From NCBI RefSeq assembly GCF_001542875.1, contig NZ_LMAF01000002.1, forward strand, positions 186,001-250,000: 64,000 bases of DNA, written 5' to 3'. Positions 1-64,000 of this stretch are shown one piece after another (position 1 is the stretch's first letter; each line of letters begins with the position of its first letter). The notes beneath the pieces are model-generated. The model searched no databases. It saw nothing but the letters and a program-made list of their open reading frames with translations, and was not told the origin of the DNA. Both the position numbers and the translations under genes were made by a program. The stretch comes from Erythrobacter sp. YT30. Lineage in GTDB: Bacteria > Pseudomonadota > Alphaproteobacteria > Sphingomonadales > Sphingomonadaceae.

Positions 1-655
1 ACGGATCGCTCGTCATCAATTGCGTTTCGCTGGTCTTTTCAAGGCGTTGGACATCCATCGATGCGGCATTCAGCGTCCGAAAAATCTGATCGTCCGGTGT
101 TAGAACGCTTACGTCGCACAGCATCGCTTCACTGAGATGCGCAAGCGCCAGAACGCCTGCTCCATGCCCAATGATAAGCAATCGCGGCGCGGGCCAATGG
201 CCGAAAACACCGGCCTCTCTTGTTCGATCAAATTCACTGCGTTGGAAGTCAGAGACGAACTCAGCAGTGCCGAGACCCAATCGCACAGAGAAAGGCTTGC
301 GGTCATTGATCGCTCTTCGGCAAGCATCGACAAATTGCGCGCCCTCTAGCGGCTGAAAATGAATGTCGAGCCCGCCGCCGCATGGCAGCTTGATATCCAT
401 ATAGGGCGATCCTGCACCAAACCGTACCAATCGCGGATCCCCCTGCTTCAGCGCAGCTTGAGCTTCGGCAATGACAGCGTTCTCAATGCATCCACCTGAA
501 AGCGAACCTGCAAAGCTGCCGTCCTCGCAAACGCCCATATGCGTTCCCGGATTGCGCATCGAGGATCCCTCGACCGCGCAAACGGTGACAAGAACGCAGC
601 CTTTGCCGGCCCCCAACTTTTCGGAGAGAAATTCGAAAACTTGCTTTATGTCCAT
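1..655 (-). CDS. XdhC/CoxI-family molybdenum cofactor chaperone (partial)
   Basis: The reading frame is open from the ATG at 655 to the left edge of the window, so the C-terminus is missing. The translation starts MDIKQVFEFL and carries the XdhC signature SGGCIE near residue 53, followed by an 'LPCGGGLDIHF' segment near residue 90. A Rossmann-like 'LLIIGHGAGVLALA' stretch follows near residue 165, typical of the XdhC C-terminal domain. Known role of the family: binding and sulfurating molybdenum cofactor and inserting it into xanthine-dehydrogenase-type enzymes. It lies 21 bp after the cytochrome c gene on the same strand and is divergent from a molybdenum hydroxylase, which is its likely client (inference from context). 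Confidence 0.88.
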   Translation of the reverse strand, partial: MDIKQVFEFLSEKLGAGKGCVLVTVCAVEGSSMRNPGTHMGVCEDGSFAGSLSGGCIENAVIAEAQAALKQGDPRLVRFGAGSPYMDIKLPCGGGLDIHFQPLEGAQFVDACRRAINDRKPFSVRLGLGTAEFVSDFQRSEFDRTREAGVFGHWPAPRLLIIGHGAGVLALAHLSEAMLCDVSVLTPDDQIFRTLNAASMDVQRLEKTSETQLMTSDP

Positions 656-676
656 CGGATGCAGATCGCTTTGCGC

Positions 677-1129
677 TCAGCTTTCGAGGCTTGCGAGATA
701 AGCGATAATGGCCGCGCGCTGCTCTGCATCTTCCACCGCGCCAGAGACCATAGTGGTGCCGGGAATCACTCCCGTCGGGTCGGCGATAAAGGCCTTCAAT
801 TGCACCTCGTCCCAGGTAATGCCGGATGCTGCCATCGCATCAGAATAGGCGAAATCATCTAGCGATCCCGCAGTCCGTCCAATGATTGCGTTGAGGTGAG
901 GCCCTGCACCTGATGCTGCGCCAGCCCCGACATTGTGGCAAGCAGCGCAAATCGCGAAGGCGGCTTTTCCGGCAGCGACCATGTCCTCGCTTGAGCCTGC
1001 ACTGGACTGAACGGGAGGATCGCCTGGCTCACGCACGACGATTTTTTCCACCTCTGGCTCGGGTTCTGAGCTGCATCCCGCGAGGCCTATCGCGGCAAGA
1101 CCCGCCAGCAGAATAGTTTGCGATTTCAT
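677..1129 (-). CDS. Class I c-type cytochrome lipoprotein
   Basis: A protein of about 150 residues. The chosen start gives MKSQTILLAG followed by a lipobox (IGLAGC), so it is probably a lipoprotein anchored in the periplasm. A disordered acidic stretch (SEPEPEVEK) follows. A single haem-binding CAACH motif lies near residue 65, and 'PGTTMVSGAV' supplies the distal Met ligand. An upstream start at 1147 (MWGVTG) is in frame but would put residues before the signal peptide. It is divergent from the molybdenum hydroxylase genes and upstream of the XdhC gene. The inferred role is electron acceptor for the hydroxylase, as cytochrome c partners do for other periplasmic two-subunit enzymes of this family. 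Confidence 0.85.
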   Translation of the reverse strand: MKSQTILLAGLAAIGLAGCSSEPEPEVEKIVVREPGDPPVQSSAGSSEDMVAAGKAAFAICAACHNVGAGAASGAGPHLNAIIGRTAGSLDDFAYSDAMAASGITWDEVQLKAFIADPTGVIPGTTMVSGAVEDAEQRAAIIAYLASLES

Positions 1130-1269
1130 TCCTGTTACTCCCCACACCCGCAGCGCAAAATCGACTCACAGTTTTTTGATCAGACCTGCAAGCCCATTTT
1201 CGATTTCGTTGCGATCTGCTACCTAGTCAAACGACGCTGTTCAATTCGAACTTGCGAGAGGGAAAAAGC

Positions 1270-1749
1270 GTGACAAGTTTCTCAATCAACGGACGCTCAG
1301 TAGAACTGGATGCCGATCCTGCCACTCCGATCCTATGGATCGTTCGAGAACAGCTTGGATTGAATGGCACCAAATTCGGCTGTGGCATTGCACAATGCGG
1401 GGCCTGCACGGTTCACCTGGACGGCCGCCCTATTCGCAGTTGTTCCACTCCCCTGTCCGCTGCTGAGGGCAAAAATATCACCACGGTCGAAGGGCTCAAA
1501 TCGGACGACGGCACTTTGCACAAAGTGCAGCAGGCCTGGATCGAAGCGCAAGTGCCGCAATGCGGATACTGCCAGTCGGGCCAGATCATGTCTGCTATCG
1601 CTTTGCTTGAACGCAATCCGCAGCCTTCGGATGAACAGATCGATGCCGCGATGGCAGGCAATGTCTGTCGCTGCGGCATGTATGGCCGCATTCGCACGGC
1701 AATCAAGTCGGCTGCAGGCATATCTCAAGACGAAGGCGCGGAGGCTTAA
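1270..1749 (+). CDS. 2Fe-2S subunit of molybdenum hydroxylase (IorA/CoxS type)
   Basis: A 159-residue ferredoxin-like subunit with two 2Fe-2S clusters. The N-terminal plant-type cluster is C38-x4-C43-x2-C46 with C58 ([10 protein letters not shown]...RSC). The C-terminal helical cluster domain has CGYCQSGQ and NVCRCGMY. I chose the GTG at 1270 because a purine-rich Shine-Dalgarno (gagaggg, about 1255-1261) sits 8 nt upstream; an in-frame TTG at 1252 would remove that site. The stop abuts the ATG of the molybdopterin subunit. No export signal is visible, so it probably rides into the periplasm with the Tat-bearing large subunit (known for this family). There is no FAD subunit. Confidence 0.92.
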
Positions 1750-3960
1750 ATGGGTAAGTGGTCTAGACGCGCTTTCATCGGCGCAGGGCTGGTTGCGGGC
1801 GGCGCTTTGGTTGTCGGCGTATCGATCCGGACAGGCAAACCTGATGAAAAAATTCGCAGGCTGGTCGCAGGCGGTGATGGCGAAACTCTGATCAATAGCT
1901 TTGTCAAAATCGACAAGGACAACATCGTAACAGCTGTCATCCCGCATGCCGAGATGGGCCAAGGTGCGCATTCGACCCTCGCGCAGATGTTGGCCGATGA
2001 ATTGGACGCCAATTGGGAAGACGTTCGTATCCTCGAGGCGCCGGCTGAAACCGACTATTCTTCCAAGGATATCGCGCGCGAGTTTCTAGCACCAGAATTG
2101 GAAGTACCCGAAATTCTTGAACCGACCTTGGATGGTACATTCCTGTCCCTGATTGACGCGATGATCGGCCAGATCACCGGCGGCAGCTTTTCAGTGAGGG
2201 GAACGGGTCAACGCGGCATGCGCAATGCTGGGGCTGCTGCGCGTCAGATGCTCGTTGGCGCTGCAGCTGAGGAATGGGGTGTCTCGGCGGACGAAATCAC
2301 AGTTCAAAATGGCGTGCTAAGCCATGCGGCCAGCAATCGCTCAGCCAAGTTTGGCGAGTTTGCAGAGAAAGCCGCCGATCAACCCCTGCCGGTCAAGCCG
2401 CGTCTCAAGTCGACCGACGAATTCAATCTCATGGGAAGGTCCATCCCGCGCAAGGATATCCCGGGAAAGGTCGATGGGACGGCCGTATTCGGCATCGATG
2501 TCGAAATTCCTGGTGAGACGATGTCCTATGCGGCTGTCAAGGCACCGCCCGTCCAAGGCGCCAAGGTGAAATCGATCAATGCGAGCACTGCAGAGACGAT
2601 GCCTGGCGTTCTGCAAATCCTCAATATGACCGATTTCGTCGCAGTAGTGGCTGATGGATATTGGCAGGCGCAACAAGCGCTCAACACTATCGACATTACA
2701 TATACCGAAACTGAGAATGACAGCCTCGATCAGGCGGCCATTTTCGCCCGCTATGATGCCGCTCTCAATGAAGCGGGCGCAAATGGCGGCGATGAAGAGA
2801 TTGCCGTGGGTGATGCTCCGCGCGCGATTGCCGATGCAGCCACCAGACTGGAAGCTGAATACAAGGCTCCCTTCCTTGCTCACGCAACCATGGAGCCGCA
2901 AAACTGCACCGCGTGGGTGCATGATGGACAATGCGAGGTCTGGGCTGGCAGCCAGGTACCGACCAAAGTGCGCAAGTTCGTCGCCGATATGCTCGATCTG
3001 CCGATGGAGAAAGTAACCTATAAGAACACATATCTGGGTGGCGGATTTGGCAGGCGTTCAGAAACGGACAGCATCGAAATGGCTGTGCGCATTGCTCGTG
3101 AAACAGGCTATCCGGTTAAACTCATCTGGTCGCGCGAAGAGGACACGGCGCAGGATTGGTATCGACCATCGTCGACCAGCCGATTTGAGGCCGGACTTGA
3201 TGACGGCGGCAATCTGATAAGCTGGAATAACGTGCACACGCATCTGTTCGACCCACCAGAAGCGGCTCACGTGCCCTATTACGACATTCCCAACCAGCTT
3301 GTGCGCAAAGTGGACGTACCAATGCATCTGCGCTTTGGCCCCTGGCGTTCAGTCGATCACAGTCACAATTCGTGGTTTATCGAGAGCTTCCTCGATGAAG
3401 TGGCAGCCGAGGCTGGCAAGGACCCGCTCGAATTGCGCCGCCAACTGCTGAAAAACTCGCCGCGGCATCTCGCGGTTCTCAACAAGGCGGCAGAGATGGC
3501 GGATTGGGATGCAGAGATGCCCGAGGGGAGAGGTAAAGGCATCGCTATTGCGCCTTCCTTCAACTCGATCGTCGCCCACGTTGCACAAGTCGAAATGACA
3601 AGCGGCAAACCCCGCGTGACGAACGTGTGGTGCTGCGCTGATATCGGCTATGCGATGAATCCAGATGGTGCCGCAGCGCAGATGGAAAGCTCAATCATCT
3701 ATGGCCTGACCGCGGCTCTTTATGGAGAGATTTCAGTGAAGGATGGGGCTGTTGAGCAGTCCAACTTTCACGATTATCCGATGCTGCGCATAAACGAGGC
3801 ACCAGAAATCGCTGTTGAATTCATCAACGGCGACAGTGAACGTCTCGGCGGTGCGGGTGAACCGGGTCTGCCTCCGCTCGCGCCGGCAGTGACCAATGCG
3901 ATCTACGCAGCATCAGGAAAGCGCATCAGAGAGCTGCCAACGGCCAAGCATTTTGCTTAA
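1750..3960 (+). CDS. Molybdopterin-binding subunit of aldehyde/N-heterocycle oxidoreductase (IorB type)
   Basis: A 736-residue xanthine dehydrogenase-family large subunit. It begins with a Tat signal (SRRAFIGAG then a hydrophobic run), showing periplasmic export of the folded complex. Cofactor-contact motifs include 'QRGMRNAGAAARQM' near residue 155, 'LGGGFGRRSE' near residue 429 and the C-terminal GGAGEPGLPP, whose Glu is the catalytic base in this family. It is translated directly after the 2Fe-2S subunit with zero spacing. The family oxidises aldehydes or hydroxylates aromatic N-heterocycles (IorAB, isoquinoline 1-oxidoreductase). The real substrate cannot be told from sequence. The cytochrome c and XdhC genes next door complete a functional set. 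Confidence 0.92.
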   Translation: MGKWSRRAFIGAGLVAGGALVVGVSIRTGKPDEKIRRLVAGGDGETLINSFVKIDKDNIVTAVIPHAEMGQGAHSTLAQMLADELDANWEDVRILEAPAETDYSSKDIAREFLAPELEVPEILEPTLDGTFLSLIDAMIGQITGGSFSVRGTGQRGMRNAGAAARQMLVGAAAEEWGVSADEITVQNGVLSHAASNRSAKFGEFAEKAADQPLPVKPRLKSTDEFNLMGRSIPRKDIPGKVDGTAVFGIDVEIPGETMSYAAVKAPPVQGAKVKSINASTAETMPGVLQILNMTDFVAVVADGYWQAQQALNTIDITYTETENDSLDQAAIFARYDAALNEAGANGGDEEIAVGDAPRAIADAATRLEAEYKAPFLAHATMEPQNCTAWVHDGQCEVWAGSQVPTKVRKFVADMLDLPMEKVTYKNTYLGGGFGRRSETDSIEMAVRIARETGYPVKLIWSREEDTAQDWYRPSSTSRFEAGLDDGGNLISWNNVHTHLFDPPEAAHVPYYDIPNQLVRKVDVPMHLRFGPWRSVDHSHNSWFIESFLDEVAAEAGKDPLELRRQLLKNSPRHLAVLNKAAEMADWDAEMPEGRGKGIAIAPSFNSIVAHVAQVEMTSGKPRVTNVWCCADIGYAMNPDGAAAQMESSIIYGLTAALYGEISVKDGAVEQSNFHDYPMLRINEAPEIAVEFINGDSERLGGAGEPGLPPLAPAVTNAIYAASGKRIRELPTAKHFA

Positions 3961-3986
3961 TTCCAAGCACGGTATCGGACGCCAGA

Positions 3987-5123
3987 TTAGCCCGCGGGAC
4001 AAACAACATTCGCGGGATCGAAACTGGTCCTGTCGACAAATTTCGCGTCAGGGGTGAATTCGGCGACCCTTTCGCTGTTCAAGAGCTTGGCGACCGCATT
4101 CGCTACTATAAAATTGCTCTGTTCAAGCAGGTGGTGATCCGGGCTTCCATATAGAGAAAGCGTCGGCACACCCCTCGCCTGCGCTGCTTCTACCAGCACT
4201 GGCTTAAGATCGAGATAGACGAAACCATTGTCATTTGCGGCCTGCTCAACCAAGCTGCGAACTTCGTCGCCATAACCTGCATGATCCTCGCGAAATGAGG
4301 GCGTGCCGTCCTCGAAAAACTCTCCCGCTTCTGGAAGAGAGAAGACAAGCAGGCGCGCGCCTTTACCCTTCACTGCTGCCGACAAACTGGCGAGCGACTG
4401 CAGAAACACATCTCTTTCCTCTTCGCTCGGAATAGAGGAAAGTTGTTCGCTGCCGGAGAGCATCTTGCTTGATCGCCGCAGCAACTGACCTGTGTATGTG
4501 CGGACCACCCGGCGCTTGAGTTTGTCCGTCATCGAAAGCTCTATCGAGTGTGTGACGGGGTCATCCTGCCAGGTTTGAAAGCGCATATTGTCGGTGAGAT
4601 CGTTGCCATTGAAAACGAACAGCAGGACAGTGTCATGAGGGACTTCGTCCTTGAATTCCTCATAAGTCAGCAAGTGTTGAAGCGTACCATGGCCGCCGGT
4701 ACCCAAATTCACGAAATGGGTGTCCCGCGACCATTGAGACAGCAATGCAGGAATAGTCTCTGTTTCGTCCGAGAGGGTGCCACGGATGAAAGAATCGCCT
4801 AGAACGACAACGCGCTTGGAAGCATCCGCGTCATCAAATGCTCCTCTAAATCCATGCTCATTCAGATTGATGAACGAGACAATATCATTGCGAAATTCAA
4901 AGTAGGATTGGTTCGGCGTATCTCGAGAATTCGTAACGGGATGCGGCTCAATATGTTTAGGACCGCCTTCGCAAAAGTAATGCTGTTGATTCACCAAAGA
5001 CACGTTAGCGAGATCACGGCTTGCATGAGGCTGAAAATCGAGCGGATCAAACAGACGAAGACCTACTTCGACAATCAACAACCCCATGAAAACGCTCACG
5101 CAGAGCACCAGAGCATTTTTCAC
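3987..5123 (-). CDS. Membrane-anchored SGNH/GDSL-type hydrolase-like protein
   Basis: A protein of about 378 residues. The GTG at 5123 is preceded by ggggga at a good distance; a TTG at 5138 is the alternative. An N-terminal membrane helix (ALVLCVSVFMGLLIVEVGL) anchors it. The SGNH blocks are visible: VVLGDSFIRG (block I Ser), NLGTGGHG (block II Gly), VFNGNDLTDN (block III Asn) and SPDHHLLE (block V Asp-x-x-His). Such proteins are esterases or acetyltransferases acting on envelope sugars. The substrate is unknown. It stands alone, convergent with the molybdenum hydroxylase gene, and nothing nearby suggests a polysaccharide operon. Confidence 0.75.
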   Translation of the reverse strand: MKNALVLCVSVFMGLLIVEVGLRLFDPLDFQPHASRDLANVSLVNQQHYFCEGGPKHIEPHPVTNSRDTPNQSYFEFRNDIVSFINLNEHGFRGAFDDADASKRVVVLGDSFIRGTLSDETETIPALLSQWSRDTHFVNLGTGGHGTLQHLLTYEEFKDEVPHDTVLLFVFNGNDLTDNMRFQTWQDDPVTHSIELSMTDKLKRRVVRTYTGQLLRRSSKMLSGSEQLSSIPSEEERDVFLQSLASLSAAVKGKGARLLVFSLPEAGEFFEDGTPSFREDHAGYGDEVRSLVEQAANDNGFVYLDLKPVLVEAAQARGVPTLSLYGSPDHHLLEQSNFIVANAVAKLLNSERVAEFTPDAKFVDRTSFDPANVVCPAG

Positions 5124-5312
5124 GCAATGTTCCCCCAAACGGCTGCCACTCTATTTGGTGCGCCCTGTCGGCCTCCGCAAAACCACTTCACAGCGGGGCC
5201 GCTTCTCGATTTAGCAAAATTAGCCTTAGCGGATTAACCAGGAAAAATCACGTTCGCCGCTTCGATGTATCTTCGGCAGCAATGACCGAGTAAGTGCTTG
5301 GGTGTCGGGCGG

Positions 5313-5399
5313 CGGAGAGACAGGGATTCGAACCCTGGGTACTCGTGAGAGCACAACGGTTTTCGAGACCGCCCCGTTCGACCACTCCGGCATCTCTCC
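5313..5399 (-). tRNA. tRNA-Ser (anticodon CGA)
   Basis: The minus strand folds as a class II tRNA. The acceptor is GGAGAGA pairing with TCTCTCC plus discriminator G. The anticodon loop CTCGAAA reads CGA, there is a long variable arm as expected for serine, and the T-arm is CAGGG-TTCGAAT-CCCTG. The 3' CCA is not encoded. It decodes UCG. Confidence 0.95.
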
Positions 5400-5582
5400 T
5401 AACCGAGGTCAATCCTGCTTTGCGCACTCGTCTGTACACGCAAGGCCGATCAGGAAGCGCGCCGCCTAGCGTGTCAGCGCATCCTTGCCAAGACCTCAAA
5501 TCTTCCAAAATGCGGGTATATCTTGGACACCTGCCATCATCGCGCTTGTTTTGTCGAAAGAATCGACCATATTTTGCAATCC

Positions 5583-5963
5583 ATGGACCGCGCGCACTTC
5601 TTCTCCAGCCAGGCAGGACGCACAATTGAGGCGCCCCGTCAGACCCGAACCCGGTTTGGGATCGGCGATGTCGTGCGGCACCGTGTCTTCGATTTCCGCG
5701 GCGTAGTGTTTGATATTGATCCGGTTTTTGCGAATTCCGAAGAATGGTATCAGTCCATCCCCGAAGACATCCGCCCTCCGCGCGAGCAACCTTTTTATCA
5801 CCTCCTCGCTGAGAATGAGGACGAGAGCTATGTCGCTTATGTGAGCCAGGGCAATCTTTTGTCCGATGCTGATGGAGGTCCGGTTGATCATCCGACGGTT
5901 CCGCAATTATTTGAGCGGTTTAAGGATGGAAGGTATCGGATGCGGCGTTCTCTGACGCATTAA
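5583..5963 (+). CDS. hspQ: Heat shock protein HspQ (hemimethylated-DNA-binding/YccV family)
   Basis: 126 residues from the ATG at 5583. An in-frame ATG at 5523 would add 20 residues not seen in the family. The core 'FGIGDVVRHRVFDFRGVVFD' near residue 27, then the 'EQPFYHLLAE' and 'YVAYVSQGNL' segments, match the HspQ/YccV beta-barrel domain. HspQ proteins act in heat-shock and adaptor functions (Lon-related specificity in enterics), so a protein quality-control role is likely. It is a single-gene unit. Confidence 0.88.
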   Translation: MDRAHFFSSQAGRTIEAPRQTRTRFGIGDVVRHRVFDFRGVVFDIDPVFANSEEWYQSIPEDIRPPREQPFYHLLAENEDESYVAYVSQGNLLSDADGGPVDHPTVPQLFERFKDGRYRMRRSLTH

Positions 5964-6035
5964 GGTCTCCGGCCCATCGAGCAGCGGCTTGCGCGCTAAC
6001 GAAGCGCTAACCAGCACCCAGGTATAAAGATCAGC

Positions 6036-6632
6036 ATGCGTAATCATGCTTCGTCTTCACATGGTTCGACCCGCAATCGCCTGGATCTCGCGCTAAGCAG
6101 AGAGCTGGAAGCGGATGAGAAGGTGATCTGGCGGGGCATGCAATTGGCCCGGATCGACCCGAAAGCCTTTGCAATTTATCTTTTCGCCGTGCCGTGGACC
6201 GCGTTCGCGTTGTTTTGGACAGCAATGGCCTTTGCTGGTGTTTCTGGCGCGGGCGAAGACACCGGTGCGGGCCTTCTTGCCTACGCTTTTCCGCTCTTTG
6301 GCACGCCGTTCATCGCAGTTGGCGTCGGGATGCTTGCCTTTCCCTTTCTGCCCCTTTGGGAGCGTGGAAAGGTACTATACGCAATTACCAACAAACGCAT
6401 TTTGAAGTTGCGACTGGGCCGTGAATTGTCGGTCAAGGCTGTGCCTCGTGAACGCGTCGGAGCTATTGAGCGAAACGAAGTGCGTGACGGATCAGGTTCG
6501 ATCAAATTGCCAGTATCGATCGGCAGGGATAGCGATGGCGACAAGACCACCGAGCATTTCGAGCTTGGCCTTGTGGCAGACGTTATGGGAGCCCACCGGG
6601 CAATCAGTCATTTTACGGGCGTACCGCTCTAG
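6036..6632 (+). CDS. PH-domain-containing two-pass membrane protein
   Basis: 198 residues. Two hydrophobic segments at about 45-75 and 82-110 (FAIYLFAVPW..., PFIAVGVGMLAF...) form a hairpin. A bacterial PH-like beta domain follows (YAITNKRILKLRL, VPRERVGAIE). The architecture is common among bacterial bPH2 proteins of unknown function. The stop codon TAG shares a CTAG tetranucleotide with the stop of the convergent ABC permease gene (4-nt overlap). Confidence 0.75.
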   Translation: MRNHASSSHGSTRNRLDLALSRELEADEKVIWRGMQLARIDPKAFAIYLFAVPWTAFALFWTAMAFAGVSGAGEDTGAGLLAYAFPLFGTPFIAVGVGMLAFPFLPLWERGKVLYAITNKRILKLRLGRELSVKAVPRERVGAIERNEVRDGSGSIKLPVSIGRDSDGDKTTEHFELGLVADVMGAHRAISHFTGVPL

Positions 6633-7528
6633 CTCTTGAGCTTCCAACCAGATCGTAGAACCGCATACACTACGAACGCCCCCACTACGTTCAAAAAACC
6701 AATACCCATCGCCGCCATCAATACTTGCTGGTCTCCGCCGATATCGCTCTCGCCCAGAAAGCCATATCGAAACCCTGAGATTACATAGAAGAACGGGTTC
6801 GCGCGGCTTACAGCCTGAAAAGCTGGCGCGAGGTTATCGATCACGTAAAAGGTGCCCGAAAGCAGCGACAGAGGGGCGATCACGAAGTTGCTGATAGCGG
6901 CGTTGTGGTCAAACTTCTCAGCCCAAATAGATGTTGCAAGCCCAATCAGCGCGAGCATCATGGAGCCCATTAGCCCAAACCAGATCACCGCCCATAGGTG
7001 CGCAATTCCAAGATCGACGCCCGGCCACAAAACCATGGCAAGGCCAACCGCAAGGCCCACCGCCACCGCTCGCGTTACAGCCGCCATGACGATCCCGGCC
7101 ATAAGCTCACCTGGGGACAAAGGGGGCATCAGAAGATCAATGATTGTTCCCTGGATCTTGCCGGACAAGAGCGAGAATGACGAATTCGCAAATGCATTCT
7201 GCATCATCCCCATGACGATCAGGCCCGGCGCGACGAAAGTCGAAAACGAAACGCCCAGAACCTCGCGCCCTTCCCTGCCCAATGCGACGCTGAAGATCAC
7301 AAGAAACAGCAGCGTTGTGACTGCAGGCGCCCATACCGTTTGCGTCTGCACCTTGAGAAACCGCCGGACCTCCTTAATATAGAGAGCAAGCACTCCTGTG
7401 CGATTGATCCCGGTGATGACCGGCTCACCGCGCGGAGGGAAAGTCGGCGTGACAGCGGCTGCGGCGTCTGTGTGCGCAGCAGACTTCGCCAGTTTGGCAT
7501 TGCTGTTGGATGATGCTTGATCGGCCAT
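6629..7528 (-). CDS. ABC-2 type transporter permease
   Basis: About 299 residues from the ATG at 7528; the frame is open further upstream, to 7591. The N-terminal 55 residues are Ala/Ser/Pro-rich and apparently disordered. A six-helix ABC-2 membrane domain follows (TTLLFLVIFSVALG, GIVMAAVTRAVAVGLAVG, NFVIAPLSLLSGTFYVIDNLAP), with the 'SGTFY' and 'NPFFYVISGFRYG' segments typical of drug/polysaccharide-type permeases. No ATP-binding partner is encoded in this neighbourhood, so the ATPase must be elsewhere. The gene is divergent from gcrA. Confidence 0.85.
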   Translation of the reverse strand: MADQASSNSNAKLAKSAAHTDAAAAVTPTFPPRGEPVITGINRTGVLALYIKEVRRFLKVQTQTVWAPAVTTLLFLVIFSVALGREGREVLGVSFSTFVAPGLIVMGMMQNAFANSSFSLLSGKIQGTIIDLLMPPLSPGELMAGIVMAAVTRAVAVGLAVGLAMVLWPGVDLGIAHLWAVIWFGLMGSMMLALIGLATSIWAEKFDHNAAISNFVIAPLSLLSGTFYVIDNLAPAFQAVSRANPFFYVISGFRYGFLGESDIGGDQQVLMAAMGIGFLNVVGAFVVYAVLRSGWKLKS

Positions 7529-7641
7529 GGCGCCTCGCCTACGGCTTTGGATGAATTGAGGCAAGTTGCCCGGGAATACGGACGCTTGCATTGTGTGGAT
7601 GCCGCTTTGCGCGGAAAGTCTGCAGGAATTGACGAGGGTAT

Positions 7642-8349
7642 ATGAGTTGGACTGACGAGCGCATCGCTACGCTCAAGAAAATGTGGGAAGGCGGATCGAC
7701 CGCCAGCCAGATCGCCGAAGAACTTGGTGGCGTGAGCCGCAATGCCGTGATCGGCAAGGCGCACCGCTTGGGCCTTAAATCGCGTCCCTCGCCAGTGAAA
7801 GCAGGTGATAAGAAAAAGGCGACCAAGAAAGCGTCTCCCAAATCATCGGGAAGCGCGAAAAAGGCAGCCAGCGCCGCACCAGCAGCGAAGCCTGCTGCAA
7901 AGGCCGCTAGCGCCAAGGCGCCCAATGCTCCGGCGGCGAATAACCGCCATGCGCCCGCAAAGGTTGAGCACAATGGGCCGTCTCAGCCGCTGCCTAACCC
8001 CTCCTCTGATTTGCCGAAGATTGTCTCTGTCGGCCCTGGCGGCTTCCTTCGCCAGGGTCCCGGCGATCAACAGGCGCCCATCCCTCCAGCACCTCCTCGG
8101 CGTCTCGTGCCAGCAAAACCAAGTCCGGAGATCGCCGACAAGACCAGCCTTCTGGATTTGTCAGATAAGGTCTGCCGTTGGCCGATGGGGCATCCGGGCG
8201 AACCCGATTTCCATTTCTGCGGAGCACCGGTGAACCCGGGCTTTCCGTATTGCGTCGAGCACTGCGGGCGGGCCTATCAGGCACAGCTGCCACGGGGTGC
8301 GCGCAGGCCCCCTCCACCTCTTCCATTCGGTGGTCCGCGGGTTCGATAA
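7642..8349 (+). CDS. gcrA: GcrA cell cycle regulator
   Basis: 235 residues. The N-terminal 'MSWTDERIATLKKMWEGG' and 'GVSRNAVIGKAHRLGL' form the GcrA DNA-binding helix-turn-helix. A long Ala/Lys/Pro linker (residues about 50-155) follows, then the conserved C-terminal sigma-70-interacting domain with 'CRWPMGHPGEPDFHFCG' and 'YCVEHCGRAYQ'. In Caulobacter, GcrA binds sigma-70 holoenzyme and activates promoters carrying CcrM-methylated GANTC sites. Its presence supports an alphaproteobacterial host. It is monocistronic with its own terminator downstream. Confidence 0.96.
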   Translation: MSWTDERIATLKKMWEGGSTASQIAEELGGVSRNAVIGKAHRLGLKSRPSPVKAGDKKKATKKASPKSSGSAKKAASAAPAAKPAAKAASAKAPNAPAANNRHAPAKVEHNGPSQPLPNPSSDLPKIVSVGPGGFLRQGPGDQQAPIPPAPPRRLVPAKPSPEIADKTSLLDLSDKVCRWPMGHPGEPDFHFCGAPVNPGFPYCVEHCGRAYQAQLPRGARRPPPPLPFGGPRVR

Positions 8350-8382
8350 AACCCGCAATTTCATAAACGTTCAAACATTCGA

Positions 8383-8417
8383 AAACCCGGCGACCGATAC
8401 TCAGTTGCCGGGTTTTT
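8383..8417 (+). terminator. Rho-independent terminator of gcrA
   Basis: AAACCCGGC(GAC) and (GTT)GCCGGGTTTTT form a GC-rich stem with a short loop, followed by five Ts, 34 bp after the gcrA stop. Confidence 0.85.
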
Positions 8418-8439
8418 CATAAGTGAGGGAATTAGAACC

Positions 8440-8967
8440 ATGCCGATCACACTGCATCAGGCCATCATACCCAGTTTTCGCCAAGTGCTCGGCGGCGTTC
8501 GCGCGCAGGTCGACAAGGCAGAAAGCTTCGTTACGGAGAAGGGAATTGCCGCAGCGGAATTGATCGAGGCGAAGCTCGCCGATGATATGTGGCCTTTGCC
8601 CTACCATATGCGCTCATGCTGGGTTCATTCGAAATTGGCTTTTGATCTTGCGCCGACCGGCGAATTCAGTCCCGATTTCACCGACCTGCCTCAAGACTGG
8701 GACGCGATGCGAGCTATGATTGATGATGCGCAACAAGCGCTGGATCAGGTTTCTCCCGATACACTTGAAGAGATTGCAGGCGAGAAAATCGCATTCGTCC
8801 TTGGCGGGAAAGCGCTGATGCATTTTACTGTCAGCGAGTTTCTTCTGAGCTTCTCGCAGCCAAACTTCTATTTCCACGCGACGACCTTTTACGACATTTT
8901 GCGCATGAAAGGCGTACCTCTCGTGAAACGCGATTATCTGCACGCGCCGCGAGTTATCGGAAGCTGA
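8440..8967 (+). CDS. DUF1993 family protein
   Basis: 175 residues, starting MPITLHQAIIPSFRQVLGG, the usual DUF1993 beginning. The fold is expected to be a DinB-like four-helix bundle. 'MWPLPYHMRSC' and 'FHATTFYDILRMKGVPL' near the C-terminus are family hallmarks. Function is unknown in this family. It is followed one base later by the DUF481 gene, so the two are probably co-transcribed. Confidence 0.85.
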   Translation: MPITLHQAIIPSFRQVLGGVRAQVDKAESFVTEKGIAAAELIEAKLADDMWPLPYHMRSCWVHSKLAFDLAPTGEFSPDFTDLPQDWDAMRAMIDDAQQALDQVSPDTLEEIAGEKIAFVLGGKALMHFTVSEFLLSFSQPNFYFHATTFYDILRMKGVPLVKRDYLHAPRVIGS

Positions 8968-8968
8968 A

Positions 8969-9940
8969 ATGACTTTGCACAAAGCCGCTTTTCTTACCTC
9001 TACTGCTCTTTTCGGGCTTTGCATGCCCAGCAATGCCTTCGCGCAATTGCCGGAGCCCGTTCGGGCGATGATCGAAAAGGCGCGGGAGAACGACGATATT
9101 GAAGCAATGCAAACGATCATCGATCTGGCCGATGAGACTTTCCCGGGTAATTCCGAAGAGCTCAACGCGATCATGGCTCGCTACAAAACCCGCGTCGAAG
9201 AGGCGGAAGCACTGGCAAAGGCTGAAGAAGAAGCGGCAAAGGAAGCGGAAATCCGCAATGCTGGCCTGTTCGATAACTGGAGCGGAAAAGGCGAATTAGG
9301 CGGCTTTCGCGCCACCGGTAACGCGTCGAACACGGGCGTCACTGCTTCTCTCTCACTTGAAAGAGAGGGCATTGATTGGACCCACAGTCTGACCGGACGG
9401 GCCGACTATCAACGTAACAATGGAGTGACTGCGCGGGAGCAATTCTTCGCAGCCTATGAGCCTCACTACAATGTCACAGACCGACTGTTCATCTATGGTC
9501 TGGCGCAATACGAACGCGACCGCTTTCAGGGCTTTTCTGCTCGATATGCCGTTTCAGGTGGTGTGGGTTACCAGATCATCGATGAGACTGACATTAAGCT
9601 GTCTACAAAGGCAGGTCCGGCCTATCGGGTTACCGAGTTTACCGATGGCCGCAGTGAAAGCCGAATTGCCGGCCTTATCGGGATCGACTTTGATTGGACC
9701 ATCACCGACCGATTGAAGCTGACGCATGATACGAATGCTGTGGCGGAAACTGGTTCGTCCGCGCAGGTCATTATCGATTCAAGCAATACCAGCCTTAACT
9801 TCGTCACCGGGCTGAATGCGAAAATCAGCAATCGCGTCACCGCGCGTTTGTCGTACGCAGTTGAATATGACAGCAATCCGCCTCCTGGTGCTGTACAAAC
9901 TGACACGTTGAGCAGGGTGACGCTGATCTACGATTTCTAA
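8969..9940 (+). CDS. DUF481 (YdiY-like) outer-membrane beta-barrel protein
   Basis: 323 residues. A signal peptide (AAFLTSTALFGLCMPSNAFAQ) is followed by a short helical, Glu-rich segment ([18 protein letters not shown]). The DUF481 beta-barrel domain ('WSGKGELGGFRATGNASNTG', 'SLTGRADYQRNNGV') then ends in VTLIYDF, the aromatic C-terminus of outer-membrane barrels. Relatives are called salt-induced outer membrane proteins; the role is not established. It starts one base after the DUF1993 stop. Confidence 0.87.
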   Translation: MTLHKAAFLTSTALFGLCMPSNAFAQLPEPVRAMIEKARENDDIEAMQTIIDLADETFPGNSEELNAIMARYKTRVEEAEALAKAEEEAAKEAEIRNAGLFDNWSGKGELGGFRATGNASNTGVTASLSLEREGIDWTHSLTGRADYQRNNGVTAREQFFAAYEPHYNVTDRLFIYGLAQYERDRFQGFSARYAVSGGVGYQIIDETDIKLSTKAGPAYRVTEFTDGRSESRIAGLIGIDFDWTITDRLKLTHDTNAVAETGSSAQVIIDSSNTSLNFVTGLNAKISNRVTARLSYAVEYDSNPPPGAVQTDTLSRVTLIYDF

Positions 9941-9981
9941 ATTTAGCGCATCGCGATCCATCTCATCATAAACCTGCAAAG

Positions 9982-10020
9982 AAAAAGCCGCCCGGGATTG
10001 CTCCCGAGCGGCTTTTTTTT
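9982..10020. terminator. Bidirectional terminator between DUF481 gene and pnp
   Basis: GCCGCCCGGGA / TCCCGAGCGGC is an 11-bp stem with one mismatch, flanked by T8 on the plus strand and by A5 on the other side (T5 on the minus strand). It can therefore stop both converging transcripts. Confidence 0.9.
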
Positions 10021-10035
10021 GGTTAGGCAAGGCTC

Positions 10036-12327
10036 TCAGTCCTTAAGGAAGTCGGGCATCGACGCTGGGCCGTCACCGCCTCCATTGCCGCCCTTGTCAC
10101 CGCCGCCGTCACGACGAGGTCCGCGACCGCCACGGCCACCGCGACGATCGCCGCCGCGTCCACCACGGCCGCCTTTATCACCGCGCGGTTCGCGCGGGGG
10201 ACGGGTGTCTTCGAGTTCTTCGCCGGTTTCCTGGTCAACCACGCGCATCGATAGGCGGACCTTGCCGCGATTGTCGATCTCGAGGACCTTGACCTTCACT
10301 TCCTGACCTTCGCTGACAACATCAGTCGGCTTTTCCACACGCTCGTTCTTCATTTCGGAGACGTGGACGAGACCGTCCTTGCCGCCCATGAAGTTCACGA
10401 ATGCGCCAAAGTCGACGATGTTGACGACCTTGCCGGTGTAGATCTTGCCGACTTCGGCTTCCTCGACGATGCCCTCGATCCACTTCTTCGCCGCTTCGAT
10501 TTCATCGGCATTTGAAGAGCTGATCTTGATCGTGCCCTCGTCGTCAATGTCGACCTTAGCGCCAGTTTCAGCGACGATCTCACGGATCACCTTGCCGCCT
10601 GTGCCGATAACGTCGCGGATCTTCGACTTGTCGATCTGCATCGTCTCGATACGCGGTGCGTGCTTCGAAACTTCGGTACGAGCGCCGGTAAGCGCCTTCG
10701 CCATTTCACCCAAGATGTGCGCGCGGCCAGCCTTCGCCTGCTCAAGCGCCTTTTCCATGATCTCCTTGGTGATACCCGCGACCTTGATGTCCATCTGGAG
10801 GCTGGTAATGCCTTCTTCGGAACCGGCCACCTTGAAGTCCATGTCACCCAGGTGATCCTCGTCACCCAGAATGTCGGAGAGAACCGCAAAGTCTTCGCCT
10901 TCAAGGATCAGACCCATGGCGATGCCGGAAACTGGACGCTTCAGCGGAACGCCTGCATCCATCATCGACAATGCACCGCCGCACACGGTCGCCATCGAGG
11001 AAGAACCGTTGGACTCGGTGATGTCGGACAGGACGCGGATCGTATAGGGGAACTCCTCGGCATCCGGCATGACCGGGTGGAGCGCGCGATAAGCGAGCTT
11101 GCCGTGGCCAATCTCACGCCGACCGGTAAAGCCGAAACGGCCCACTTCGCCGACCGAATAGGGCGGGAAGTTATAGTGCAGCATGAAGTTGTTGTAGCTG
11201 AGGCCTTCGAGGCCATCGATCATCTGCTCGGCGTCCTTCGTGCCGAGCGTGGTGGTGCAGATCGCCTGCGTCTCACCGCGGGTGAAGAGCGCCGAACCGT
11301 GCGTGCGCGGAAGCAGTCCAACCATCGCCTCGATCGGGCGAACCTGATCAAGCTTACGCCCGTCGATGCGGGTGCCGTCCTTTAGGATCGAGCCCCGAAC
11401 GATGTCGCTTTCGAGCTTCTTCACCAGCTTGAGCGTGCCGAGATACTCGGCTGGATCGCTTTCAGCGAGGTCGGCAAAGGCTTCACGAGCCTTCTCACGA
11501 GCCGCGTTGACCGCGTCCTGACGCTCTGACTTGTTGGTCAGCTTGTAGGCTGCTTCGAGGTCAGCACCGATCGCAGCGCGCAACTTGTCCATCTTGGCGG
11601 TCTTGTCCTCGACCGGATCGAGTTCCCACGGATCCTTGGCAGCCTGTTCGGCCAGATCGATGATCGCGCCGATGACCTTCTTCGATTCCTCGTGCGCGAA
11701 CATCACCGCGCCGAGCATTTCTTCCTCGGTCAGCTCTTTCGCTTCGGATTCGACCATCATCACCGCGTCCTGTGTCGCAGCGACGACGAGGTCGAGACGA
11801 CCGTCTTCGCCCAGCGCGTCATTGATGCTCGGGTTCAGGACATATTCGCCATCGTTGGTGAAACCGACGCGCGCGGCGCCGATCGGGCCCATGAACGGGA
11901 CGCCGCTGATCGTGAGCGCAGCCGATGCTGCGATCATCGCAACGATGTCTGGCTCGGTCTCGCCATCGTACGACAGAACCTGAGCGATAACGTTGATTTC
12001 GTTGTAGAAGCCTTCCGGGAAGAGCGGGCGCACCGGGCGGTCGATCAGACGACTGGTCAGCGTTTCTTTCTCGGTCGCGCGCCCTTCGCGCTTGAAGAAG
12101 CCGCCGGGGATCCGGCCAGCTGCAGAGAATTTTTCTTGATAGTGTACGGTCAGCGGGAAGAAGTCTTGACCTTCCTTCACTGACTTGGCGGCGGTCACGG
12201 CGCACAGCACCACGGTTTCGCCATAGGTTGCCAATACGGCGCCGTCTGCCTGACGGGCAATACGGCCTGTTTCCAGAGTGAGGGTTTTTCCGCCCCACTC
12301 CAGCGATACGGTTTTCGTGTCGAACAT
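10036..12327 (-). CDS. pnp: Polyribonucleotide nucleotidyltransferase (PNPase)
   Basis: 763 residues from the ATG at 12327 ([13 protein letters not shown]). It contains two RNase PH domains separated by an alpha-helical domain. A KH domain ([15 protein letters not shown]) and an S1 domain ([28 protein letters not shown] split by loops) follow. The C-terminal 60 residues are an Arg/Gly-rich tail ([13 protein letters not shown]) that may add RNA or degradosome contacts. PNPase degrades RNA phosphorolytically from the 3' end. It is the last gene of truB-rpsO-pnp and has a structured leader. Confidence 0.98.
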
Positions 12328-12379
12328 TGATTTTCCTTTTGAACCCACACGGCCTTATTGCGGTGCGGGGCCTACATTT

Positions 12380-12456
12380 CCGGGTTGAAACGGCCCGGTC
12401 CGTTGCGGGGCTATTCTCGCCCCATTCGTCCGCTCCCAGCCGAATTGCTGGGGAGC
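12380..12456 (-). promoter_or_regulatory. Multi-hairpin 5' leader of pnp
   Basis: Between the rpsO terminator-like hairpin and the pnp ATG lie three more inverted repeats: 12432-12456 (GCTCCCAGC/GCTGGGGAGC, one bulge), 12407-12423 (GGGGC/GCCCC) and 12380-12398 (CCGGG/CCCGG). In E. coli, pnp is autoregulated through RNase III cleavage of a leader hairpin. The same role here is an inference. Confidence 0.45.
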
Positions 12457-12465
12457 CGGATAGAC

Positions 12466-12492
12466 AAAGGGCGGCCCATGGAGCCGCCCCTT
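12466..12492 (-). terminator. Terminator or processing hairpin after rpsO
   Basis: On the minus strand AAGGGGCGGC-TCCAT-GGGCCGCCCTTT forms a strong GC stem followed by a short T run, 9 bp past the rpsO stop. It may attenuate or be a processing site, since pnp lies directly downstream on the same strand. Confidence 0.7.
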
Positions 12493-12500
12493 GGAAACTC

Positions 12501-12770
12501 TTATTTACGCAGACCCAGTTTCTGGATCAGGGCGTTGTAGCGCTCCACATCCTTCTTCTTGAGGTATGCGAGCAGATTGCGGCGCTTGTTGACCATCATG
12601 AGAAGGCCGCGGCGCGAATGGTTGTCTTTGTGGTTGCCTTTGAAGTGTTCTGTAAGGTTGCGAATGCGCTCTGTCAGGATCGCAACTTGCACTTCTGGCG
12701 AACCAGTGTCGCCATCTTGGACGGCGTGTTCTTTGATGATTTCTGCTTTACGCTCGGGTGCTACCGACAT
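12501..12770 (-). CDS. rpsO: 30S ribosomal protein S15
   Basis: 89 residues, the usual S15 length. The conserved '[22 protein letters not shown]', in part, and '[19 protein letters not shown]' contact 16S rRNA helix 22 in known structures. It lies 12 bp after truB and before pnp, the classical order. The Lys/Arg-rich C-terminus ends KLGLRK. Confidence 0.98.
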
Positions 12771-12782
12771 GTATGTACTCTC

Positions 12783-13724
12783 TTACTCAGCGACATCGGG
12801 AAGGTTGAAACCCCTGACGACCTTCGCCGTCCCACCCTCAATTTGCATCAACGCCACCGGCACACTGTCCAGCATCGCACAATACAGCCCAGGTGATTGG
12901 GGCATCCCAGACAAGACCCGGCCCTTTCGGACCGCCTGCGCGTCTGTCTGGGAGAGGGAAAGGGCCGGGATGTCGTCCAGCCCCGCCTCTAACGGCAGGA
13001 GGAGGTCAGATAAGGGCGCGCCTCTACCGATTTGGTTGAGTTTGTCCAGCGAAATCGCTTGGCTTTCGAGGAATGGCCCCGCCTTTGTGCGCCTTAAGTA
13101 GGTGACATGACCGCAAGTTCCAAGAGCATGAGCGATATCGCGGCCAAGGCTGCGGATATATGTGCCTTTGGAAACGTGAGCTGAGAGAGTAATTTGATCG
13201 AGCTCATTCAGGCCGCCTATGATGTCGAGCGAGTGGATTATCACTAAGCGCTTCTTGAGTTCCACCTCCTCGCCTGCCCGTGCCAAATCGTAAGCGCGCT
13301 TCCCATCGACTTTCAGCGCGGAATAAGCGGGAGGAACCTGGTCAATCGCTCCGCTAAACTGCGGCAATGCCTTTTTGATCTCTTCAATCGTCGGCCGCAC
13401 ATCCGAAGTTCCGATAGTCTCACCCTCAGTATCGAGTGTATCGGTCTCTTCGCCAAATTGGATCGTAAAATCATAGATCTTGCTCGCATCGAGCATTCGC
13501 CCTGCAAGCTTCGTAGCCTCGCCCAGCGCGATAGGCAGAACGCCTTCGGCCAAAGGATCGAGCGTGCCGCCATGCCCCACTTTTGCCTTGGAATAGCCGC
13601 TTTCGCGTAAGTTTCGCTTTGCCGCCGCAACGGCCTGCGTCGAGCCAAGGCCGCGCGGCTTATCGAGTATCAGCCAGCCGTGAGGGGCAGGTTTCTTGGG
13701 GCTATCTTGAGGCATTTTCTTCAA
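12783..13724 (-). CDS. truB: tRNA pseudouridine(55) synthase TruB
   Basis: 313 residues. 'HGWLILDKPRGLGSTQAV' at the N-terminus and the catalytic motif GHGGTLDPLAEG, with the nucleophilic Asp near residue 56, identify TruB. 'YIRSLGRDIAHALG' and a C-terminal extension follow. It makes pseudouridine-55 in the T-loop of elongator tRNAs. It is the first gene of the truB-rpsO-pnp unit. rbfA, its usual upstream neighbour, is about 5 kb away. Confidence 0.97.
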   Translation of the reverse strand: MKKMPQDSPKKPAPHGWLILDKPRGLGSTQAVAAAKRNLRESGYSKAKVGHGGTLDPLAEGVLPIALGEATKLAGRMLDASKIYDFTIQFGEETDTLDTEGETIGTSDVRPTIEEIKKALPQFSGAIDQVPPAYSALKVDGKRAYDLARAGEEVELKKRLVIIHSLDIIGGLNELDQITLSAHVSKGTYIRSLGRDIAHALGTCGHVTYLRRTKAGPFLESQAISLDKLNQIGRGAPLSDLLLPLEAGLDDIPALSLSQTDAQAVRKGRVLSGMPQSPGLYCAMLDSVPVALMQIEGGTAKVVRGFNLPDVAE

Positions 13725-13743
13725 CCTAAGGCGTGGCTAAATT

Positions 13744-14280
13744 TCAGCCAGTCCATTCGTCCTGCAATAGCCCAAAGACAGCGGTATCACGCCTGTATCC
13801 GGTCCATGTCACCATATCTTGCCGAGTGGTGCCCTCGTGCTTCGCTCCCAATTTCAAGACGGCGGCCTGCGATCGCCTGTTTCGCGTGTCGACACGAAAT
13901 TCGATCTTGTGAAAACCAGATTGAAACGCGTGCTCGATCAGCAGCTTTTTCACCGTGCGATTGAATGGTCCACCGCGCACGTGGGGAGCGATGTACGTCC
14001 CACCGATTTCCACCACTCCAAACATTGTTGGCCTGATGTAGTTTGTGATACCAACCAATTGCTCGCTTTGCGTGTCGATGATTGCGAAATTCGTCCATTC
14101 CGGTGATGCCCTAAACATCGCGATCGCGCCATCAAATCCATCGCCACCCAAATTCACTGGATAGATTTCCCAGACATCGCAATCAGCTTTGCAAGCTTCC
14201 CTCAGAGGCTCGAGATGCTCGTCAGCGAATGGCTCCAGGCGTACGGGGTGCTCTTCCAAAGTTGTCAAAAGCGCATTCAT
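13744..14280 (-). CDS. GNAT family N-acetyltransferase (RimJ/RimL-like)
   Basis: 178 residues from the ATG at 14280 (MNALLTTLEEHPVRLEPF), which overlaps the tdk stop by ATGA. RimJ/RimL-type features are 'NYIRPTMFGVVEIGGTYIAP' and 'FHKIEFRVDTRNRRSQAAVLKLG', the latter being the typical acetyl-CoA fold C-terminal motif with the RS-x-A-x-x-K-x-G pattern. The substrate is unknown (protein N-termini or small amines in relatives). It is co-transcribed with tdk. Confidence 0.85.
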   Translation of the reverse strand: MNALLTTLEEHPVRLEPFADEHLEPLREACKADCDVWEIYPVNLGGDGFDGAIAMFRASPEWTNFAIIDTQSEQLVGITNYIRPTMFGVVEIGGTYIAPHVRGGPFNRTVKKLLIEHAFQSGFHKIEFRVDTRNRRSQAAVLKLGAKHEGTTRQDMVTWTGYRRDTAVFGLLQDEWTG

Positions 14281-14849
14281 TGCAACGCCTCGGAAAAGTG
14301 TTTGCGGCAAAGCGCGACATAGCGATCGTTTCCCCCGATCTCGGTTTGCGCACCCTCGTTCACAGGCTTGCCGCTCCCATCAACGCGCAGATTCATCGTT
14401 GCCTTTCGTCCGCAGTCGCAGACGGCCTTGAGCTCCACCAAGGCATCGGCAATCCCGAGCAATACGGACGAGCCCGGAAAAAGCTCGCCCTGAAAATCAG
14501 TGCGCAAGCCATAGCAGAGAACAGGTATACCTGCCTCATCCGCTAATCGGGCCAGCTGCCAGACCTGCTCTTTGCTCAAAAATTGCGCCTCATCCAGCAA
14601 CACGCAATCAATCGCCTCACTGTCGTGCGCTGCAATCACTTTCGCCCAGAGATCAGTCGTGGGGGCGTACGTGTGCGCCTCCGCCTCAAGACCAATGCGG
14701 CTTTTCACCATCGCCCCTGAACGCGTATCAATCGCGGCGGTCCATACCATAGTGCGCATTCCGCGTTCACGATAGTTAAAGTCGGCTTGCAGTAGCGATG
14801 AGGACTTTCCTGCATTCATGCTGGCATAGTAGAAATAGAGCTTGGCCAT
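14277..14849 (-). CDS. tdk: Thymidine kinase
   Basis: 190 residues, a type II thymidine kinase. The P-loop is YASMNAGKSS near residues 8-17 and the Walker B-like DEAQFL is near residue 90. Zinc-binding cysteines appear at 'CDCGRKA' and 'LCRKHF'. It phosphorylates thymidine for salvage. The last 4 nt overlap the start of the GNAT gene. Confidence 0.96.
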   Translation of the reverse strand: MAKLYFYYASMNAGKSSSLLQADFNYRERGMRTMVWTAAIDTRSGAMVKSRIGLEAEAHTYAPTTDLWAKVIAAHDSEAIDCVLLDEAQFLSKEQVWQLARLADEAGIPVLCYGLRTDFQGELFPGSSVLLGIADALVELKAVCDCGRKATMNLRVDGSGKPVNEGAQTEIGGNDRYVALCRKHFSEALQ

Positions 14850-14969
14850 CCATGCTGCCTAAACGCGCCTTGCGCGGCGCGCCAGAAGGCCTGTTGATTA
14901 ATCCCCCTGACAGGTGCCTCGCGCAATGCTAGCCCCCTCGCGAATTCAACACTGACGGGGATCACATAT

Positions 14970-16595
14970 ATGGCAACGGCCGCACAAGACGCGACCACAT
15001 CGCAGGGCATGACGGGTATTCTTGGCTGGGTGGAACGCACCGGTAACAAGCTTCCTGACCCGGTTTTCCTGTTCTTCTATTTGATAATCGCGCTCGTTGC
15101 GATCTCCGTCGTTTGCGAGCTTTTGGGGGTTTCGGCGCTTCATCCCACCACCATTGACGAGGAAACGGGCGGCGCGCAGGTCATCAGCGCGGTGAGTCTT
15201 TTGTCTGCTGACAACATTCAAAAGCTTTGGGTCGAAATGCCCAAGACTTTCACCCACTTCCACCCACTTGGTTATGTGCTTGTGGTGATGCTCGGAGCAG
15301 GCGTTGCTGAACGCTCGGGCTTTTTCGCAGCCGGCATGACCAAAGCTGTCAAATCGGCACCCACGGCACTGCTCACCCCCGTTGTCGCGCTTGTTGCTAT
15401 GATCGGAAACCACGCCGCTGATGCAGGATATGTCGTCCTCATCCCGTTGGCAGGCATTCTTTTTGCTGCGGCTGGCAGGCATCCGATGGCGGGTATTGCT
15501 GCTGCCTTTGCTGGGGTTTCAGGCGGGTTTTCCGCGAACATTTCACCCGGCCAACTCGACGCCCTCCTTTTTGGCATCACCGAAGAAGCTGTTGGAGCAT
15601 CTGCGCTTGACCCCAGCTGGACGGCCAACCTTGCGGGCAATTGGTATTTCATTTCTGCAATGACGTTCCTCTATCTTCCAATCATTTGGTACGTGACTGA
15701 TAAGGTTATCGAACCAAGACTGGGCGCATGGACTGGCGGCGCTTCTGCGCCATCAGAAGACAGTTCTGACGCAGCTGCGAGCAGCGATGAACCGAGCAGC
15801 AAAGGACTGCGCGCGGCCGGGCTTGCCGCTTTGTTCGTCGTTGCATTGTGGCTGATTATGGTTTTTGCGCCCGGCACACCGCTTATTAACGAGGCAGCCT
15901 GTGAAGGCATACCGGCTGCGGACTGCTCAATTCACTCGCAGCTTCGGCCGCTTTACCAATCACTTGTTGGCGGGTTCTTCTTGCTCTTTCTCCTCACTGG
16001 TTGGGCCTATGGGCAGGCCAGCGGATCGATCAAGGATCACCGCGATCTTGTCGGCATGATGTCCGAAAGCATGAAGGATATGGGCTATTACCTCGTCCTT
16101 GCTTTTGCCGCAGCGCATTTCGTTGCGATGTTCAGTTGGTCCAATCTTGGCCTTATCAGCGCTGTCCACGGGGCCGATGCGATCCAGTCCACCGGGCTTC
16201 CATTGCCTCTCGTCCTCGGTTTGATGGTGCTGTTTTCCGGCCTTTTGAACCTCTTTGTTGGGTCAGCATCGGCCAAGTGGGCGCTGCTCGCGCCAATTCT
16301 TGTCCCGATGCTGATGCTGCTTGGGATCAGCCCTGAAGGCGCGACAGCAGCCTATCGTGTGGGAGACAGCGCCACCAATATCATCACGCCGCTGATGGTC
16401 TATTTTCCCTTGATCTTGGTCTTTGCGCGCCGGTGGCAATCTGACTTTGGGCTTGGCAGTCTTACTGCGATGATGATCCCATATTCGGTTTGGCTGCTGA
16501 TCTCGGGCACAGTGCTCATAGTGTTGTGGTTCTATCTCGGCATCCCGCTGGGTCCGAATGCGCCCGTTGACTACGCTCTTCCCGGCGGTGGTTGA
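14970..16595 (+). CDS. AbgT family transporter
   Basis: 541 residues with about a dozen hydrophobic segments. It starts 'GILGWVERTGNKLPDPVFLFF', the AbgT-family opening. 'PTALLTPVVALVAMIGNHAADAGY', in part, and 'YRVGDSATNIITPLMVYFPL', in part, are characteristic re-entrant and substrate-loop regions. AbgT proteins import p-aminobenzoyl-glutamate, and related MtrF acts as a sulfonamide efflux pump. Which activity applies here is not decidable. It is a single-gene unit, divergent from tdk. Confidence 0.93.
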   Translation: MATAAQDATTSQGMTGILGWVERTGNKLPDPVFLFFYLIIALVAISVVCELLGVSALHPTTIDEETGGAQVISAVSLLSADNIQKLWVEMPKTFTHFHPLGYVLVVMLGAGVAERSGFFAAGMTKAVKSAPTALLTPVVALVAMIGNHAADAGYVVLIPLAGILFAAAGRHPMAGIAAAFAGVSGGFSANISPGQLDALLFGITEEAVGASALDPSWTANLAGNWYFISAMTFLYLPIIWYVTDKVIEPRLGAWTGGASAPSEDSSDAAASSDEPSSKGLRAAGLAALFVVALWLIMVFAPGTPLINEAACEGIPAADCSIHSQLRPLYQSLVGGFFLLFLLTGWAYGQASGSIKDHRDLVGMMSESMKDMGYYLVLAFAAAHFVAMFSWSNLGLISAVHGADAIQSTGLPLPLVLGLMVLFSGLLNLFVGSASAKWALLAPILVPMLMLLGISPEGATAAYRVGDSATNIITPLMVYFPLILVFARRWQSDFGLGSLTAMMIPYSVWLLISGTVLIVLWFYLGIPLGPNAPVDYALPGGG

Positions 16596-16663
16596 ACACG
16601 CTTAATCGCGCCGTGTGAAACCTATCGCGCATTTCCAGCGTATGAGACATGAGGAGACTTGAA

Positions 16664-17242
16664 ATGCCCGCCATGCTCAAGCGTCTGCTGCTGTTGCCGA
16701 TGATAGCGGCCCTGCTCGCTGCCAATGCGAGCGCGCCCGTCCAATATCGGCTGGACCAGGACACTTCGGTGCTGAGCGCCAAGGTTCCGTTTTTCGGTCT
16801 CTCCAGCAAAACCGCGACATTTCCGAAAATGAGCGGCACTGCCACGATTGTCGGAAATGACCCGTCGAGGGCCGAGATAGACGTAACCTTCGATGCGACC
16901 GCGCTTACCGCTCCTGATACAACGACGTTAAAGCGCCTCAAAAGCGAGAAGTTCTTCTGGACGGAGAAGCACCCATCGATCCGGTTCAGCGGCCGCTCAC
17001 TTAACATGAGCAGCGCGACCAAGGGGACTATCACCGGCAGTCTTACCGCGAGGGGCGTCACGCGCGATCAAGAGCTCAATGTCACTTTCGACCGCAACCC
17101 GCTAACCGCGCCGGCCAACGCGCCGATCAGCTTTACGGCCACAGCAAAGATTGATCGCCGCAATTACGGCATGAAAAGTTTCCAGCTAATCGTCGGCAAC
17201 AAGGTCGATATCAAACTGCGCGCGCGCATCGTACCCAGTTGA
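16664..17242 (+). CDS. YceI family periplasmic protein
   Basis: 192 residues from the ATG at 16664, placed by the gaggag Shine-Dalgarno at 16652-16657. A signal peptide (LLLLPMIAALLAANASA) comes first. The lipocalin-like YceI domain follows, with 'YRLDQDTSVLSAKVPFFG', 'KFFWTEKHPSIRFSG' and 'GSLTARGVTRD'. YceI proteins bind polyisoprenoids in a beta-barrel; the physiological role is unclear. It is followed 51 bp later by the CMD-like gene. Confidence 0.9.
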   Translation: MPAMLKRLLLLPMIAALLAANASAPVQYRLDQDTSVLSAKVPFFGLSSKTATFPKMSGTATIVGNDPSRAEIDVTFDATALTAPDTTTLKRLKSEKFFWTEKHPSIRFSGRSLNMSSATKGTITGSLTARGVTRDQELNVTFDRNPLTAPANAPISFTATAKIDRRNYGMKSFQLIVGNKVDIKLRARIVPS

Positions 17243-17293
17243 TTGCGGGACTGAAATCGGCCTGCTAGCTTTCTCCTATAAGAGGAGAGCCAC

Positions 17294-17938
17294 TTGCCCC
17301 GATTGCGCGAAGTACCCCGTGATGAGCTGGAAGATGACTATCTAAAGCATCTTTACAAGACACTGTTCGGCGAGCGTGACCCCGTGGCAGAGCCCGGCAC
17401 AGCAACAGGCACGCCGGGAAATTGGTGGACCGTTTTTGCGCAGGTTCCCGATGCCTTTAAACACACCACGGAAGGGTTTGGCTTCTATCGTTCTCCCAAG
17501 CGCGTGCTTGATGACACATTGCGCGAGCTAGGCCAGACGCGCGCGGGATATCTGGTCGGTTCGCAATTCGTCTACTCTCAGCATATGAAAGCCGCTCGGT
17601 TTTCTGGCCTTACTGAAGAGCAGGTGCAGGCCATCTCACATTGGTCTGTCGCGGATTGCTTCGATCACAAACAGCGCGCCGTCCTCGCCTATACCGATGC
17701 GCTGGTTCTCCAATATGGGCGGGTGCCTGATGCTGTATTTGAAGCAATGAAAGAGCATCTCACTGAAGTCGAAATTATCGAGCTTACCTACATCACCTGC
17801 ACTTACATGATGCATGGCGTGATGAGCCGGGCGCTGCGCCTTGAATATGACGACGTCGATGAGCGCGTGGTCGAAGTGCCCGCTCCCGAAGGCACCAGCG
17901 CCGATGTTATGGGCATGGTCGACAAGCGGAAGGGATAG
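17294..17938 (+). CDS. Carboxymuconolactone decarboxylase-family protein lacking redox cysteines
   Basis: 214 residues, TTG start at 17294 with aggagag just upstream. The AhpD-like helical bundle is evident in 'QTRAGYLVGSQFVYSQHMKA' and 'DHKQRAVLAYTDALV'. The CxxC pair of the peroxidase AhpD is replaced (GSQFVYSQH), leaving only the His, so it is not an AhpD-type disulfide reductase. It is followed 11 bp later by a VOC gene, and the pair is likely an operon for catabolism of an unknown small molecule. Confidence 0.82.
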   Translation: MPRLREVPRDELEDDYLKHLYKTLFGERDPVAEPGTATGTPGNWWTVFAQVPDAFKHTTEGFGFYRSPKRVLDDTLRELGQTRAGYLVGSQFVYSQHMKAARFSGLTEEQVQAISHWSVADCFDHKQRAVLAYTDALVLQYGRVPDAVFEAMKEHLTEVEIIELTYITCTYMMHGVMSRALRLEYDDVDERVVEVPAPEGTSADVMGMVDKRKG

Positions 17939-17949
17939 GACGCATAATC

Positions 17950-18483
17950 ATGGGCTATCATCACCTCGCACTGGCCGCCAAGAACATGGCCGAAATCCAC
18001 GCATTCTATGAAGGCGTAATGGGCTTTGAACTCGTGAAGGTCGAGATTGCTCCCATCATGGAAGGCGGATGGGGCAAGCACTTCTTTTACCGCATGGACG
18101 GCGACGACAGCAAATTCATTGCCTTCTGGGAATTGCACGATGTCAAAGGCGCAGACGCGCAAGAATTCGATTTGAACAAAGCCGCCGGAATGCCGCGCGG
18201 CACCAATCATTTCAGTTTCGATGTGTCATCCAAGGAAGAGCTCGATGAATGGCGCAAGCGCTGGAATGCGGCCGGGCTCGACGTATTGGAGATTGACCAT
18301 AACTGGTGCCATTCGGTCTACACCAGCGATCCCAATGGCAACATGATCGAGTTCTGTCTCACCACCGGCAGCTTTACTGAAGAGGACCGTGAACGCGCGC
18401 TTGCAGCGCTGGATGAGATGACGATGAACCCTTCGCCACCACCGGCAATGATGAAGCAATGGCTGGCGAAAGACGCGGCTTAG
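17950..18483 (+). CDS. VOC-family (glyoxalase/extradiol-like) protein
   Basis: 177 residues. The single-domain VOC fold begins 'GYHHLALAAKNMAEIHAFYE' and continues 'GTNHFSFDVSSKEELDEW' and 'HSVYTSDPNGNMIEFCL'. Potential metal ligands are the N-terminal His, the mid-protein His and the terminal Glu of 'MIEF'. It is adjacent to the CMD-like gene. The reaction is not predictable from sequence. Confidence 0.85.
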   Translation: MGYHHLALAAKNMAEIHAFYEGVMGFELVKVEIAPIMEGGWGKHFFYRMDGDDSKFIAFWELHDVKGADAQEFDLNKAAGMPRGTNHFSFDVSSKEELDEWRKRWNAAGLDVLEIDHNWCHSVYTSDPNGNMIEFCLTTGSFTEEDRERALAALDEMTMNPSPPPAMMKQWLAKDAA

Positions 18484-18490
18484 GGTGACA

Positions 18491-18511
18491 AAGGTGACAC
18501 CCTGTCACCTT
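18491..18511. repeat. Perfect 9-bp inverted repeat in the VOC-rbfA gap
   Basis: AAGGTGACA-CCC-TGTCACCTT, with an extra direct copy of GGTGACA at 18484-18490. There is no T-tract, so it may be a rho-dependent or weak terminator hairpin, or an operator. The rest of the gap (18512-18722) shows no gene that I can support. Confidence 0.5.
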
Positions 18512-18722
18512 CGAGCAAATGTGATTTCATTATACATATCGGATACTTGGGTCGATTCATGGCTGAGTGACGGACAGGGGGTGAGAGGCCTTTTTGCGCT
18601 CGCACTCATTTTTCGCACTGGCAGACCTTAATTTGGCCTGCCCTCACAAGCAGGATCAACGGTAAGAAAGAACGCCGGGCAAAAATGGCAAATCACATGC
18701 CGTTAGGAAACCTGTTTCGACC

Positions 18723-19127
18723 CTATTCGCCTTCATCGGTCAGATCGCGCGCCACTTTGGGATCGCGCAGCAAGGCTTCGATCCGATCGGCCTCGGCAAA
18801 GCTTTCATCCTTGCGGAATTTGAGCTTGGGCGCGAACTTAAGGCCCAGCCTTTTGGCAACTTCGCGCTGGAGAAAAGCGGTGTTCTGACGCAGCGCCGTG
18901 ACGACATCATCTTCGCCCGTGCCCAGCAAGGGTTTCACATAAGCAGTCGCATTGCGAAGATCGGGCGTCATGCGCACTTCGGTAACAGCAATGTTGGACG
19001 CGCTCACCACGTCATCGTGCACTTCCTGCCGGGCGAGCAGTTCAGACAGGATGTGACGCACGCGCTCCCCAACTTTGAGAACACGGACCGATTGCTGCTC
19101 TGCGGTGAAATCTTGACGTCGAGCCAT
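18723..19127 (-). CDS. rbfA: 30S ribosome-binding factor A
   Basis: 134 residues from the ATG at 19127 ([20 protein letters not shown]). The KH-like RbfA domain shows '[21 protein letters not shown]', in part, '[17 protein letters not shown]' and '[17 protein letters not shown]'. RbfA helps mature the 16S 5' end and supports cold adaptation. It normally follows infB directly. Here a plus-strand gene, a thioesterase and a membrane-protein gene lie between them, so rbfA needs its own promoter. Confidence 0.95.
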
Positions 19128-19306
19128 TGGATTACTTTCTTTCGAATACGGATAACATAATTCTATTGCAGGTAACAAGCTCGAAGCAAAATTCTAAGCG
19201 CTCAAGCAGAAAAGAAACGAAATAAAACAAGCATTTGAAGCCCGAAACTTGAAACCTTTTGGGCCCTTCATGCGTATTGTTCTCAGTAGCATTAAAGGAG
19301 CAATCC

Positions 19307-19561
19307 ATGAAAACCCTAACAGCAATTGTCGTCGCCGCAGCACTCGCGGCCCCTTCCATCGCCTCGGCTCAACGCCACACAACACCCGGCACGGCAGAGC
19401 GCCATGCCGCTGCGCAGGCTCAAACAGATGCAAACGCGGACGCCCAGAAAAGGAGCGAAAATCGCCGCGCAGAGAACGAAGATTCTCGTAACCTGCACAT
19501 CAATGGTGCCAAAGCGGGCAAGTTGAATCTGGCAACTGAGCGCTCAGGCGACGGCGCGTAA
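19307..19561 (+). CDS. Small exported Ala/Asn/Arg-rich protein of unknown function
   Basis: 84 residues from the ATG at 19307, with an aaaggagc Shine-Dalgarno just upstream. A clear signal peptide (TAIVVAAALAAPSIASAQ) precedes a short, hydrophilic, low-complexity mature part ending KLNLATERSGDGA. It has a strong terminator of its own. No family is recognised. It points against its neighbours, wedged between the thioesterase and rbfA. Confidence 0.7.
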   Translation: MKTLTAIVVAAALAAPSIASAQRHTTPGTAERHAAAQAQTDANADAQKRSENRRAENEDSRNLHINGAKAGKLNLATERSGDGA

Positions 19562-19590
19562 ACAGTCGAACCAATAGCAACAAACAAGAC

Positions 19591-19624
19591 GCGGGCCGTG
19601 GGGTGACCACGGCCCGCTTTTTTT
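19591..19624 (+). terminator. Rho-independent terminator of the small exported protein gene
   Basis: GCGGGCCGTGG-GGTGA-CCACGGCCCGC is an 11-bp perfect stem followed by T7, 30 bp downstream of the stop. Confidence 0.93.
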
Positions 19625-19626
19625 GC

Positions 19627-20070
19627 CTATCCCATGCCCGTTTCAGTCGGCGATGGGCGCATGGTTGGGATCGCGGTGGAAGTCGAACGCGCGAGCACAT
19701 GCCCTTCCTCGCTCAGCAATTCGCCCTCAAGAAAGATGACGCGCCGTCCGCCGCGCACAACGCGGCCCTTGCCTATGATAGTTGCGCCTCGCGGTATCAG
19801 GCCCAGCAATTGCATCGATATCTCGAGATTAAGCGGGGCCTGCTCACCATCTGTCGCCGCGACATAAGCATATCCCATCACATCATCGAGGTATCCCGCG
19901 ACAAGCCCGCCCTGCACGCCCCCGCGCCAGGTCGTCATCTCGTCTTTGACGAAAAAGCGCATGGTGGCCGTCGCCGTCTCCTCGTCGAAGGAGACGAACT
20001 CGGAGCCTAGGAGGTTCGAGTGGGGTGAACTGTCCTCACCCGCCTGAATTTGGTCGCGCCAGTTCGTCAC
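19627..20070 (-). CDS. PaaI-like hotdog-fold thioesterase
   Basis: 147 residues. The hotdog core is 'SEFVSFDEETATATMRF', 'GGVQGGLVAGYLDDVMGYA', 'PLNLEISMQLLGLIPRG' and 'GKGRVVRGGRRVIFLEGEL'. The usual HGG of PaaI-type thioesterases reads QGG here, while the catalytic-type acidic residues (YLDD) are kept. Overlap by ATGA with the upstream coiled-coil membrane protein gene shows co-translation. It is likely an acyl-CoA thioesterase with unknown substrate. Confidence 0.85.
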   Translation of the reverse strand: MTNWRDQIQAGEDSSPHSNLLGSEFVSFDEETATATMRFFVKDEMTTWRGGVQGGLVAGYLDDVMGYAYVAATDGEQAPLNLEISMQLLGLIPRGATIIGKGRVVRGGRRVIFLEGELLSEEGHVLARSTSTAIPTMRPSPTETGMG

Positions 20071-20576
20071 TGCTTAGCGCTGCTTCGTCTTAGTCCAAGC
20101 CAGCCAACAAATCCAAGCAAGATCGCGATGATTGAGGCTGCCAAGCTGAGCAGGATTGTACGCAACTCTGCCACTTGCTGCCTAAGATTTTCTATCTGCG
20201 TAGTCTGTTGAGCTGTCAGATCATCGCTATCATCACGCATCGCAGCCAGCGCTATGATGCGCTCTGCTTTGTCTGATAAAGCTTCGTCTAGTGCTGCTTG
20301 CCGTTCCTCGATCATCAGTATTCGCGAGCTGTCTACAGGATCGACTGGATCTCCTTCTGAGTAAAGGTCGGTCTTTATCGTATCAATTTGATCGATAAGA
20401 GCCTTAATCTGTGAGCTTTGTTCGCTGTCAATCGACGGGCCTGACGGAGTAGGCTCAATGAATGCTAGTAGTGTTACGCCTAGCGCGAAAATCGCCACAA
20501 CACCCCCAATTGAGCTGGCAGCCCACGATAGATAGCGCCAAAACGCGTCTACTGGTCCGTCGCGTTCCTCGCTCAC
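20067..20576 (-). CDS. Two-pass membrane protein with long coiled-coil loop, unknown
   Basis: 169 residues. A first membrane helix at about 18-38 (ASSIGGVVAIFALGVTLLAF), then a roughly 100-residue hydrophilic helical segment rich in Glu/Gln/Asp (IKALIDQIDTIKTDL, ENLRQQVAELRTI). A second membrane helix is at about 142-162 (LAASIIAILLGFVGWLGL). No family is recognised. Its start overlaps the infB stop (ATGA) and its stop overlaps the thioesterase start, so it is translated from the infB transcript. Confidence 0.7.
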   Translation of the reverse strand: MSEERDGPVDAFWRYLSWAASSIGGVVAIFALGVTLLAFIEPTPSGPSIDSEQSSQIKALIDQIDTIKTDLYSEGDPVDPVDSSRILMIEERQAALDEALSDKAERIIALAAMRDDSDDLTAQQTTQIENLRQQVAELRTILLSLAASIIAILLGFVGWLGLRRSSAKQ

Positions 20577-23107
20577 CCAACCTCCAGCGTCCGCTCGCGT
20601 TCTTCGACTTCGAACACCTCCAGCTGGTCGCCCGGTTGAATGTCGTTCGTGTCCTCAAGCACCACGCCGCATTCGAGGCCTGCACGGACCTCGTCCACAT
20701 CGTCCTTGAAACGGCGGAGTGAAGCGATTGTTGTCGCCGAAACGATGACATCTTCGCGAGTGAGACGCGCAAAGAGACCTTTGCGGATGACGCCTTCTTC
20801 GACCAGCAGACCTGCTGCCTTGTCTTTCTTGCCCGATTTGAAGACCTGTTTGACTTCGGCGCGGCCAACAACGGTTTCGATCCGCTCTGGGCCAAGCTCG
20901 CCGGCCATTTCCTTCGCGACTTCTTCGGTGAGGTGATAGATCACATCGTAATACATCATCCGCACGCCATCGCGTTTGACGAGCTCGCGCGCTTTCGCAT
21001 TGGGGCGCACGTTAAAGCCGATGATCGGCGCTTCGGAAGCTGCTGCCAATGTGACATCGCTCTCGGTAATCGCTCCAACACCTGCATGCAGAACGCGGAC
21101 CTTGATCTCGTCATTTGAGATATTGTGAAGCGCGGTAACAATAGCCTCGACCGATCCCTGCACGTCTGCTTTCACCAAAACGGGCCATTCGATCACGTTT
21201 GAGGCGAGGTTGTTGAACATCGTGTCAAAGCTGGTCGGAGCAAGCGCGGTGCGCTTCTCGGTCGCTTTTTCCTGACGGTATGCGGCGACTTCGCGCGCAC
21301 GCTGTTCGTTCTCAACCACGGTCAACTGGTCGCCAGCCGATGGCACACCGCCAAGGCCCAGAACCTCAACCGGCATGGATGGGCCAGCCTCTTTGATCTG
21401 CTTGCCGCTATCATTGACGATCGCGCGAACACGGCCGCTTTCGGTGCCAACCACAAAGGTATCGCCGCGCTTCAGCGTTCCGCGCGTGATGAGCACAGTC
21501 GCAACCGGGCCGCGGCCCTTATCAAGCTGCGCTTCGACCACGGTTGCATCGGCATCGCGATCCGGACGCGCTTTGAGTTCGAGCAATTCGGCCTGAAGCG
21601 AGATTTTCTCAAGCAGCTCATCAAGGCCCGTCTTCTTAGTCGCCGAGATTTCAACGTCCTGCACATCGCCCGACAGTTTCTCAACGATCACCTCATGTTC
21701 GAGCAGACGGTTGCGGATATTGTCCGGATCTGCCTCTGGCTTATCCATCTTGTTGATCGCAACGATCATCGGGACGCCGGCTGCCTTGGTGTGATTGATG
21801 GCTTCAATCGTCTGCGGCATGATGCCGTCATCAGCTGCCACCACCAGCACCACAATATCGGTAACCCCCGCACCGCGAGCACGCATTTCTGTAAAGGCCG
21901 CGTGGCCTGGCGTATCGAGGAAAGTGATCGTCTGCTTATCCTTGGTTTTCACCTGATAGCTGCCGATATGCTGAGTAATACCGCCCGCTTCGCCTTTGGT
22001 AACATTGGCGTTACGCAAGGCATCAAGCAGCGATGTTTTGCCGTGATCGACGTGGCCCATGATGGTGACAACCGGTGGACGCGGTTTCAGCGTTTCTTCC
22101 GGATCGACATCCTCTTCGGTGTCGATATCGACATCAGCTTCTGAGACTTTCTCGATATTGTGGCCAAACTGTTCGACCAGCAGCTCTGCTGTGTCCTGAT
22201 CGATGGTCTGGTTAACCGTGACCATCATGTCCAGATTGAACAGCTCTTTGACGAGGTCTGCGCCTTTTTCGCCCATCCGCTTGGCGAGTTCGCCAACGGT
22301 AATTGCTTCAGGGACCACAACATCGCGGATTTGTTTCTCGCGCGGCGCTGCTGGACCGCCTTGAGCGCGGCGTTCTTTTTCGCGAGCGCGCTTCAGCGCG
22401 GCGAGTGAACGAGCGCGGCGGCCCTCATCTTCGTTGAGCGCTTTGGTGACAGTGAGTTTGCCAGAGCGCCGTTTGTCCTTGCCGCCGCCACCGGTATCCT
22501 TGGCGGCGCGCTTGTCTTCTTTCTTTTTCTTTTCAGGCTTCTTGGGCTCTGGACGCGCCACAGGTGTAAACTTGCGCGCAACCGTTCCCTTTTCACCTTT
22601 CTTGGCAGCCGGTTCGCTTTCGGCATCGTCCAACGCTGTTTCGGCAGCAGCGGATGCCTCAGCCTCTTCGGCTGCTTGTTTCGCAGCTTCTTCTTCAGCC
22701 TTTTTGTTCTCTTCGCGCTGGCGAGCCTCTTCCTCAGCGGCTTCCTTGGCACGCTGTTCGTCACGCTTGCGCGCTTCTTCGGCGAGCTTCAGGCGCTCTT
22801 CTTCAGCCTCACGCTGAAGACGGGCGACGCGTTCTTGCGGCGTTTCGCTGGGCGGGGCAGGCTTTTTCTTCTTTGGCGCACCAGATGCTCCGCTCGCTGG
22901 GGGAGGCGGAGGAGGAGGCGGAGGAGGCGCTGCCTCTGGTGCAGGGGCAGGTGTTTCGCCGGGCTTGGTGAGCTTGCGGCGGCGCTTCACTTCCACGGCC
23001 ACCTTATTGGTGCGGCCATGGCTAAAGGTCTGCTTGACCTCGCCAGCATCAACCGCGCGTTTAAGGCCCAGTGGTTTACGTGTGCGTTTTTCTTTTTCGT
23101 CGCTCAT
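20573..23107 (-). CDS. infB: Translation initiation factor IF-2
   Basis: 844 residues. The long low-complexity N-terminus is rich in Ala/Glu/Lys/Pro, including a run of prolines near residue 65. The G domain near residue 350 has [18 protein letters not shown] and NKMDKPEAD. Domains II-IV then bind fMet-tRNA. The 'ERTLEV' end is typical. IF-2 places initiator tRNA on the 30S subunit. It sits in the rimP-nusA-ylxR-infB operon, 45 bp after ylxR. Confidence 0.98.
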
Positions 23108-23152
23108 TATGTGCTCAAAAGCCCTTCAAAAATAATCATTTCCGCCCGCCGA

Positions 23153-23902
23153 TTAATCTGCGTGCGCAGCGCGTGATGCGCTGGTGTTCAATCCTTCAAA
23201 AGCGGCCTGTTCACCGCTCACAAACCGTGTCAGACGATCAATCGCCTGACCAATCCTGACCACCGCGCGTCTGTCACCAGAACGCCCTGAAATTCCCAGA
23301 TGGACGGTATTCTCGCGGCCCAATGCCACAGACAGGCTTGCCCGGTCCAGTGGTAAGGTAATGCCGCGAAGACCGGAACCTTCTGCATCAGAGCCAACGC
23401 GCCATGCCTGATCAAGCCGCTTGCGCCCATCTTCGCTTGCGTCATTCGCGTGGCACAACAGCGCAATCCGCCCCGTGCGCGCGTGCTCTTCAATCCGGGC
23501 AGAACCCAAGACCAAAGTGCCTGCGCGCCATTCCAGGCCCAACCTGTCAGACAAGCTGCGGCGCAAAGCAGCCTCGATCAAACTGGGCAGATCATCCGGA
23601 ATGGTAAGCGCTGCATCCTTTGGGCCACCTTTGAATGCACGCATCAGCACACGCTTGAAATGGCCATCGGCAATGGCAGCTTCAAGTGCTGCCTTATCAG
23701 GCATGATCCAAGCGCCCCTGCCCGGCGCTTTGCCGGCGGGATCTGGCAGAACCAGTCCATCAGGCGAAATGGCCAGCCGGATCAGCTGTTCGCGCGGCAA
23801 AGTGTCGCCCGACAGCACGCAGCGGCGTTCACTCGCGGAAGCACGAGTGCCCGAAGGATCAGCGATGGCGGAGTTTACGCGCTCATTGGGTGGAGTCCGC
23901 AT
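23153..23902 (-). CDS. YlxR-family RNA-binding protein (DUF448) with C-terminal L7Ae-like domain
   Basis: 249 residues from the ATG at 23902, overlapping the end of nusA by about 20 nt. The N-terminal YlxR/DUF448 domain has 'ERRCVLSGDTLPREQLIRLA' (RxCV motif), the 'PGRGAWIMPDKAALEAA' segment (GRGA motif) and 'FKRVLMRAFKG'. The C-terminal half 'AGTLVLGSARIEEHARTGRI' with 'ALLCHANDASEDG' resembles the L7Ae-like domain often fused to YlxR in alphaproteobacteria. A role in RNA binding within the nusA-infB operon is inferred. Confidence 0.88.
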   Translation of the reverse strand: MRTPPNERVNSAIADPSGTRASASERRCVLSGDTLPREQLIRLAISPDGLVLPDPAGKAPGRGAWIMPDKAALEAAIADGHFKRVLMRAFKGGPKDAALTIPDDLPSLIEAALRRSLSDRLGLEWRAGTLVLGSARIEEHARTGRIALLCHANDASEDGRKRLDQAWRVGSDAEGSGLRGITLPLDRASLSVALGRENTVHLGISGRSGDRRAVVRIGQAIDRLTRFVSGEQAAFEGLNTSASRAAHAD

Positions 23903-25535
23903 CGGCGGCCTCCTGTGCTTCGGCCGCAGCAGGTGCCGCGTCCTCTTCATCTTCGAACCAGTGTGCGCGGGCAGCCATGATGATCTCGTTGCCCTGCTCT
24001 TCGCTCAAACCGTATTCGCCCAGAACGCCGCCCTTGTCCTGCTCGCGTTGAGGGCGACGCATGGGGGGACCATCGGCGTTGTTGCGACGCTTGGGTGCTT
24101 CGCGCTTCTTCGCGATCAATTCATCGGTGGCGAGATCGGCAACATCATCAAGCGTCTTGAGCCCTGCCTTGCCCAAAGTCACCAACATGGCTTCTGTCAG
24201 ATGGGGCAACTCCGCAATCGCATCTTCTACGCCCAGCTCGCGCCGAGCGACACGATGCGCTTCTTCGGCACGTTCAATCGCTTCGACAGCGCGGCTTTGC
24301 AGCTCTTCGGCGAGTTCTTCGTCAAAACCTTCAATGGCTGCGAGTTCGGCGAGTTCGACGTATGCAACCTCTTCGAGCTCGGCAAAACCTTCTGCCACGA
24401 GTAGCTGTGAGAGCGTTTCATCAACGTCCAGCTCTTCTTCAAACATCTTGGAGCGCTCAGCGAACTCCTTCGAACGTTTCTCGCTCGCCTCTTCCTCGGT
24501 CATGATATCGATCTGTTGACCGGTCAGTTGGCTTGCAAGCCGCACGTTTTGACCGCGGCGGCCAATCGCCAGGCTAAGCTGATCGTCGGGCACGACCACT
24601 TCGATACGCCCATCGTCTTCGTCTAGGACAACGCGAGCAACCGTGGCAGGCTGCAATGCGTTCACGATGAACGTTGCGGTGTCTTCAGACCACGGGATGA
24701 TGTCGATCTTTTCGCCCTGCAATTCCTGCACGACTGCCTGAACGCGGCTGCCTTTCATACCCACACAGGCACCAACCGGATCGATTGAGCTATCGTGGCT
24801 GATAACGCCGATCTTGGCGCGGCTGCCCGGATCACGTGCGGCGGCCTTGATCTCGATGATGCCGTCATAAATCTCTGGCACTTCCTGCGCGAACAGTTTG
24901 CGCATGAAGTCTGGCGCGGCACGGCTGAGAAAAATCTGCGGACCGCGATTGTTGCGTTCTACCTTCGTGATGAGCGCGCGGACACGCTCACCCACACGGG
25001 CGGCTTCGCGAGGGATCTGCTGGTCGCGGCGGATCACACCTTCGGCGCGGCCGAGGTTGACGATCACGTGACCGAATTCAACAGACTTGATGACGCCGGT
25101 GATGATTTCACCTGCGCGATCCTTGAATTCCTCGAACTGGCGCTCGCGCTCAGCATCGCGGACCTTCTGGAAGATCACCTGCTTCGCAGACTGCGCATCA
25201 ATGCGGCCCAGATCGACCGGAGGCAGCGGATCGACGATGAAGTCACCAATCGAAGCGCCGTCTTGCAGCTTTTGCGCCTGCTTCAGATCGACCTGCTTGA
25301 AGTAGTCTTCTACCTCTTCGACCACTTCGACAACGCGCCACAGCGTCAGATCGCCCGTTTGCGGATCAAGCTTTGCGCGAATGTCGTTCTCGGCGCCATA
25401 ACGGTTGCGCGCGGATTTCTGGATCGCTTCTTCCATCGCCTCAATGACGATGCTTTTGTCGATCATCTTTTCCGATGCGACGGAGTTCGCGATTGCAAGC
25501 AATTCTGCCTTATTGGCGGAAATGGCACTGGCCAT
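23883..25535 (-). CDS. nusA: Transcription termination/antitermination protein NusA
   Basis: 550 residues. An N-terminal RNAP-binding domain (KMIDKSIVIEAMEEAIQKSA) comes first. An S1 domain near 140-200 (ITGVIKSVEFGHVIVNLG) and two KH domains (GACVGMKGSRVQAV; 'SLAIGRRGQNVRLA') follow. Helix-hairpin-helix/acidic-repeat regions (LLVAEGFAELEEVAY; MLVTLGKAGLKTLDDVA) and an acidic tail close the protein. It controls pausing, termination and antitermination. It overlaps rimP by one base (TAATG). Confidence 0.97.
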   Translation of the reverse strand: MASAISANKAELLAIANSVASEKMIDKSIVIEAMEEAIQKSARNRYGAENDIRAKLDPQTGDLTLWRVVEVVEEVEDYFKQVDLKQAQKLQDGASIGDFIVDPLPPVDLGRIDAQSAKQVIFQKVRDAERERQFEEFKDRAGEIITGVIKSVEFGHVIVNLGRAEGVIRRDQQIPREAARVGERVRALITKVERNNRGPQIFLSRAAPDFMRKLFAQEVPEIYDGIIEIKAAARDPGSRAKIGVISHDSSIDPVGACVGMKGSRVQAVVQELQGEKIDIIPWSEDTATFIVNALQPATVARVVLDEDDGRIEVVVPDDQLSLAIGRRGQNVRLASQLTGQQIDIMTEEEASEKRSKEFAERSKMFEEELDVDETLSQLLVAEGFAELEEVAYVELAELAAIEGFDEELAEELQSRAVEAIERAEEAHRVARRELGVEDAIAELPHLTEAMLVTLGKAGLKTLDDVADLATDELIAKKREAPKRRNNADGPPMRRPQREQDKGGVLGEYGLSEEQGNEIIMAARAHWFEDEEDAAPAAAEAQEAADADSTQ

Positions 25536-26143
25536 TAGTCGTCTGCCTTTTCTTCTGTGTCTTCTTCAAGTGTATCGGCGCCGCTTGCGTCAAGCGGCTT
25601 TGTCGCAGCGATCAGCTTGTCGGTGAGGACGAGCTTTGCGCTGTGGATCAATTCGCGCGGCAAGTCCACCGCGCCGGTTTTTGCATCGTCGATTGATACG
25701 ACGCCGTTTTCAAAACTCGTGAGCTCACCTTTGAACACGCGCTTGTCGCTTGTGTCGCCAGTCCAGCCCTTTTGCATGACGATCCGCGCATCATGGCCAG
25801 TCCATGCGGTGAAGTCCTTGTTGCGCGTCAAAGGACGATCAATGCCCGGAGATGACACTTCGAGGTGATAGGCACCTTCGACGAGAACCTCGCCCGCTTC
25901 TTCCCGCGTATCGATCAATTCCGATACACGGCGCGATAGCTCGGCGCATTGCTCGATCACCAATTGTCCTGTCGAGGGATCCTCAGCCATGATCTGGAGC
26001 GCCTGACCGCCCTCGCCCGCTTCCGACTGCATCATTTGGACGCGCACCAGCTCAAACCCCAAAGCCTCAGCCTCGGGTTCAACCAGTTCAATAAGCCGCG
26101 TCAGATCGGTCACGAATGTCTTTCTATCAAAATCAGGTGACAC
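25535..26143 (-). CDS. rimP: Ribosome maturation factor RimP
   Basis: 202 residues. The N-terminal domain has 'LIELVEPEAEALGFELVRVQ' and 'LSRRVSELIDT', then the family motif YHLEVSSPGIDRPL near residue 95. A C-terminal SH3-like domain ('FKGELTSFENGVVSID') and an acidic tail follow. RimP assists 30S maturation. It is the first gene of rimP-nusA-ylxR-infB. The leader 26144-26285 shows no tRNA or gene that I can support. Confidence 0.95.
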   Translation of the reverse strand: MSPDFDRKTFVTDLTRLIELVEPEAEALGFELVRVQMMQSEAGEGGQALQIMAEDPSTGQLVIEQCAELSRRVSELIDTREEAGEVLVEGAYHLEVSSPGIDRPLTRNKDFTAWTGHDARIVMQKGWTGDTSDKRVFKGELTSFENGVVSIDDAKTGAVDLPRELIHSAKLVLTDKLIAATKPLDASGADTLEEDTEEKADD

Positions 26144-26285
26144 TGATGATACAAAGGCGATTTGAGCCGGCCCCTTGCGGCGCCAGCGTCCAAACTTTGT
26201 ATCGACAATGTCGGGATGCCATTCAGTTAGGCTTGTCGAGAGGCTTTGACAAGGGGGCTTTCAAGATCGGCAGCAGAATGCTCGA

Positions 26286-26687
26286 CTATTTTGCACCCAT
26301 TACCCAGGCACGCACTTCGGATCTCAGCGCTTGCATCTCGCGTTCTTCGAAGGTTTCTGCAAATTGCCTCACCGCAAGGACATCCGATTGGGTAAGCGGA
26401 GCCTCAAATTCGAGGCCATTGATGCCGCCATTGGCCCCCTTGCTCTGGCGCACAATTGTGCCGAATTGGTCGATCCCATGCAATTCAAGGATCGCACTTG
26501 CACCGCCGCGCAATGGTTCCTCTAGGCCGATCTTGGCCCCTGTCTGCGAGAGATCGAGCAAGATGCAGCGGCGCGTGTCGGTCATGGTCTGAAGTCGCGC
26601 TGGCAAAGAAAGCCGCAACCGCGCAGCACCGCGCCGTCCGATGACGATGGGATCGTCAAGAGGTAAAGCTTGGTTTTGGCCAGACAT
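26286..26687 (-). CDS. PilZ-domain protein
   Basis: 133 residues. The c-di-GMP-binding PilZ signatures are an Arg-rich 'GRRGAARLRLSLPARL' and, about 25 residues on, 'LDLSQTGAKIGLEEPL' (DxSxxG). It is a single-domain protein, so it probably acts as a c-di-GMP effector on an unknown partner. It is monocistronic, upstream of rimP on the same strand. Confidence 0.85.
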   Translation of the reverse strand: MSGQNQALPLDDPIVIGRRGAARLRLSLPARLQTMTDTRRCILLDLSQTGAKIGLEEPLRGGASAILELHGIDQFGTIVRQSKGANGGINGLEFEAPLTQSDVLAVRQFAETFEEREMQALRSEVRAWVMGAK

Positions 26688-26786
26688 AGCGCTCTGGCGT
26701 TAGAGCGCTTTCGTTAGCAGCGCCCTCGATCAGGCTAAGGAGTCATGCGGATGGCTCAGGCCGATTTGGTGACTAATCAGACCCGT

Positions 26787-27062
26787 TTATTCAGCACCCC
26801 AGTCATTGTCCGGATCGCTGGCATCATACCCCCAATCATCTTCTGCCAAGTCGCGCTCTTGCGCTCTTTTGGCCTTCAGCTGGCTGCGTTGTTCATTGCT
26901 TTCTGCAATGCTGGTCGCAGCATCATCCGCAGCGGACGATGCTATGCGGGAAACGCCTTGGCTCATGATATAGCCAAAAACGATCATGCAAAGCATGAAG
27001 AGCGCAAAGATTGCTCTGACGGCGGTGGTCAGATTGTCCAGAAAATCAGCAATTGCGCGCAT
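26787..27062 (-). CDS. Small single-pass membrane protein with acidic tail, unknown
   Basis: 91 residues. One membrane helix at about 15-36 (VRAIFALFMLCMIVFGYIM) is followed by an Ala/Ser-rich helix, a charged stretch (RSQLKAKRAQERDLAEDDW) and an acidic, Trp-containing end. No family is recognised. The open frame, composition and orientation match its neighbours. Confidence 0.55.
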   Translation of the reverse strand: MRAIADFLDNLTTAVRAIFALFMLCMIVFGYIMSQGVSRIASSAADDAATSIAESNEQRSQLKAKRAQERDLAEDDWGYDASDPDNDWGAE

Positions 27063-27175
27063 GTCCTGCCCCTAACCAACCACATGGACGTTCAATCAGG
27101 GATGATGGGTAGCCCTATGAGCGTAAACAACGGGTTAGGAGAGAAGTCCTATGGCGGGCCATTTATCTGTGCACT

Positions 27176-27571
27176 TCAAGCCGGAATCTCAGGCATCTCA
27201 CCATAATCACGCCGCTGACCATCGGTGTAGAAGGCTTCCCAGATGATACCGTCGGGATCGCGGGTCCAGCTTTTGAATGAGTGGGCATAGCAGCACTGCG
27301 TTTCGCCTTCATGGAAAGCAGGTTCGCCTATCGCTTGAATTCTTTCGCGAATGTCGGCGAGTTCATCATCACTACTCGCCTGCAATCCGACATGAGCAAT
27401 TCCGACTTTATCGATGGCAGGCTCGATCGAAAAGTTGATCAAGGGATCATCGAGCATCCATTTCCTGTAATCGGGTTCATTCACGGTGGGCTCAACGCCG
27501 AAGAATGCCGTGTAATATTCAGTCGACTTGGCAAGGTCGGATACGCGAAGGTTTAGGTGGAAGCGTTTCAT
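27176..27571 (-). CDS. arsI: ArsI/CadI-family VOC metalloenzyme (putative C-As lyase)
   Basis: 131 residues from the ATG at 27571, overlapping the arsR stop by ATGA. It has a VOC fold with metal-ligand candidates H5 (MKRFHLNL), H60 (GIAHVGLQ) and E112 (IIWEAF). The vicinal cysteine pair C93-C94 in ETQCCYAHSFKSW is the trait that marks ArsI organoarsenical lyases and their CadI relatives. ArsI cleaves the C-As bond of trivalent aromatic or methyl arsenicals. Coupling to an ArsR-type regulator supports an arsenic or heavy-metal role. No arsB/acr3/arsC is in the window. Confidence 0.82.
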   Translation of the reverse strand: MKRFHLNLRVSDLAKSTEYYTAFFGVEPTVNEPDYRKWMLDDPLINFSIEPAIDKVGIAHVGLQASSDDELADIRERIQAIGEPAFHEGETQCCYAHSFKSWTRDPDGIIWEAFYTDGQRRDYGEMPEIPA

Positions 27572-27921
27572 GATGACTCCGTTTCTGTAAAGGCATCGAC
27601 CAGCTGCGGGTCGATGCGATCGGCGGCGCAGCAATTGGTCATGAGGAAGGCAATAAGACGGCTCATTGCAGCGTAATTGGCGGTGTAGATAATTGAGCGA
27701 GACTCGCGCCTTTCGTTCACCAATCCAGCATGCTTCAAAGTGGTGAGGTGAAAGCTGAGCGAGCTAGGCGCTACGCCAAGCCGTTTCGCAATCGCACCGG
27801 CAGCCATTCCTCCCCGCCCGGCTTCGACCAATGCGCGGAACGTGGCGAGGCGGTTTTCTTGACCTAATGCATTCAGCGCCGTGACCGCTGAGGCTAGATT
27901 TTCTTTTTCTGATGTTTTCAT
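27568..27921 (-). CDS. arsR: ArsR/SmtB-family metalloregulator
   Basis: 117 residues. A winged helix-turn-helix (KRLGVAPSSLSFHLTTLKHAGLVN in two pieces; wing 'RRESRSIIYTAN') forms the core. Sensor cysteines are not in the classical alpha-3 position; instead a C97-C98 pair sits near the C-terminus (LMTNCCAADR), like the Acidithiobacillus-type ArsR. It is expected to repress its own operon and release on As(III). It overlaps arsI and has an operator at its promoter. Confidence 0.88.
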   Translation of the reverse strand: MKTSEKENLASAVTALNALGQENRLATFRALVEAGRGGMAAGAIAKRLGVAPSSLSFHLTTLKHAGLVNERRESRSIIYTANYAAMSRLIAFLMTNCCAADRIDPQLVDAFTETESS

Positions 27922-27922
27922 T

Positions 27923-27941
27923 ATTCGATATTTATCGAAAT
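27923..27941. promoter_or_regulatory. ArsR operator
   Basis: ATTCGAT-ATTT-ATCGAAAT, an imperfect palindrome immediately upstream of the arsR start codon. It has the spacing and AT-rich core typical of ArsR/SmtB sites. Confidence 0.7.
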
Positions 27942-28017
27942 ATAGAAATAAGTCAAGTCTGGCTCGGCGCAGGCGGCTTACAGCCCACCCTATTTCAGAC
28001 AGCTCATGGGGTTGGGA

Positions 28018-28323
28018 CTATCGGCAAACGTCGTGAAACGGATTTTGCTCACATTCGCTCGACATTTCTTCGGCGTGCTCTCGCGCCGCTTTGTAATCGG
28101 CAACCGCTTCTGCTTGCATGGTGGCCTTGTAAGCAGCGCTCTCCCCAAACAACAGTTGAGGCAGCACATGCATGGCGACCGCTCCTGTAGAGATCAGAGC
28201 GATCGTCCACAGTAGATAGGAGCGCATCGCTTTCTTGCCGCTCTTGCTAGCTCGGACAAATCGCGACACATCTTCGTAGAGGTCGCGCGCACCCAAAATG
28301 GTCTCAAGCAAAGATAGCGCCAT
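28018..28323 (-). CDS. Small single-pass membrane protein downstream of pspF, unknown
   Basis: 101 residues from the ATG at 28323, with aagagag just upstream; a start at 28368 is possible. An amphipathic N-terminus (LLETILGARDLYEDVSRFVR) is followed by one membrane helix at about 38-57 (SYLLWTIALISTGAVAMHVL). An Ala/Glu-rich helix and an end with two cysteines (SSECEQNPFHDVCR) complete it. It may be co-transcribed with pspF, which lies 64 bp upstream on the same strand. No family is recognised. Confidence 0.55.
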   Translation of the reverse strand: MALSLLETILGARDLYEDVSRFVRASKSGKKAMRSYLLWTIALISTGAVAMHVLPQLLFGESAAYKATMQAEAVADYKAAREHAEEMSSECEQNPFHDVCR

Positions 28324-28386
28324 CTCTCTTCCCCATCGAACCCATTCAAATCGCTCGAAAATTCGCACCGAACGGCAGGGAAGTGA

Positions 28387-29433
28387 TTAATCGCTTTCCT
28401 CCATCAGCCCATGCTTCTTGATCGCGTGGCGCAGTTGGTCATAGCTCAGGCCCAAGGCTTTGGCAGTCTGGCGCTGATTCCAGCGATGTTTGCCGAGAGC
28501 ATGCTCAACAATCGCGCGTTCGTGAGTTTCGACTGCGGCTCGCAGATCATCAACCTGCTCAAAATCGATCGCTGGTGATGGTGCCACCTGCTCCCCGGCA
28601 GTGCTCGGAGCATGGCTCGACCCATTTTCTGACCGGCGATGCGGAGGCGCCTTGGGCTTCCACGGGCTTTCGAACGGGTCAAACTGGATGTGCGAGATCG
28701 GCGTTTCAGGATCGTCCCAACGATAGACCGCGCGTTCAACCACATTGCGCAACTCGCGCACATTGCCGGGCCAAGCATATTCCTCAAGCTGGGTCGAAAC
28801 GTGCGGCGCGAAACCCGGCCAGGCATGCCAATCAAGCTCCGCGCCCATTCGCCGCCCGAAGTATTCTGCGAGAACAGCAACGTCCCCCTCGCGTACGCGC
28901 AACGGTGGAAGAGTGATCACTTCAAAGCTCAGCCGGTCGAGCAAATCGGCGCGGAACTCTCCGCTTTTGGCCAAAGCGGGAAGATCGTCATTGGTCGCCG
29001 CCACAATCCTAACATCGACGCGCACGGGCCTCGATGATCCGATCCGCGTTACCTCGCCATATTCAACCGCGCGCAGCAGGCGTTCTTGCGCACCCATCGA
29101 CAAAGTGCCCAGTTCATCGAGAAAAAGAGTGCCTTGATCGGCTTCTTCAAACCTTCCCGCCCGCGCTTTGGTAGCACCCGTGAACGCGCCCGCCTCGTGG
29201 CCGAACAATTCGGCTTCGATAAGGGTTTCGGGAAGCGCTGCGCAGTTCATTGTGACCAGCGGCTCTCCCCAACGCGTGGAAAGACGGTGCAGACGTTCGG
29301 CAATCAATTCCTTGCCCGTGCCGCGTTCGCCGATGACAAGCACGGGGCGGCTCATCGGGGCAGCACGACTGGCGCGCTCCACCGCATCAAGGAAGGCCCC
29401 TGATTGGCCGATAAATTGGTTTTCGCGCTCCAT
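28387..29433 (-). CDS. pspF: PspF, sigma-54-dependent activator of the phage shock operon
   Basis: 348 residues. There is no receiver domain. The AAA+ domain starts at the N-terminus, with Walker A GERGTGKE near residue 36, the sigma-54-contacting GAFTGA loop near residue 81, and 'GTLFLDELGTL' as Walker B. A linker and a Fis-type helix-turn-helix (WNQRQTAKALGLSYDQLRHAI in two parts) end the protein. PspF drives psp transcription and is held inactive by PspA. It is divergent from the psp operon across a 196-bp region holding the sigma-54 promoter. Confidence 0.95.
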   Translation of the reverse strand: MERENQFIGQSGAFLDAVERASRAAPMSRPVLVIGERGTGKELIAERLHRLSTRWGEPLVTMNCAALPETLIEAELFGHEAGAFTGATKARAGRFEEADQGTLFLDELGTLSMGAQERLLRAVEYGEVTRIGSSRPVRVDVRIVAATNDDLPALAKSGEFRADLLDRLSFEVITLPPLRVREGDVAVLAEYFGRRMGAELDWHAWPGFAPHVSTQLEEYAWPGNVRELRNVVERAVYRWDDPETPISHIQFDPFESPWKPKAPPHRRSENGSSHAPSTAGEQVAPSPAIDFEQVDDLRAAVETHERAIVEHALGKHRWNQRQTAKALGLSYDQLRHAIKKHGLMEESD

Positions 29434-29556
29434 TTCCCGCCCTGTATCGCTATTTGCACCAACCTATAGTGAAAATTCCCAATGCTTGGCAATAGAAACC
29501 AATATGATACATTGAGTAAAACGTAAAATTGGCGGATTTCTGAGGTTTCTGCAGTT

Positions 29557-29572
29557 TGGCACGCGCATTGCA
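29557..29572 (+). promoter_or_regulatory. Sigma-54 promoter of the psp operon
   Basis: TGGCAC-N5-TTGCA is an exact -24/-12 element (GG to GC spacing of 10 nt). It is divergent from pspF and about 60 bp before the first gene of the operon. The 29434-29556 stretch is AT-rich and probably holds PspF-binding and pspF promoter sites that I cannot define. Confidence 0.92.
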
Positions 29573-29629
29573 GAGTTATGGACGAAGCCCAATCGGGCGC
29601 ACTATTTTGGACGAGAAGGGATTGACCCA

Positions 29630-29842
29630 ATGCAAACGCAGAGCACACCAAAAGCCGGCAAGACGACCAAAGGTTTCTGGTCAACCAAGCTTGGCCACGC
29701 CTCAATCGCGAGCATTGCCGCGATGAGCGCGATGGTGATCCTGTCTTCGCAGGTTCAAGCTGATCCGATGTCGGGTGCTGCTGGAAGCGCGGGCCTGTTT
29801 CAGCTTCAAGCTGATACGCCGGCACTCATTGAGGCAGCATAA
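29630..29842 (+). CDS. Small exported peptide, first gene of the psp operon
   Basis: 70 residues. A basic N-terminal 20 residues (TPKAGKTTKGFWSTKLG) precede a hydrophobic stretch 23-40 (HASIASIAAMSAMVILSS) and a likely signal-peptidase site QVQA at 44. A 26-residue Ala/Gly-rich tail remains. gagaagg precedes the ATG. It is the first gene after the sigma-54 promoter and lies just ahead of pspA. No family is recognised. An envelope-located role in sensing or tuning the stress response is an inference from position. Confidence 0.6.
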   Translation: MQTQSTPKAGKTTKGFWSTKLGHASIASIAAMSAMVILSSQVQADPMSGAAGSAGLFQLQADTPALIEAA

Positions 29843-29851
29843 GCGACACAC

Positions 29852-30130
29852 GTGATGACCAAGCCATCCAATCCTTCCAACCCCCTCGGGCCGGAGCGCG
29901 ATGCAGCCAGTGACCCCGCACAGGCTGCACAAAGCGACACCGCTCCGGCCCAACCCGCCTCGGACAGGCAATTGACACCAACAAAGCGTCTTTCGCGGCT
30001 TGATGAAGAGATTGAAGCCTTGCGCACCAGCCCCACTCCGACGCAAGCTCGCAGTCAATATTCGCGCGAGTCTCAACGCGAGGAGCCACGAGCAGAGCGC
30101 ACTAACCCGTTTCTAGATGGAGTAGCCTTT
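29852..30130 (+). other. In-frame 93-codon open stretch fused to pspA (possible N-terminal extension)
   Basis: Starting at GTG-ATG (29852/29855), the frame runs without a stop straight into pspA. The encoded segment is disordered, Pro/Ala/Gln/Ser-rich, and contains RLDEEIEALR, the same word that recurs in the PspB-like proteins downstream. There is no Shine-Dalgarno at 29852, whereas GGAG at 30119-30122 serves the internal ATG at 30131. Both products may be made. Confidence 0.5.
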
Positions 30131-30817
30131 ATGGGCATTTTCAGCCGCACACGCGATATTATCGCCGCCAATTTCAACGACATGCTGGATAAAGCAGATG
30201 ATCCCTCCAAGATGATCCGCATGATCATCCTCGAGATGGAGGAAACGCTCGTTGAAGTTCGCGCTAGTGCGGCGCGCACGATTGCAGATCAGAAAGAGAT
30301 GCACCGACATGTGGTGAAGCTCGACAAGCTGGAGGCAGACTGGGCCGACAAAGCGCAGCTTGCTCTGTCAAAGGATCGTGAAGATCTTGCCCGCGCCGCT
30401 TTGGTTGAGAAGAAAAAAGCAAGCGGCATGGGTGACCAGCTGCGCGCGGAAATCGCCGTGCTGGATGATGCCCTTCGCGCTTATGAGGAAGACATTCAAA
30501 AGCTGCAGCATCGCCTGCGCGAAGCACGCAGCCGCCAGACCCAAATCGCAGCGCGCCTGGAAAGCGCGGAAAACCGCGTCAAACTGCGCACGCTGATGAG
30601 CACGGAACGCACCGATGATGCGCTCGCCAAATTCGACCAGCTCGAACGCCGCGTCGATTACGCCGAGGGACGCGCTGATGCCATTTCGATTGGCAATGAA
30701 GGCCAGCCTTCACTGTCTGATGAGATCGCGGCGCTCGAAGGAGCAGACGCAATCGATGATGAACTTGCCGCGATGAAAAAAGCGCTTGGCAAAGACGATA
30801 CAAAGAAAGGGGAGTAA
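30131..30817 (+). CDS. pspA: Phage shock protein A (PspA/IM30/Vipp1 family)
   Basis: 228 residues from the ATG at 30131, matching the usual PspA length and start (MGIFSRTRDIIAANFNDML). The N-terminal amphipathic helix 'FSRTRDIIAANFNDMLDKA' is followed by 'PSKMIRMIILEMEETLVEVR' and a long coiled coil. PspA binds stressed inner membrane as an ESCRT-III-like scaffold and inhibits PspF. Translation from 29852 would place 93 extra residues before the membrane helix. pspB follows after 3 nt. Confidence 0.95.
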   Translation: MGIFSRTRDIIAANFNDMLDKADDPSKMIRMIILEMEETLVEVRASAARTIADQKEMHRHVVKLDKLEADWADKAQLALSKDREDLARAALVEKKKASGMGDQLRAEIAVLDDALRAYEEDIQKLQHRLREARSRQTQIAARLESAENRVKLRTLMSTERTDDALAKFDQLERRVDYAEGRADAISIGNEGQPSLSDEIAALEGADAIDDELAAMKKALGKDDTKKGE

Positions 30818-30820
30818 ATC

Positions 30821-31126
30821 ATGCCATTTGAAGTCGTCCTTTTAATCTTCATGATCGTGATTGGGCTGCCCTGGATGGTCATGCACTATGTGACCAAGTG
30901 GAAGACCGGCGCGTCGATCACCACCGATGACGAAGTGCTGCTGGAAGAGCTCTACAACCTCGCCAAACGCCTTGATGAGCGGATGGACACTGTTGAGCGA
31001 CTGGTGGCAGCCGATGATCCATCATTCACTCCTGTAAAACGGCTTCAGGCCGATCAGGAAGCCGACAACCAGCAGCTTCGTGAGCTCGAACAGCTTATGG
31101 CCGAAAAGAAAGGAACCAAAGCGTGA
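30821..31126 (+). CDS. pspB: Phage shock protein B
   Basis: 101 residues. An N-terminal membrane helix (FEVVLLIFMIVIGLPWMVMH) is followed by a cytoplasmic leucine-zipper-like segment 'LYNLAKRLDERMDTVERLVA', the PspB signature. A longer than usual C-terminal helix (QLRELEQLMAEKKGTKA) ends it. With PspC it passes the envelope-stress signal to PspA. The stop overlaps the pspC GTG (GTGA). Confidence 0.93.
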   Translation: MPFEVVLLIFMIVIGLPWMVMHYVTKWKTGASITTDDEVLLEELYNLAKRLDERMDTVERLVAADDPSFTPVKRLQADQEADNQQLRELEQLMAEKKGTKA

Positions 31127-31500
31127 ATACCCCCCGCACCACACTTTATCGCGATCAGCACAACGCCAAAATCCTTGGCGTGTGTGCCGGGATTGCCGAA
31201 TACACCGGCGTGAAGCGGTTTTGGGTCCGCGCGGCAGCGGTATTCCTGACATTCGCCACGCAAGGTTTCGCTCTACTGGCTTATGTCATCGCTGGTTTCG
31301 TGCTGAAGAAAAAACCCCCGCACCTCTACAAAGATGTTGCCGAGCAGAAATATTGGCAGGGTATTCGCCAAAGCCCGAAGCGCACCGCTCGCGAAATTCG
31401 CGCCCGCTTCCGCGATATCGACCGCCGCCTGGTCGATGTGGAAACGCACTATGTCAGCAACAACACCCGCCTAACCGCCGAGATTGAGCGGCTGCGGTAA
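31123..31500 (+). CDS. pspC: Phage shock protein C
   Basis: 125 residues, GTG start. The PspC domain 'AKILGVCAGIAEYTGVKRFW' is followed by a membrane region (VRAAAVFLTFATQGFALLAYVIAGFVL in two parts). The C-terminal cytoplasmic tail 'DIDRRLVDVETHYVSNNTRL' with TAEIERLR resembles the coiled-coil signature of the PspB-like proteins that follow. PspC is the membrane sensor/partner of PspB. Confidence 0.94.
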   Translation: MNTPRTTLYRDQHNAKILGVCAGIAEYTGVKRFWVRAAAVFLTFATQGFALLAYVIAGFVLKKKPPHLYKDVAEQKYWQGIRQSPKRTAREIRARFRDIDRRLVDVETHYVSNNTRLTAEIERLR

Positions 31501-31527
31501 TCTCTCAGAACTCAAGGGGCTAAGACC

Positions 31528-31842
31528 ATGGAACCAGGACAGTTAGCGCTGTTGATCCCGATCATAGGCGTCATGATCCCGATCGTCGCCATCTGGGCAA
31601 AACATCAGCAGAAAATGGCCGAAATCAAAGTTGATGCCACTGCAGATGCCACGGCCGAAAAAGCCGCGCAATATGCAACGCAGATCGCCAAGCTTGAAGA
31701 CCGCGTTCAGGTGCTGGAACGCATCGTCACAGACCGCGGATACGACGTAGCAACTCAGATCGAAGCGCTGCGCGATACAGTCGAAGTAGAACAACGGGAT
31801 GCTGGTGTCCCGCTCAATATCGGTTCGAAGGAGCAAGCATAA
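31528..31842 (+). CDS. PspB-like tandem paralog 1
   Basis: 104 residues. An N-terminal membrane helix (LALLIPIIGVMIPIVAIWAK) is followed by an Ala/Thr/Asp-rich stretch. The coiled-coil signature KLEDRVQVLERIVTDRGYDV with QIEALRD aligns with PspB's 'DERMDTVERLV'. It lies 27 nt after pspC with aagggg upstream of the ATG; the stop shares a base with the next start (TAATG). The inferred role is an additional PspB-type transducer. Confidence 0.8.
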   Translation: MEPGQLALLIPIIGVMIPIVAIWAKHQQKMAEIKVDATADATAEKAAQYATQIAKLEDRVQVLERIVTDRGYDVATQIEALRDTVEVEQRDAGVPLNIGSKEQA

Positions 31843-32189
31843 TGGACGGCGACATGAAGATCTTCGTTCTGCTGATTATCGCGATTTCGACAGTCGGCTG
31901 GCTCATCAACAATTGGATACGCGCCCGTCACGGCTACGCTCTCGAAGATGAGTGGGGCGGCCATACGGAAATGAACTATGACGGTGAAAACAAGCGCCTG
32001 AAAGCGGAAAACCGTGAGCTGAATGACAAGCTTGATGCGATGCAGGATCGCATGGTTGTGCTCGAAAAGATCGTCACGGATCGCGGCTATACTCTGTCCG
32101 AAGAGATCGAAGCCCTGCGCGATGTGCCAGCCAAGTCTACCGATAGCGGTGTACCGCTCAATATCGACAAGAAGGAACCGCAAGGATGA
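31842..32189 (+). CDS. PspB-like tandem paralog 2
   Basis: 115 residues. An N-terminal membrane helix (IFVLLIIAISTVGWLINNW) is followed by a 45-residue charged linker. The signature 'MQDRMVVLEKIVTDRGYTLS' with EEIEALRD closes it, and it then ends with 'SGVPLNIDKKE', close to paralog 1's 'AGVPLNIGSKE'. The shared tail shows that 1 and 2 are a recent duplication pair. It is translationally coupled to paralog 1. Confidence 0.8.
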   Translation: MDGDMKIFVLLIIAISTVGWLINNWIRARHGYALEDEWGGHTEMNYDGENKRLKAENRELNDKLDAMQDRMVVLEKIVTDRGYTLSEEIEALRDVPAKSTDSGVPLNIDKKEPQG

Positions 32190-32232
32190 GGTTTCGCTCG
32201 CTTGTAAACCTCAAGGACGAAGGAAACGCGTG

Positions 32233-32493
32233 ATGTTTGGTGCCGACACACAACTAGTATTCGACGCGATCCAGATGGCGGTGATTGCCGCAGGTCTGGC
32301 CGGCGGAGCGGTATACCTCGGTATGCGTCGGCGCAAATCCAGCCAGAACCGCGAAGCGATTGATCAAGCGTCGAAGTCCACCTTGGAAGAGCGCGTGCGG
32401 GTTCTCGAGCGCATCGCGACCGATCGTTCAGCAGACCTCGCCGATGAAATCGAAGCTTTGCGCGATGACACTAAACAAGGGAGCGTTACCTGA
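32233..32493 (+). CDS. PspB-like tandem paralog 3
   Basis: 86 residues from the ATG at 32233 (GTG at 32230 also possible; aaggaaa lies upstream). The membrane helix 'LVFDAIQMAVIAAGLAGGAV' is followed by a basic patch (MRRRKSSQNRE) and the signature 'LEERVRVLERIATDRSADLA' with DEIEALRDD. The stop overlaps the next start (TGATG). An upstream in-frame extension to 32023 exists, but it overlaps paralog 2 and has no family support. Confidence 0.78.
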   Translation: MFGADTQLVFDAIQMAVIAAGLAGGAVYLGMRRRKSSQNREAIDQASKSTLEERVRVLERIATDRSADLADEIEALRDDTKQGSVT

Positions 32494-32807
32494 TGGGTTG
32501 GGAAGTAGTCGTTGTTGTTGCCATCATCATCTGGGGCGGTGTCCAGGTTGCCAAAGCGCGCGCCGGGATCATCACCGATGAGGACGGCAATGAAACCCTT
32601 GCTCGGCCCGATCCATCGAGCAATCTCGACGCGATCGAGGATGCAAGGCGCGAGATTGAGGCGCTGCGCGAGCGCGTCAAAGTGCTTGAACGCATTGCGA
32701 CTGACAACAACACGCTGAGCGCACGCGAACAGGCACGGATTGCCAGCGAAATCGAAGCTTTGCGGGATAAGGACCCCGGCGCCGTTCCAACGAGGGACAA
32801 TGCCTGA
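32493..32807 (+). CDS. PspB-like tandem paralog 4
   Basis: 104 residues. The membrane helix is short (VVVVVAIIIWGGVQV). A linker with 'DEDGNETLARPDPS' follows, then the coiled coil 'EIEALRERVKVLERIATDNN' and a repeated EIEALRDKD, so the EIEALR word occurs twice. Both ends overlap neighbours by TGATG. It is very similar in the coiled coil to paralogs 3 and 5. Confidence 0.78.
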   Translation: MGWEVVVVVAIIIWGGVQVAKARAGIITDEDGNETLARPDPSSNLDAIEDARREIEALRERVKVLERIATDNNTLSAREQARIASEIEALRDKDPGAVPTRDNA

Positions 32808-33136
32808 TGTACTGGCTGTTCCTGCCTCTTTTGATCTTTGTCGCGCTGTATTTTCGCGAGCGTGGGCGGAGCAATCGCCTGATGGATCGGGTTGCGATCC
32901 TTGAAAACGCTCTCGACCATGGCGCTACCGATGGCGATGTCGATGCCATCACTGCAAAGGAGCTCGAACAATTGCGCGAGCGTGTGCAAGTCCTTGAACG
33001 CATCGCAACATCTGAAAACAGCGCGGAGGCCCGCAAGGCTCAGCGCATAGCTGCCGAAATTGAGAGCCTGCGCGGCGATATCGCGCGGCGCTCCCACCCT
33101 TCTGAAGGCTCATCGAGAGAGGAGTTGAGCGAATGA
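32807..33136 (+). CDS. PspB-like tandem paralog 5
   Basis: 109 residues. The membrane helix is at the extreme N-terminus (YWLFLPLLIFVALYFRERG). A first short coil 'RLMDRVAILENALDHG' is followed by the full signature 'LEQLRERVQVLERIATSENS' and AAEIESLRGD. The double coil suggests internal repetition. The stop overlaps paralog 6 by ATGA. Confidence 0.78.
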   Translation: MYWLFLPLLIFVALYFRERGRSNRLMDRVAILENALDHGATDGDVDAITAKELEQLRERVQVLERIATSENSAEARKAQRIAAEIESLRGDIARRSHPSEGSSREELSE

Positions 33137-33378
33137 TGGACCCGGTTACCACAATTGCCGCTGCCAGCCTGATCGGGCTTGCGCTCCTGTCGGTTTGCCT
33201 GCTGCGCGCATGGCAGGGGTGGCTTGATCTGAAGCGCGAACAAATGAACAAGACGCCGCATTCGTCGGGCCGCGAGATTGAAGGCAATGCTGGCGTTGGT
33301 GCGGCACGGATTGAGCTCGCCGATCTCAAAGAGCGGATCAAAAAGCTCGAAGCCATCGCGAGTGGGGTGGAGCTTTAA
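33133..33378 (+). CDS. PspB-like tandem paralog 6 (most divergent)
   Basis: 81 residues. The membrane helix 'IAAASLIGLALLSVCLLRAW' precedes a basic linker and a short C-terminal coil 'ELADLKERIKKLEAIASG'. This resembles canonical PspB (ERIQALESIL in E. coli) but lacks the EIEALRD word. It is the last gene of the psp operon. No terminator is obvious before sufE, 57 bp downstream. Confidence 0.7.
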   Translation: MMDPVTTIAAASLIGLALLSVCLLRAWQGWLDLKREQMNKTPHSSGREIEGNAGVGAARIELADLKERIKKLEAIASGVEL

Positions 33379-33434
33379 GCATTGCCTCTCTGGCTGGGTA
33401 GGCAAACGCATCACCTCCCCCTACATAGCCGCGC

Positions 33435-33842
33435 ATGCGAACCCTTTCTGATATCCTTGAAGAATACGAATTTCTCGAAGGCGATGAACGCTATTCGATG
33501 CTGATCGAGCTTGGACGCGAGCTTGAAGACATGCCAGATGCGCTGAAAACCGATGCGACACTGGTGCGCGGGTGTTCGGCGGCGGTTTGGGTCTATCCGA
33601 CCGAGCAAACCGAGAAATTGCACTTCCTTGCCGATAGCAATGCCGCGATCACAAAAGGGATTGTCGCCCTGGTCATCGCCGCTGTTCAGGACAAGCCTGC
33701 TCGCGAGGTCGCGAATATGGACGTCACAGCGGCGCTGGAGCCGTTTGATCTCAAAAACCAATTGTCCAGCAACCGCACGCAAGGTGTGCCCAATATGATT
33801 GCGCTGGTGAAGGAGCATGCGGCGCGATTGGCCACGGCATAG
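33435..33842 (+). CDS. sufE: SufE family sulfur acceptor protein
   Basis: 135 residues. 'EEYEFLEGDERYSMLIELGR' at the N-terminus and 'LVRGCSAAVWVYP', with the acceptor cysteine at residue 47, are SufE hallmarks. SufE accepts sulfane sulfur from the SufS cysteine desulfurase for Fe-S cluster assembly. The suf operon itself is not in the window. It is followed 3 nt later by the DUF454 gene. Confidence 0.92.
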   Translation: MRTLSDILEEYEFLEGDERYSMLIELGRELEDMPDALKTDATLVRGCSAAVWVYPTEQTEKLHFLADSNAAITKGIVALVIAAVQDKPAREVANMDVTAALEPFDLKNQLSSNRTQGVPNMIALVKEHAARLATA

Positions 33843-33845
33843 GCG

Positions 33846-34193
33846 ATGCGGCGGCTCTATCTCGCCGCAGGGGTGTTCTTCACTGTTCTTGGCGCAATCG
33901 GAGCCATACTCCCCATCATCCCTACGGTTCCCTTCCTTCTGCTCGCAGCTTTCTGTTTTGCGCGCAGCAATCCTGAATGGGAGCGCAAGATTGTGGAGCA
34001 TCCCACATGGGGGCCACAGATCAGGGATTGGCGAGAACGGCGTGCTATCTCGCGCAGGGCGAAAATCGCCTCAATCGCGACGATTGCTGCGGGTGTGGGT
34101 TTCACATGGCTGACGCTGGGGTTCCCCTGGGTATGGATATCGATTGGGGTGCTCGTGATCATCGGCGGTTGGATAGCAACGCGGAATGAGTGA
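33846..34193 (+). CDS. YbaN-like (DUF454) small membrane protein
   Basis: 115 residues. 'LYLAAGVFFTVLGAIGAILP' and 'IPTVPFLLLAAFCFARSNPE' are the DUF454 signature, followed by 'GPQIRDWRERRAISRRAK' and two further membrane helices. Function is unknown. It overlaps the next GNAT gene by 8 nt. Confidence 0.85.
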   Translation: MRRLYLAAGVFFTVLGAIGAILPIIPTVPFLLLAAFCFARSNPEWERKIVEHPTWGPQIRDWRERRAISRRAKIASIATIAAGVGFTWLTLGFPWVWISIGVLVIIGGWIATRNE

Positions 34194-34665
34194 TCAGAGA
34201 GCATCCTTTCCGGAGGTTGCTCTGCGCGCTCCCCGCGCTGACGAGCTGCCCACGGCGAGCGCCCTGTGCCTGCGATCAAAGGCGCATTGGGGCTATGATA
34301 AGGCATTTATGGATGCCTGCTGCGACGAGCTCACTCTTGCGAGAGAAGATCTCTTGGTTAGCGAGTTGATGCTGGCCGTCACGGCGCGAGCAATTGTGGG
34401 CGTTGCTCAACTATCCCAAAATGAAAATGTGGTCGAACTGGAAAAGCTGTTCATCGAACCTGACTGGATCGGGCGCGGGATTGGCAAATTGCTATTCAAC
34501 TGGAGCGTGGAGAAGGCACGATATTTGGGTGCGCATACGATAAGCGTGACGGCTGACCCATATGCGGTGCCATTTTACGAAAAGATGGGATTTGAACGAT
34601 TTGGGCAAGAGGCTTCCGGCTCAGTCGCAGGACCGATACTGCCAATTTACCAACTGCAATTGTAG
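34186..34665 (+). CDS. GNAT family N-acetyltransferase
   Basis: 159 residues. The acetyl-CoA site 'FIEPDWIGRGIGKLLFNW' (R-G-x-G-x-L pattern) near residue 90 and 'VTADPYAVPFYEKMGFERFG' at the C-terminus identify the family. The N-terminus has 'CLRSKAHWGYDKAFMDAC', a pattern common to GNATs annotated as hypothetical acetyltransferases. The substrate is unknown. It is convergent with crtZ, with one base between the two stops. Confidence 0.88.
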   Translation: MSDQRASFPEVALRAPRADELPTASALCLRSKAHWGYDKAFMDACCDELTLAREDLLVSELMLAVTARAIVGVAQLSQNENVVELEKLFIEPDWIGRGIGKLLFNWSVEKARYLGAHTISVTADPYAVPFYEKMGFERFGQEASGSVAGPILPIYQLQL

Positions 34666-34666
34666 C

Positions 34667-35167
34667 CTACGCCCCGACGCTATCCCGCACTACGGCGACA
34701 CCCGCCTCGCGCTGTTCTTTCAGCTCTTTCTTCAAGACTTGCGGATCGCGCGCAAAAACGAAGCCGAAGCTGACCCCGCCTTCCTTGCCAACGGTGGCAT
34801 GGTGCAGCTTGTGCGCCTGCACCAGACGCTTGGCATAGCCTTTCTTGGGCACCCACTTCCAATAGCGCTGATGCACAAGTCCATCATGGATCAGCGTGTA
34901 GATGACACCGTAAAGCGAGATGCCAACGGCAAACCACCACAACCAATCCCAGTAAAGCGAGCCATAGATATACATTGCCGCGTTGATGGTGCCGAATACA
35001 ACCGCGAACAGATCATTCTTCTCAAACACGTTGTCATGCGGTTCGTGATGGTCGCGGTGCCAGCCCCAGCCCCATCCGTGCATGATGTATTTGTGTGCCC
35101 ACCACGCAAACAGCTCCATCCCGATAAGAGAGGACATGACGGTGAGGAAGATTTCGAGCCAGCTCAT
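34667..35167 (-). CDS. crtZ: Beta-carotene 3-hydroxylase
   Basis: 166 residues, an integral-membrane di-iron fatty-acid-hydroxylase-type protein. The His clusters are HKYIMHG, WHRDHHEPH and 'AHKLHHA' plus 'HDGLVHQRY'. CrtZ adds 3-hydroxyl groups to beta-ionone rings, giving zeaxanthin, or astaxanthin together with a ketolase. Its start overlaps the crtW stop by ATGA, so the two steps are co-translated. Confidence 0.94.
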   Translation of the reverse strand: MSWLEIFLTVMSSLIGMELFAWWAHKYIMHGWGWGWHRDHHEPHDNVFEKNDLFAVVFGTINAAMYIYGSLYWDWLWWFAVGISLYGVIYTLIHDGLVHQRYWKWVPKKGYAKRLVQAHKLHHATVGKEGGVSFGFVFARDPQVLKKELKEQREAGVAVVRDSVGA

Positions 35168-35973
35168 GCTGCCGCTTCCTTACTCTGATCCGCTGTCGTT
35201 TCCAAGACGGCGCCTATGCCTGCACGCTTTGCCGAAGGGAGCGCCCACCAAGGGACATCGGGTTTGCGGTGGTGTTCTAGGTGATATCCGAAATGAAAGC
35301 AGGTGAAGAGGCTCGCGAGCGTGCCGAAATCGTTGCTGCGCGCATTGTGCCGATCCGCGAAAGGCTTTCCCTCGGCCTGATGATGCGGGCGATAGGTGCC
35401 GAAATAAAACAGTTGAAGCGAGGAAAGTAGCGCCGGTGCGCCGTACAGGACGAAGATCTTTAGGAACGAGATATCAAATACAAACAGATAGATGCCAACG
35501 ACTGTGTGCACGAACAGCAAGGACTGCCAGCCGAAGTAGCGTTTGAAGAACGTCCAATACCATTTGAGGAAATGCCCCGGATTGTGCTCATCAAAATCGG
35601 GATCGCCAGCGCGGCCTGACATCTTGTGATGGGTGAAATGCGCATCGCGCAGGGTTCGCCAGTTGAACCCCGCATAAAGCATCAAGAGCACCGCCCCGAT
35701 GGCCGAATTGAGCCACGGTTTTCCCGGCGCAAGGCTGCCGTGCATTGCATCATGGCAGACGATAAACACACCGACCGAAAGCCAAATCTGCACCAAGGCC
35801 ATCGCGAGCGCGATGGGAAGGCTCGCCCATGTAAGCTCAAACACGAACATGCCGTAGAAATGGATGCCCAGCCACCCGCCCGCGATCATCGCAGCGAGCG
35901 TCAGCCCAATGGCGCTTTGCATCGTGCGGGAGGGAAGTGTGTGAACGCGCTGCATATTATGCGAGATACGCAT
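35164..35973 (-). CDS. crtW: Beta-carotene 4-ketolase
   Basis: About 269 residues from the ATG at 35973 (MRISHNMQRV). Starts at 36024 and 35955 are alternatives, and none has a clear ribosome site. It is a CrtW-type desaturase-like membrane protein with His boxes HDAMHG, 'DAHFTHHKMSG' and 'CFHFGYHLEHH', and 'APALLSSLQLFYFGTYRPH' typical of bacterial CrtW. It adds 4-keto groups to beta-carotene. With crtZ it predicts canthaxanthin/astaxanthin-type pigments. The other crt genes lie elsewhere. Confidence 0.92.
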   Translation of the reverse strand: MRISHNMQRVHTLPSRTMQSAIGLTLAAMIAGGWLGIHFYGMFVFELTWASLPIALAMALVQIWLSVGVFIVCHDAMHGSLAPGKPWLNSAIGAVLLMLYAGFNWRTLRDAHFTHHKMSGRAGDPDFDEHNPGHFLKWYWTFFKRYFGWQSLLFVHTVVGIYLFVFDISFLKIFVLYGAPALLSSLQLFYFGTYRPHHQAEGKPFADRHNARSNDFGTLASLFTCFHFGYHLEHHRKPDVPWWALPSAKRAGIGAVLETTADQSKEAAA

Positions 35974-36029
35974 AGGGTGCTTTGTTGGTTGCGTACAGTG
36001 CGAGGATGTAACCACCCTCGCCATTGGGT

Positions 36030-36431
36030 TCAGTCGCCTTCTGGAAAGAAGAATTCACGCAGGTGTTCGCCGATCCTCGCAGGACGCAGCGTTTCAGCGT
36101 CAATGCAGCACCAGCTTGAGCGAACTTCAGCCAAGACGTCTTCACCGCGCCGGATCACCGTGTGATAAAAAGCGCGCGCACCGTTATAACGTTCGAGCAC
36201 GGTCTGAGCGATCACATCATCTTCAAGAAAAGCAGGCTTTCGGTAGGTGATCTCGTGCTTGAGTGCGACCCAGGCCTTGCTGGCGACATCATCCGCAGGC
36301 GCCAGCTTATTCCAGTGAGAAAGCACAGCATCCTGCACCCAGTTGAGATACCGCGCATTGTTCACATGGCCCATGAAATCGATGTCATCGGGCTGGATCT
36401 CAATAGGGTAGGTGTGCGGAGTTGCTGACAT
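36030..36431 (-). CDS. 4HBT-type acyl-CoA thioesterase
   Basis: 133 residues. The hotdog core has the 4HBT Asp motif 'DDIDFMGHVNNARYLNWVQD' near residue 16-35, then 'HEITYRKPAFLEDDVIAQT'. YbgC-like enzymes hydrolyse acyl-CoAs. It is on the crtW strand, 56 bp upstream of it, and may share its transcript. It is divergent from leuC. Confidence 0.9.
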   Translation of the reverse strand: MSATPHTYPIEIQPDDIDFMGHVNNARYLNWVQDAVLSHWNKLAPADDVASKAWVALKHEITYRKPAFLEDDVIAQTVLERYNGARAFYHTVIRRGEDVLAEVRSSWCCIDAETLRPARIGEHLREFFFPEGD

Positions 36432-36624
36432 ATGTGTCAGCTAGGCGGAATTTCTTAAGATTCCAAGACACCAAGTGATGATACGGCGTCAAAAGCAATC
36501 GCTTTGTCGTCTCAGCTTATCCCGCTTCCGAATTGCGGCAGTCTTTTTGTGACTTGGTCCGCTGAGCGGAGAATTCCTTCACACCGCTCTTGTCACGTGG
36601 GTTAGCGCAATCTAGCTCATTTGC

Positions 36625-38052
36625 ATGGCCAACAAACCACGCACTCTTTACGAAAAAATCTGGGATGCGCACGTCGTTGAGACGCGCGATGATGGGACCT
36701 CACTTATCTATATCGACCGCCATCTGGTGCACGAGGTTACGAGCCCGCAAGCCTTTGATGCCTTGCGGATTAGCGGACGCAAAGTGAGGCGGCCCGAACT
36801 TACTCTGGCAGTGCCTGATCATAACCTGCCGACCACCGCGCGGCGCGATGCAAAAGGCGCACGCGTACCGATTGCAGATCCGCAAAGCGCAGCCCAGTTG
36901 GAAGCGCTTGAACGCAACGCGCCCGATTTCGGTATCCGGTACATCGGAGATGCCGACGATGAACAAGGCATCGTGCATGTGGTCGGCCCTGAACAAGGCT
37001 TTTCTCTGCCCGGCACCACCATCGTTTGCGGAGATTCGCACACGGCCAGCCATGGGGGCCTTGGCGCGCTCGCTTTTGGTATCGGCACAAGCGAGGTTGA
37101 ACATGTCCTTGCAACGCAAACGCTGCTTCTCCAGCAATCGAAATCCATGGAAGTTCGAGTGGAGGGAGACCTACCCCCCGGCGTCACTGCCAAGGATTTG
37201 ATCCTGCACATCATCGGCGTCATTGGCGCAGCTGGCGGGACAGGCCACGTGATCGAATACCGCGGCCAGGTGTTCGAGGATATGAGTGTCGAGCAGCGCT
37301 TGACCGTTTGCAATATGAGCATTGAGGCAGGCGCGCGTGCTGGTCTCATTGCGCCTGATGAAACAGTCTTCCGCTATCTCAAAGGCCGGCCCATGGCACC
37401 CAAGGGCGCGGACTGGGATGACGCGGTCGCTTATTGGAAGACGCTGCACAGCGATGTCGGCGCTGTCTTCGCCAAATCAGTAGTCATCAATGCCGCCGAT
37501 ATTGCGCCAACGGTAAGCTGGGGCACCAGCCCAGAAGACGTCGTCCCGATCAGCGGATCAGTCCCCGCGCCTGAAAGCTTTCCAGATGAAAGCAAGCAGG
37601 CAGCGGCGAAAAAAAGCCTTGATTACATGGGCCTAACGCCCGGAACGCCGGTCGCGGAAATCCCGATTGAGAATATCTTTATCGGCAGTTGCACCAACAG
37701 CCGTATCGAAGACTTACGCGCCGCTTCCAAAGTGCTCGAAGGTCGATCAAAGGCAGACAATGTGCGCTGGGCTATCGTGGTTCCGGGATCTGGCCTTGTA
37801 AAACGCCAGGCCGAAGAAGAAGGCCTCGACAAGATCTTTACCGATGCAGGCTTTGAATGGCGCGAGCCGGGTTGTTCGGCGTGCCTTGGCATGAATCCTG
37901 ACAAAGTCCCCGCTGGTGAGCGCTGCGCCTCCACGTCCAATCGCAATTTCGTTGGCCGTCAGGGCCCGGGAGCGCGCACGCACCTAGTCTCGCCCGCCAT
38001 GGCAGCGGCAGCGGCTGTCAAAGGCCGCCTTACCGACGTTCGCGAGCTTTGA
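36625..38052 (+). CDS. leuC: 3-isopropylmalate dehydratase large subunit
   Basis: 475 residues. The aconitase-family signatures are '[20 protein letters not shown]', in part, and the 4Fe-4S cysteines in '[12 protein letters not shown]' and '[10 protein letters not shown]'. It isomerises 2- to 3-isopropylmalate in leucine synthesis with LeuD, encoded 0.7 kb downstream. The upstream 193 bp shows no leader peptide or attenuator that I can support. Confidence 0.97.
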
Positions 38053-38055
38053 TGT

Positions 38056-38460
38056 ATGACCGGCGGATGTCACTGCGGTGCTGTCCGGGTGACGATCCCT
38101 GCAAAGCCTGACTACATCAACCTGTGCGATTGCTCTCTTTGCGCAAAATCAGGTGGTGCTTGGGGCTATTTTGACGCAGGCGACGTGAAGGTCGAAGGCG
38201 AAACGAGTGCCTACCGTCGATCAGACATGGCCCAGCCAGCGGTTGAACTCCACTTTTGCCCGCAATGCGGAACGACCACTCACTGGGTGGGTATCCCGTA
38301 TACTGCTGCTGGACGTTCGGGCGTGAACGTTCGCATTTTTGAGCCTGAAGACTTTGAAGGCATCGAAGCGAGGTTCCTTGATGGCCGCAATTGGACTGGC
38401 AGTTCAGCACCCGCCCGCAAGCGCCGCGTTGGAATTGTCGGCGAAGATGTATTCCTCTGA
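38056..38460 (+). CDS. GFA family (glutathione-dependent formaldehyde-activating-like) zinc protein
   Basis: 134 residues. Zinc-binding cysteines are arranged as 'GGCHCGAVRVT', 'NLCDCSLCAKSG' and 'HFCPQCGTTTHW', the GFA/CENP-V fold. Relatives are S-hydroxymethylglutathione synthase-like, but most are uncharacterised. It starts 3 nt after leuC, so it is part of the leu transcript by position. Confidence 0.9.
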   Translation: MTGGCHCGAVRVTIPAKPDYINLCDCSLCAKSGGAWGYFDAGDVKVEGETSAYRRSDMAQPAVELHFCPQCGTTTHWVGIPYTAAGRSGVNVRIFEPEDFEGIEARFLDGRNWTGSSAPARKRRVGIVGEDVFL

Positions 38461-38508
38461 TCGCTGCGGTCTTGTATTAAACGCAATCGCACCGCATGAG
38501 GTCTTACC

Positions 38509-38703
38509 ATGACTGACAAACCCGACGACGAATCCTCCAAGAAATCAAAATCCGCGCGCAATGCAGCAATCGGCGCAGCGGCAACGATTGGTTCTGCTGC
38601 GATTGCTGCGGCGCTCCTTTACGTTGGGCGGCGATCCAAAAAGACGACCGCCGAAGAGCCTCCGAAATCGGTGCCGTCGGGCGAAAAGCCTGAAACCGAC
38701 TGA
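38509..38703 (+). CDS. Small single-pass membrane protein between leuC and leuD, unknown
   Basis: 64 residues. A charged N-terminus (DKPDDESSKKSKSARN), one Ala-rich membrane helix (AAIGAAATIGSAAIAAALLY), and a basic then Pro/Glu-rich tail. No family is recognised. It lies in the leu operon, 27 bp before leuD. Confidence 0.55.
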   Translation: MTDKPDDESSKKSKSARNAAIGAAATIGSAAIAAALLYVGRRSKKTTAEEPPKSVPSGEKPETD

Positions 38704-38730
38704 GTTCGCATCAACACTCCGGAACAGCCC

Positions 38731-39333
38731 ATGAAACCGCTTTCAACCGTGTCAGGAAAAGCCATCCCTTTTGGCGCGAAGAACATCGACACTGATATCA
38801 TCATCGCCGCGGAATGGCTGAAAACGATAACGCGTGAAGGCCTTGGCAAAGGCGCGTTTCAAAGCATTCGCGCGAGTGACCCTGACAATGTGTTTGATGA
38901 TCCCGCCTATGCTGGCTCGCCCATTCTGATTGCTGGCGACAATTTCGGATGCGGGTCAAGCCGCGAACATGCCGCCTGGGCGATAGGCGATATGGGCATT
39001 CGCGTCGTGATCGCACCCAGCTATTCCGACATCTTTTCGGGCAATGCTGTCAAGAACGGCATCCTGCCTGTGGTCTTGCCCCAATCGGCAATTGATCGTT
39101 TGATGGAGGTTGCACGCGAGGGCGATCCGATCCACGTCGATCTGGAAGCGCAGACCGTCACAACCGAATTTCAGGATCGATTTGCATTCGAAATCGATTC
39201 GTTCCGCAAGCACTGCCTTTTGAACGGTCTCGATGAAGTCGCGCTTACAATGGAGCGCGATCAGGCAATCGGTGCATATGAAACGCGCCGCACGACCGAT
39301 CAAAGTTGGATCATGCGCGGCACCGCCGCGTAA
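38731..39333 (+). CDS. leuD: 3-isopropylmalate dehydratase small subunit
   Basis: 200 residues. '[16 protein letters not shown]' and '[20 protein letters not shown]' with the substrate-specificity loop identify LeuD. It pairs with LeuC. The quinone oxidoreductase gene begins 29 bp downstream on the same strand. Confidence 0.97.
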
Positions 39334-39362
39334 CCGAACAAACCACAGGGAGAACATTCGCT

Positions 39363-40361
39363 ATGAAAGCCATTCGCACGCACGCCGTCGGCGGTCCGGA
39401 AACGCTAACTCTGGATGAAGTGGATGCGCCCTCCCCCGGCAAAGGCGAAGTTGTGGTGGCCGTAAAGGCATGCGCGATCAATTATCCGGACACTTTGATG
39501 ATCCGCGATCTGTATCAATTCAAACCTGAGCGCCCCTATTCGCCGGGCGGCGAACTCGCTGGCGTGATCGAAGCGATTGGCGAAGGTGTTGAAGGCTATT
39601 CAGTCGGTGACCGGGTGATGGCGGGCATCGGCAATGGTGGCCTTGCCGAAAAGGTCGCAGTGCCAGCGGCGCGCATGTTCCCCATTCCCGATGGCGTTCC
39701 CTTTGAAAAAGCCGCCAGCCTGTTGATGACATACGGCACGACGATCCACGGCTTGAAGGATCGCGGCCACATCAAGGAAGGCGATGTCGTGCTCATCCTT
39801 GGCGCGGCAGGCGGCGTCGGGCTTTCAGCGGTTGAACTCGCAAAGGCATTTGGCGCGCGCGTGATTGCCGCCGTTTCCTCCGAAGCCAAGGGCGAAGTAG
39901 CGCGCAAGGCTGGTGCGGATGAAGTGGTGATCTACCCGCGCGAAGAAATGGATAAGGCAGCTTCCAAGGAACTCGCCAATGCCTTCAAAGCCGCCTGCGG
40001 CCCCACCGGCGCCAATATCGTCTACGATATTGTCGGCGGTCAGTACTCAGAACCGGCATTGCGCTCAATCGCTTGGGAAGGACGCTTCCTGGTGGTGGGT
40101 TTCCCGGCAGGGATTGCAAAAATGCCTCTCAACCTCACGCTGCTCAAATCATGTGATATCTGCGGCGTTTTCTGGGGAGCATTCACCGCTCGCGAGCCAG
40201 CGAAATTTGTTGCACAGGTGAAGGAATTGTTTGCGCTCATGCAAGAAGGCAAGATTGATCCTCTCGTGTCAGAAACATTCCCGTTGGAACGCGCAGGCGA
40301 AGCAATCGCCAAGCTCGAAAACCGTGAAGCGGTTGGCAAACTTGTTGTCACGATGGAGTGA
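39363..40361 (+). CDS. NADPH:quinone oxidoreductase family protein (zinc-free MDR)
   Basis: 332 residues from the ATG at 39363. It has an MDR fold with a GroES-like N-terminus, 'SPGGELAGVIEAIGEGVEGY' and the nucleotide-binding 'VLILGAAGGVGLSAVELAKA'. The zinc ligands of alcohol dehydrogenases are absent, as in quinone oxidoreductases. The end is 'LENREAVGKLVVTME'. It reduces quinones or enals in relatives; the exact substrate is unknown. Confidence 0.9.
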   Translation: MKAIRTHAVGGPETLTLDEVDAPSPGKGEVVVAVKACAINYPDTLMIRDLYQFKPERPYSPGGELAGVIEAIGEGVEGYSVGDRVMAGIGNGGLAEKVAVPAARMFPIPDGVPFEKAASLLMTYGTTIHGLKDRGHIKEGDVVLILGAAGGVGLSAVELAKAFGARVIAAVSSEAKGEVARKAGADEVVIYPREEMDKAASKELANAFKAACGPTGANIVYDIVGGQYSEPALRSIAWEGRFLVVGFPAGIAKMPLNLTLLKSCDICGVFWGAFTAREPAKFVAQVKELFALMQEGKIDPLVSETFPLERAGEAIAKLENREAVGKLVVTME

Positions 40362-40436
40362 TTTTCGTGTGCCCCTGGCGCTTGCCGCCGTGCCACTCGC
40401 ACCCTATTTCAGACTTGTATTCCATCGGAGGGACTT

Positions 40437-40760
40437 ATGACCGATTTCAAAGATCGCGAACGCGCTGAAGAAGCCAAATTCGCACTCGACGAAGAAACTG
40501 CATTCAAGATCGCTGCGCGCCGAAACCGTTTGCTCGGCGAATGGGCAGCTGGCGAAATGAATCTCACACAGGAAGAAACCGACGCTTACAAAAAGGCTGT
40601 CGTGCAAGCTGACTTCGAAGAGGCAGGCGATGAAGATGTCATACGGAAGCTTCTGGGCGACCTAACAGCCGCGGAATGTGATGTTTCCGAAGCCGACATT
40701 CGCGCAAAGCTGGAAGAGTGCTCGATCGAAGCGCGGCGCCAATTGATGAGCGAAAACTAA
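40437..40760 (+). CDS. F1-ATPase inhibitor subunit zeta (DUF1476)
   Basis: 107 residues. It starts 'FKDRERAEEAKFALDEETAF', followed by 'AARRNRLLGEWAAGEMNLT', the DUF1476 hallmark. In Paracoccus the homologous zeta protein blocks rotation of F1-ATPase in the hydrolytic direction through its N-terminus. It is found essentially in alphaproteobacteria. It is followed 23 bp later by bolA and then grxD. Confidence 0.92.
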   Translation: MTDFKDRERAEEAKFALDEETAFKIAARRNRLLGEWAAGEMNLTQEETDAYKKAVVQADFEEAGDEDVIRKLLGDLTAAECDVSEADIRAKLEECSIEARRQLMSEN

Positions 40761-40783
40761 CCTACCGGAAGGATCGCGCGACA

Positions 40784-41017
40784 ATGCCGATGAAAGGCGA
40801 AGACATTATCTCTGCCATCGAAGCGGAGCTACCCGGCGCTGTGGTCGAATTGACCGACCTTGCTGGTGATAACGACCATTGGGCCGCAATTGTCACCGCG
40901 CCGCAATTCGCAGGCAAGACCCGCGTCGCGCAGCACAAGATGGTCTATGCCGCTTTCGGCGAGAAAATGGGCGGCGAACTGCACGCCTTGCAAGTGACCA
41001 CGCGCGTTCCCACGTAA
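40784..41017 (+). CDS. BolA family protein
   Basis: 77 residues from the ATG at 40784, with ggaagga upstream. The BolA/IbaG fold has 'ELTDLAGDNDHWAAIVTAPQ' and 'TRVAQHKMVYAAFGEKMGGE', with the invariant His that can ligate a bridging 2Fe-2S cluster with a CGFS glutaredoxin. It is encoded immediately before such a glutaredoxin. Confidence 0.93.
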   Translation: MPMKGEDIISAIEAELPGAVVELTDLAGDNDHWAAIVTAPQFAGKTRVAQHKMVYAAFGEKMGGELHALQVTTRVPT

Positions 41018-41065
41018 TTGATCATAAACACCGCTACCCAAACTTAGATAAAGGCCACCCACCTC

Positions 41066-41404
41066 ATGGCTGACACTGACACCGACACTCGCATTTCAGG
41101 CCTCGTGAAGGACAACGATGTTGTCTTGTTCATGAAAGGCACCCCGCTCTTCCCTCAATGCGGATTTTCCAGCCGCGCAGTCGCAATCCTCGATCATTGC
41201 GGCGTCGCTTATGAAAGCGTCGATGTGCTGCAGGACATGGAGATTCGTCAGGGGATCAAGACGTATTCTGATTGGCCCACGATCCCGCAGCTTTACGTCA
41301 AAGGCGAATTTGTCGGCGGATCGGACATCATGATGGAGATGTTCGAGGCAGGCGAGTTGCAGCAGATGATGGACGAAAACGGCGTCGCAAAAGCCGAAGG
41401 GTAA
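41066..41404 (+). CDS. grxD: Monothiol CGFS glutaredoxin (Grx4 type)
   Basis: 112 residues. The active site is PQCGFSSRAV near residue 30, with 'DWPTIPQLYVKGEFVGGSDI' as the glutathione-binding region. It carries and transfers 2Fe-2S clusters, usually with BolA, whose gene precedes it. A strong terminator ends the unit. Confidence 0.96.
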   Translation: MADTDTDTRISGLVKDNDVVLFMKGTPLFPQCGFSSRAVAILDHCGVAYESVDVLQDMEIRQGIKTYSDWPTIPQLYVKGEFVGGSDIMMEMFEAGELQQMMDENGVAKAEG

Positions 41405-41443
41405 AATGCCCAAGCGCTCTTAGAACGCACCTCAAATAAAAGA

Positions 41444-41480
41444 AGCCGCCTTACGAGACCAATCGTAAGGCGGCTCTTTT
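41444..41480 (+). terminator. Rho-independent terminator of the zeta-bolA-grxD unit
   Basis: AGCCGCCTTACGA and TCGTAAGGCGGCT form a perfect 13-bp stem with loop GACCAA, followed by CTTTT. Confidence 0.93.
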
Positions 41481-41643
41481 AATAACGGGGAGGCTAAACC
41501 TAGAGACCAAAAAAGGTTCTGCCTCTGCTCGAAGACCACTCAGAGCTGCCCAATACCATGCAGCAGGCGTGCCAAAAGTGCTTTGCTCCGCATTTTCAGT
41601 GATTAAGATGGTAAAGGCCAATTAACCATACGCCCCATTGTAA

Positions 41644-41663
41644 AGTTAGCCGACATGCTAACT
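41644..41663. promoter_or_regulatory. Inverted repeat upstream of the Nudix gene
   Basis: AGTTAGC-CGACAT-GCTAACT, perfect 7-bp arms 64 bp before the Nudix start, followed by a second pair (TTGCCAA...TTGGCAA, 41669-41698). It is a candidate operator. I see no gene in the 41481-41727 gap. Confidence 0.4.
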
Positions 41664-41727
41664 GCACTTTTGCCAATTGCCGGGCTATCCACTTGGCAAT
41701 CAAGCCGACACCCGCCATTCAGTGCTC

Positions 41728-42513
41728 ATGAGCGAAACACAGCAAGAAGCCATTCCGGCCGCGACAATCATCATCTTTCGAGACGCGCCGGATGGAGGCG
41801 ATCCTGAGATTCTGATGACAGTCCGTTCGCGGACAATGACTTTTGCTGGCGGAATGGCGGTGTTTCCCGGCGGCAGAGTTGATCCTGAAGATTTTGCCTT
41901 TGGCGAAACTGTTGTCGCGAAGGGCGAACATGACATTTCGGCAGACGAGGCCGCTCACCAGATCGCTGCCGTGCGCGAAACATTGGAAGAAACAGGGCTT
42001 GCTCTGGGGCTGTCAGGAGATGTGACCGGAGACAAAGCGGCAAAAGCGCGTGCCATGCTGGAGGACAAGGGCGTGCTCGCCCCCGTTCTGGAGGCTTTTG
42101 AATGGGAGCTGGACCTTTCTCAGATCGTCCCGTTTGCGCGGTGGTATCCCAAGAATGAGAAATTGACCCGCACCTACGATACGCGCTTCTATCTCGCCAA
42201 TCTGGGCACTGGCGCGGTGGATGTTTCGATCGATCAGACTGAGAACACAAAACTGTTCTGGGTCAGCGCCAGGGGTGCTCTCGACATGGCGGAAGAAGGT
42301 AAGATCAAACTGATCTTTCCCACACGCCGGAACCTCGAACGCCTCGCCCTTTTTGCAAGTTTCGCCGAAGCGCGCGCACAGGCTGAAGCGATCCCGGTCA
42401 AGACGATCATACCCAAAGTCGACAAAAGCAGCGGCCAGCCGATGCTGACCATCCTTGAAGATGCCGGATATCCCGTGACATCCGAATTGCTGGAGACAGT
42501 CGCGAGGGGATGA
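41728..42513 (+). CDS. Nudix hydrolase
   Basis: 261 residues from the ATG at 41728; an in-frame start at 41677 adds unsupported residues. The catalytic box has the core 'AAVRETLEETGLALG' (REx2EExG). 'TMTFAGGMAVFPGGRVDPED' near residue 45 resembles the NUDT7/NUDT19-like subfamily that hydrolyses acyl-CoA or NDP-sugar type substrates. The substrate is not assignable. No ribosome site is visible. Confidence 0.88.
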   Translation: MSETQQEAIPAATIIIFRDAPDGGDPEILMTVRSRTMTFAGGMAVFPGGRVDPEDFAFGETVVAKGEHDISADEAAHQIAAVRETLEETGLALGLSGDVTGDKAAKARAMLEDKGVLAPVLEAFEWELDLSQIVPFARWYPKNEKLTRTYDTRFYLANLGTGAVDVSIDQTENTKLFWVSARGALDMAEEGKIKLIFPTRRNLERLALFASFAEARAQAEAIPVKTIIPKVDKSSGQPMLTILEDAGYPVTSELLETVARG

Positions 42514-42518
42514 TGGGA

Positions 42519-42595
42519 TGGCGCGCCCTGCAGGACTCGAACCTGCTGCCTCAAGATTAGAAGTCTCGCGCTCTATCCAGATGAGCTAAGGGCGC
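42519..42595 (-). tRNA. tRNA-Arg (anticodon TCT)
   Basis: The minus strand gives acceptor GCGCCCT/AGGGCGC, discriminator G and an encoded CCA. The D-arm is AGCTCATCTGGATAGAGC, the anticodon loop CTTCTAA (TCT), and the T-arm GCAGG-TTCGAGT-CCTGC. It decodes AGA/AGG and starts 6 bp after the Nudix stop on the opposite strand. Confidence 0.95.
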
Positions 42596-42655
42596 GCGCC
42601 GCGGTCCCAATAGCGTGCTTTCACAGGGTTTCAAATGCCGCTAAGGGCCGCGTCT

Positions 42656-43519
42656 ATGGACAAGCTTGATCCCGCAGCAGAATTCGACACCGATCCCAAT
42701 GACGGGATCGCCGCGACATCCCATGCTCCGGTAACTTTCAAGTATTATGAGTTCGTGATGGCGGCCTTTGTCGCGATCCTTCTGCTTTCGAACATCATCG
42801 GCGCTGCCAAGCTGACTTTTGTCGAAGTTCCATGGTGGCCAGAGGGCATGTGGCCAGCAGGTGATGGCGTCTTCATTTACGGCGCGGGCATCCTGTTTTT
42901 CCCGCTCGGCTATGTGATCGGCGACGTCCTTACAGAGATTTATGGCTTTGCCCGCGCGCGGCGCGTCATCTGGACGGGCTTTGCCGCGATGATCTTCATG
43001 GCTTTGATGAGCTATGTTGTTGTGTCGCTGCCCGCCTTCGATGGATGGTCGTGCGCTGCGAGCGGCTTTGAAGGAAATGGTCCATTGGTCGCGCGCGCAG
43101 GCGACGATGTGCCATTGGGGCAGATTTGCCAAGAAACATACAATTCGGTCTTTGGAAGCACGTGGCGCATCGTTGTCGCCTCGATTGTGGCATTCTGGGC
43201 AGGCGAATTCGTCAATTCCTACGTCATGGCCAAGATGAAAGTCTGGACCAAAGGCAAAGCGCTCTGGACACGCACGATTGGCTCCACAGTCTTCGGTCAG
43301 GGCGTCGATAGCCTGATCTTCTATCCGGTTGCCTTCTGGGGCATCTGGAGCACCGAGGCGGTGATCACCGTGATGATAACCAACTGGGCCTTGAAAGTTC
43401 TGTGGGAAGCGTTCTTGACCCCGGCCACCTATGTGGTGGTGGGCAAGCTGAAAAAGGCTGAGGGTGTCGATCTGTTCGACATGGATACCGATTTCTCGCC
43501 CTTCTCAAGCAAAGCCTGA
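42656..43519 (+). CDS. yhhQ: Queuosine precursor transporter (YhhQ/VUT family)
   Basis: 287 residues from the ATG at 42656. Six or so membrane helices include 'YYEFVMAAFVAILLLSNIIG', 'FPLGYVIGDVLTEIYGFAR' (family signature) and 'WTRTIGSTVFGQGVDSLIFY'. YhhQ imports preQ0/preQ1 in E. coli. An insert around residue 125-165 (WSCAASGFEGNGPLVARAGD) is a periplasmic loop. It is convergent with ppx. Confidence 0.92.
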   Translation: MDKLDPAAEFDTDPNDGIAATSHAPVTFKYYEFVMAAFVAILLLSNIIGAAKLTFVEVPWWPEGMWPAGDGVFIYGAGILFFPLGYVIGDVLTEIYGFARARRVIWTGFAAMIFMALMSYVVVSLPAFDGWSCAASGFEGNGPLVARAGDDVPLGQICQETYNSVFGSTWRIVVASIVAFWAGEFVNSYVMAKMKVWTKGKALWTRTIGSTVFGQGVDSLIFYPVAFWGIWSTEAVITVMITNWALKVLWEAFLTPATYVVVGKLKKAEGVDLFDMDTDFSPFSSKA

Positions 43520-43537
43520 GGCTAGAAACGCGAGCCC

Positions 43538-45085
43538 TTAGTCTTCGCGATCGTGATCCAGTGCATCGTCGGCAACAATCTCGACCTGCCAATCAAGGCC
43601 AAGCTTTCCGGCAAGCAACTTCATATCCTTTTCGACCGGAAGCCCGAATAGCGCTTCGTGACTTTTGGCAAGCCGCAAAACCAATTGGTCTTCGTCTGCC
43701 CGCAGGCGACTGACTTGCAGCGATCGCCGCGAGCGGGCACCGAGACGCCTTGCAAGCCTGATGGCAAGCCCCCAGCATAATGCTTCTTCCAGAGCGTCCT
43801 CGCTCGCCAAGGCGCGCACTTCTTCGGGCAGGTCGAGATGGTTGCCATTTGCTGCAATGGCAGCGGCGAGCATAGCCCGCCCTTCCCCATCAATTGCAAT
43901 CCAGCGTTTGTGCAATGCCCACTCAATTGCCTGGGGCATGCGAATGTTGGGCTCAATCTGCATCGATGCGAGCGCCAGCATGGTCGCCGCAAGTCGCAGG
44001 CGTTCATCGCCTTTGCCTTCACTTGGCGATGCGCGCACCGTCCATCCCGCCATCTGCGCTGCCAGTGTCGCTGGCGCGCCGCGTTGGCTCGCGAAAACCG
44101 ATACCCCGGCAAGCAGCGGATCTTGCGCTCGGGCCTCGGGTGCCAGACCATTGAAAAGCAATCCTTCGCGCAGGCCCCAGGACGAAAAGACAATCCGCTC
44201 CGGGCTCAGCTTTGCCAGCATAGCCTTGAGCAACAAGGCCGCATCGGGAAGCTTTTCGGCCCGCATGCTGGATATGCGGTCGTGCTCTTTCAGCGTGTCT
44301 TTGGTTTCTTTGGATAGCGCCTTGATCAGAGCTTTCGCCTCATCGACGGAGCCGCTCAGTCCGTGCGGATCGCTCAATGGATGGCCTTGTAGCAGCATTG
44401 CGTAGACGGCCATTGCCCGCCAGGTGCCGCCGACGAGATACAAGGTTTTGCCATCATCCTTGCCATTGCTCGCCTTATCCCAGCCGGCTTTTGCCAAAAC
44501 CTTTTCAAGACTGGCGACCATTCGATCTGGCTTATTCGCTCGGTAATCAGGCAGGCGCAGCGTTCCAAGCGGCAGCGAGCTTGAATTGGCTGGCACGCCG
44601 TCTTTGACACTCGCGAGCTCAAGACTGCCCCCGCCCAGATCAGCGACAATGCCTTCCGCGCCCGGAAAAGCGCCCAGCACGCCGTACGCGCTGATCTCGC
44701 CTTCTTCCTCGCCGCTCAGAATACGTGGCTTTAGCCCAAGCTTTTTCAGCTCGGCGACAAACTGTTTGCCATTCGAAGCATCGCGGACCGCAGCAGTTGC
44801 GACGGTTTCGATATCCTTGATGCCCAAATCATCAAGGAGCAGCACAAATCGGGAAAGGCCGCGCATTGCTAACTCAACAGCCTCATCAGCCAAGGCGCCA
44901 GTGCTCCCAATGTCGCGGCCAAGCTTTGCAGTGACCTTTTCATTGAGAAGCACGGTCGGCGCGCGCATGGTGCCCCCGTAAACAACAAGCCGCACCGTGT
45001 TTGATCCGATATCGATGATCGCGCGCTCAGGTAGATGACCTGAAAACGCGCCCTCGCGATCTGCCCGCCGTCTTTTTAAGCTCAT
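43538..45085 (-). CDS. ppx: Exopolyphosphatase / pppGpp phosphohydrolase (Ppx/GppA)
   Basis: 515 residues. The actin-like ATPase fold has 'AIIDIGSNTVRLVVYGGTM' and 'GIVADLGGGSLELASV'. A C-terminal HD-type helical domain follows ('RLAATMLALASMQIEPNI'). It degrades polyphosphate and/or pppGpp. It lies 11 bp downstream of ppk on the same strand, so synthesis and breakdown of polyphosphate share an operon. Confidence 0.93.
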   Translation of the reverse strand: MSLKRRRADREGAFSGHLPERAIIDIGSNTVRLVVYGGTMRAPTVLLNEKVTAKLGRDIGSTGALADEAVELAMRGLSRFVLLLDDLGIKDIETVATAAVRDASNGKQFVAELKKLGLKPRILSGEEEGEISAYGVLGAFPGAEGIVADLGGGSLELASVKDGVPANSSSLPLGTLRLPDYRANKPDRMVASLEKVLAKAGWDKASNGKDDGKTLYLVGGTWRAMAVYAMLLQGHPLSDPHGLSGSVDEAKALIKALSKETKDTLKEHDRISSMRAEKLPDAALLLKAMLAKLSPERIVFSSWGLREGLLFNGLAPEARAQDPLLAGVSVFASQRGAPATLAAQMAGWTVRASPSEGKGDERLRLAATMLALASMQIEPNIRMPQAIEWALHKRWIAIDGEGRAMLAAAIAANGNHLDLPEEVRALASEDALEEALCWGLAIRLARRLGARSRRSLQVSRLRADEDQLVLRLAKSHEALFGLPVEKDMKLLAGKLGLDWQVEIVADDALDHDRED

Positions 45086-45096
45086 CGAAGCCCGAT

Positions 45097-47277
45097 CTAA
45101 CCCGCGCCGCCTTTACGCAGCGATAGTTTGGGGACTGCCCCCGCTTCCAATGCTCCGCCGCGTCCCGAAAGCGATGGGTTGGTCATGAAGTAGCGGTGGC
45201 AATTGAATGGTTTGCCCGATGTTTCGACGCGCGAATAAGTGCCATCGGATCGCAGCCACCAGCTCTGTTCGGTATCGAGCATGTTGGCGAGCAACACTTG
45301 CTGCAACACCTGATCGTGCACCGTTCGGTTTTGGATCGGGATCAGCGTTTCAACGCGGCGATCTAGATTGCGGCCCATGAGATCAGCGGATGAAATAAAC
45401 ACCGCTGCAGCGGGGCTCGGCATGGGTTTGCCGTTGGCGAACGCATAGATGCGGCTGTGCTCTAGAAAGCGGCCAATGATGGATTTTACGCGAATGTTTT
45501 CGGAAAGGCCGGGAACGCCCGGGCGCAGGCAGCAGATACCGCGGCATACGAGCTCGATTTTCACGCCCGCGTCACTCGCTGCATAAAGCCTGTCGATCAT
45601 GCCGGAATCGGTGATCTGGTTGGCCTTCATCCATATCGCAGCAGGCTTACCCTGCTGAGCATTTGCGATTTCGGTGTCGATTCGCTCGTAAAGTTCGTTG
45701 CGCAGATCAAGCGGCGCAATCGATATGAGTTCCAGCCCATGCGGCTCGACATAACCGGTGACGAAATTCATCATCTTGGCCGCATCGCGCCCGAGTTTTG
45801 GGTCAGCGGTGAAGAAGGACAGATCGGTGTAAATCTTGGCCGTGATCGGATGGTAATTGCCCGTGCCAAAGTGGCAGTAAGTGCGGAAACCATCCCCTTC
45901 ACGGCGGACCACCATCGCGACTTTTGAATGGGTTTTCCAATCGGTGAAGCCATAGATCACCTGAACGCCGGCACGCTCCAGCTTGGTCGCCCATTTAAGG
46001 TTTTGTTCCTCATCAAAGCGCGCTTTCAATTCGACAACGGCCGTTACCGAGATGCCGTTTTCCGCCGCTTCGATCAGCGCGTTAATCACCGCCGATTGAG
46101 AGCCTGCGCGGTATAGCGTCTGTTTAATCGCCACCACGTCAGGATCATTGGCAGCCTGTCGGATGAAATCGACCACCACTTCGAAACTTTCATAGGGGTG
46201 GTGGATGATGATGTCTTTTTCGCGGATGGCGGAAAACAGATCGCCGTCATGTTCGCGAACCCGCTCGGGGTAGCGCGGGGAATAGCTATCGAATTTTAGA
46301 TCGGGGCGGTCCTCGTTGACGATTTCGGCCAGCCCATCAATGCCGATCATGCCGTCTGTCTTGATCACAGCAGCTTCGTGAACGCCCAATTGCTCGAGCA
46401 AAATGTTTTCAGCAACCGGATCGAAATCCTCTTCCAGCTCGAGCTGGATCACCTGTCCTCTGCGGCGGCGTTGGATGGCGCTGCGGAACGTGCGCACGAG
46501 ATCCTCGGCTTCTTCCTCAATTTCGATATCGCTGTCGCGCAGGACACGGAACAGGCCATCACCCCTGATGGTGAAGCCAGGGAACAGCTTGTGCGCGTAT
46601 CGCTGGATCAGGCTGGCAATGGAAATGTAGATCGCCTCGCCTGTATCAACCACGTCTTTCGGCACACGTACAAAGCGGGGCAGCGCGCTGGGAATCAGGA
46701 TCATCTCGATGATTTCCTGATTGTCCGCATCGCGCGTTAGCGTGAACAACAGGCCCATCCCTTCATTATGGACGAAGGGAAAAGGGTGCGCCGGATCGAG
46801 CGCTTGCGGCGTGATAACGGGCAAAATTTCCTGAAGGAAAAACGCCTCCAGCCATTCATGCGCTTCCGCCTGCACGCGCTGTTCATCGGCGACAAAGATA
46901 TCGACCTCTGCCAGACGATCATGCAGATCGCGCCAGATATCCTGCTGCACTTCGGACAATTCGGTCAGCTTTTCCCTGATCGCGCTGAGTTGCTGCGTGG
47001 GAGAGCGCCCATCAATCGCAGGTTTATCAATTCCGCGTTGCGCTTGCCCGACTAGGCCTGCGACACGGATCATCATAAACTCATCAAGATTGCTGCCCGA
47101 TATCGAGAGGAAGCGCAGGCGCTCGAGCAAGGGATATTGCTGGTTGTTGGCTTCGGCCAGCACGCGCTCATTAAAGGAGAGCCAAGATAACTCACGATTG
47201 AAGTACATCGCCTCAGGCCCAAGCGCGCCTGCATCGTTCGCGGCGGCATTTGGGCTGTTGGTCAATGCTTGGCTCAT
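45097..47277 (-). CDS. ppk1: Polyphosphate kinase 1
   Basis: 726 residues from the ATG at 47277; an upstream in-frame start at 47340 is possible. 'YFNRELSWLSFNERVLAEA' at the N-terminus is followed by the catalytic HFGTGNYHP near residue 470, with the autophosphorylated His. It makes polyphosphate from ATP reversibly. It lies 70 bp after virB11 on the same strand and ahead of ppx. Confidence 0.97.
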   Translation of the reverse strand: MSQALTNSPNAAANDAGALGPEAMYFNRELSWLSFNERVLAEANNQQYPLLERLRFLSISGSNLDEFMMIRVAGLVGQAQRGIDKPAIDGRSPTQQLSAIREKLTELSEVQQDIWRDLHDRLAEVDIFVADEQRVQAEAHEWLEAFFLQEILPVITPQALDPAHPFPFVHNEGMGLLFTLTRDADNQEIIEMILIPSALPRFVRVPKDVVDTGEAIYISIASLIQRYAHKLFPGFTIRGDGLFRVLRDSDIEIEEEAEDLVRTFRSAIQRRRRGQVIQLELEEDFDPVAENILLEQLGVHEAAVIKTDGMIGIDGLAEIVNEDRPDLKFDSYSPRYPERVREHDGDLFSAIREKDIIIHHPYESFEVVVDFIRQAANDPDVVAIKQTLYRAGSQSAVINALIEAAENGISVTAVVELKARFDEEQNLKWATKLERAGVQVIYGFTDWKTHSKVAMVVRREGDGFRTYCHFGTGNYHPITAKIYTDLSFFTADPKLGRDAAKMMNFVTGYVEPHGLELISIAPLDLRNELYERIDTEIANAQQGKPAAIWMKANQITDSGMIDRLYAASDAGVKIELVCRGICCLRPGVPGLSENIRVKSIIGRFLEHSRIYAFANGKPMPSPAAAVFISSADLMGRNLDRRVETLIPIQNRTVHDQVLQQVLLANMLDTEQSWWLRSDGTYSRVETSGKPFNCHRYFMTNPSLSGRGGALEAGAVPKLSLRKGGAG

Positions 47278-47347
47278 CGTCTTCCTGTTTTGCGCAGCTG
47301 TCCTCTCATCTCGAATTGAGCGCTGCCGCGCAGAAGTCAAGGAGCGT

Positions 47348-48382
47348 TCAAATCAGCGCGCGGCTATCTGAAATCTGCGCAATACCTCGCTTACCGTCTG
47401 CATCGCGGCCCAATTGCACAATCACGTCGATCACACTCGCGGCATAGGCGATGGTGTCGGATCGGCTCAGGCCAATACCCGTCTGCATCACCATCAACGC
47501 CAATTGCTCCAATGCACCGCGCAGGGAATTGGCGTGAATGGTTGAAAAACTGCCCGGATGGCCCGTGTTGATAGCGCGCAGAAATGACACGCTTTCGCTC
47601 CCGCGCAATTCGCCCAGAACAATTCTATCAGGCCGCAAACGCAAGGCGGATTGAAGCAGTTCGTTCGCGGTCACCTTCGCCTCACCCAGCTCGCCTTTGA
47701 CTGCGACCAGTCCGACAGAATTGGCTCCTGGGAATTTGAGTTCGGGCGTGTCTTCAACCATCACGACACGCTCTTGCCGCGGGATTTCGCCGAGCATCGC
47801 GTTCAAAAATGTAGTCTTACCCGTGCTCGTCCCGCCGGAGATAAGGATTGTGCGGCGGTTGCGGATGGCCTCGCGCAGATATGCAATCGGCTCCATCTGC
47901 GGATCGGGCATCGCAATATCAGCCTCACCGATCAACGGCCCGGTATCATAGGCATCAAGAGGCAGGTCAAGCCTGCGGTGGCGGCGAATGGCCATCACCC
48001 AATGCTTTCGTGAGGCTGGCGGACCGCAAAACTGGATGCGCGCGCCATCAGGCAATGTCGCGCCTAATAGGGGATGTTCGCGGTTGATCCCCTGATGACT
48101 CACACGCGCGACCTGTTCGGCAAGGCGCTGGACAAGGCGATCATCAATGTCGGGCGTATCGACCCGTTTCATGCCCGGGTCAGAGGCGTCTTCTATCCAT
48201 AGCTCGCCCGGCTTGTTGACCATAATCTCGGTCACCGTGTCGCGATCAAGCCAGCGCTGGAATGGCGCGAGATAGGCGTCGAGATAGACGCTGCGCTCGC
48301 CCGCAATCGGCGCATCGCTCACGTCCTGTTGTGCGCCGTCTTGTGCGTCTATTGCCGTAAGAGGGTGGATATCCGCGGTCAT
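47348..48382 (-). CDS. virB11: Type IV secretion ATPase VirB11
   Basis: 344 residues. The VirB11/PilT-like ATPase has Walker A SGGTSTGKTTF near residue 184, an Asp box 'ERVVMVEDTPELK' and a His box 'TGHPGSFSTIHANS'. It is a hexameric motor at the cytoplasmic base of the T4SS. It is the last gene of the virB cluster, 21 bp after virB10. Confidence 0.95.
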   Translation of the reverse strand: MTADIHPLTAIDAQDGAQQDVSDAPIAGERSVYLDAYLAPFQRWLDRDTVTEIMVNKPGELWIEDASDPGMKRVDTPDIDDRLVQRLAEQVARVSHQGINREHPLLGATLPDGARIQFCGPPASRKHWVMAIRRHRRLDLPLDAYDTGPLIGEADIAMPDPQMEPIAYLREAIRNRRTILISGGTSTGKTTFLNAMLGEIPRQERVVMVEDTPELKFPGANSVGLVAVKGELGEAKVTANELLQSALRLRPDRIVLGELRGSESVSFLRAINTGHPGSFSTIHANSLRGALEQLALMVMQTGIGLSRSDTIAYAASVIDVIVQLGRDADGKRGIAQISDSRALI

Positions 48383-48403
48383 GACTTCAATCGGCGCTGC
48401 CGC

Positions 48404-49531
48404 TCAGTTTGAAACCGTTGAGAAATCGAGATTGCGCGCAGCAAAGACGCGCACTGGTTCGCCCATCTGCACCTTGATGGTGGGCGGGATGTTGCCATCC
48501 TGCTGAACTGCCGTGCTTGCCGCATTCTGGCCGCCCGCAACGACAATGCCAGCACCGCCTGATGCAATCGTTCCAGCCGCTCCAATCAGCGAGAGGAGCA
48601 GACCCGAGCCGAAGCGGCGGAAGAAATGGTTGTCGACATCGCCAGCAAGACCGGTTGTCCCATCAAAGGCCACGGCGGGAGAAGATATCTGGATGCTTGC
48701 ACCCTTGGGCGTGATGAGATCGGTCCAGATGACGTAAGCGCGTTTCTGCCCGTTCTGAACGCCGGACTGATATTGCCCAACGAGCCGCGAAGAACGGGGA
48801 ATGAGAACCTTGGTCCCATCAAAGCTGCGCACATCCTGGCTCACCACAGCGCGGACATAGCCTGGCACATCGGTGTTGATCGCGGTCTCGAGGATCGCAG
48901 GGATCAGCGTGCCCTTTGTCACCGTGGTCGCGGGATTGATCTCCTGCGAAGCTTGTGCGGGTCCACCTCCGACGCCGCCGATACGGCTCGCAAATTCTCC
49001 AGCTGATCCGCCGGCTGCGCTTGGCGCTGCAGTCGTGGAGGCTGGCGCTGGGGCAGCTTGAACAAGCGGCGCAGTGGGGGAAGCGCCGGTGAAATCAGCG
49101 ATAAGGTTCGGGCTCGCATAAGGATTGGCCGCCGGGCCAACTGCAGCATTGGGATCGCGCGAATAGACAGGCGCGGGTACTGGCGCGGGGCGCACGGGTG
49201 CCTCAACTGGTTCGGGCTTTACCACGACCGGAGCGGTCGCTGGCACGGCGGTCTGAGGAGGTTGCGTCTGGTTTACGCCAGTCGCCTCATTTGCGCCTTG
49301 CTGCGCTGCATTCATCGCCCAGAACGTGGTCGCGCCGAGAAGACCGACAATCGCGACGCCCAATGCAGGGCCCCACTTGTCGCCGCCAGCCTTGCGCTCG
49401 GTTACCGCAGGAAAAGCGCTCCGACTGGCGAGATCGATGATCTCGGCTGATTCCTGATCGCGCGGATCAACACCTGACCGATCGGCCGTATTGCCGCCAT
49501 TCTTGGAAGGAAATCGCTTGGCCAGACGCAT
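48404..49531 (-). CDS. virB10: Type IV secretion channel protein VirB10
   Basis: 375 residues from the ATG at 49531. A cytoplasmic N-terminus, one membrane helix near 55-75 (ALGVAIVGLLGATTFWAMNA) and a long Pro/Ala-rich periplasmic linker come first. The VirB10/TrbI beta-barrel domain follows, with 'TKGTLIPAILETAINTDVPG' and 'LIPRSSRLVGQYQSGVQNGQ', and a Gly/Ala-rich antenna 'GAAGTIASGGAGIVVAGG'. It spans both membranes in the core complex. virB9 ends 49 bp upstream. Confidence 0.94.
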   Translation of the reverse strand: MRLAKRFPSKNGGNTADRSGVDPRDQESAEIIDLASRSAFPAVTERKAGGDKWGPALGVAIVGLLGATTFWAMNAAQQGANEATGVNQTQPPQTAVPATAPVVVKPEPVEAPVRPAPVPAPVYSRDPNAAVGPAANPYASPNLIADFTGASPTAPLVQAAPAPASTTAAPSAAGGSAGEFASRIGGVGGGPAQASQEINPATTVTKGTLIPAILETAINTDVPGYVRAVVSQDVRSFDGTKVLIPRSSRLVGQYQSGVQNGQKRAYVIWTDLITPKGASIQISSPAVAFDGTTGLAGDVDNHFFRRFGSGLLLSLIGAAGTIASGGAGIVVAGGQNAASTAVQQDGNIPPTIKVQMGEPVRVFAARNLDFSTVSN

Positions 49532-49580
49532 TACATCTTCTCCATTGCGAGTGGGGATTTCGGGCAAGTGGATTGCACAA

Positions 49581-50396
49581 TCATGATCCGCGCTGCTCCT
49601 TGTCTGATGAGCGGGCACTGCGCGAAGATGGCGGGACAAACGCGTTGTTCGTCAGAGTTGCCGTCTCACTTCCTGATCTCAGGATGATCTGCGGCGGCAC
49701 CTGATCGAGCACGATTGTCTCACCGCGCACTGTGAAATTGACAGGGCCCATGTCGCCATCTTCATTGGTGACGAGGATAGCCGGCACTGCAACTTCGACG
49801 GGCCATGTGAGGAACAGCGCCTCGCCATCATCATAAATGCGTGTCGGGAATAGCTCACGTTCGCCTTCGCTTGTCCAATCGAAGTTGAGTTTCGCCGGAT
49901 CGACCACTGCGTAGGGGTCGCTGGCAGCTGCCAGTTCGAGCGCATTCGCCTCTTCCCTTTTCGCGTCTTCGATTGCGGCTAGACGGGCTTCCTCTTTCGC
50001 ACGCTCAAGTTCGGGATAGCGGAATTGCATCACGTAAAGCGGGCGATTGCGCGGCGAGGAGACGAGATCGAACAGATATGTCCGCCTGCTTGTCACCACG
50101 GTCATGTTGGTGCGCGCAGATGGCGCGAGCGGTTTGACGAACAGGATCGACTGCGCCTTGTTTGGCTGCACTTGCCATGCAGCGCTGTCACCGATGGCGA
50201 CGTTTTCGATTGTCTCGTCTTCGGCAAACTTGATCGTGGTGGAGACTTTCACCCGGCCATTAATCGTGACCACTTCGGCTTCGTTGTAGACGCGGGTCTG
50301 CAAGCGCGGATCATCGGCGGCGGCTGGGGCTGCTATGGACAGATACGACCACGCGAGCGCTGCTATGATGGGGAGTGTGCGTATACGCCGCTTCAT
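49581..50396 (-). CDS. virB9: Type IV secretion outer-membrane-complex protein VirB9
   Basis: 271 residues. A signal peptide (IIAALAWSYLSIAAPAAA) is followed by the VirB9/TrbG domains 'RTYLFDLVSSPRNRPLYVMQ' and 'FPTRIYDDGEALFLTWPVEV'. It forms the outer ring with VirB7 and VirB10. No VirB7 lipoprotein gene is visible nearby. Its start overlaps the virB6 stop by 4 nt. Confidence 0.93.
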   Translation of the reverse strand: MKRRIRTLPIIAALAWSYLSIAAPAAADDPRLQTRVYNEAEVVTINGRVKVSTTIKFAEDETIENVAIGDSAAWQVQPNKAQSILFVKPLAPSARTNMTVVTSRRTYLFDLVSSPRNRPLYVMQFRYPELERAKEEARLAAIEDAKREEANALELAAASDPYAVVDPAKLNFDWTSEGERELFPTRIYDDGEALFLTWPVEVAVPAILVTNEDGDMGPVNFTVRGETIVLDQVPPQIILRSGSETATLTNNAFVPPSSRSARSSDKEQRGS

Positions 50397-51592
50397 TGCG
50401 GGGACTCCATTTTGGGCGCGGCTCCACCTGCGGCGCCTTTGTTGGAAATGGGACGGAAACGATTGCCTATCCCGCGCGTGCGCGATGGGCCCGTTGATGT
50501 AGGAGAAACCTGACCGCTGCCGCTTGACGTCGCATAAACCTTTGTCTCGCGCGTGGTGCCAGAATTTGAACTGCCCGTATCGTTGGCGGCGATCCCTGTT
50601 GCTGGCGCACTTACGTTGATGCGGCGCTGGCCCGAACCGGTCGCAGCCGCCGGGGCAGCGCGCGCCGCACGATCCGGCGCAAGGGTTTGCGCGGCAGGCG
50701 GCGTCATACGCGTAGTGTCATAGCTTGCGCGTTCTTCTTTTGAGGGAACAAGGCCAAAGACCTGCCAACCGCTCACCATTCTCGATGCCACGATCAGAGA
50801 CATCAGCATGAGCGCGCAATGGACAAAGCCAACCACGAAAAAGCCCATCGCAGCCTGCTGATCAATCTCACCGGGAAGCGTCACCAGCGCCGCCAGGATC
50901 GGCACCGCCATTTCCAACATGATCGATCCGCCAATCACCGCAAAAATCGGGACAAGTGCGAGCATCACCATGCCTTTGAGCCAGCCTGTGAAAAGCCCGC
51001 GTGTGCCGTTGAACAGCGCAAGGACGACGAAAATCGGCCCCACTGCGAGCAACAGCGCCAACCCGATCCGCGCGGTTACCAAGAGGCCAACCGTGCCCAA
51101 AAGCAGCATGGTCGCGCCCATCCACATGAGGCCGGGCGGTGTAAAGATATCGAAATCAGTCTGGCCTTGTGAGGCCTCCTGAATGGCCAGGAAAACAACA
51201 TCCAGCTTGGCCGCAAAAGTCGCGGTGGCAGAGCCTTCCGAACCTGTGAGAACGCCCGCAATTTCGTCCGGACCTTCGACGAAGATGTTGTAAAAGACGC
51301 TTGAAAACGCGGCAAAACTGGTCGCGAAAGTCAGAACCAATCCCAAGGTCATCAGCTTGGGCACCAGCGCGCGGACTGATAAATTTGACCGCCCCAGCAT
51401 CAGGCTGATGCCGAAGAATGCGACGTAGAAAACTAGCAGCAGTGTCAGCGCGAGCGCCATCTGCCCATCAGTGCCGAACAGACGTCCAAATGCCTGCTCG
51501 CTCACCTGACTGGCAAGGCAATCCACCGCCGTTAGAGCGGCGGCGACGCCTGTGCCCATTTCTTGAGCGACGAGATCGCAGCTCGTGGCCAT
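50393..51592 (-). CDS. virB6: Type IV secretion inner-membrane protein VirB6
   Basis: 399 residues. It has several membrane helices (MALALTLLLVFYVAFFGISL, VPKLMTLGLVLTFATSFAAF, TMLLLGTVGLLVTARIGLAL) and the TrbL/VirB6 conserved 'ALLLAVGPIFVVLALFNGTR'. A long Ser/Thr/Ala/Pro-rich cytoplasmic tail of about 120 residues follows. It forms part of the inner-membrane channel. It overlaps virB4 by one base. Confidence 0.92.
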   Translation of the reverse strand: MATSCDLVAQEMGTGVAAALTAVDCLASQVSEQAFGRLFGTDGQMALALTLLLVFYVAFFGISLMLGRSNLSVRALVPKLMTLGLVLTFATSFAAFSSVFYNIFVEGPDEIAGVLTGSEGSATATFAAKLDVVFLAIQEASQGQTDFDIFTPPGLMWMGATMLLLGTVGLLVTARIGLALLLAVGPIFVVLALFNGTRGLFTGWLKGMVMLALVPIFAVIGGSIMLEMAVPILAALVTLPGEIDQQAAMGFFVVGFVHCALMLMSLIVASRMVSGWQVFGLVPSKEERASYDTTRMTPPAAQTLAPDRAARAAPAAATGSGQRRINVSAPATGIAANDTGSSNSGTTRETKVYATSSGSGQVSPTSTGPSRTRGIGNRFRPISNKGAAGGAAPKMESPQ

Positions 51593-54033
51593 TACTCGGC
51601 TGCCTGCTGGATCGGCTGCCCGTGCTCATCCAATGCAGCTGAGCCATCAGGCCATGCGGTGTTGGTGAGCGCTGGATACCATTGCGAGGGATCATCCCCC
51701 ACCGCTTCGCGCAGCAGGTCAAGACGGCGAACCGCAGCCTCGCGACCAGAAAGCACAGTCAGCACTTCGGGCGCGCCGGACAGATCAAGCCGCACCACAA
51801 CGCTCGCATCGGGTTGACGCACAAGGAAGCAGCGCGAGTGCGCTGGCAGCGTGCGGATCAGCGCGAGCTCGTGTTCGGTAAGGCCAAAACCGTCGCAATA
51901 ATCCTCTGGCCGTGCGCGGCTGTTGGGCATGAACAGCACGGTCGCGGTCTGCTCCACCAGAGCGGTCGAAATGCGGCTTTCCAGCGCATCGCGCGCCGAT
52001 TGCGTCGCAAACCCAACCAGTGCGTTGCGCTTCCTGAGCGTTTTGAGCCAATCGCGGATGCGCGCTGCAAACACCTCATCATCAAGCGCTTTCCAACCCT
52101 CATCGATAAGAATCATGGTCGGTTGACCATCGAGCCGCTCATCAATGCGGTGGAAGAGATACATCATGACAGGCGTACGAAGACGCGGGTTTTCGAGCAG
52201 CGCTGTCATATCGAAACCGAGTACACGGGTTTCGAGATCGAGCAGGTCAGCCTCGTTATCGAACAGCCATGCATGTTCGCCATCATCGCCCGATGGATTG
52301 CCGATCCAGGCGCTCAAACGGTCGGCCAGATCGCCGGGCTGCGGACGCCGCGCGCCAGCCAGCAATTCCTTGAAATGCCGCAAACGGCGCAGCCGCGCAT
52401 CGTTTGAGTACGCCGCATCGACAGCAGCGGAAATAAGGCCCAGTTCCTCCGGCCCATCAGCTTTCAACAGCACGCCCAGCCAATCACGCAGGAACGCCTT
52501 GTTTGCCGGCGTATCGGGCAGAGCAAGCGGATTGAATCCGGTCGGCGCTCCGGCGGCGATCTTGTCATACCGGCCGCCAATGCCGCGAATAAATAGCTCT
52601 GCCCCGCGATCCTTGTCGAACAGGATCGTGCGCGGTTTGAACTTTTGCGCTTGGGCGGCGAGGAAATTCATGACCACCGTCTTGCCTGAACCGCTCGGCC
52701 CGATGACCGAGAAATTGCCGAGATCGCCATGGTGGAAATTGAAGAAGAACGGCGTTGCGCTGGTGGTTTCCAGCAGCGTTACCGCATCACCCCAGTGATT
52801 GCCGCTCGCTTGCCCCAAGGCAAAACCGTGGAAGCTGCCAAATCCCGCCATATTGGCCGAGGAAATGAGCGCGCGGCGCACGATGTATTCCTCATTTCCG
52901 GGGAATTGCGCCCAGAACGCAGGCTCCAGATTGGTGTCTTCGCGAACAGCAATTGCGCCGGTATCGGCCAAGGCTGCCGAACACGCGGCGCAGGCATCAT
53001 CAAGCCGGTTGAGCGAGGTTTCGCGCACCAGAACAGTCAGATGATGATCGCCAAATCCAACCGCGCCGTTGCCCAAAGCATCGCGCGCCGCCATCATGTC
53101 AGCGCGCTCTGCCGCGGCCTCTTCATCAACAGAACGCGACCGGCGCAGCGCGAGATCAATGCGCTCGCGCGAGGTCGTGCGCTCATTGGGCGCGTAGCTT
53201 TCCGTGACGATCATCTCGAAAGGCAGGCGCAAAAGTGGATCGAGCAGGCCGGGTGATGTCGCTTCGGGATAGTCTTTAAGGCCCAGAATGGCCGAGAAAT
53301 CAGGATCGGCCGAGCCGCGCAGTTCCATCGCATCAAGACCAAAGCTTGCGCGGCGATAGGGAAGCATGTGGCCAATGTCGGTGTCTTCATGCGGGCGGCG
53401 CACCGGGCGCATTTCGCCGTTGTAAAGCGCCGACAAAAGCTCCAGCATTTCAGAATTGGTGCCGCCGCCATGTGCTGCGTAATCGGACAGAACCGTTGCG
53501 CCATAGGCAGACAAGGACGCCGTCAATCCGGTGATTGCGGCTTTAAGGCTGCGAATGTCTCTTGGGTCAGGTTCAAGGCTTTCATTGCCCCTGCGCGAGA
53601 AGAATTTGCCGATCCGTTCTGGAAGGCCCGTTTTCCCGCGCGCAGGACGGCGGATGAGCGTTACGAATTGATCGTTGATGAAGAGCGAGCCGCCCGCCAG
53701 CCGTTCTTTCCAGCGTGCATCAATATGGCGCGAGAGCGGATCGTCGAACTCTGCATCGAGCTCAACTTCAACTCTGCGGCGGATGACGTGGTGATACAGG
53801 ACAAAGCGCGCGTCCAAGGTTGAACGCAGCATCACTTCGCGCGTTGCGGCGTGGGCATTCAATGCGTCTGAATCTTCGGTTTCGAACAGCAGGCCGGGCA
53901 CCTGAAGAGAGCTCATGACGGAGCCATCGCGCAAGAGCACCGTGCTCTCATCGATCAGCCGCTCATAAGGCAGACGCTCCCCCACGCGCGCTTCTTTCGC
54001 GCTCCAGGAAGCAGGTCCGATCCATTTCACCAT
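51592..54033 (-). CDS. virB4: Type IV secretion ATPase VirB4
   Basis: 813 residues. The N-terminal CagE/VirB4 domain (VGERLPYERLIDESTVLLRD) precedes an ATPase domain with Walker A IGPSGSGKTVVMNFL near residue 444 and Walker B 'PTMILIDEGWKALDDEVFAA'. It powers pilus/channel assembly. Full length and both motifs are intact. It lies 34 bp after virB3. Confidence 0.96.
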   Translation of the reverse strand: MVKWIGPASWSAKEARVGERLPYERLIDESTVLLRDGSVMSSLQVPGLLFETEDSDALNAHAATREVMLRSTLDARFVLYHHVIRRRVEVELDAEFDDPLSRHIDARWKERLAGGSLFINDQFVTLIRRPARGKTGLPERIGKFFSRRGNESLEPDPRDIRSLKAAITGLTASLSAYGATVLSDYAAHGGGTNSEMLELLSALYNGEMRPVRRPHEDTDIGHMLPYRRASFGLDAMELRGSADPDFSAILGLKDYPEATSPGLLDPLLRLPFEMIVTESYAPNERTTSRERIDLALRRSRSVDEEAAAERADMMAARDALGNGAVGFGDHHLTVLVRETSLNRLDDACAACSAALADTGAIAVREDTNLEPAFWAQFPGNEEYIVRRALISSANMAGFGSFHGFALGQASGNHWGDAVTLLETTSATPFFFNFHHGDLGNFSVIGPSGSGKTVVMNFLAAQAQKFKPRTILFDKDRGAELFIRGIGGRYDKIAAGAPTGFNPLALPDTPANKAFLRDWLGVLLKADGPEELGLISAAVDAAYSNDARLRRLRHFKELLAGARRPQPGDLADRLSAWIGNPSGDDGEHAWLFDNEADLLDLETRVLGFDMTALLENPRLRTPVMMYLFHRIDERLDGQPTMILIDEGWKALDDEVFAARIRDWLKTLRKRNALVGFATQSARDALESRISTALVEQTATVLFMPNSRARPEDYCDGFGLTEHELALIRTLPAHSRCFLVRQPDASVVVRLDLSGAPEVLTVLSGREAAVRRLDLLREAVGDDPSQWYPALTNTAWPDGSAALDEHGQPIQQAAE

Positions 54034-54067
54034 ATCTGGCCCTCCTTACGAGGCCAACAGGACAAGA

Positions 54068-54379
54068 TTAGGGCGCATACGAATTGCAGCCCCAGCGCTT
54101 GAAATTGCGAACGCGCGGGCACTTCGAAACCTTCGTGATCCAGAGGTCAAAAATGCGCGGCTCTCTTAACGATGCGAAATAGCCGATTGTGTGCGTGACA
54201 ATGGGCACAAACAGAAAAACGATGAACATCACGCCGTTCTGGATCAGCAGATCTTTGAGGATCAAAAACGCGATCGTCGTCACCATCAGATTGATAACGA
54301 AAAAGTTCATCGTCACGCCTGCAAACATTTGCGGGCGGGTCAGTGCGCGGTGCACGGGATGACGGGTCAGATCGCTCAT
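54068..54379 (-). CDS. virB3: Type IV secretion protein VirB3
   Basis: 103 residues. 'HPVHRALTRPQMFAGVTMNF' is the VirB3 N-terminal signature, followed by two membrane helices (FVINLMVTTIAFLIL; VMFIVFLFVPIVTHTIGYF). It sits between virB2 and virB4 in canonical order. Confidence 0.92.
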   Translation of the reverse strand: MSDLTRHPVHRALTRPQMFAGVTMNFFVINLMVTTIAFLILKDLLIQNGVMFIVFLFVPIVTHTIGYFASLREPRIFDLWITKVSKCPRVRNFKRWGCNSYAP

Positions 54380-54403
54380 TGCATGATCTCTAGCAAACTA
54401 TGG

Positions 54404-54727
54404 TTAACCAACACCTGATTGGATGCCTGCGACGATGGTTGTCGCGCCAAACAGGATGAAAACGCCGATGATGACAGTGGCGCCGAAACGCCAGTTCATC
54501 CGGCCAGTGAGCATCATGAAGCCGATCGCGGCGACCGCCATGACGGCGATTGTCGTGGCGACGGTTCCCAGCAATGTGCCCTGCAGCCAGAGCAATGCGG
54601 AGTTGATGGGGCCGGAACCCGCAGGATCAGCGCCCTGATTGGCGGCTTGCGCAAATGCGGCAGACGGCATGGCCAGCACTGTGAGATAAGCTGCCAAACG
54701 GTTTGTAAGACGAGAAACGATATTCAT
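54404..54727 (-). CDS. virB2: Type IV secretion major pilin VirB2
   Basis: 107 residues. A signal peptide (YLTVLAMPSAAFAQA) is followed by two hydrophobic helices separated by a short basic loop (LLGTVATTIAVMAVAAIGFM ... ATVIIGVFILFGATTIVAG), the TrbC/VirB2 pilin pattern. It is followed by virB3. Confidence 0.9.
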   Translation of the reverse strand: MNIVSRLTNRLAAYLTVLAMPSAAFAQAANQGADPAGSGPINSALLWLQGTLLGTVATTIAVMAVAAIGFMMLTGRMNWRFGATVIIGVFILFGATTIVAGIQSGVG

Positions 54728-54776
54728 TGTGTGGTCTGGTATCCTGATAATCTAAGCGAGGGATTGCTGCGTCTTG

Positions 54777-55436
54777 TTAGGGCGCGGCCTCTCGCGAATG
54801 GCTGGCAAGGCGGCCCATGATGGCTGCCACATAGTGTCGGGTTTCACGAATATTGGGAACACCCTTGGCCCGGATAACGCGGCCCGGTCCTGCATTGTAG
54901 GCGGCAAGCGCATGTTCGAGATTGCCGTCAAACCGGTTCAATTGCTCGCGCAGATATCGCGCGCCGCCTTCGAGGTTTTGCATCGGGTCATCGGGATTGA
55001 CGCCGAGGTATTTGGCGGTGCCGGGCATCAACTGGGCAAGCCCGCGCGCGCCTGCATGGCTGACAGCGTTTTCGCGCCAGCGGCTCTCTTGCCATACCAG
55101 CGCTTCGATGAGGCTCGGGCTGAGATCGTATCTTTGCGCAAGCTCCTGAACCTTGCCGGCATAGCGCGCAGGAACGCCCGCGGCATGAGAAGCTGTGTTT
55201 GAAACCGCATTGTATGGCACGGGAAGAGCCTCGCCTATGGCGGGGTCAGATGCAGCGGCCAGCGAGGCACGGGCATCGACCTGTTGCTGCGTCGGTACCG
55301 GGGAAAGCGAACTGCCGCCTGCGACCCAGCGTGCACCGCCACTATCAAGCTCCATCACATCGGCATGCGCAGGCGCGCACGCCAAAGCCGAGGCGGCTGC
55401 GACAATCCAGCAATGATAGGTGCGCACGATACGCAT
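54777..55436 (-). CDS. virB1: VirB1-like lytic transglycosylase
   Basis: 219 residues from the ATG at 55436. A signal peptide (CWIVAAASALACAPAHA) is followed by an SLT domain near residue 95-205. 'SPSLIEALVWQESRWRENAV' carries the catalytic Glu, and 'AGARGLAQLMPGTAKYLGVN' and 'EHALAAYNAGPGRV' follow. It opens peptidoglycan for T4SS assembly. It is the first gene of the cluster. Confidence 0.93.
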   Translation of the reverse strand: MRIVRTYHCWIVAAASALACAPAHADVMELDSGGARWVAGGSSLSPVPTQQQVDARASLAAASDPAIGEALPVPYNAVSNTASHAAGVPARYAGKVQELAQRYDLSPSLIEALVWQESRWRENAVSHAGARGLAQLMPGTAKYLGVNPDDPMQNLEGGARYLREQLNRFDGNLEHALAAYNAGPGRVIRAKGVPNIRETRHYVAAIMGRLASHSREAAP

Positions 55437-55610
55437 GAATTGGACCCTCCGGACCACTCCCCTTGTCTAGCCAAAATGACAAAGGAGTGACAGCCTTTAT
55501 GGCCTAGAGGTAAATTCTTAACCAAGATGCCTTTGCGCAACGTCCTATCGCAATAATCAGGCGTCTAGTCCGGGAATGCAGCGCCGCGCCGGATCAAAGA
55601 GGGCCGAATC

Positions 55611-55638
55611 AAAAAGAGAGGCCTCGCAGCCTCTCTCC
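55611..55638 (-). terminator. Terminator of the TPR gene
   Basis: On the minus strand a GAGAGAGGC-TGCGA-GGCCTCTC hairpin is followed by TTTTT, 31 bp after the TPR gene stop. The rest of the 55437-55668 gap shows no gene. Confidence 0.8.
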
Positions 55639-55668
55639 TTGGAAATTGTAATTTCGGATGCTTGCGCG

Positions 55669-56055
55669 TTACTTCAACGTGCCAGCGCGAAACTCCCCGC
55701 GAGAGAGCATGGAAAGCGCCTTGCGAGCAAGGTGACGTGAACTCATCGCGTCACCATCAGCGGTCTCAAGGTCGATCACCGTGCGGCTGTCCATGGCGGC
55801 TTTAAAGAGATTGCGCGCTTTCAGATCATCGCCGCGATGCGCATACGCCACACCCAGGTTAATCAGCACAGCGGGATCGTCCGAGTGCTTTGCCCGCGCA
55901 CGTTCCAATGCTGCGATAGCTTCGTCGCTGCGGCCGCTTTGCAAAGCTTCCGATGCGATGTCAGCGGGTTGGCCCTGCACGTCACTTGATTGAGCAACCG
56001 CCGGATCCGTGGCCGCCTGTGTGGCGAGCAATACGGCCATCAACGATGTCAACAT
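55669..56055 (-). CDS. Exported TPR-repeat protein
   Basis: 128 residues. The N-terminal signal-like segment (MLTSLMAVLLATQAA) is followed by about two TPR units: 'EALQSGRSDEAIAALERARA' and 'LINLGVAYAHRGDDLKARNL'. aaggag lies upstream of the ATG. It is probably a periplasmic scaffold protein of unknown partner. It shares a 310-bp divergent regulatory region with the lipoprotein-TonB receptor pair. Confidence 0.8.
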   Translation of the reverse strand: MLTSLMAVLLATQAATDPAVAQSSDVQGQPADIASEALQSGRSDEAIAALERARAKHSDDPAVLINLGVAYAHRGDDLKARNLFKAAMDSRTVIDLETADGDAMSSRHLARKALSMLSRGEFRAGTLK

Positions 56056-56365
56056 AATCCAATCTCCTTCTGGATCCTGAATGTGACAAGTATTTCACAA
56101 CAATGCAACAAAAATGTCATATATACGTATTTATGTCATTTTATATAGCAAGCAATTATAAAAATTGGATTTTCTGAGGGCACCCGAGCGATCCACCTAG
56201 CAGCAAAGGGGATTTCCACACGCAAACTGTCATCTTTTAGTCATATGACAATTGCGTCTTATATTTCTGACTTCAGCAAAAATTCTGTCACTTACCGTCC
56301 CTAGCGGAGCCCGTGAGGCGCATGTCGCGCACGTGATTCTTCGGAGTTCAAGGGGACCGTTTGCA
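56056..56365. promoter_or_regulatory. Divergent AT-rich control region with PhoB-box-like repeats
   Basis: The 310-bp gap holds no gene. It has repeated TGTCA words: CTGTCAT-CTTT-TAGTCAT at 56227-56244 (7-4-7 arrangement, 11-bp period) with a possible -10 TATATT at 56260. On the minus strand TTGTGAA-ATAC-TTGTCAC lies at 56084-56101, with further TGTCAT copies at 56115-56120 and 56134-56139 and CTGTCAC at 56285-56291. This resembles the Pho box; regulation by phosphate starvation is an inference. Confidence 0.4.
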
Positions 56366-57958
<1,593 letters not shown>

Positions 57959-58076
57959 TCGTACCTTTCTAACCTAGCGAGGGGGGTGCGATAACAACGC
58001 GCCTCCCTCTTTGCATGATGGGCCAAGTCGAAGGCCCACCCTTTTACAAGACCAATTCATGAGGGGGTCTAGTTCT

Positions 58077-60791
58077 ATGTCGACCGGCAAGCGTCTCGCA
58101 GGGCTGCTGCTAATTACCACATCGCTCACATTTCCGAGCGTTGTCTCCGCGCAAGATACGAACACCACGGTTGCTCAAGAAGAGACCTCTGGCGACGATA
58201 ACGAATTCGATGACACTCAGGATGCTGAACAGCCTGATGTCTCCGTTCCGGGCGGCGGTATCATTGTCACCGGGCGGCGGATTCGCGATCCAGAGCGTTC
58301 ATCCACGCAGGTTCTAACGGTCCTTTCCGAAGACGACATCGCGCGGACTGGCGAAAGCGATATTGCAGGCGCGCTTGGCCGCGTCACCGGTCTTTCTGTT
58401 GTTGGTGATGGCCGCGTGTTTGTGCGCGGTTTGGGCGATCGCTATTCGCTCGCGCTGCTCAACGGCCTGCCCCTGCCCAGCCCTGAACCTCTCAGCCGTG
58501 TTGTTCCGCTTGATATCTTTCCAACGAACGTGGTGGCCTCCTCGCTCGTCCAGAAGACATATTCAGCCAACTACCCCGGCGAATTCGGCGGCGGCGTCAT
58601 CAACCTCACGACCAAAGCTGTACCGGTCGAAGATTTCCTATCGATCAGCGTCAGCGCGAGCGGCGACACCGAAACCACATTCCAAAACGGCCTCACCTAT
58701 TTCGGTTCGGATTGGGATTCTTTCGGTTTCGACAATGGCAACCGCGATATACCGTCAAATCTGCAAGCCTTTCTCGATAGTGGAGAGCGGATTGGCAATG
58801 TCGACATTGCGACTTCTGAAGGCATTGCGGGGCAGTTGTTTCCCACCAACCTCGTGACCCTGCAGCGCGTAAGCGATCAGCGCCCCAATTTCTCCGGCTC
58901 GATCACCGGGGGCACATCGATTGAGCTGGGCGATGATACCTATCTCGGTATACTCGCCACCGCCTCGATTAAAAACAGCCTGCGCAATCGCAGCGTGCTG
59001 TCGCAAAGCGGCAGCAGCGACCTTTCTGAAGTGTTCGATACCAGCACCACGTTCATCACCGATGAAAACGTACTCGTAAACGCGCTGCTAGGCCTCGGCC
59101 TCGATTTTGGTCCGCACACGGTTCGCTGGACCAATCTTTATATTCGCGACACATTGAAAACCGCGCGGCTTGAAGAAGCGTTTGACCCCTTCCCCGGTCT
59201 CAATGGCTTTGACTTCATCAACCAACAGACTGCTTGGTTCGAACGCCAATTGATCGATACGCAGCTTGTGACAGAGCTCGACTTTGACACGTTCGAAGTT
59301 GACCTGCGCGCAGGCTATGCTCGCACCGATCGCGAGGCGCCGTTCAACACGACATTCAGCTATACCCGCACCAACATCCCTTCGAGCCCATTTGGCGATG
59401 AATTTGTTGCGTATTTCAACCAGCTGTCTGACGCAGGCATCTCGACCGTCGCTTTCGATGATCTCAAAGAAGAGAACTATTTTGCGAGCGCTGACGTCTC
59501 CTACGCTCTTACCGACACGTTCGAAATTACGGTCGGCGGGGCGTACACCGACACGGATCGTCGTTCATCGAGCCGCGAGTTTAGGCCGTTCATCGCTCCG
59601 GATCCCAGCAACCCCGATCTTGCACCGCTAGATGAAAACGTGGCGGTTGCACTGGGCCTTCGCCAGCCAGGCAACATCATCAATGGCGCTACGCTTGCCG
59701 GGTTCAATGTCACTTTGACAGAGGCAAACCCGTTCCCGGTCTTCGATGCCGCGCTTGAGATTTATGCAGGCTACGGCCTGTTCCGCTGGGTGCCGACCGA
59801 CACTCTCACCATCGAAGCGGGCGTGCGGTACGAAGATGCGACCCAAACGGTCGATCTCGACCAAACCGTCTTTACCACCCCGATTGCGGGTGCAACCGCG
59901 ACCGATCTTGGCAACGATTACTTCCTTCCCGGCGGCACGATCACGTATTCGCCGATGGATGAGCTGCAATTGCGCCTTTCCGCATCGCAAACGATCGCCC
60001 GCCCGCAATTCCGTGAGCTGGTGGAGCAGACTTACTTCGATCCCGATTCCAACCGCCGTTTCCGCGGTAACCCGTTCCTCAATGACAGCGAACTGATCAA
60101 CGTCGAAGGGCGCGCTGAATACTATATCGACGGCGCCAATCGGATCAGCCTTGCAGGCTTCTACAAGGAAATCGACAACCCGATTGAAAACACGCTCGTG
60201 TCTGCTTCGGGCCAGATCCTCACCAGCTTTGCCAACGCTCCTGCTGCTGAACTTTACGGCGCTGAAGTCGACTTTGTGTACGGCATTGATCTTTACGGTC
60301 TTGGCGGCTCGTTCTTTGAAACGAAGCAAATTCTGCTGCTTGCCAACTACACCTACACCCAATCCGAGCTGTCTGTGGGACCTGGCGATATCGCGCCTGT
60401 TCCCGGCAATGAAGGCCAAGCTGCCGATCAGCTGTTCGACAATGGCGCGCCGCTTGTTGGCCAGTCAGACCATGTCGCGAACGTCTCGATCGGACTTGAA
60501 GACACCGAGAAGACCCAGCAATTCACCTTCCTCGTCAATTATGCGAGCGAGCGTGTGACCCTTCGCGGCGGCGCTTTGCCTGATGTTGTCGAAGATCCTG
60601 GCATTACTCTCGATTTCGTGGCGCGTTCCGAGCTCAGCTTTATCGGCCTGCCGATGGAGCTGTCTTTCGAGGTTCGCAACATCACCGGCCGCGACAATTT
60701 CGAGTTTCAGGAGCTGAATGGCAACCGCGTTGAGATCAACACGTTCGACGTAGGCACCTCTTTCTCCATCGGCCTCAAAGCTGATTTCTGA
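58077..60791 (+). CDS. TonB-dependent outer-membrane receptor
   Basis: 904 residues from the ATG at 58077 (gaggggg upstream; 58059 is an alternative). A signal peptide ending VVSAQ is followed by an acidic N-terminal region. The plug has 'LTVLSEDDIARTGESDIAGA', 'GRVFVRGLGDRYSLALLNGL' and 'GEFGGGVINLTTKAVP', and a 22-strand-type barrel ends 'GTSFSIGLKADF' with terminal Phe. It is paired with the upstream lipoprotein. The substrate is unknown; phosphate-containing ligands are suggested only by the upstream motifs. Confidence 0.93.
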   Translation: MSTGKRLAGLLLITTSLTFPSVVSAQDTNTTVAQEETSGDDNEFDDTQDAEQPDVSVPGGGIIVTGRRIRDPERSSTQVLTVLSEDDIARTGESDIAGALGRVTGLSVVGDGRVFVRGLGDRYSLALLNGLPLPSPEPLSRVVPLDIFPTNVVASSLVQKTYSANYPGEFGGGVINLTTKAVPVEDFLSISVSASGDTETTFQNGLTYFGSDWDSFGFDNGNRDIPSNLQAFLDSGERIGNVDIATSEGIAGQLFPTNLVTLQRVSDQRPNFSGSITGGTSIELGDDTYLGILATASIKNSLRNRSVLSQSGSSDLSEVFDTSTTFITDENVLVNALLGLGLDFGPHTVRWTNLYIRDTLKTARLEEAFDPFPGLNGFDFINQQTAWFERQLIDTQLVTELDFDTFEVDLRAGYARTDREAPFNTTFSYTRTNIPSSPFGDEFVAYFNQLSDAGISTVAFDDLKEENYFASADVSYALTDTFEITVGGAYTDTDRRSSSREFRPFIAPDPSNPDLAPLDENVAVALGLRQPGNIINGATLAGFNVTLTEANPFPVFDAALEIYAGYGLFRWVPTDTLTIEAGVRYEDATQTVDLDQTVFTTPIAGATATDLGNDYFLPGGTITYSPMDELQLRLSASQTIARPQFRELVEQTYFDPDSNRRFRGNPFLNDSELINVEGRAEYYIDGANRISLAGFYKEIDNPIENTLVSASGQILTSFANAPAAELYGAEVDFVYGIDLYGLGGSFFETKQILLLANYTYTQSELSVGPGDIAPVPGNEGQAADQLFDNGAPLVGQSDHVANVSIGLEDTEKTQQFTFLVNYASERVTLRGGALPDVVEDPGITLDFVARSELSFIGLPMELSFEVRNITGRDNFEFQELNGNRVEINTFDVGTSFSIGLKADF

Positions 60792-60798
60792 TCTGGGA

Positions 60799-60826
60799 AG
60801 CGTGCGCGAAATCAATCGCGCACGCT
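60799..60826. terminator. Hairpin between converging TonB-receptor and aldo/keto reductase genes
   Basis: AGCGTGCGCGA-AATCAA-TCGCGCACGCT is a perfect 11-bp inverted repeat. It lies 7 bp after the receptor stop and overlaps the last codons of the opposing gene. It has no T-tract, so it is a hairpin that may assist termination rather than a classical terminator. Confidence 0.5.
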
Positions 60827-61831
60827 CACCTGATCCATGCCGGGCAGCCCCATCGCCATGCCTGTCGGGAATTTGGCGCGATAGGGCGCTTTCAACGGTT
60901 CGATTTCTTCAGCTGAAAGCTCGATATCGAGCGCCGCCACAGCTGCTTCCAAGTGGTGCGGTTTGCTGGCGCCGATAATGGGCGCAGCAACGCTCGGCTT
61001 GGTGAAATGCCAAGCCAGAGCAAGGCTCGCCATCGCATCGCCGCGTTCCTTTGACAGCGCCTCAAGTGCATTGATGACAGCGTTATCCGCTTCATCTTCG
61101 GGGTAGATCACTTTGCCAAAACCATCGGTTTTGCTGCGCACCGTCTCCTCACCCAAAGGCCGGGCCAGCCGTCCACGCGCAAGCGGGCTCCACGGGATCA
61201 CCCCGACATTCTGGTCTTCGCACAGCGGCAGCATTTCGCGCTCTTCCTCGCGATAGAGAAGGTTCAGCTGGTTCTGCATCGATATGAAGCGCGTCCACCC
61301 ATTCGCGCGCGCCGCTTCCTGCGCTTTGGCAAATTGCCACGCATACATGGAGGACGCCCCGATATAGCGCGCCTTGCCTGCCTTCACGATGTCGTGGAGC
61401 GCCTCCATTGTCTCTTCAATCGGCGTCTCATCATCCCAGCGGTGGATCTGGAACAGATCGACATATTCCATGCCTAGGCGAGTGAGGCTGTCATCAATCG
61501 CCTGCATCAATGATTTGCGCGAGAGCCCGCCAGTGTTGGGCGCATTGCGCCATGGGATATAGGCTTTGGTCGCCACCACGATCTCATCGCGCCGGGCCAT
61601 TTCGGACAGCAGCTTGCCCGTAATCTCTTCCGATGTTCCTCCCGCATAACCATTGGCCGTGTCGAAGAAATTGATCCCCGCTTCCAGGGCGGCGCGGAAG
61701 AACGGGCGGCTCTCATCCTCATCCAGCAACCAATCACCATGCCAGCCCTTGGTCTTGTCGCCATAGGTCATGCAGCCAAGACACAGGCGTGAGACGGAAA
61801 GTCCGGAATTTCCAAGGCGAGTAAATTGCAC
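60812..61831 (-). CDS. Aldo/keto reductase
   Basis: 339 residues. The TIM barrel has the catalytic tetrad region: 'GINFFDTANGYAGGTSEEI' (Asp, Tyr), 'EIVVATKAYIPW' (Lys) and 'VDLFQIHRWDDETPIEETME' (His). It is a YhdN/Tas-like AKR. 'GVIPWSPLARGRLARPLGEE' is typical of the family. It uses NADPH on an unknown aldehyde or ketone. It is followed upstream by an SDR gene on the same strand, 9 bp apart. Confidence 0.9.
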   Translation of the reverse strand: MQFTRLGNSGLSVSRLCLGCMTYGDKTKGWHGDWLLDEDESRPFFRAALEAGINFFDTANGYAGGTSEEITGKLLSEMARRDEIVVATKAYIPWRNAPNTGGLSRKSLMQAIDDSLTRLGMEYVDLFQIHRWDDETPIEETMEALHDIVKAGKARYIGASSMYAWQFAKAQEAARANGWTRFISMQNQLNLLYREEEREMLPLCEDQNVGVIPWSPLARGRLARPLGEETVRSKTDGFGKVIYPEDEADNAVINALEALSKERGDAMASLALAWHFTKPSVAAPIIGASKPHHLEAAVAALDIELSAEEIEPLKAPYRAKFPTGMAMGLPGMDQVSVRD

Positions 61832-61840
61832 TGTGTTCTC

Positions 61841-62581
61841 CTATGAAAGCGTCAGCCCGCCATCGACCACCAGTGTCTGCCCGGTCATGTAAGCGGCAAG
61901 CGGTGAGGCAAGGAATAGCGCCGCGCCTGCCATATCTTCAGGCGTGCCGACCCGGCGAAGCGGGATGGAGCGCAAGGTCGCCTCCAGCCGTTCGGGATGC
62001 TCGGTGGTGATGGTTGTCAGCTTGGTCGGGACCAGCCCGGGCGCGATCCCATTGACGCGAATGCCGTCCCTCGCCCACGCTTCGCCCAATGTCTTCACAA
62101 GGCTCGCCGCGCCCGCTTTCGAGGCGGCATAGGCGGGATTGCCCATGGTCGATTGAAACGCGGCGACGGACGAAACGACGATCATCGTCCCGTCCCTTTC
62201 AGCGAGCGCTGCGTGAAACGCCCGAGCCACATCCATCACCGAATTGAGATTCACATCGACGACATCATCCCATCCTTCGCGGGCGAATTCCTTGCGGCCA
62301 TAGCGCACCGTGCCTTGGCACTGGATAATGACATCGGGTTGGGGCACCGCGCCAGCCAAAGCATCGGCAGCCTCGCGGTCGGTCACATCAAGCCGGTGAT
62401 AGGTGAGCCCGGTAAAGTCGCTATCCTCAGCTTCGAGATAGTCGCCACTATCGGGCCGCGTGCCAGTGACGATTACCTCGGCCCCGCGAGAGCGAAACCC
62501 CTGCGCAATGCCATTACCAATCCCGCCCGACCCGCCAATGACGAGAACACGCTTACCGCTGAAATCGAGGGGGTTGGTAAT
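61841..62581 (-). CDS. SDR-family oxidoreductase with apparent ATT start codon
   Basis: The frame codes for a full-length 246-residue SDR if read from ATT at 62581: (I/M)TNPLDFSGKRVLVIGGSGG, with the nucleotide-binding GGSGGIG near residue 15-21. The central region has 'VVSSVAAFQSTMGNPAYAAS' and the catalytic Ser and YxxxK ('YAASKAG'). 'ITTEHPERLEATLRSIPLRR' and 'YMTGQTLVVDGGLTLS' follow. aaaggga lies 9 nt before ATT. The first usual start codon is GTG at 62386, which would delete the whole cofactor site. Either ATT initiates, or an ATG has been lost by mutation or error. Confidence 0.8.
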   Translation of the reverse strand: MTNPLDFSGKRVLVIGGSGGIGNGIAQGFRSRGAEVIVTGTRPDSGDYLEAEDSDFTGLTYHRLDVTDREAADALAGAVPQPDVIIQCQGTVRYGRKEFAREGWDDVVDVNLNSVMDVARAFHAALAERDGTMIVVSSVAAFQSTMGNPAYAASKAGAASLVKTLGEAWARDGIRVNGIAPGLVPTKLTTITTEHPERLEATLRSIPLRRVGTPEDMAGAALFLASPLAAYMTGQTLVVDGGLTLS

Positions 62582-62734
62582 GCTCGCTCTCCCTTTGCAG
62601 CAACAAGAAAGGGTTGTGATGGGTTTGTAAAGCGGTCGTTTGTGTCAGCTATGGGTGTGAGGATGTGGTGTTGACTGCGGCGGGAATGGGCGGGAGCGGG
62701 CTTTCTGCTATCAGGCATGCCCGAGAAGCGCGGA

Positions 62735-63016
62735 CTAGCGCCTACCTAGTAACACTAGTTGATCCATATCGCGAAGAGGTCGTTCTGAAAACTCTTCAAT
62801 GGTAAGAATGAGCAGGTTAAATTTCAGTCCAAACTCTCGATCAAGGCCCATAAAGCATTCCCGGATCTGATGAATTCTTTTGACCAACCCGGCTCTGTCT
62901 CCATCGACTACCGCAAGAATATCAATATCGTTGAATAGTCCGCCTCGAAAGTAAGACCCGAAGCCCCATACACTTTGAAGACTTGGGCACTGGTCAAGGA
63001 TATACTGGATTCCCAT
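62735..63016 (-). CDS. MNT-like nucleotidyltransferase domain protein
   Basis: 93 residues from the ATG at 63016, with aagg about 8 nt upstream (63022 and 63049 are alternatives). The minimal polymerase-beta-type fold has 'SVWGFGSYFRGGLFNDIDIL', i.e. GS-x2-RG then D-I-D. The third carboxylate position appears as Asn (LKFNLLIL). Such MNT proteins act as antitoxins or AMPylators of HEPN-type partners, or within defence operons. It overlaps the end of the upstream gene. No HEPN partner is visible downstream before the SDR. Confidence 0.75.
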   Translation of the reverse strand: MGIQYILDQCPSLQSVWGFGSYFRGGLFNDIDILAVVDGDRAGLVKRIHQIRECFMGLDREFGLKFNLLILTIEEFSERPLRDMDQLVLLGRR

Positions 63017-63389
63017 CCTCATCCTTCTTGTGGTATGCCCAAAAGTCATTCCTGTACAAAGCCCCGGTCATCTCGCCTGTGTTGAACAGGCCGATTTCAT
63101 GGCCAAGGCAGTATTCCTTGGCCTCCATCGTGTAGCTATTCCACATACCACCGACATAAATCAAATTCACAGCAGGGAATTGCTCACGCACTTCCAAGAC
63201 CTTCCCTATTCCGCATGTATATTCGTCTAGGCAGATTGCTTGGATATCACGCCCGCGCCCGCGAGTAACATTCCAAACAATGTCGTGATGCCTCTCAGCC
63301 TCGATCACATTTGCGTGTGCGTTCAACAAGCGATCAAACCAAGATATCTGCGCAAACGAGATACCGTGTTCATTGGACCCGTTACTCAT
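62994..63389 (-). CDS. Unknown protein of HNH-nucleotidyltransferase module
   Basis: 131 residues from the ATG at 63389, which overlaps the HNH gene stop by ATGA. It begins MSNGSNEHGISFAQISWF. A mixed alpha/beta pattern follows: 'HDIVWNVTRGRGRDIQAICL', 'AVNLIYVGGMWNSYTMEAKE' and 'YCLGHEIGLFNTGEMTGALY', weakly like the later strands and helix of Mrr-type nuclease folds. The family is not recognised. It is co-translated with both neighbours. Confidence 0.65.
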   Translation of the reverse strand: MSNGSNEHGISFAQISWFDRLLNAHANVIEAERHHDIVWNVTRGRGRDIQAICLDEYTCGIGKVLEVREQFPAVNLIYVGGMWNSYTMEAKEYCLGHEIGLFNTGEMTGALYRNDFWAYHKKDEDGNPVYP

Positions 63390-64000
63390 TGAGCAGCCCA
63401 CTTACATGCCAATTGCGCAAAATCGGTTGGGAAAAGCTGATAAAAATCCAGACGTCCATACTGGTTCTGTTCGTAGCTAGATGCATGGTCTTTGAACTTC
63501 AAAACAGCTGCTTTCATTTCCTCCGGTACCAGCTCCGCATTCGTCTCTAATGATCGCACAATTTTCCGGTTGTTGGGCAGCAAAACATCAAACTTGCGCG
63601 CCGCCCAAATCGCATGTGCCGATGAAGCTGGGTTCTTCTCCGCGATTTCCGATTTCGGGCCATAAGTGTCAAAGTAGTATTTGTTTTCGTCGAGCAGTCC
63701 GACCAGATAACTCATCAGCTCAGCGGTGTTCGTCATCTTTTTTGACTTCGACATACTATCAACCCAAGCTTCATGTTGCTTCTTCCAGTCGAGCAACGTT
63801 TCGACCGAGTATGTTCCTTCAGGCGACTTGTCGATTCTCGTATGGCAGGTCGGGCACAGAAGGACGAGGTTATCGTAACTATCCGACCCGCCGCCAGCTT
63901 GGCCGCGCGGACCTCCAGCTTGGCGAGCAATGATATGAGCCTGCTCCCCTGTGAGGAAGCTATCGCCATTGGCACCGATTTCGGAAAGCTTGGCGCGGCA
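63386..64000 (-). CDS. HNH endonuclease (5' end outside the window)
   Basis: The frame is open from the right edge to the stop at 63386, about 204 residues visible. HNH/zinc motif: an N-terminal 'CRAKLSEIG', then 'TGEQAHIIARQAGG' (catalytic His) and 'SYDNLVLLCPTCHTRIDKSP' (N, CxxC and H). A roughly 125-residue helical C-terminal domain follows (TNTAELMSYLVGLLDENKYY ... DFYQLFPTDFAQLACKW). Free HNH nucleases of this form are common in anti-phage operons. It is the first visible gene of a three-gene overlapping unit. Confidence 0.82.
   Translation of the reverse strand, partial: CRAKLSEIGANGDSFLTGEQAHIIARQAGGPRGQAGGGSDSYDNLVLLCPTCHTRIDKSPEGTYSVETLLDWKKQHEAWVDSMSKSKKMTNTAELMSYLVGLLDENKYYFDTYGPKSEIAEKNPASSAHAIWAARKFDVLLPNNRKIVRSLETNAELVPEEMKAAVLKFKDHASSYEQNQYGRLDFYQLFPTDFAQLACKWAAQ

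Follow-up and report, generated by a model that had tools for sequence, protein, structure and literature searches.

In the phage-shock (Psp) system, PspB and PspC are reported to form a complex in the membrane, with the PspC C-terminal domain as the part that binds PspA when the system is on (PMC5596341). PspA binding needs the leucine zipper of PspC, and PspB self-associates (PMC3068692). The same source places the PspC C-terminus in the periplasm by default and allows two topologies, so there is no agreement that the tail is cytoplasmic in every species. Polymers of the PspA relative Vipp1 are built through subunit contacts made by helix alpha5 (PMC8281802). Operons with more than one PspB-like gene have been touched upon: section 17 of PMC11237479 gives one clause to PspB duplicates in the pspABC operon, with AOL22920.1 as the example, and a divergent PspB at the PspC end is also mentioned in that paper. 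Those operons resemble the one described here in carrying extra PspB-like genes within pspABC, but the main-text account gives no array, gene number, order, range or link to the PspC tail; the main-text passages of PMC9239133 do not mention the array. The preliminary description of the present locus, which knew of no account of such an array, was therefore nearly right, that one clause being the exception. The psp operon variant with an array of small genes is real, widely conserved and nearly undescribed. As far as sequence can tell, the array consists of membrane-anchored coils that stand between PspB and the PspC tail and are closed by an invariant last gene (76 of 76 complete loci).

The locus lies in a 64-kb window, by which we mean the whole stretch of DNA that was analysed. 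Judged by the relatives of its PspA, the genome is close to Erythrobacter. A pspF-like activator gene in the ORF list (28387..29433, minus strand), presumably pspF from its sequence, is divergent from the psp operon, and a small membrane-protein-like ORF (28018-28368) lies directly behind it on the same strand. On the plus strand, a pattern search located a sigma-54-type promoter site, TGGCAC-N5-TTGCA (TGGCACgcgcaTTGCA), at about 29555..29572, which is 574 nt upstream of the canonical pspA start. Among the best 80 of 281 PspA relatives plus the window, 79 loci have 600 nt or more of upstream sequence; the strict pattern occurs in 63 of them and a looser one in 68. Between this site and pspA the ORF list contains a small leader ORF (29630..29842, plus strand), first in the operon, with one hydrophobic stretch and no family match among the Pfam and NCBIfam profiles; the same pattern occurs in 65 of 79 Erythrobacter-type loci and in 1 of 20 chosen loci from other genera. 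The remaining usual genes, all on the plus strand, are pspA from its canonical start MGIFSR (30131..30817; TIGR02977, 277.9 bits, cut-off 242.95), pspB (30821..31126; TIGR02976, 90.7 bits, cut-off 51.7) and pspC (31123..31500; TIGR02978, 123.1 bits, cut-off 104), the last with the C-terminal tail RDIDRRLVDVETHYVSNNTRLTAEIERLR. An open frame with a conserved motif (RLDEEIEALR...PTPTQ) extends PspA in frame at its N-terminus (29855..30130, plus strand). The genome also holds a second match to the PspC model, outside the window (G000:C2:70072-70233; 41.9 bits, front part only).

Six small plus-strand genes follow pspC between 31528 and 33378, and the ORFs were confirmed at the positions first reported. 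Assigned by clustering to subfamilies A to J, they are gene 1 (31528..31842, subfamily A), gene 2 (31842..32189, F), gene 3 (32233..32493, G), gene 4 (32493..32807, D), gene 5 (32807..33136, J) and gene 6 (33133..33378, B). Four of the five junctions overlap as had been described, by 1, 1, 1 and 4 nt, while the gap between genes 2 and 3 is 43 nt and not 44. The two words that had been noted, VLE(R/K)I.T and (Q/E)IE(A/S)LR, are both present in genes 1-5; gene 6 has KLEAIAS in place of the first and is without the second. A search of the whole genome (3.2 Mb, 4 contigs) with the array profile returned these six genes and, up to E 10, no other. Judged by hydropathy and charge, the proposal of one membrane helix plus a coil for each gene agrees with the relatives: of 433 array proteins, 430 have their basic residues C-terminal to the hydrophobic stretch, which fits a cytoplasmic coil; hydropathy peaks below the 1.6 mark in J and in some proteins of A, C, F and G. 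AlphaFold2 predicts gene 1 as a single helix (residues 3-91, mean pLDDT 72), a model that cannot separate PspB from the PspC tail.

At 355 array junctions from the best 80 of 281 relatives plus the window, neighbouring genes overlap by 1 nt in 214 cases and by 4 nt in 89, with 32 otherwise within 30 nt and 20 at 31-100 nt, the share of overlaps leaning upward because, among possible starts, the rule used prefers the one closest to the preceding stop. A Shine-Dalgarno-like word stands at -18 to -5 ahead of 399 of 433 array starts, compared with 300 of 1653 internal in-frame ATG/GTG codons. Of the 433 proteins, 430 contain the core R...[LVM]E.[ILMV] and 413 an EIEALR-like word, where residue-shuffled sequences give means of 13 and 9.5, respectively; the word stands before the core and not after it in subfamily B, which supplies the last gene. 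In 78 loci the array begins 19-77 nt after pspC, a strict sigma-54-type site occurs inside the array in 0 of 78 loci, and no plus-strand terminator-like site was detected between 29400 and 35300 of the window. These short gaps, the overlaps and the lack of such sites fit transcription of pspABC and the array as one message.

Median dN/dS values, from pairs with dS within 0.2-1.5, are 0.27 (A), 0.29 (B), 0.28 (C), 0.39 (D), 0.62 (E), 0.26 (F), 0.33 (G), 0.26 (H), 0.24 (I) and 0.24 (J), where G, H, I and J are based on 15, 8, 13 and 3 pairs, respectively; for comparison, pspA gave 0.09, pspB 0.21 and pspC 0.22. The array genes are thus under purifying selection, with nine of ten subfamilies at 0.24-0.39, and the value for subfamily E indicates relaxed constraint. 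The preliminary description had considered the case of an array absent from relatives and drifting with neutral codon patterns; what we found is a widespread array with constrained codons.

A survey of psp neighbourhoods, which had been proposed along with the array, found it in every complete Erythrobacter-type locus (76 of 76). The sample was the best 80 of 281 PspA relatives, from which three loci (L037, L042, L084) were dropped since the contig ends before the array and two (L034, L064) since a contig end cuts it, leaving 75 plus the window. Titles of the best 80 are mostly Erythrobacter, Porphyrobacter, Altererythrobacter, Qipengyuania or Pontixanthobacter, the remainder being a few unclassified Sphingomonadales or Alphaproteobacteria and one Novosphingobium bin. 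Gene number varies from 3 (1 locus) through 4 (14), 5 (25), 6 (17), 7 (14) and 8 (4) to 9 (1). The order of subfamilies, which are BLAST-score clusters of the 433 proteins and not branches of a phylogenetic tree, is mostly kept as (H)-A-(F)-C-(E)-(G)-D/I/J-B, B closing each of the 76 arrays and A opening it or following an initial H. Exceptions are E and G swapped in two loci (L029, L088) and C before F in one (L078); extra copies comprise a second A in five loci (L032, L035, L041, L078, L091) and a doubled F in L024. The window array reads A-F-G-D-J-B, without the subfamily C that is present in 73 of the 76 loci.

Beyond Erythrobacter-type loci, we chose 20 by hand to span 19 genera and the range of match counts, including one without a match, so that they are not a random sample; 19 of these 20 carry 2-6 array genes directly behind pspC. 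The smallest of these arrays is D-B, the commonest is F-C-A-D-B (6 of 19), in which A stands later than in Erythrobacter, and 17 of 19 end with B. Sixty genomes drawn from the order were searched with the array profile at E 1e-3: 2-7 matches turned up in each of the 14 that belong to the window's family, and one or two in 34 of the 46 others, counts that include some PspB and PspC-tail hits; outside the family the array-type gene is often solitary and away from psp. At E 1e-6 an array match is present in 108 of 119 family genomes; 97 of these have two or more and 89 have three or more, numbers that are lower bounds because the last gene often misses this threshold (three genomes listed with one match contain two array genes when read). 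In the same 119 genomes array and PspB occur together in 105, neither in 7, PspB only in 4 and array only in 3 (Fisher p 6e-7), the array-only class resting on one good case because the array of G368 is at a contig end and G383 is 66% complete; the status of these two may come from assembly gaps. In the rest of the class, array matches at E 1e-6 were found in 0 of 113 genomes, 115 having been searched and two of them belonging to the window's family. The psp operon in Erythrobacter's family thus usually bears 2-9 array genes after the usual genes.

The array proteins resemble PspB in size (~80-115 aa), in their one N-terminal membrane helix with basic residues behind it, in a coil with ER...LERI and in their place in the psp operon; they differ in the additional EIEALR part and in forming several diverged genes where PspB has one. 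The claim that these are six PspB genes did not survive profile search, as none of the six exceeds the PspB cut-offs (TIGR02976, PF06667). The best single score is that of gene 1, with 25.1 bits against TIGR02976 (cut-off 51.7; E 1.6e-5) and 13.8 bits against PF06667 (cut-off 25.6), and gene 6 has no TIGR02976/PspB match at all. Some relatives of gene 1 bear the database name 'phage shock protein B'. None of the six matches the PspC domain PF04024; with TIGR02978 (cut-off 104), gene 1 (18.2 bits) and gene 2 (15.0 bits) match in the tail part only. BLASTP of gene 1 against the PspB and PspC of the window returned nothing, and single-sequence comparison is thus unable to settle the kinship. Weak Pfam hits (WXG100, TolA_bind_tri, Nop25, crescentin) lie below their cut-offs and differ from gene to gene, so we set them aside as coiled-coil noise, and the array profile likewise found only such noise among solved structures (best E 0.017).

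Comparison of profile with profile gave a different picture from single proteins. The array profile matches PspB with HHalign 92.8 over 28 columns and the PspC tail with 91.7 over 38 columns that run to its final residue, in each case with 0 of 100 column shuffles as high, whereas reversed targets gave 0.8 (PspB) and 1.5 (PspC tail) and PspA, as a coiled-coil decoy, 16.8. PspC tails from genomes outside the family still matched at 87.4 (0 of 100 shuffles), while PspB compared directly with the PspC tail scored 0.8. What stands of the first claim is therefore a distant kinship with PspB at the level of the family, and the second word, EIEALR, is no feature of PspB and matches the end of the PspC tail instead. 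The PspC tail, at the end of TIGR02978, shares with the array a two-part coil ending in EI..LR, which in the array is borne on a single helix. The match to the PspC tail is strongest in subfamilies C and F, which lean that way; A, D, H and I are nearer to PspB; E and G match PspB as well as the tail; J is weak (41.8 and 7.0); and B, to which gene 6 belongs, matches neither PspB (0.6) nor the PspC tail by HHalign. At the profile level, the array is a bridge between PspB and the PspC tail. One family genome (G053, locus L137) has no PspB match and an 88-aa PspC without a tail, with two array-type genes directly behind; as a single genome, it supports exchangeability of PspB and the PspC tail with array genes.

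The N-terminal extension of PspA carries a similar word. Upstream of MGIFSR, 80 of 81 loci (best 80 of 281 plus the window) show no stop in the pspA frame for 60 codons or more, and the motif SRLDxEIExLRRSPTPTQ has R, E and R invariant in 80 of 80. The extension is coding, and nucleotide changes in it favour third codon positions. Because the canonical MGIFSR start has a Shine-Dalgarno-like GGAG of its own in front, PspA may exist in two forms. By HHalign the extension matches the end of the array (82.0) and the end of the PspC tail (78.5), each with 0 of 60 shuffles as good, and does not match PspB (0.5). AlphaFold2 predicts it to be disordered in the long PspA except for a helix at residues 48-58 (block means 59 and 72 vs ~40 on either side). 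The extension was found in 0 of the chosen other-genus loci, the PspA start having been located in 18 of 20; as these loci have arrays without it, the array does not depend on the extension.

We propose, with moderate confidence, that the array proteins are alternative membrane-anchored docking modules of the PspB/PspC-tail type for PspC and PspA. This proposal draws on the presence of the array in 76 of 76 and 19 of 20 loci, its co-occurrence with PspB, the dN/dS values, both profile matches and the gene set of G053, together with the published PspB-PspC complex and PspC-PspA binding. Membrane stress would induce the sigma-54 psp operon, and the array proteins would be translated from the same message via coupled starts. 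Mixed membrane complexes with PspB and PspC could form by way of the coil they share, R-x-x-x-LE-R-I-x-T-D ... EIExLR, the predicted cytoplasmic coil of each joining PspB/PspC and competing for or recruiting PspA, while differing membrane helices and juxtamembrane parts might respond to different lipid or protein inputs. Since the docking coil is carried on separate anchors, more or different PspA contacts may result: the tails would add PspA-binding sites, like the PspC tail in enterobacteria, and shift PspA between a PspF-bound silent pool and a membrane-bound active pool. Against docking modules stand the unmet cut-offs and empty BLASTP, the unmatched gene 6, the relaxed subfamily E, the 4 of 119 genomes with PspB and no array match, and the disputed topology of PspC.

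The same observations can be read in other ways. The tails could imitate PspA itself, a copy of alpha4-alpha5 docking like a neighbouring subunit, and the array would then seed, cap or anchor PspA polymers on the membrane as an effector and not in signalling. The PspC tail does match C-terminal PspA from 32 genomes that do not belong to the family (24 from the order, 8 more distant; loci L093-L121, L158-L170) with HHalign 94.4 over 40 columns and a score of 37.5, the best of 100 shuffles reaching 15.9, and the matched stretch corresponds to about residues 168-204 of the window PspA; alpha5 is the polymer contact in Vipp1 (PMC8281802), the array matches the C-terminal PspA of its own clade (56.9; 0 of 60 shuffles as good), and the matches of the PspA extension to array and PspC tail point the same way. 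With PspA of other families, however, the array match fails (3.1; 2 of 100 shuffles as good), and on that account array-PspA similarity is kept here as an alternative and not as the main reading. The PspC tail reaches just 17.1 with the clade's own C-terminal PspA (0 of 60 shuffles as good), the control with the N-terminal half of PspA gave 1.9 and yet scored 15.8, just above 100 shuffles (15.4), and the matched stretch ends before the PspA helix does, the name alpha4-alpha5 being applied by analogy. Likeness to PspA/Vipp1/ESCRT-III alpha4-alpha5 is thus strong outside the family for the PspC tail and confined to the clade for the array, whose proteins, unlike PspA, have a membrane anchor and no PspA_IM30 domain (PF04012; no match in the six). 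The likeness between PspC tail and PspA is possibly general to the Psp system, while imitation of PspA as the role of the array seems unlikely to us.

The variation of gene number from 3 to 9 across the 76 complete loci (best 80 of 281 plus the window) and the relaxed subfamily E would also be expected of largely redundant paralogs kept by dosage or ratchet, the number drifting and no gene having an input of its own. Such drift sits poorly with subfamilies that are distinct and mostly ordered, with A and B holding their places at the two ends in 76 of 76 and with the constraint on the nine other subfamilies, and we regard it as quite improbable. Lower still we would place the idea that these small membrane proteins have no kinship with PspB and PspC and simply sit in the same operon, with a generic coiled coil as the source of the likeness. 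The single-protein scores below cut-off and a gene 6 without similarity to PspB or the PspC tail are in its favour, but column-shuffled and reversed controls fall below the observed PspB and PspC-tail scores, the PspA decoy stays at 16.8 and the core is kept in 430 of 433 proteins.

Returning to docking modules, a broader version might hold that one docking code has been copied through the operon, into PspA alpha4-alpha5, the PspC tail, the 2-9 array proteins and the Erythrobacter-type PspA extension, making the array a set of combinatorial landing sites for the bacterial ESCRT-III polymer. We offer this version tentatively and consider it doubtful; if true, the array would be a prokaryotic counterpart of the ESCRT-III adaptor set. 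In a whole family, the membrane-stress operon seems to work with a set of membrane adaptors encoded downstream of the textbook pspABC, and the profile bridges from PspB through the array to the PspC tail, and from the PspC tail to PspA, suggest an idea for how PspB and PspC might grip PspA and free PspF. The family also offers natural variation, with 2-9 genes and one genome without PspB.

Two minor observations concern psp-type genes outside this arrangement. One genome outside the family (G058, locus L108) encodes another PspB about 0.7 kb from its first; at 36.5 bits this second gene clears the Pfam cut-off and is a true PspB duplicate. In three loci (L140, L141, L149), a lone array-type gene away from psp lies directly behind a gene that from its sequence is presumably rpoD.
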